Assembly: GCA_012514775.1 (NCBI GenBank)
Contig: JAAYZQ010000094.1
Span: 1 to 12,697, forward strand
Direction of reading: 5' to 3'
DNA length: 12,697 nt
From: Anaerolineaceae bacterium
GTDB taxonomy: Bacteria; Chloroflexota; Anaerolineae; JAAYZQ01
In this document: one piece after another, positions 1 through 12,697 of the stretch
Layout: each line of letters opens with the position of its first letter
How positions within the stretch are numbered: the first letter of the stretch is position 1
Made by a program: the position numbers and the translations under genes
Notes under the pieces: generated by a model
Told to the model about the DNA's origin: nothing
What the model saw: only the letters and a program-made list of their open reading frames with translations
Database searches by the model: none

Positions 1-1053
1 ACGGGCGGCATGGTCACGCCCCGCCTGGTGCGCTACCACCTGTCCACGCCCCTGGGGGTCAAGGTGCGCCAGGTGGCGGGCCTGTCGGAAGAGATCGCCC
101 TCAGCCTGGGGGCGCCCTCCTGCCGGGTGTACCGCGAGGAGGGTCGGGTGGAGGTGGAGGTGCCCCGGGCCCAGGGCCAGGCGGTGGCCCTCCTGCCGCT
201 GCTGGACAGGCTGCGCGCCAGCGGGGCGGTGGTGCCGCCGGTGACGGCCGTCCTGGGGCTGGACCAGGAGGGCATGCCGCTGTTGGTGCGGCTGCCCAGC
301 GCCAACGTGGCCCACGTCCTCATCGCCGGCACCACGGGCTCGGGCAAGACGGCCCTGGCGCGGACCATGGTCGCCTCGCTGGCGGCCAGCAACAACCAGC
401 GGAGCCTGCAACTGGTGCTGGTGGACCCCAAGGGGCGGGGGCTGGTGGCCTTCGAGGGGCTGCCCCACCTGTTGGTGCCGGTGGTGACGCGGGTGGACGA
501 GGCGGTGGCGGTCCTGGGGCGGCTGGTGGCCGAGATGGAGCGGCGGGACGCCGAGGGGCGGTCGGAGCCGCGGCTGGTGGTGGTGCTGGACGAGCTGGCG
601 GACCTGGTGCAGGTGGGGGGCCGGGAGCTGGAGGGGCGGCTGGTGCGGCTGACGCAGCGGGGGCGAGAGGCGGGGCTGCACCTGGTGGCCTGCACGCAAA
701 AGCCGGCGGCGGCGGTCATCGGCGGCCTGGTGAAGAGCAACTTTCCGGTGCGGCTGGTGGGGGCGGTGACGAGCCCCGATGACGCCCGGGTGGCGACGGG
801 CATCGGGGGCACGGGTGCGGAGCGGCTGCTGGGGCAGGGGGATTTCCTGGTGGTGGCCAAGGGCGAGGTGACGCGCATGCAGGCGGCCTACATCGGCGAG
901 GGCCAGGTGCGCGAGCTGGTGGAGGGGCTGCGAGCCGGAACGTCGCGGCCGCGGCTGGCGGCCACGGGCACGGGCGGGGCCGAGAGGGCGAGCAAGGGCG
1001 GGAACGGCGACCGGCTGGCGGCCCTGCGGGCCCGGCTCAAGATAGCGCGCTAG
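1..1053 (+). CDS. FtsK/SpoIIIE-family DNA translocase, 5' end cut by window
   Basis: ATP-driven DNA pump of the FtsK/SpoIIIE family. The frame is open from base 1, and the residues around the first Met (base 10) already match the FtsK alpha domain (VTPRLVRYHLSTPLGVKVRQ), so the true start is probably upstream. Numbering from that Met: alpha-like domain about 1-60; Walker A GTTGSGKT at 107-114; LPHLLVPVVT at 151-160; Walker B VVVLDELADL at 190-199; ACTQKP sensor-like motif at 227-232, followed by GGLVKSNFPVRL; AERLLGQGDF at 270-279. The protein ends about 65 residues after the motor, in a low-complexity Gly/Arg/Ala tail. I see no winged-helix gamma domain, which reads KOPS/SRS in chromosomal FtsK/SpoIIIE. 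It could be a specialised or mobile-element translocase rather than the main FtsK; any N-terminal membrane part is outside the window. Family certain, role uncertain. Confidence 0.93.
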   Translation, partial: TGGMVTPRLVRYHLSTPLGVKVRQVAGLSEEIALSLGAPSCRVYREEGRVEVEVPRAQGQAVALLPLLDRLRASGAVVPPVTAVLGLDQEGMPLLVRLPSANVAHVLIAGTTGSGKTALARTMVASLAASNNQRSLQLVLVDPKGRGLVAFEGLPHLLVPVVTRVDEAVAVLGRLVAEMERRDAEGRSEPRLVVVLDELADLVQVGGRELEGRLVRLTQRGREAGLHLVACTQKPAAAVIGGLVKSNFPVRLVGAVTSPDDARVATGIGGTGAERLLGQGDFLVVAKGEVTRMQAAYIGEGQVRELVEGLRAGTSRPRLAATGTGGAERASKGGNGDRLAALRARLKIAR

Positions 1054-1078
1054 CGGGAGAAGGGAACCATTCTCGCTA

Positions 1079-1128
1079 GTAGTAACGACTTCAGTCGTTT
1101 TTGGACGGCTAAAGCCGTTACTACGAAC
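1079..1128. repeat. Inverted pair of REP hairpins (BIME-like)
   Basis: The plus-oriented REP (1079-1099) is GTAGT followed by a perfect 7-bp stem AACGACT/AGTCGTT with a TC loop. The minus-oriented REP (1104-1128) reads on its own strand as GTTCGTAGT, then AACGGCT, TT, AGCCGTC. The GTAG foot followed by a hairpin is the known REP hallmark, and two facing REPs are the BIME arrangement. The second copy matches the one at 6681-6705. Confidence 0.75.
1084..1102 (+). terminator. REP hairpin with T-run after the translocase gene
   Basis: The stem AACGACT/AGTCGTT (1084-1090/1093-1099) runs directly into a five-T tract (1098-1102), 31 bases after the translocase stop. It has the form of a short Rho-independent terminator built from the first REP of the pair. 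The stem is only moderately GC-rich, so termination may be partial. Confidence 0.5.
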
Positions 1129-1204
1129 CGTCGCCGATGACCTGTTAGGAGACAAGAAGAGAGTCATGGCCGCGCATTTGTGTCGCGGCGCTGGAGGGTG
1201 GAGC

Positions 1205-1633
1205 ATGGATCGGGAAGAGAGAGGGATGGACCTGGGCCTGGACGGCCTGGGATTGAAGCACATCGTGACGATCGTCGGGCTGGCCTTTGCCATCACCCTG
1301 GCGGTCATGATTGGCAAGCGCATGAGCGCCGACGCCCTGGCCATCGTCGTGGGCATTGCCTGCGGCCTCCTGGCGTCGCTGCCGCCCCTGGCACTGCTCT
1401 TGGTGGTGATTCTGCGGCGGGAGCGCAAAGAGGACAGGGCGCGGCAAGAGGACAACCGGGCCATGCCCCCCGTCATCGTCGTCCAGGGGGGAGCGCCCCA
1501 GGCCCTGCCGCCCGGTGCCCAGCCGGGCTACTGGCCCATGTCGGCACCGGGCATGCAGGGCGAGCGTAACTTCCAGGTCGTAGGCGGCGACGACCTCCTC
1601 GAAGGCGAGTGGACCGTCAGGCGAGATCGCTAG
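1205..1633 (+). CDS. Small membrane protein with two transmembrane helices, unknown function
   Basis: 142 aa, not recognised. The start at 1205 is chosen because GGAGGG lies 5-6 bases upstream; in-frame ATGs at 1166 and 1226 have poorer spacing. Two hydrophobic segments (about 19-37 and 44-70) are joined by a short loop, GKRMSADA. A strongly charged stretch (RRERKEDRARQEDNR, 71-85) follows, and by the positive-inside rule it is probably cytoplasmic. The tail (about 88-142) is rich in Pro and Gly with aromatics (PGAQPGYWP) and has an acidic patch (GGDDLLEGEW). No enzyme motif is visible. It follows the translocase gene on the same strand, but the inverted REPs with a terminator-like hairpin lie between, so co-transcription is doubtful. 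It converges on the hemerythrin gene with a 35-bp gap. Confidence 0.75.
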   Translation: MDREERGMDLGLDGLGLKHIVTIVGLAFAITLAVMIGKRMSADALAIVVGIACGLLASLPPLALLLVVILRRERKEDRARQEDNRAMPPVIVVQGGAPQALPPGAQPGYWPMSAPGMQGERNFQVVGGDDLLEGEWTVRRDR

Positions 1634-1645
1634 CCGCCAGCGTTA

Positions 1646-1664
1646 CAGGCACAGGTGTTGCCTG
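1646..1664. terminator. Possible bidirectional hairpin between convergent genes
   Basis: CAGGCA (1646-1651) and TGCCTG (1659-1664) form a perfect 6-bp stem with a 7-nt loop in the 35-bp gap between the two converging stop codons. There is no clear T-run on either side. The call rests mainly on position. Confidence 0.3.
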
Positions 1665-1668
1665 GCCC

Positions 1669-2115
1669 TTATCCGCTTTCTTTCTTCTCTTCGGCCTTCT
1701 GGTACTCCTGGAACAACTCGTCCAGTTTCTGCCGGGATGCCATGCCCTCCAACATGGGGAAGTGGGTCTTTTCCTCCTCGTCCATGTGGTGGCGGTTCAT
1801 CTCGTCCAGGACGTACCCCTTGGGGTTAAAGACCTCGGTTTCAAGGCTGAGGTCCATGAGCTCGCGGAGCACCAGCTTGGCGACGTGGTGCTCCTGGAGG
1901 GCCTTGAGGGCCTCCTCGCGCGCCTTGCCCCCCGCTTCCTGCATGTAGCGAAAGAGTGACGCCTCCTCGCCCACCACGTGGGGCATGACCGCGTCGTAGA
2001 ACTCCTGGCGCAGTTTTTCGCGCTGCTTGGGATCCTTTGCATTGCGGAGCTGCTCCCCGAGGCGGCGCTGCTTCTCGTGGTCCTCTACCAGGTGCTGGAT
2101 GAACTCGTGTGCCAT
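1669..2115 (-). CDS. Hemerythrin-like HHE domain protein
   Basis: 148 aa, a single four-helix HHE domain of usual length, predicted cytoplasmic. The start at 2115 is favoured because AGGAGG lies 8 bases upstream on the coding strand; a longer frame from 2148 lacks this. Candidate metal ligands follow the family spacing: H13 (EDHEK), H46-x3-E50 (PHVVGE), H76/H77 (EHH), and H109/H110 with E113/E114 (HHMDEEE). Proteins of this family bind a non-haem di-iron centre and serve in oxygen or nitric-oxide sensing, storage or iron-centre protection; which applies here cannot be told. The C-terminus is highly charged (EYQKAEEKKESG). It is a lone minus-strand gene with its own promoter at 2332-2359 and so is probably monocistronic. 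Confidence 0.9.
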   Translation of the reverse strand: MAHEFIQHLVEDHEKQRRLGEQLRNAKDPKQREKLRQEFYDAVMPHVVGEEASLFRYMQEAGGKAREEALKALQEHHVAKLVLRELMDLSLETEVFNPKGYVLDEMNRHHMDEEEKTHFPMLEGMASRQKLDELFQEYQKAEEKKESG

Positions 2116-2296
2116 CGTTTGTCCTCCTGTCGAAATGAGTTGTGCCAAACCAGGGTTCGCGGGTCACGACATGGCTCGTGCCGGCCCGCACAAGACAACG
2201 GCCAGGGTCGATGAGCGTATGGTGAACGAGGAGCAATGATGACTGCTGGGGATTTCCAGGCCCGCCGTGGCTGGGGGGGCTGCACTGCCCGGCGGC

Positions 2297-2322
2297 GATT
2301 CCGGCATTCGATTCCGGCATTC
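2297..2322. repeat. Perfect 13-bp tandem repeat at the hemerythrin transcription start
   Basis: GATTCCGGCATTC occurs twice with no gap (2297-2309 and 2310-2322). On the minus strand it lies just downstream of the -10 at 2332-2337, about +3 to +28 from the predicted start site. That is a common operator position, so a repressor site is plausible but unproven. Confidence 0.55.
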
Positions 2323-2331
2323 AATAGAACC

Positions 2332-2359
2332 ATTATACCACGGCCCCCGAAATTGGCAA
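2332..2359 (-). promoter_or_regulatory. Sigma70-like promoter for the hemerythrin gene
   Basis: On the minus strand TTGCCA (2354-2359) is followed by a 16-base spacer and a perfect TATAAT (2332-2337). It points to the hemerythrin gene and would give a leader of about 210 bases before the start at 2115. Confidence 0.7.
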
Positions 2360-2485
2360 GTCCGGGACACCGTGCGGAGTTTGGTCACCTGGGTAGGTCC
2401 TGACTGGCCGGTTGGCCGTTCCCCGCCGGCCGGCTTTGTGGTATGCTGGGAGCAGATTCGGAAGCCGTGGGGCCATCGCCGGCAG

Positions 2486-2553
2486 AGTGACGGGCCGGCG
2501 TCAGGTTGGCGCCAGAGTCGTGTCGAGCAGGCTGCGGGGAGTTGTGCTATGAT
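2486..2553 (+). promoter_or_regulatory. Promoter module upstream of the BNR/HEAT gene (copy 1 of 3)
   Basis: AGTGACGG begins at 2486. GTGTCGAGCAGG then lies 28 bases before an extended -10 TGCTATGAT (2545-2553). From GTGT to the -10 it aligns without gaps to the modules at 6569-6625 and 9537-9593, with about 16-18 of 28 spacer positions matching; it has about 11 extra bases between AGTGACGG and GTGT. No TTGACA-like -35 is present. It would give a leader of about 280 bases before 2839. Confidence 0.5.
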
Positions 2554-2560
2554 GATAATA

Positions 2561-2577
2561 CACACCAGGCGGGTGTG
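2561..2577 (+). promoter_or_regulatory. Palindrome just after the -10 of the BNR/HEAT promoter
   Basis: CACACC and GGTGTG pair perfectly around a 5-nt loop, beginning 8 bases after TATGAT and so at or near the predicted transcription start. It could be an operator half-site pair or a 5'-end RNA hairpin. Confidence 0.35.
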
Positions 2578-2838
2578 ACAGGCCACTGTAGTCCGCATGG
2601 AAATCTCACCGCTGTCGTACCCGACTGATCCTGGAGGTCAAGCCCGACGCGGGCACGGCGCACAGACGAGGGGGAAGCAACGTTAGAGAACCAGAAGAGA
2701 GCCGGAAGAACGGGAACCTTTTGCCCCCATAGTGCGTCAAAAGGGATGAGAGAGCAATTATTTACCCGGCGGTCCCGGCCGCCTACCCTGGCAGGAGTAA
2801 AGGGAAAGGAGCACCGGCCGCAGGATTGGGAGGTAGGG

Positions 2839-4770
2839 ATGAAGGAGAATCGGAAACGCAGAGCACTCCGCTGGCTGTTGAGCGTGGCCATCGTGGCGAT
2901 GGGCCTGACCGTAACCTGGGCCTGGGGCCAGGTCGCGCGCCTCGCCGAGCCCACCGAAGGCATCGCAGAACCGCAAATGACGCCCATGTATGCCGCCTGG
3001 CAGGCCCAGGGAGAGGGTGGGCCGGACGCGCTGCATCGCAGCCTGGACGGCGGCGCGAGCTGGGAGCCATTGGCGCTGCCCGGGGGCCTGGCAGCCGCGC
3101 TGTGGGCCGATGACGGGCGCGACGCCGTGGCCTTCGCCGGAGGGGATGGCTCGCTGTTGATATCCACCGACCAGGGGGAGAGCTGGCAGCAGGCCGAGAT
3201 AGGCGCCCCTGTTTCGAGCCTTACCTGGGACGAGGCCGGCACGCTGTACGCCGGCACCCAGGGGCAGGGCATTTACCGCGTGAGCCCCGACGGGAGCGTG
3301 GCGAACATGACCTATCCCGGAACGCCCCTGGCCGAGGCGCCCATCGTGGCCCTGGACGAGGCCAACGGGCGGCTGTTCGCTGCCACGCCCACCGTCCTGC
3401 ACTATGCCGACCTCATCGGCGTGGATGGGCCGGCCGAGTGGATCGAGACCTCCCCCGTGGAGGGCTGGATCACCACCCTGGCGGCCGCCGATCCTGACGT
3501 CGTCTATGCCGGCACCGCCACCCTGGGCGTGTTCATGACCTGGGATGCCGGGCAGGTGTGGGCGCCCGCCCGCGAGGGGCTGGGGCTGGCTGCCGGCCAG
3601 ATGGTAAACGTCACCGCCCTGAGCGTCGACCGCCAGGAGCCGGGCGTTCTGTACGCCACCGTGGACCACGCCGTGGGCAGCACCGAGGTGCACAGCAGCG
3701 CGGCGGGAGCCTACGTCAGCGTCGATAGCGGCGCCACCTGGCAGCCGCTGGCCGGGCCGGCATTCCCCGACGCCCGCCACGCCGCCGACCTGGTGACGGT
3801 TCCCGGGCAGCCGCTGGCCGTGCAGGCCGTGACGGACGAGGGCCTGCAGGCCTACGAGCCCGACGTGGCCGCCGCCCTGGCGTCGCTACAAAGTGACGAC
3901 GCGGCCACGCGCGCCCAGGCCGTTCGCTTGCTGGGCCTTGCCCGGGCAAGCGAGGCCGGCGACGAGCTGCTGGCGGCCGTGGCCGACCCCGACCCGGCGG
4001 TCAGCGTCATGGCCGGCGCGGCCCTGACGCGGCTGAACGATCCCGCCACGAGCAGCGGCCTGCTGGTTGCCCTGGAGCATCCCAACGAGCGGGTGCGCCT
4101 GGTGGCAGCCGAAACCCTGGGCCAGATGGGCGTCGAGGCGGCCGTCAAGCCGCTGCGCGCCATGCTCTTCCAGGGTTCCGGGACCGAGGCCACCATCGCC
4201 GGACAGGCCCTGGGCCGCATCAGCAGCCCGGATGCCATCGATGCCCTGACAGCGGCGCTGGAAGAGCCGGTGCCCACCAGCCGCTGGCACGCGGCCATGG
4301 CGGGGCTGGAGGCAGCGGGCGGGACAGCCGTCGGTCCGCTGGAAGATCTCCTCGACAACCGGGACGTGTACGTGCGGCGCAACGCCGCCGAAGCCCTGGG
4401 CTGGATCGGCGTGCCCGACGCGACACCCGCCCTGGTGGACGCGCTGCGCGACCGCGACGAGGTTGTGCGCAGCAAGGCGGCTTGGTCCCTGGGCATCATC
4501 GGCGACGCGGCCGCAGAGCGCGCCCTGCTGAGGGTCAGCGCCAACGACCCGTCGGAGGAGGTGCGGGCGCAGGCCGGCCGCGCCCTGGCCATGCTGGAAG
4601 CCGGTCCGACGCAGGCCAGCCGGAGCTGGTACGTGGACTGGGCGCCGCTGCTCAATCGCCTGGAGCCCGTGCGCTGGCTGCTCCTGGCCCTGTCGCTGGC
4701 CGCGGCCGCCTGGCTGATGGTCGGTGTCCGGCCGCGCGTGCCGGTGTTCATGCAGCAGAGAGAGCAGTAA
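2839..4770 (+). CDS. Membrane-anchored BNR propeller and HEAT-repeat protein
   Basis: 643 aa. The start at 2839 is chosen because GGGAGGT lies 5 bases upstream and the protein then opens as a signal sequence (MKENRKRRALRWLL, hydrophobic to about 27). An in-frame ATG at 2746 would bury the signal. Residues about 45-335 form a beta-propeller-like region with BNR/Asp-box motifs SLDGGASW (68-75), STDQGESW (109-116), TWDAGQVW (234-241) and SVDSGATW (294-301). Residues about 342-588 are HEAT/PBS-lyase-like repeats, for example NERVRLVAAETLGQMG, VYVRRNAAEALGWIG and EVVRSKAAWSLGIIG. A C-terminal helix (about 612-630) is followed by a 13-residue tail. Both repeat regions are thus predicted outside the cell, held at the C-terminal end. 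No sialidase catalytic residues are evident, so a binding or assembly role is more likely than an enzyme. A strong hairpin follows the stop. Confidence 0.85.
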   Translation: MKENRKRRALRWLLSVAIVAMGLTVTWAWGQVARLAEPTEGIAEPQMTPMYAAWQAQGEGGPDALHRSLDGGASWEPLALPGGLAAALWADDGRDAVAFAGGDGSLLISTDQGESWQQAEIGAPVSSLTWDEAGTLYAGTQGQGIYRVSPDGSVANMTYPGTPLAEAPIVALDEANGRLFAATPTVLHYADLIGVDGPAEWIETSPVEGWITTLAAADPDVVYAGTATLGVFMTWDAGQVWAPAREGLGLAAGQMVNVTALSVDRQEPGVLYATVDHAVGSTEVHSSAAGAYVSVDSGATWQPLAGPAFPDARHAADLVTVPGQPLAVQAVTDEGLQAYEPDVAAALASLQSDDAATRAQAVRLLGLARASEAGDELLAAVADPDPAVSVMAGAALTRLNDPATSSGLLVALEHPNERVRLVAAETLGQMGVEAAVKPLRAMLFQGSGTEATIAGQALGRISSPDAIDALTAALEEPVPTSRWHAAMAGLEAAGGTAVGPLEDLLDNRDVYVRRNAAEALGWIGVPDATPALVDALRDRDEVVRSKAAWSLGIIGDAAAERALLRVSANDPSEEVRAQAGRALAMLEAGPTQASRSWYVDWAPLLNRLEPVRWLLLALSLAAAAWLMVGVRPRVPVFMQQREQ

Positions 4771-4827
4771 GGCCGCGCCACGCTGCCACGCGGGCGCCGG
4801 CGTATTCTTGAATCCTGACTACGAACT

Positions 4828-4861
4828 CCAGGGGCCCATCTCGGGCCCCTGGACGTTTGTT
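4828..4861 (+). terminator. Strong hairpin, probable terminator after the BNR/HEAT gene
   Basis: CCAGGGGCCC (4828-4837) and GGGCCCCTGG (4843-4852) form a perfect 10-bp stem with a 5-nt loop, followed by the moderately T-rich ACGTTTGTT. It ends 36 bases before the next gene start. The T-tract is imperfect, so partial readthrough or an mRNA-stability role is possible. Confidence 0.6.
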
Positions 4862-4888
4862 CAAGACGAAAGGAAGGCAGCACAAACC

Positions 4889-6562
4889 ATGATCCTCTGG
4901 AAACACATCGGCTGGAAAGGACTGTTGGGCGCCGCCCTGCTGGTCGCCATGGCCGGGCTGCTGGCCGCGTGCGCTCCCTTCCCCGGGACGGCAACGCCCG
5001 GCGCCACAGGGCCCGATGGGAACGGCGGGCAGGAGTCGACGGATCTCGCCGGCACGGCCTGGATCTTGAGCTCGCTGCGCGGCCAGCCGCCCCTGGAGGG
5101 CACGCAGATCACCCTGGAATTCCAGGAGGAACATCTGGGCGGGCTGGCCGGCTGCAACTCGTACGGCACCGCATCGGACAGCGGTGACTACCAGGCCCAG
5201 GACGGTGAGCTGCGGATCCCGACGTTGACCAGCACCCTCATGGCCTGCGAGGGGCCCGCCGGCGTGATGGACCAGGAGGCCGCCTACCTGGATACCCTGC
5301 CTCAGGCCACCGCCTACCGCCTGGAAGGCGACGTCCTGGAGCTGCAGGACGCCTCCGGCGAAACGATCCTGACGTTCCGGCGGCAGGGAACGGCCGGCGG
5401 CAGCACGGAGGGGAACGGCGGGCAGGAGTCGACGGACCTCGCCGGCACGGCCTGGATCTTGACCTCGCTGCGCGGCCAGCCGCCTATCGCGGACACCCAC
5501 CTGGCCCTGGAGTTCACAGAGAATGGCGCTGCCGGCTTTGCGGGCTGCAACTCGTTCGGCAGCGCTCGCGACGCTCAAGTCGAAAGCGAGTACGTGGTGA
5601 GCGGGGGCGAGCTGGTGCTCCCGCCCCTGGCCCAGACCCTCATCCTCTGCAGCGAGCCCGAAGGCGTCATGGACCAGGAAAATGCCTACATGGAGGCCCT
5701 GCGCCAGGCGACCGCCTACCGGCTGGAGGGCGACGTCCTCGAGCTGCAGGACGAGGCCGGCGAGACGATCCTGACCTTTCAGCGCCAGGAAGAGCTGAGC
5801 ATGGACCCCGGGGCGCTGCCGGGCACGGCCTGGCGGCTGGTGAGCCTCGACGGGCAGTCCCCGGTTGATGGCTCGACCCTCACCCTGGCCTTCCACGACG
5901 AGCACCGGGCCGGCGGCCACGCCGGCTGCCGGGATTACGTCCTGGGCTACCGGGCCGGCGAGGACGGCCTCAACTTTTACTACACGGCCATGATGGGCCA
6001 CGTTTGTATCGCGCCCGGTACGCAGGAGGACCAGGACCGCCTGCTGCGGCAGGAGGGGACCTTTACCGATGCCCTGAGCTGGACGGACCGCTTCCGCCTG
6101 GCCGAGGATGGCTCGTCGCTGGAACTGCTCTCGCAGCGCGGCGAGAGCCTGGTCTTTGAGCCGCTGGCGGCCGGCGAGGTGCCGCCCGTGGAGGGCACCA
6201 CGTGGGCGCTCGTCTCCTTCGTGGAGCCCAACGACCAGGCGGGGCTGGAGCAGCCGCTGCCGGCGCCGCTGGACACCGTTGCCGGGACGGACGTAACGCT
6301 GGCGTTCCGGGACGGAACCGCCGCGGGCACGGCCGGCTGCAACCAGTACACGGCGCCCTACAGCCTGGAAGGCGCGTCGCTGAGCATCGAGGACCCGGTC
6401 TCGACCAAGATGTTTTGCGAGCCCGAGGGGGTCATGGAGCAGGAGCAGCGCCTGCTGAGCTGGCTGGCCGAAGCCGAGACCGCCCAGGTCCACGGCCGGC
6501 AGCTCTGGCTGGAGACGGCCGATGGCCGGGCGCTGGTCTTTACCGCAGGGTTGGAGGGATAA
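4889..6562 (+). CDS. Lipoprotein with four META (HslJ-like) domains
   Basis: 557 aa. The start at 4889 gives a clear lipoprotein signal with the lipobox GLLAAC (Cys28); AGGAAGG lies about 10 bases upstream. Four META/HslJ-like (DUF306) domains follow at about 53-166, 183-300, 310-425 and 434-554. Each opens with a G-T-x-W motif (AGTAWIL, AGTAWIL, PGTAWRL, EGTTWAL) and carries an AGC motif plus a second Cys 26-34 residues on (C89/C120, C220/C254, C347/C373, C484/C510). Domains 1 and 2 are recent duplicates; domain 3 has lost the Asn of AGCN (AGCRDY). Single META domains occur in E. coli HslJ, linked to novobiocin resistance, and in secreted proteins of unclear function. Four in tandem suggests a surface binding or structural role. 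No promoter module was found directly upstream. Confidence 0.9.
   Translation: MILWKHIGWKGLLGAALLVAMAGLLAACAPFPGTATPGATGPDGNGGQESTDLAGTAWILSSLRGQPPLEGTQITLEFQEEHLGGLAGCNSYGTASDSGDYQAQDGELRIPTLTSTLMACEGPAGVMDQEAAYLDTLPQATAYRLEGDVLELQDASGETILTFRRQGTAGGSTEGNGGQESTDLAGTAWILTSLRGQPPIADTHLALEFTENGAAGFAGCNSFGSARDAQVESEYVVSGGELVLPPLAQTLILCSEPEGVMDQENAYMEALRQATAYRLEGDVLELQDEAGETILTFQRQEELSMDPGALPGTAWRLVSLDGQSPVDGSTLTLAFHDEHRAGGHAGCRDYVLGYRAGEDGLNFYYTAMMGHVCIAPGTQEDQDRLLRQEGTFTDALSWTDRFRLAEDGSSLELLSQRGESLVFEPLAAGEVPPVEGTTWALVSFVEPNDQAGLEQPLPAPLDTVAGTDVTLAFRDGTAAGTAGCNQYTAPYSLEGASLSIEDPVSTKMFCEPEGVMEQEQRLLSWLAEAETAQVHGRQLWLETADGRALVFTAGLEG
5018..5790 (+). repeat. Recent internal duplication encoding META domains 1 and 2
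   Basis: Bases 5018-5091 and 5411-5484 match at all but two positions (offset 393). The domain ends, around 5309-5380 and 5711-5780, match closely at offset 402. The middles differ much more, so the copies are recent or kept alike at their edges by gene conversion. Confidence 0.8.
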
Positions 6563-6568
6563 ACCTCA

Positions 6569-6625
6569 AGTGACGGCCAAGCGCCGGGCGAGTGTGGGGC
6601 AAGGCCTCGGGAGACGGACTATAAT
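6569..6625 (+). promoter_or_regulatory. Promoter module upstream of the 681-aa lipoprotein gene (copy 2 of 3)
   Basis: AGTGACGGCC begins 7 bases after the META stop. GTGTGGGGCAAG lies 28 bases before TATAAT (6620-6625). It aligns without gaps to 9537-9598 with about 49 of 62 positions identical. The -35 area is GGGCAA/GGCAAG rather than TTGACA. It implies a leader of about 220 bases containing a REP and two hairpins. Confidence 0.65.
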
Positions 6626-6680
6626 GCCCCTCGGACCAGCCGCCTGTCCACCATGATTTGATGGGTGGTTACGCTAAGAA

Positions 6681-6705
6681 AACGGCTGAAGCCGTTACTA
6701 CGAAC
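6681..6705 (-). repeat. Solo REP hairpin, same family as 1104-1128
   Basis: On the minus strand: GTTCGTAGT, then the perfect 7-bp stem AACGGCT/AGCCGTT with a TC loop. The plus-strand stretch 6682-6705 differs from 1105-1128 at one base only. I found no partner REP beside it. Confidence 0.75.
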
Positions 6706-6734
6706 TTGTCAGTTCAGTCTTGAGACCGTAACAT

Positions 6735-6777
6735 GGGGAGCAGGCAGCTCGCCCTGAGGGGTTTGCCTGCTTGCCCC
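6735..6777 (+). promoter_or_regulatory. Large hairpin in the leader of the 681-aa lipoprotein gene
   Basis: AGCAGGCA (6739-6746) pairs perfectly with TGCCTGCT (6764-6771), extended by GGGG (6735-6738) with CCCC (6774-6777) across a two-base bulge. The 17-base loop holds a small CCC/GGG pairing. Function unknown. Confidence 0.4.
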
Positions 6778-6797
6778 TCCACGGCCCAACCTGAGAA

Positions 6798-6827
6798 GGG
6801 CAGGCACGATGCCTGCCCGGCTACAAC
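6798..6827 (-). repeat. GTAG-footed hairpin of a second REP-like type
   Basis: GGGCAGGC (6798-6805) pairs perfectly with GCCTGCCC (6811-6818) around a 5-nt loop. On the minus strand it reads GTTGTAGCC and then the stem, so it has a REP-type foot. It ends 30 bases before the ATG at 6849. Confidence 0.5.
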
Positions 6828-6848
6828 GAGGAAGCAAAGGAGGAAACC

Positions 6849-8894
6849 ATGATCCGTAGTACGCACCTGTTCCTGATGATCATCCTGGCGCTGCTGCTGG
6901 CGGGGTGCGGCGCCGCGGCGCCCAATGCCACCACGCCGCCCGATGCCACCGAACCGCCGAGCCCCCTGCCCACGCCGGAGCCCGAGCCCCAATCGCCGCC
7001 GCTGACGGAGGGCTTTGAGGGCAGCCTGGCGGGCTGGCACGTGGGCGCCGACGTGCCCCAGGACCCGAACCGGCCCGGCCAGGAGGTGGCCTGGTCGGTT
7101 GAACTGAGCGACGAGCAGGCTTCCGACGGGAACAGCTCGCTGCGCCTGCGCATCGACGGCAGCCAGGATGACGGAACCATCTGGCTGGCCCGCCCCCTGG
7201 CGGTGCTGCCCGGCGAGCCGCGAACGGTGCGCCTGTCCTTCGACCTGTGGAGCCCGTCCGAGAGTTTTAACACGCTGGCCAACGTGGCGACCTATGCCGG
7301 CGGGCAGGCGCCCGCCGCCGAGGCCGATTTTGACCTTTCCCAGCAGGCCGACCAGGCCGAGGGCTGGCAGCGCTACAGCTACAGCCTTTCGGCCGCGCCC
7401 GGCCCCGGCGGCGAGCTGTGGGTGGCCGTGGGCATCAGCGCCGTTTGGGAGACGGAGGTGACCTACTACATCGACGAGCTGGTGGTCGAGGTGGAAGGCG
7501 AGGCCGGCGCCGGTCCCGGCACCGCGCCGCTCCAGCCCGGCACCGGCGAGGACGGACGCCCGCCGGTCGCCACCCTGCGGGTGGGCGAACAGGAGCAGGT
7601 GGCCGGCATCGGCAGCTACTGCTGGACGGACCCGGGCGCGGGCGTGGGCGTGTGTGCCGACGCCATCGGCCTCATTACCCCGGCGGAGCCTCTGGAGGTG
7701 TCGTCGCCCTTCGCGGCGACGCTTGACCTGGGCCTGGAGCAGCCGCCCTCGCGGGTGGTGCTGCGCGCCATCCCCGTCACTGCCGCCGACGCGATAGACT
7801 CGGGCGGCGCCGGTCCCGAAGGGCGGGCGTGGCGGCCCACGGGCGGGCGACAACTGCCCCTCGACCCGGCGCGCACGTCGTCCCTCGAGATCAGCCTCGA
7901 TCCCGGGCTCTATGTCCTTGACCTGCAAGCATCGTGGGCCAACTCTAACAGCGCGAGCTATGGCTTCCTGGTGCAGGTGACCGCCCCCGGCGTCGGGCAG
8001 GCCGGACCGGGAGCCCTTATCGTGGAGGAGGCGCCCATCGTCGCCGATGCCGAGGACAGACCGACGCACCTGGAGTACATGCAGCGCATCGGCAGCGACG
8101 TCCTGGACAAGCGCGGGGCGTGGCGCGAGCCCGACCCCCAGGCGCTGGTGGCGGAATACAACGAGGTCCTGGCGCCCTTTGGCTACCGCCTGGAGGCCGA
8201 GTTCAACGCCGAGTGGAACCGAACCTTTTACGACCTGTACCACGGCGACGAGGCCGAGCCCCTGTTGCTCGATCTAAGCCGGGTCTGGCGGCCCTCGGTC
8301 AGCGCCTCGGGTGACGATTTCGTCATGGCCGCCGAGAACGCGCCCAACGTGCAGCCCATGCACCTGCTCATCAGCGCCCAGGGGCCCATGCCCTGGCAGG
8401 CCATGGACAGCAACATGCTGCCCCCCGCCTACCTGGGCGACGAGCAGGCGGCCATGGTGGCCACACAGGGCCAGGGCATCGACATGGAGTACAGCGTCTG
8501 GGTGGGCGGCCGCGAGGTCTATAGCGGGACGGCGCCTATGATGGTCAGCCATCCGGTGAACGGCTTTGTGGTGTGGGACAACCACTGGGCCCTGGAGCTG
8601 GAGGACCAGGTCATCGTCGACGGCGAGGACCTGGGGCCGAAACTGGGCCACGACAAGGTCTTTGGCTTCCAGTTGCTGGGCGGCAAGCCTTTCTACTTTT
8701 ACGAGGCCGACGGCGTGATCCACCTATCGTATGACGGCGAGACCCTGCCACAGACGTACGACGAGGTGCCTCACAACCAATGCTGCGAGCCAGCCATGTT
8801 CAACCCGCGGAGCAACGAGGACATGGTGGCGTTCCACGGCCTGCGGGCCGGGACGTGGTATTATGTCGAGGCAGGAGCGTACGGCGACGAGTAG
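6849..8894 (+). CDS. 681-aa surface lipoprotein, unknown function
   Basis: The start at 6849 is well supported: AAAGGAGG lies 5 bases upstream and a lipoprotein signal follows, with lipobox LLAGC (Cys20). A Pro/Thr/Glu linker (about 21-52) leads to a beta-rich jelly-roll-like region (about 54-217) opening with EGFEGSLAGWHVG and ending in YYIDELVVEVEGE; this resembles carbohydrate-binding or LamG-like folds by pattern only. Residues about 238-380 form another beta domain with a Cys pair (GSYCW C258, GVCAD C269) and a late LDPGLYVLDLQASW motif. The C-terminal part (about 390-681) begins helical and then has repeated beta-strand motifs (VWVGGREVYSG, GFQLLGGKPFYFYEADG) and ends near HNQCCEPAMFN and AGTWYYVEAG. 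It is not a family I can name. No catalytic motif seen; binding to a polymer or partner outside the cell is a guess. Confidence 0.85.
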   Translation: MIRSTHLFLMIILALLLAGCGAAAPNATTPPDATEPPSPLPTPEPEPQSPPLTEGFEGSLAGWHVGADVPQDPNRPGQEVAWSVELSDEQASDGNSSLRLRIDGSQDDGTIWLARPLAVLPGEPRTVRLSFDLWSPSESFNTLANVATYAGGQAPAAEADFDLSQQADQAEGWQRYSYSLSAAPGPGGELWVAVGISAVWETEVTYYIDELVVEVEGEAGAGPGTAPLQPGTGEDGRPPVATLRVGEQEQVAGIGSYCWTDPGAGVGVCADAIGLITPAEPLEVSSPFAATLDLGLEQPPSRVVLRAIPVTAADAIDSGGAGPEGRAWRPTGGRQLPLDPARTSSLEISLDPGLYVLDLQASWANSNSASYGFLVQVTAPGVGQAGPGALIVEEAPIVADAEDRPTHLEYMQRIGSDVLDKRGAWREPDPQALVAEYNEVLAPFGYRLEAEFNAEWNRTFYDLYHGDEAEPLLLDLSRVWRPSVSASGDDFVMAAENAPNVQPMHLLISAQGPMPWQAMDSNMLPPAYLGDEQAAMVATQGQGIDMEYSVWVGGREVYSGTAPMMVSHPVNGFVVWDNHWALELEDQVIVDGEDLGPKLGHDKVFGFQLLGGKPFYFYEADGVIHLSYDGETLPQTYDEVPHNQCCEPAMFNPRSNEDMVAFHGLRAGTWYYVEAGAYGDE

Positions 8895-8901
8895 CACCGC
8901 A

Positions 8902-8926
8902 GGGCAACCGCGAGGGTTGCCCGTAC
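8902..8926 (-). repeat. 8-bp hairpin between the two exported-protein genes
   Basis: GGGCAACC (8902-8909) pairs perfectly with GGTTGCCC (8915-8922) around a 5-nt loop. On the minus strand the stem follows GTAC, resembling the design of the element at 6798-6827 but with an altered foot. It ends 31 bases before the start at 8954, with no T-run, so it looks like a REP-type or mRNA-processing hairpin rather than a terminator. Confidence 0.5.
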
Positions 8927-8953
8927 AGGTGGGGGAGAAAAGGGGGGACGCGC

Positions 8954-9514
8954 ATGAGACGGAAGCTCTGGCTGTTGGTGCTCGTTGCCGGCGCCCTGTT
9001 GCTGGCCCCCGGGCGGGCGCGGGCCTGTTTGTGCGCCGCGGTCGCATCGCCGGGAGAGGAGATGGCCAGGTCGGCGGCGGTCCTGGCGGGGCGCGTGCTG
9101 CGCATCGACGCCCCGCAGGGTGCGATGGTCAGCACGGGGGACCCGGTGCACGTCGTCTTCCAGGTGGAGCGGGTGTGGAAGGGGCCAGCCGTTCACAACC
9201 TGGTCATCGTCACCGCCCGCCACAGCGTGAGCTGCGGCTTTCCCTTCGAGGTCGGTGAGGAGTACCTGGTCTATGCCCGGGCCGTGGAGGGCGAGCTCCA
9301 TACCAGCATCTGCAGCCGGACGGCGCCCCTGTCCGCCGTCGCCGAGGACCTGGTCGCCCTGGGGCCGGGGATGGCCATGGCCCCCGCCGAGCCCGAGCCG
9401 CCGGCGGGTCGTTGGCGGGGGGTCCTGCCCCTGCTGCTGGTTGCTGCCGCTGTCGTTACCGCAGCCGTCCTGATCGTAAGGGCGGCCAGGCAGGCGCGCC
9501 AGGGAGGGCACTGA
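8954..9514 (+). CDS. Membrane-anchored TIMP/netrin-like protein
   Basis: 186 aa. The start at 8954 has AGGGGGG 6 bases upstream and gives a signal peptide (MRRKLWLLVLVAGALLLAPG) with an A-x-A site (A22-R23-A24) directly before Cys25. The mature protein would begin CLCAAVA. The body matches the TIMP/NTR pattern: VLAGRVLRID, VVFQVERVWKG, SCGFPFEVGEEYLVYA, TSICSRTAPLSAVAEDLVALG. Its four Cys (25, 27, 94, 120) suit two disulfides as in NTR domains. A Pro/Glu linker (about 143-152), a transmembrane helix (about 157-176) and a basic tail follow, so the domain sits outside the cell, C-terminally anchored. In animal TIMPs an N-terminal C-x-C blocks a metalloprotease zinc; whether this bacterial relative inhibits a protease is unknown. 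It is probably co-transcribed with the lipoprotein gene 59 bases upstream. Confidence 0.85.
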   Translation: MRRKLWLLVLVAGALLLAPGRARACLCAAVASPGEEMARSAAVLAGRVLRIDAPQGAMVSTGDPVHVVFQVERVWKGPAVHNLVIVTARHSVSCGFPFEVGEEYLVYARAVEGELHTSICSRTAPLSAVAEDLVALGPGMAMAPAEPEPPAGRWRGVLPLLLVAAAVVTAAVLIVRAARQARQGGH

Positions 9515-9536
9515 TCATAGCGCCACGCCGGGCGGC

Positions 9537-9593
9537 AGTGACGGCCAGGCGCCGGCCGGGCGTGGGGCAAGCCGCCGGGCAATGCGCTATAAT
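9537..9593 (+). promoter_or_regulatory. Promoter module upstream of the 584-aa lipoprotein gene (copy 3 of 3)
   Basis: AGTGACGGCC begins 22 bases after the preceding stop. GCGTGGGGCAAG lies 28 bases before TATAAT (9588-9593). It is about 79% identical to 6569-6630. The -10 sits inside an upstream in-frame extension from 9582, which argues that translation starts at 9663. Confidence 0.65.
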
Positions 9594-9594
9594 A

Positions 9595-9647
9595 CCCCCA
9601 GGGATAAGGGAGCGGGCACGCGCCCGCCCTGGGGGTTCGCCCCCTGG
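9595..9647 (+). promoter_or_regulatory. Nested and alternative hairpins at the start of the leader
   Basis: CCCCCAGGG (9595-9603) is the exact inverse of CCCTGGGGG (9627-9635), enclosing GCGGGC/GCCCGC (9612-9617/9622-9627). The right arm can instead pair as GGGGG-TTCG-CCCCC (9631-9644), ending shortly before the ribosome site. Transcription should begin near 9600, so the outer stem would be mostly absent from the RNA and may act as a DNA palindrome. Confidence 0.4.
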
Positions 9648-9662
9648 AAAGAGGGGACGAGG

Positions 9663-11417
9663 ATGACGAGGAAAGGCCGGATTTCGCCAGCCATCTTTCA
9701 ACAGCGCTCGGGACACGTCCCGTGGCTGGCGCTCTTGATCGTGACGCTGCTGGCAACGGGCTGTGGAGCGATGCTCACCGCCGATGGGGGCACACCGCCC
9801 GCCGCCCCCACAGCCCTGCCCACCGAGACGCCACCCGCCACGTTGCCGCCCACCGAGACGCCGGCGGCAACGGCCACGCCACCCGCGACGGCCACGTCGC
9901 CCGCGGCCCGGCCCACCGGGGCCGCTCCCGCCGCGGGCCCGCTGGATGACGTTCGCGAGGCGCTGGCCGCCTACGAGCCGGTGGCCGATGCCCGGCCGGC
10001 CGCCTACGCCGTGCTGGAGGGCGTCGCCGCCTGGCTGGCGGACGGAGGCGATGCCGAAGCGCTGTCCGAGGCGATCGGCCCGGTGCCGGTGCCCGGCGGC
10101 GCCGAGCCGGCCATGGCCCTCGTTTGGGCCACCGACCTGACGGGCGATGACAGGCCCGACACCGTGCTGTACATCCCGGTCATGGGCCTGCCCCTCTTCG
10201 TCTTTACCCCCCAGGGCGGGGACCCGCGCCCCGCCGGCCACATCCTGCCGCCGGACATCGACGCCATCCAGACCGAGTTCCCCGTGGTGGGGACCGAGAT
10301 GGACGTGGATTTGCCGGGGGTCGACGTCCGGGATCTGACGGGCGACGGCCTGCCCGAGGTGCTGTTCAGCACCATAGGCGCCGGTGGCAGCAGCTACCGG
10401 GTGCTGCCGCGATTCTACCGCTGGCACGAGGGCAGCTTTCACCTCATCTTTTCCGCGACGCTGGTCAATTGGGCCGGGGAATCGCGCCTTGCCCTGGAGC
10501 CGGAACCGGCGGGCGAGGGCCGCAGCCAGATCGTCCTGACCTACCCGCAGCTCTACGGCCAGGGGTTCGACCACAAGATGGTCAACCATCCCATCGGGCG
10601 CCAGGTGTGGCGCTGGAGCCCGGGCGCGGGGCACTACGTGGCCGCCGAGCAGAGCGTCGATCTGGAGGCCGGCGGCTGGGGGCCCGAGCTGCCGCCCACC
10701 GTGGAGGACCGGCTGCGCTGGCTGACCAACGAGGCCGAGGTCCTGTTCCGCAGCGGCGAGTACGGGCAGGCGGTGACGGGCTATGACGCCGTGCTGCGCC
10801 TGGCGGACGAGGAGGACTGGCAGCCGGGCGAGGGCGAGGGCAACTGGCCAGCCCTGGCCGCCTTCCGCCGGGCCGAGGCCCTGCTGCTGAGCGGTGACGC
10901 CGGGGAGGGCCGGGAGGAGATGGCGGCCGTGGCCGAGGCGTACGCCGGCGACCTGCTGGGCGAGCTGGCCGCCGCCTTCCTGGAAGGCTACGGCCAGGCC
11001 AGCGGGCCCGAAGCCGCCGCCCGGGGCGTGGCGGCCATGCAGGACGTACCCCTGTGGGACCACTTCTATTACGAAGAGCCGGGGGCGCTGCGCTTTCCCA
11101 TGGACGCCGCGGGCATCCTCTATCCCGGCGCCGGGCTGGCGGCCTACCTGCAAGCCCATCCCGAGCTGGCGGCCGACCCCTCGGCGCTGCAAGCCGGGCT
11201 GACCGAAGCCGGCTACGCGGTGATGTACGTCATCCCGGCCGAAGCCGGAGCCGTGGAGATCCTGCTGGCGGCCCGGGGGCCGTCGGATCCGGTCCTGCAG
11301 AGCGGGAGCGAGCCGCCGCCCATTTCGTGGCGGCTGGCTCCGCCCAGCGAGGCGTGGCACGTGTCCCCGCCCGCGGGCGAGGGCGGGGACGGCTGGCCGA
11401 CGGTGGGCAGCTTCTAA
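9663..11417 (+). CDS. Lipoprotein with FG-GAP-like Asp loops and TPR-like helical region
   Basis: 584 aa. The start at 9663 has AGAGGGG about 6-7 bases upstream; a frame opening at 9582 would place the promoter -10 inside the gene. A lipoprotein signal ends LLATGC (Cys34). A Thr/Pro/Ala linker spans about 42-92. Residues about 93-335 carry two Asp-rich loops, DLTGDDRPD (158-166) and DLTGDGLPE (224-232), typical of FG-GAP/VCBS calcium-binding propeller blades; two are too few for a full propeller. Residues about 345-450 are helical with TPR-like spacing (AEVLFRSGEYGQAVTGYDAVL, then FRRAEALLLSGDAGEG). The rest (about 455-584) has no motif I recognise. Predicted anchored outside the membrane, perhaps calcium-dependent and protein-binding. 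It is last in the exported-protein block; the only downstream hairpins are the REP array. Confidence 0.85.
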   Translation: MTRKGRISPAIFQQRSGHVPWLALLIVTLLATGCGAMLTADGGTPPAAPTALPTETPPATLPPTETPAATATPPATATSPAARPTGAAPAAGPLDDVREALAAYEPVADARPAAYAVLEGVAAWLADGGDAEALSEAIGPVPVPGGAEPAMALVWATDLTGDDRPDTVLYIPVMGLPLFVFTPQGGDPRPAGHILPPDIDAIQTEFPVVGTEMDVDLPGVDVRDLTGDGLPEVLFSTIGAGGSSYRVLPRFYRWHEGSFHLIFSATLVNWAGESRLALEPEPAGEGRSQIVLTYPQLYGQGFDHKMVNHPIGRQVWRWSPGAGHYVAAEQSVDLEAGGWGPELPPTVEDRLRWLTNEAEVLFRSGEYGQAVTGYDAVLRLADEEDWQPGEGEGNWPALAAFRRAEALLLSGDAGEGREEMAAVAEAYAGDLLGELAAAFLEGYGQASGPEAAARGVAAMQDVPLWDHFYYEEPGALRFPMDAAGILYPGAGLAAYLQAHPELAADPSALQAGLTEAGYAVMYVIPAEAGAVEILLAARGPSDPVLQSGSEPPPISWRLAPPSEAWHVSPPAGEGGDGWPTVGSF

Positions 11418-11427
11418 CTGCGACCAC

Positions 11428-11787
11428 AAGCCGTTCGTAGTGCGCGATTCATCGCGCTGTGAACGCCTGGGCGCGCCCAAGCCCGCACTACGAACGCCGC
11501 CCCGGCAACCCGCTCGCCCAAGCCGTTCGTAGTGCGCGATTCATCGCGCTCTAAACGCCTCGGCGCGCCCAAGCCCGCACAACGAACGCCGCCCCGGCCA
11601 CCCACTCGCCCAAGCCGTTTGTAGTGCGCGATTCATCGCGCTGTGAACGCCTCGGCGCGCCCAAGCCCGCACAACGAACGCCGCCCCGGCAACCCGCTCG
11701 CCCAAGCCGTTCGTAGTGCGCGATTCATCGCGCTGTGAACGCCTCGGCGCGCCCAAGCCCGCACGACGAACGCCGCCCCGGCCACGC
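11428..11787. repeat. Tandem REP array, four 92-bp units, 3' side of the RAYT gene
   Basis: Units begin at 11428, 11520, 11612 and 11704; the last is clipped at the RAYT stop codon. Each has a plus REP, GTTCGTAGT then GCGCGAT-TC-ATCGCGC (first copy 11433-11457), and a facing minus REP whose stem reads GCGGGCT, TG, GGCGCGC on its strand (first copy 11471-11495). The second stem carries a G-G mismatch, a usual REP feature. The plus hairpin is identical in all four; the foot reads GTTTGTAGT in unit 3. The minus foot is intact only in unit 1. Confidence 0.85.
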
Positions 11788-11788
11788 C

Positions 11789-12385
11789 CTAGAAATCATC
11801 CCACCCCCGTCCAAAGTCGCGGACAGGATAACGAGTCCATAGATCCCGCAGCCACTCGCGGCCTTCCTGCTCCAGGTACCAATGCACGCTGCTCTCTGCC
11901 CAGTCATAGGGTGACTCTGCCCAACGATGTTTCACCGGATTATAATGCACATAGTTCAGGGTCGTGTAGTAGTGGGCAGGCGAGCGAATCGCTCGGTCTG
12001 CGAATCGATACCAGACCTTGCGACTAGGGCTCTTGTCCTCCAGGTTCCACTCTCGCGCCAGGGGACCGTGTACAAGGCGGAAGGTAGTTCCCAAGGCTCT
12101 GAAATCGGTGATCCGCGCCAGGAGATGGTAGTGGTTGGGCAAAATTATCCAGGCACGGATCTCGACTCCCTCTGTAATAAACTTCTCAAACAGGTCATCG
12201 AGAAGCCTTTGCCTGCGTTCCGGGCTGGAGATGTGGCACTGGTGCTCGAAACAGGTGCACGTCAAGAGATAATACTCTTGATCTTGATACGGGTGCGGCG
12301 GAGAATGAGGCGGATAACCGTGGGCCAGGCGCTCCTCGACGAGCTTGGTACGTTCCGCAGGGCTTAAGTTCCGATATTCGTACAA
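11789..12385 (-). CDS. REP-associated tyrosine transposase (RAYT, Y1/HUH family)
   Basis: 198 aa, full length for the family. The start is TTG at 12385, supported by AAAGGAG 7 bases upstream. RAYTs are HUH single-strand endonucleases that recognise GTAG-footed REP hairpins and probably move them. Seen here: YYLLTCTCFEHQCHI (38-52), the HUH motif PNHYHLL (83-89), WYRFADRAIR (125-134), and HYYTTLNYVHYNPVKHRW (138-155) with SPYDWAESSVHWY after it. The catalytic Tyr should be in the 139-148 helix, but I cannot say which. The coding sequence is visibly less GC-rich than its neighbours, suggesting transfer. No terminal inverted repeats of a classic insertion sequence are seen; instead REP arrays abut both sides, as for domesticated RAYTs. 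The frame is intact. Confidence 0.93.
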   Translation of the reverse strand: MYEYRNLSPAERTKLVEERLAHGYPPHSPPHPYQDQEYYLLTCTCFEHQCHISSPERRQRLLDDLFEKFITEGVEIRAWIILPNHYHLLARITDFRALGTTFRLVHGPLAREWNLEDKSPSRKVWYRFADRAIRSPAHYYTTLNYVHYNPVKHRWAESPYDWAESSVHWYLEQEGREWLRDLWTRYPVRDFGRGWDDF

Positions 12386-12392
12386 GGTCTAG

Positions 12393-12399
12393 CTCCTTT
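12393..12399 (-). promoter_or_regulatory. Ribosome binding site fixing the TTG start of the RAYT gene
   Basis: The minus strand reads AAAGGAG, 7 bases before the TTG at 12385-12383. There is no nearby in-frame ATG, and the N-terminus from TTG (MYEYRNLSPAERTKLVEERL) looks like that of related RAYT proteins. Confidence 0.7.
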
Positions 12400-12410
12400 C
12401 GTTGAGCCAG

Positions 12411-12697
12411 AGGCGTGCTAAAGCCCGCACTACGAACGTCGCACTACCAACGGCGCACTGACCCGTCCGCTCCGTTAAGCCGTTCGTAGTGCGCGATTCA
12501 TCGCGCTCAGAAGGCCCTTGCGTGCTAAAGCCCGCACTACCAACGTCGCACTACCAACGGCGCACTGCCCACCCGCTCGGATAAGCCGTTCGTAGTGTGC
12601 GATTCATCGCGCTCAGAAGGCCACGGCGTGCTAAAGCCCGCACTACCAACGTCGCACTACCAACGGCGCACTGCCCACCCGCTCGCTTAAGCCGTTC
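12411..12697. repeat. Tandem REP array, 106-bp units, 5' side of the RAYT gene, runs off the window
   Basis: A partial unit (12411-12476), two full units from 12477 and 12583, and the first 9 bases of another from 12689. The plus REP is the same as in the 92-bp array (12482-12506). In the second unit its stem has one change to a G-T wobble that keeps pairing. The facing REP is GCGGGCTTTAGCACGC on its strand, a stem with one G-A mismatch. Each unit also carries extra CACTACCAACG copies absent from the 92-bp units. Confidence 0.85.

What the first reader, a model, noticed from the sequence alone, without database searches (positions are those of the whole stretch)
1079..12697. One REP foot, several stems: GTTCGTAGT joined to different but self-complementary hairpins
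Dispersed REPs (1104-1128, 6681-6705) and array REPs (11433 onward) share the foot GTTCGTAGT and a two-base loop, TC or TT. Their stems are unrelated in sequence: AACGGCT/AGCCGTT against GCGCGAT/ATCGCGC. A further stem, AACGACT/AGTCGTT, sits on a GTAGT foot at 1079. Whole stems have been exchanged while pairing and the foot are kept, which suggests the foot is the recognition element and the stem a swappable or lineage-specific part. GTAG foot plus hairpin is known for REPs; that one RAYT serves several stem classes is inference.
Basis: partly seen in the sequence, partly recalled or inferred. Interest (0 to 1): 0.7.

Follow-up and report, generated by a model that had tools for sequence, protein, structure and literature searches.

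The report
One transposase, several REP hairpin stems
Short DNA hairpins around a bacterial jumping-gene enzyme keep the same base and the same tip while the stem between them changes in matched pairs, so one enzyme can probably handle several versions; the general kind is already known, but this branch shows it unusually clearly.

Summary
Confirmed with corrections. The window holds a RAYT gene (11789-12385, minus strand) between two REP arrays, and dispersed REPs at two places, on the foot GTTYGTAGT (once GCTAGTAGT). The stems at 1079 and 1104 are not unrelated: they differ by one compensated pair. The window's genome is not held, so I tested relatives. Of 81 RAYT loci (window included), 59 are flanked by such REPs; 41 of these carry more than one stem. 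In one RAYT cluster, mostly Nostoc and kin, each flank keeps its own stem; elsewhere this is not seen. In 12 genomes 254 of 355 dispersed copies pair fully, against 89 after within-genome arm shuffling. Of 49 other RAYT-like loci read, none carries GTTY-footed REPs of this type. The RAYT shows the published marks of TnpA-Y1 subclass 2.8. Best explanation: the enzyme reads foot and tip on a folded hairpin, and the stem drifts under pairing. Flank and dispersed stems can disagree, as in this window; the published 'orthoswitch' also explains that. Known kind; nothing was tested biochemically.

The parts
11789..12385 (-). RAYT / TnpA-REP gene, 198 aa, intact frame, NHYH and YVHYNP motifs
   Evidence: NCBIfam NF047646 80.9 bits, cut-off 80; profile of its family finds PDB 4er8 TnpArep E 1.7e-12; N84, H85, Y86, H87 and Y145 invariant in 27 sequences
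1075..1099 (+). dispersed REP, foot GCTAGTAGT, stem AACGACT tc AGTCGTT
   Evidence: 7 of 7 pairs; head-to-head with the next part
1104..1128 (-). dispersed REP, foot GTTCGTAGT, stem AACGGCT tt AGCCGTC
   Evidence: 6 of 7 pairs, outermost broken
6681..6705 (-). dispersed REP, foot GTTCGTAGT, stem AACGGCT tc AGCCGTT
   Evidence: 7 of 7 pairs
4802..4826 (-). GTTCGTAGT foot without a hairpin, perhaps a decayed REP
   Evidence: 1 of 7 pairs plus two G-T
11433..11457 (+). array REP, stem GCGCGAT tc ATCGCGC; copies also at 11525-11549, 11617-11641 (foot GTTTGTAGT) and 11709-11733
   Evidence: 7 of 7 pairs in all four; 92-bp units
11471..11495 (-). inverted partner, GCGGGCT tg GGCGCGC; copies at 11563-11587, 11655-11679, 11747-11771 with foot GTTCGTTGT or GTTCGTCGT
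   Evidence: pair 4 mismatched in all four
12482..12506 (+). array REP GCGCGAT on the other side of the RAYT; second copy 12588-12612 (GTGCGAT)
   Evidence: 7 of 7 pairs; second copy one G-T pair
12413..12437 (-). inverted partner, GCGGGCT tt AGCACGC; copies 12520-12544 and 12626-12650 with foot GTTGGTAGT
   Evidence: pair 4 mismatched in all three; about 106-bp units

Best explanation
This is a REPtron: a RAYT gene inside arrays of its own REP hairpins. Shown by comparison: foot GTTYGTAGT and apex T-TY-A are conserved, the six base pairs between vary with pairing kept, and single RAYT loci carry up to four stems at once. Inferred: the RAYT, an HUH single-strand nuclease, reads the foot (also as guide to its cleavage site) and the apex on a folded REP, and needs the stem mainly to be paired. 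Stems therefore drift by compensated pair changes, and one RAYT maintains several stems, most plainly the two different stems of many inverted pairs. In this window the dispersed AACGRCT stems and the RAYT-side GCGCGAT stems would then be stem variants of one REP family; whether this RAYT moved the dispersed ones is inference.
For: Agnostic scan (GTAG plus hairpin only) of 81 loci: 374 hits against 1-13 for nine permuted tags; apex TTTA or TTCA in 245 of 264. Dispersed copies in 12 genomes: 254 of 355 fully paired; arm shuffles 17.1 overall, 89.0 within genome, maximum 107. 59 of 81 RAYT loci flanked, 41 with more than one stem. In the 22 loci whose RAYT is within 0.30 of L026's, same-slot stem distance is 0.51 against 0.96 with slots shuffled, 0 of 1000 as low. 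Inverted pairs tend to carry different stems: 6 of 78 identical against 16.3 expected, 3 of 2000 shuffles as low. 0 of 49 other RAYT-like loci carry a GTTY-footed REP of this type. In G006 the pair AAGCGCT/AGGCGAT recurs at one spacing 7 times although its RAYT is flanked by AAGCGCT only. Published: the Marinomonas TnpA-REP needs loop T12, T13 and A15, and swapping its whole stem for the complement affects cleavage only moderately; the E. coli enzyme is active on y, z1 and z2 (PMC8266576).
Against: Stems follow RAYT ancestry (Mantel r 0.60; 0.38 without the 19 Nostoc-group loci), which stem-specific recognition would also give. Slot-specific stems are not seen outside that group: 37 other loci, pairs under 0.35 apart, 1.97 against 1.98 shuffled. 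In G027 18 of 18 paired dispersed copies are in the flank set, and in G024 87 of the 100 listed (of 1,140) carry the flank stem in their 5' arm. In G006 copies of the non-flank class are more mispaired (12 of 27 against 5 of 23), as past switching would predict. Published stems are not wholly free: position 4 in Marinomonas and the central and upper stem in Stenotrophomonas have some effect. 10 of 63 genomes have no more foot-apex matches than the reversed control. Most genomes are many-contig assemblies of unstated completeness; 27 of the 57 matches came without a locus and were not read. Binding or cleavage was never tested.
Confidence: 0.68

Rival explanations
1. Orthoswitch: each RAYT reads one stem class at a time. 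The flanking REPs mutate to a new class, the new class spreads, and the old class remains scattered and decays (Nunvar 2013). The window's AACGRCT copies would be relics of an earlier state.
For: Proposed for Pseudomonas and Stenotrophomonas (PMC3686654). Flank and dispersed classes disagree completely in G001 (0 of 25) and G003 (0 of 8), as in the window, and in G041 (0 of 9, flanks from L036). In G006 and G004 the non-flank class is more mispaired (12 of 27 against 5 of 23; 7 of 25 against 1 of 11). Stem divergence tracks RAYT divergence.
Against: Over the nine genomes with a flank set non-flank copies are not more decayed: 101 of 122 perfect against 85 of 112 for flank classes (Fisher p 0.20, 12 ambiguous copies dropped); in G001 25 of 26 are intact. 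It does not explain several stems kept in fixed slots at one RAYT in the Nostoc group, nor inverted pairs whose two ends differ.
Confidence: 0.35
2. Each stem class has its own RAYT, lost, unassembled or too distant to be found.
For: RAYT loss is reported elsewhere (PMC3686654; PMC3733652). The host genome is not held. Most genomes searched have other RAYT-like genes.
Against: 49 other RAYT-like loci (45 distinct places) carry no GTTY-footed REP of this type; several have their own quite different hairpins. Two or more stems flank the same RAYT in 41 of 59 loci.
Confidence: 0.15
3. The stem difference within an inverted pair is selected against long perfect palindromes (SbcCD cleavage, replication stalling) and has nothing to do with RAYT recognition.
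For: Different stems in 72 of 78 pairs, more than random re-pairing gives. Suggested by Di Nocera 2013 for heterodimers in general (PMC3733652).
Against: It does not explain why stems differ between lineages. Some partners differ at one pair only, leaving much of the long palindrome. It is compatible with the best explanation rather than opposed to it.
Confidence: 0.4

Closest known systems
TnpA-Y1 subclass 2.8 REPtrons (Quentin 2018, PMC6006769)
   Same: About 199 aa, NHYH, W[YH], YIHYNP (YVHYNP in the window), proline-rich N-terminus, flanked by GTAG REPs; some members carry a REP inside the gene, as 12 of 81 loci do here.
   Different: Eight proteins, all cyanobacterial, in that sample (relatives in other phyla noted there); here also Chloroflexota and other phyla by record title. 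In the sections I read the REPs are called long canonical, without consensus or stem statistics.
Group 3 REPtron Mb of Marinomonas sp. MWYL1 (Corneloup 2021, PMC8266576)
   Same: GTAG plus a perfect hairpin with apex T-T-N-A; complementing the stem affects cleavage only moderately; pairing needed.
   Different: 5-bp stem set two bases from GTAG; whether the RAYT is of the same group was not tested; measured by cleavage and SELEX, here by comparison only.
[not shown]
   Same: One RAYT with several REP types in inverted pairs; TnpA-REP active on all three.
   Different: Bulged stems and variable loops; here perfect stems and a fixed apex.
REP orthogroups and orthoswitch in Pseudomonas and Stenotrophomonas (Nunvar 2013, PMC3686654)
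   Same: Orthologous RAYTs flanked by different REP classes; REP classes present without a cognate RAYT.
   Different: There mostly one class per RAYT (a few with two slightly different REPs), with decay after the switch; here several at once, and non-flank classes not clearly more decayed.
GTAG-tagged REP families (Di Nocera 2013, PMC3733652)
   Same: GTAG tag, diverse stems, TY loops, complementary stem changes, heterodimers, cyanobacterial members.
   Different: In the sections read no link is made between slot, stem and RAYT divergence; figure consensus sequences are not held, so overlap with its cyanobacterial families (GTAG-12, -15, -16) could not be checked.

Membership tests
RAYT / TnpA-REP (NCBIfam NF047646) | profile score over the curated cut-off | tested here: met
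   80.9 bits against 80, just over
RAYT / TnpA-REP (NCBIfam NF047646) | HUH pair and single catalytic tyrosine | tested here: met
   NHYH at 84-87 and Y145 invariant in 27 sequences; aligned with PDB 4er8. That Y145 is the catalytic residue rests on the alignment and on published motifs
RAYT / TnpA-REP (NCBIfam NF047646) | gene flanked by GTAG hairpins that also occur elsewhere in the genome | tested here: met
   arrays on both sides, same-foot REPs at two other places in the window but with another stem; genome-wide in relatives
RAYT / TnpA-REP (NCBIfam NF047646) | cleaves single-stranded REP at CT or CA | not testable with these tools
   needs a biochemical assay
TnpA-Y1 subclass 2.8 | NHYH, W[YH], YIHYNP, proline-rich N-terminus, about 199 aa | tested here: met
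   74 of 81 loci have all four marks as coded (Y[IVL]HxNP and an early PPH accepted); the window reads YVHYNP, 198 aa
TnpA-Y1 subclass 2.8 | clusters with the published members in a tree | not tested
   published sequence set not fetched
REPIN / BIME | two REPs in inverted orientation at short, regular spacing | tested here: met
   1075-1128 and the arrays; 78 such pairs in 12 genomes
Group 3 RAYT (Bertels / Corneloup) | belongs to group 3 by sequence | not tested
   only the loop signature is shared; Quentin 2018 says subclasses 2.7 and 2.8 were not identified by the Bertels survey
IS200/IS605 insertion sequence | transposase gene itself present in several copies | tested here: inconclusive
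   own genome not held; in relatives one close copy in 40 of the 47 genomes, two rows in seven (in G023 and G051 the two rows are halves of one gene)

The most novel reading that the evidence does not exclude
In this RAYT clade foot and apex form the recognition code, and the stem is an end-identity label: different stems mark the different flanks of the RAYT and the two ends of each mobile pair, and are kept apart by selection over some twenty percent of RAYT divergence, so that one enzyme can pair unlike ends and avoid joining like ones. The slot evidence for this comes from one group only.
Probability: 0.13. Interest if true: 0.65.

Novelty: new member of a known kind. Interest (0 to 1): 0.42.

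Why it matters
It shows which parts of a REP a RAYT clade holds constant (foot and apex) and which drift (stem), with many natural variants, and gives Chloroflexota and cyanobacterial REPs a searchable consensus. If one RAYT really handles several stems, REP classes should not be counted as evidence for as many transposases, and REP abundance without a cognate RAYT need not mean RAYT loss. The natural stem variants are a ready-made test set for substrate specificity of HUH nucleases.

Tried and rejected
Whole-stem exchange: rejected for close RAYTs, where stems differ stepwise, though nearly all of that evidence is one group (215 of 232 comparisons). The stem network (39 of 40 stems joined by single-pair steps) is no strong argument, since random stems of the same composition give a mean largest component of 33.7. 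First counts of flank stems mixed in REPs that lie inside the RAYT gene; recounted without them, which I quote. The 19 'Nostocales' loci were picked by me from record titles with recalled taxonomy and are not all Nostocales of the set; one search repeats the slot test on a group defined by RAYT distance (22 loci) and on the rest, where it fails. The decay test used hand-typed flank sets that were smaller than those for G010, G013 and G043; one search repeats it with the sets, and I quote that. The generic hairpin scan missed six-pair stems whose outer pair is broken; one search repeats the test strictly. A search for the window's own stem in 396 genomes of G001's class found it in only 3 genomes, 7 copies; the lists for G014, G070 and G365 were not used in the counts. 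Genomes whose lists were cut or not printed (G002, G005, G011, G012) were left out; G010 is 55 of 57. The pattern used for fixes the apex, so it cannot test it; one search does. A paper search for the bare 9-mer gave 154 papers; none of the 20 listed looked related. The palindrome at 6797-6827 gave no match in 195 loci or in viral contigs.
Full report
What is in the window. I found one transposase gene, a RAYT at 11789-12385 on the minus strand, 198 aa, NCBIfam NF047646 at 80.9 bits over a cut-off of 80 (no Pfam match). A profile of 27 relatives finds the E. coli TnpArep structure 4er8 at E 1.7e-12. On one side lie four 92-bp units, on the other units of about 106 bp that run off the contig. 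Each full unit holds a plus-strand REP with stem GCGCGAT and a minus-strand partner with a different, imperfect stem (GCGGGCT, pair 4 always mismatched). Dispersed REPs lie head-to-head at 1075-1128 and singly at 6681-6705. Eleven GTTYGTAGT feet against 0.04 in dinucleotide shuffles, and eight foot-hairpins against 0.03, settle that this is not chance.

The stems at 1079 and 1104 differ by one compensated pair. The loop and the pair next to it are conserved too. The minus-strand array partners were overlooked.

Relatives. The host genome is not held, so I used 80 loci with relatives of this RAYT, by record title in Chloroflexota, Cyanobacteria and a few other phyla (106 were found, the best 80 kept). 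A scan of these and the window asking only for GTAG, one base and six perfect inner pairs around a two-base loop gives 374 hits in 61 of 81 loci, against 1 to 13 hits for nine permuted tags. Collapsed to 264 unique per locus, they mostly read GTT[CT]GTAGT and end in TTTA or TTCA in 245 cases; pair 7 is T-A in 263; 36 six-pair stems occur. Foot and apex are fixed and the stem between them varies.

Pairing is kept while sequence changes. In 12 genomes 428 copies were listed; 355 lie more than 5 kb from the RAYT or on another contig, and 254 of these pair at all six inner positions. Dealing out the 3' arms anew gives 17.1 over all genomes and 89.0 within genomes, at most 107. The foot-apex pattern occurs up to 1,770 times per genome, against 0 to 12 for the reversed pattern; in 10 of 63 genomes it does not exceed that control.

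One RAYT, several stems. Of 81 loci, 59 have paired REPs within 1.5 kb outside the gene; 41 of these have more than one inner stem (24 two, 15 three, 2 four), 18 have one. In 19 loci of Nostoc and its kin (my selection, taxonomy recalled) the stem depends on the slot: upstream same-strand AGCACT in 36 of 37 REPs, upstream opposite AGGACT in 24 of 24, downstream same-strand AGGGCT in 17 of 28; these RAYTs differ by a median of 21%. With the group defined by RAYT distance (22 loci within 0.30 of L026) same-slot stem distance is 0.51 against 0.96 with slots shuffled within loci, 0 of 1000 as low. In the 37 other loci, pairs under 0.35 apart, it is 1.97 against 1.98, so slot-specific stems are shown for that one group only. 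Inverted pairs prefer unlike partners: 6 of 78 alike against 16.3 expected; away from the RAYT locus 5 of 59 against 12.1 (10 of 2000 as low); on inner positions 2-6 alone 13 of 78 against 22.8 and 12 of 59 against 17.7 (37 of 2000). Copies in arrays are not independent, so these figures are guides.

Stepwise, not exchanged. Flank-stem distance follows RAYT distance (Mantel r 0.60, 0 of 2000; 0.38 without the 19 loci, 0 of 2000). For RAYTs less than 20% apart, 232 same-slot comparisons give 0, 1 and 2 differences in 180, 47 and 5 cases; 215 of them lie within the 19 loci, the other 17 give 13, 2 and 2. Of 70 copies with one mispair in the 12 genome lists 48 are A-C or G-T, the intermediates of transitions.

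Has each stem its own RAYT? I read the surroundings of 49 other RAYT-like loci (45 distinct places; many are weak matches). None has a GTTY-footed hairpin of this type; one (L188) has a lone chance-like hit with another foot. Of 13 loci of this clade read in the same way 11 do; the other two, L150 and L173, keep the foot but have stems of another length or offset. Several other RAYTs have their own hairpins of quite different form. 27 of the 57 matches had no locus and were not read. One other RAYT (L167, G039) shares the foot GTTCGTAG but has an 8-bp stem and a 9-base loop (read by eye).

Flank against dispersed stems. Of fully paired dispersed copies those in the flank set are: G027 18 of 18, G010 28 of 41, G006 18 of 33, G007 4 of 10, G004 10 of 28, G013 5 of 15, G043 2 of 8, G001 0 of 25, G003 0 of 8. 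Three genomes gave no flank set by this pattern; with flanks read from the loci G039 has 4 of 11 and G041 0 of 9, and in G026 the flank stem is one pair shorter. G024 is dominated by its flank stem (87 of 100 listed rows of 1,140). The window resembles G001: GC-rich stems at the RAYT, AACGACT-like stems elsewhere. The published orthoswitch model predicts that non-flank classes decay; over the nine genomes with a flank set they are not more mispaired (101 of 122 perfect against 85 of 112, p 0.20), though in G006 and G004 they are. Classes were defined from perfect copies and 12 ambiguous copies were dropped, which weakens this test.

Mechanism. Established for other RAYTs (PMC8266576, results parts 2-3 and first part of the discussion read): TnpA-REP cleaves folded single-stranded REP at CT (and CA for Marinomonas); changing GTAG moves the Marinomonas cleavage site as a guide would; GTAG is indispensable for the E. 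coli enzyme but not for binding in Stenotrophomonas; the Marinomonas enzyme needs loop T12, T13 and A15, is moderately affected by complementing its stem and badly by a mismatch; the E. coli enzyme accepts y, z1 and z2. The apex conserved here, T-T-Y-A, is that same loop signature. I therefore infer reading of foot and apex with the stem as paired spacer. Not shown: binding, cleavage, or that the window's RAYT moved the dispersed copies.

Known or new. The RAYT carries the marks published for subclass 2.8 (length, NHYH, W[YH], YIHYNP, proline-rich N-terminus, REP inside the gene in some; PMC6006769, named sections and passages). Diverse stems on GTAG, heterodimers and more than one REP subfamily in nearly half of REPtrons are in print (PMC3733652, sections read; PMC6006769), and so is disagreement between flank and dispersed classes (PMC3686654, two sections). 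Searches for RAYT and REPIN with cyanobacteria and for REP with Chloroflexi returned, of papers on this subject, these and the REPIN paper PMC3116915, of which I saw the listing only (a wider search, listed 13 papers). I saw no report of the extended foot-apex consensus or of slot-specific stems in what I read; figures and supplements were not available, so this is not a claim of absence from print.

Noticed in passing
L025, L026, L027, L040, L041, L042, L044, L046, L048, L057, L060, L068: A REP lies inside the RAYT reading frame in 12 of 81 loci; such insertions are noted in print for subclass 2.8.
   Followed up: partly
window 11433-11771: In the 92-bp array the plus-strand REPs stay perfect in all four units while the minus-strand partners share a mismatch at pair 4 and three have lost the GTAG foot; decay is one-sided.
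   Followed up: no
window 12413-12664: In the 106-bp units the minus-strand foot is doubled: GTTGGTAGTGCGAC directly before a second GTT[CG]GTAGT.
   Followed up: no
window 6797-6827: GTTGTAGCC followed by a 9-bp palindrome (GGGCAGGCA tcg TGCCTGCCC, minus strand), perhaps a terminator or another REP type; no match in 195 loci or viral contigs.
   Followed up: partly
L167 1447, 2369, 2665 (minus): A RAYT of another branch in G039 has the foot GTTCGTAG before GTTGGGCT, nine bases, AGCCCAAC: same foot, different hairpin type.
   Followed up: partly
L150 / L014 (G026): RAYT flanks have stems one pair shorter (GCGCT tc AGCGC after GTTCGTAGTT) while dispersed copies have the usual length; stem length varies too.
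   Followed up: partly
L155 (G365): Another RAYT-like gene sits beside a long array of GTAG/GTGG hairpins (CGCAASTY stems) with a 52-bp period.
   Followed up: no
window 4724-6562 and 2746-4770: A protein with META domains (four matched stretches) and a protein with HEAT repeats and BNR-like matches lie between the dispersed REPs.
   Followed up: no
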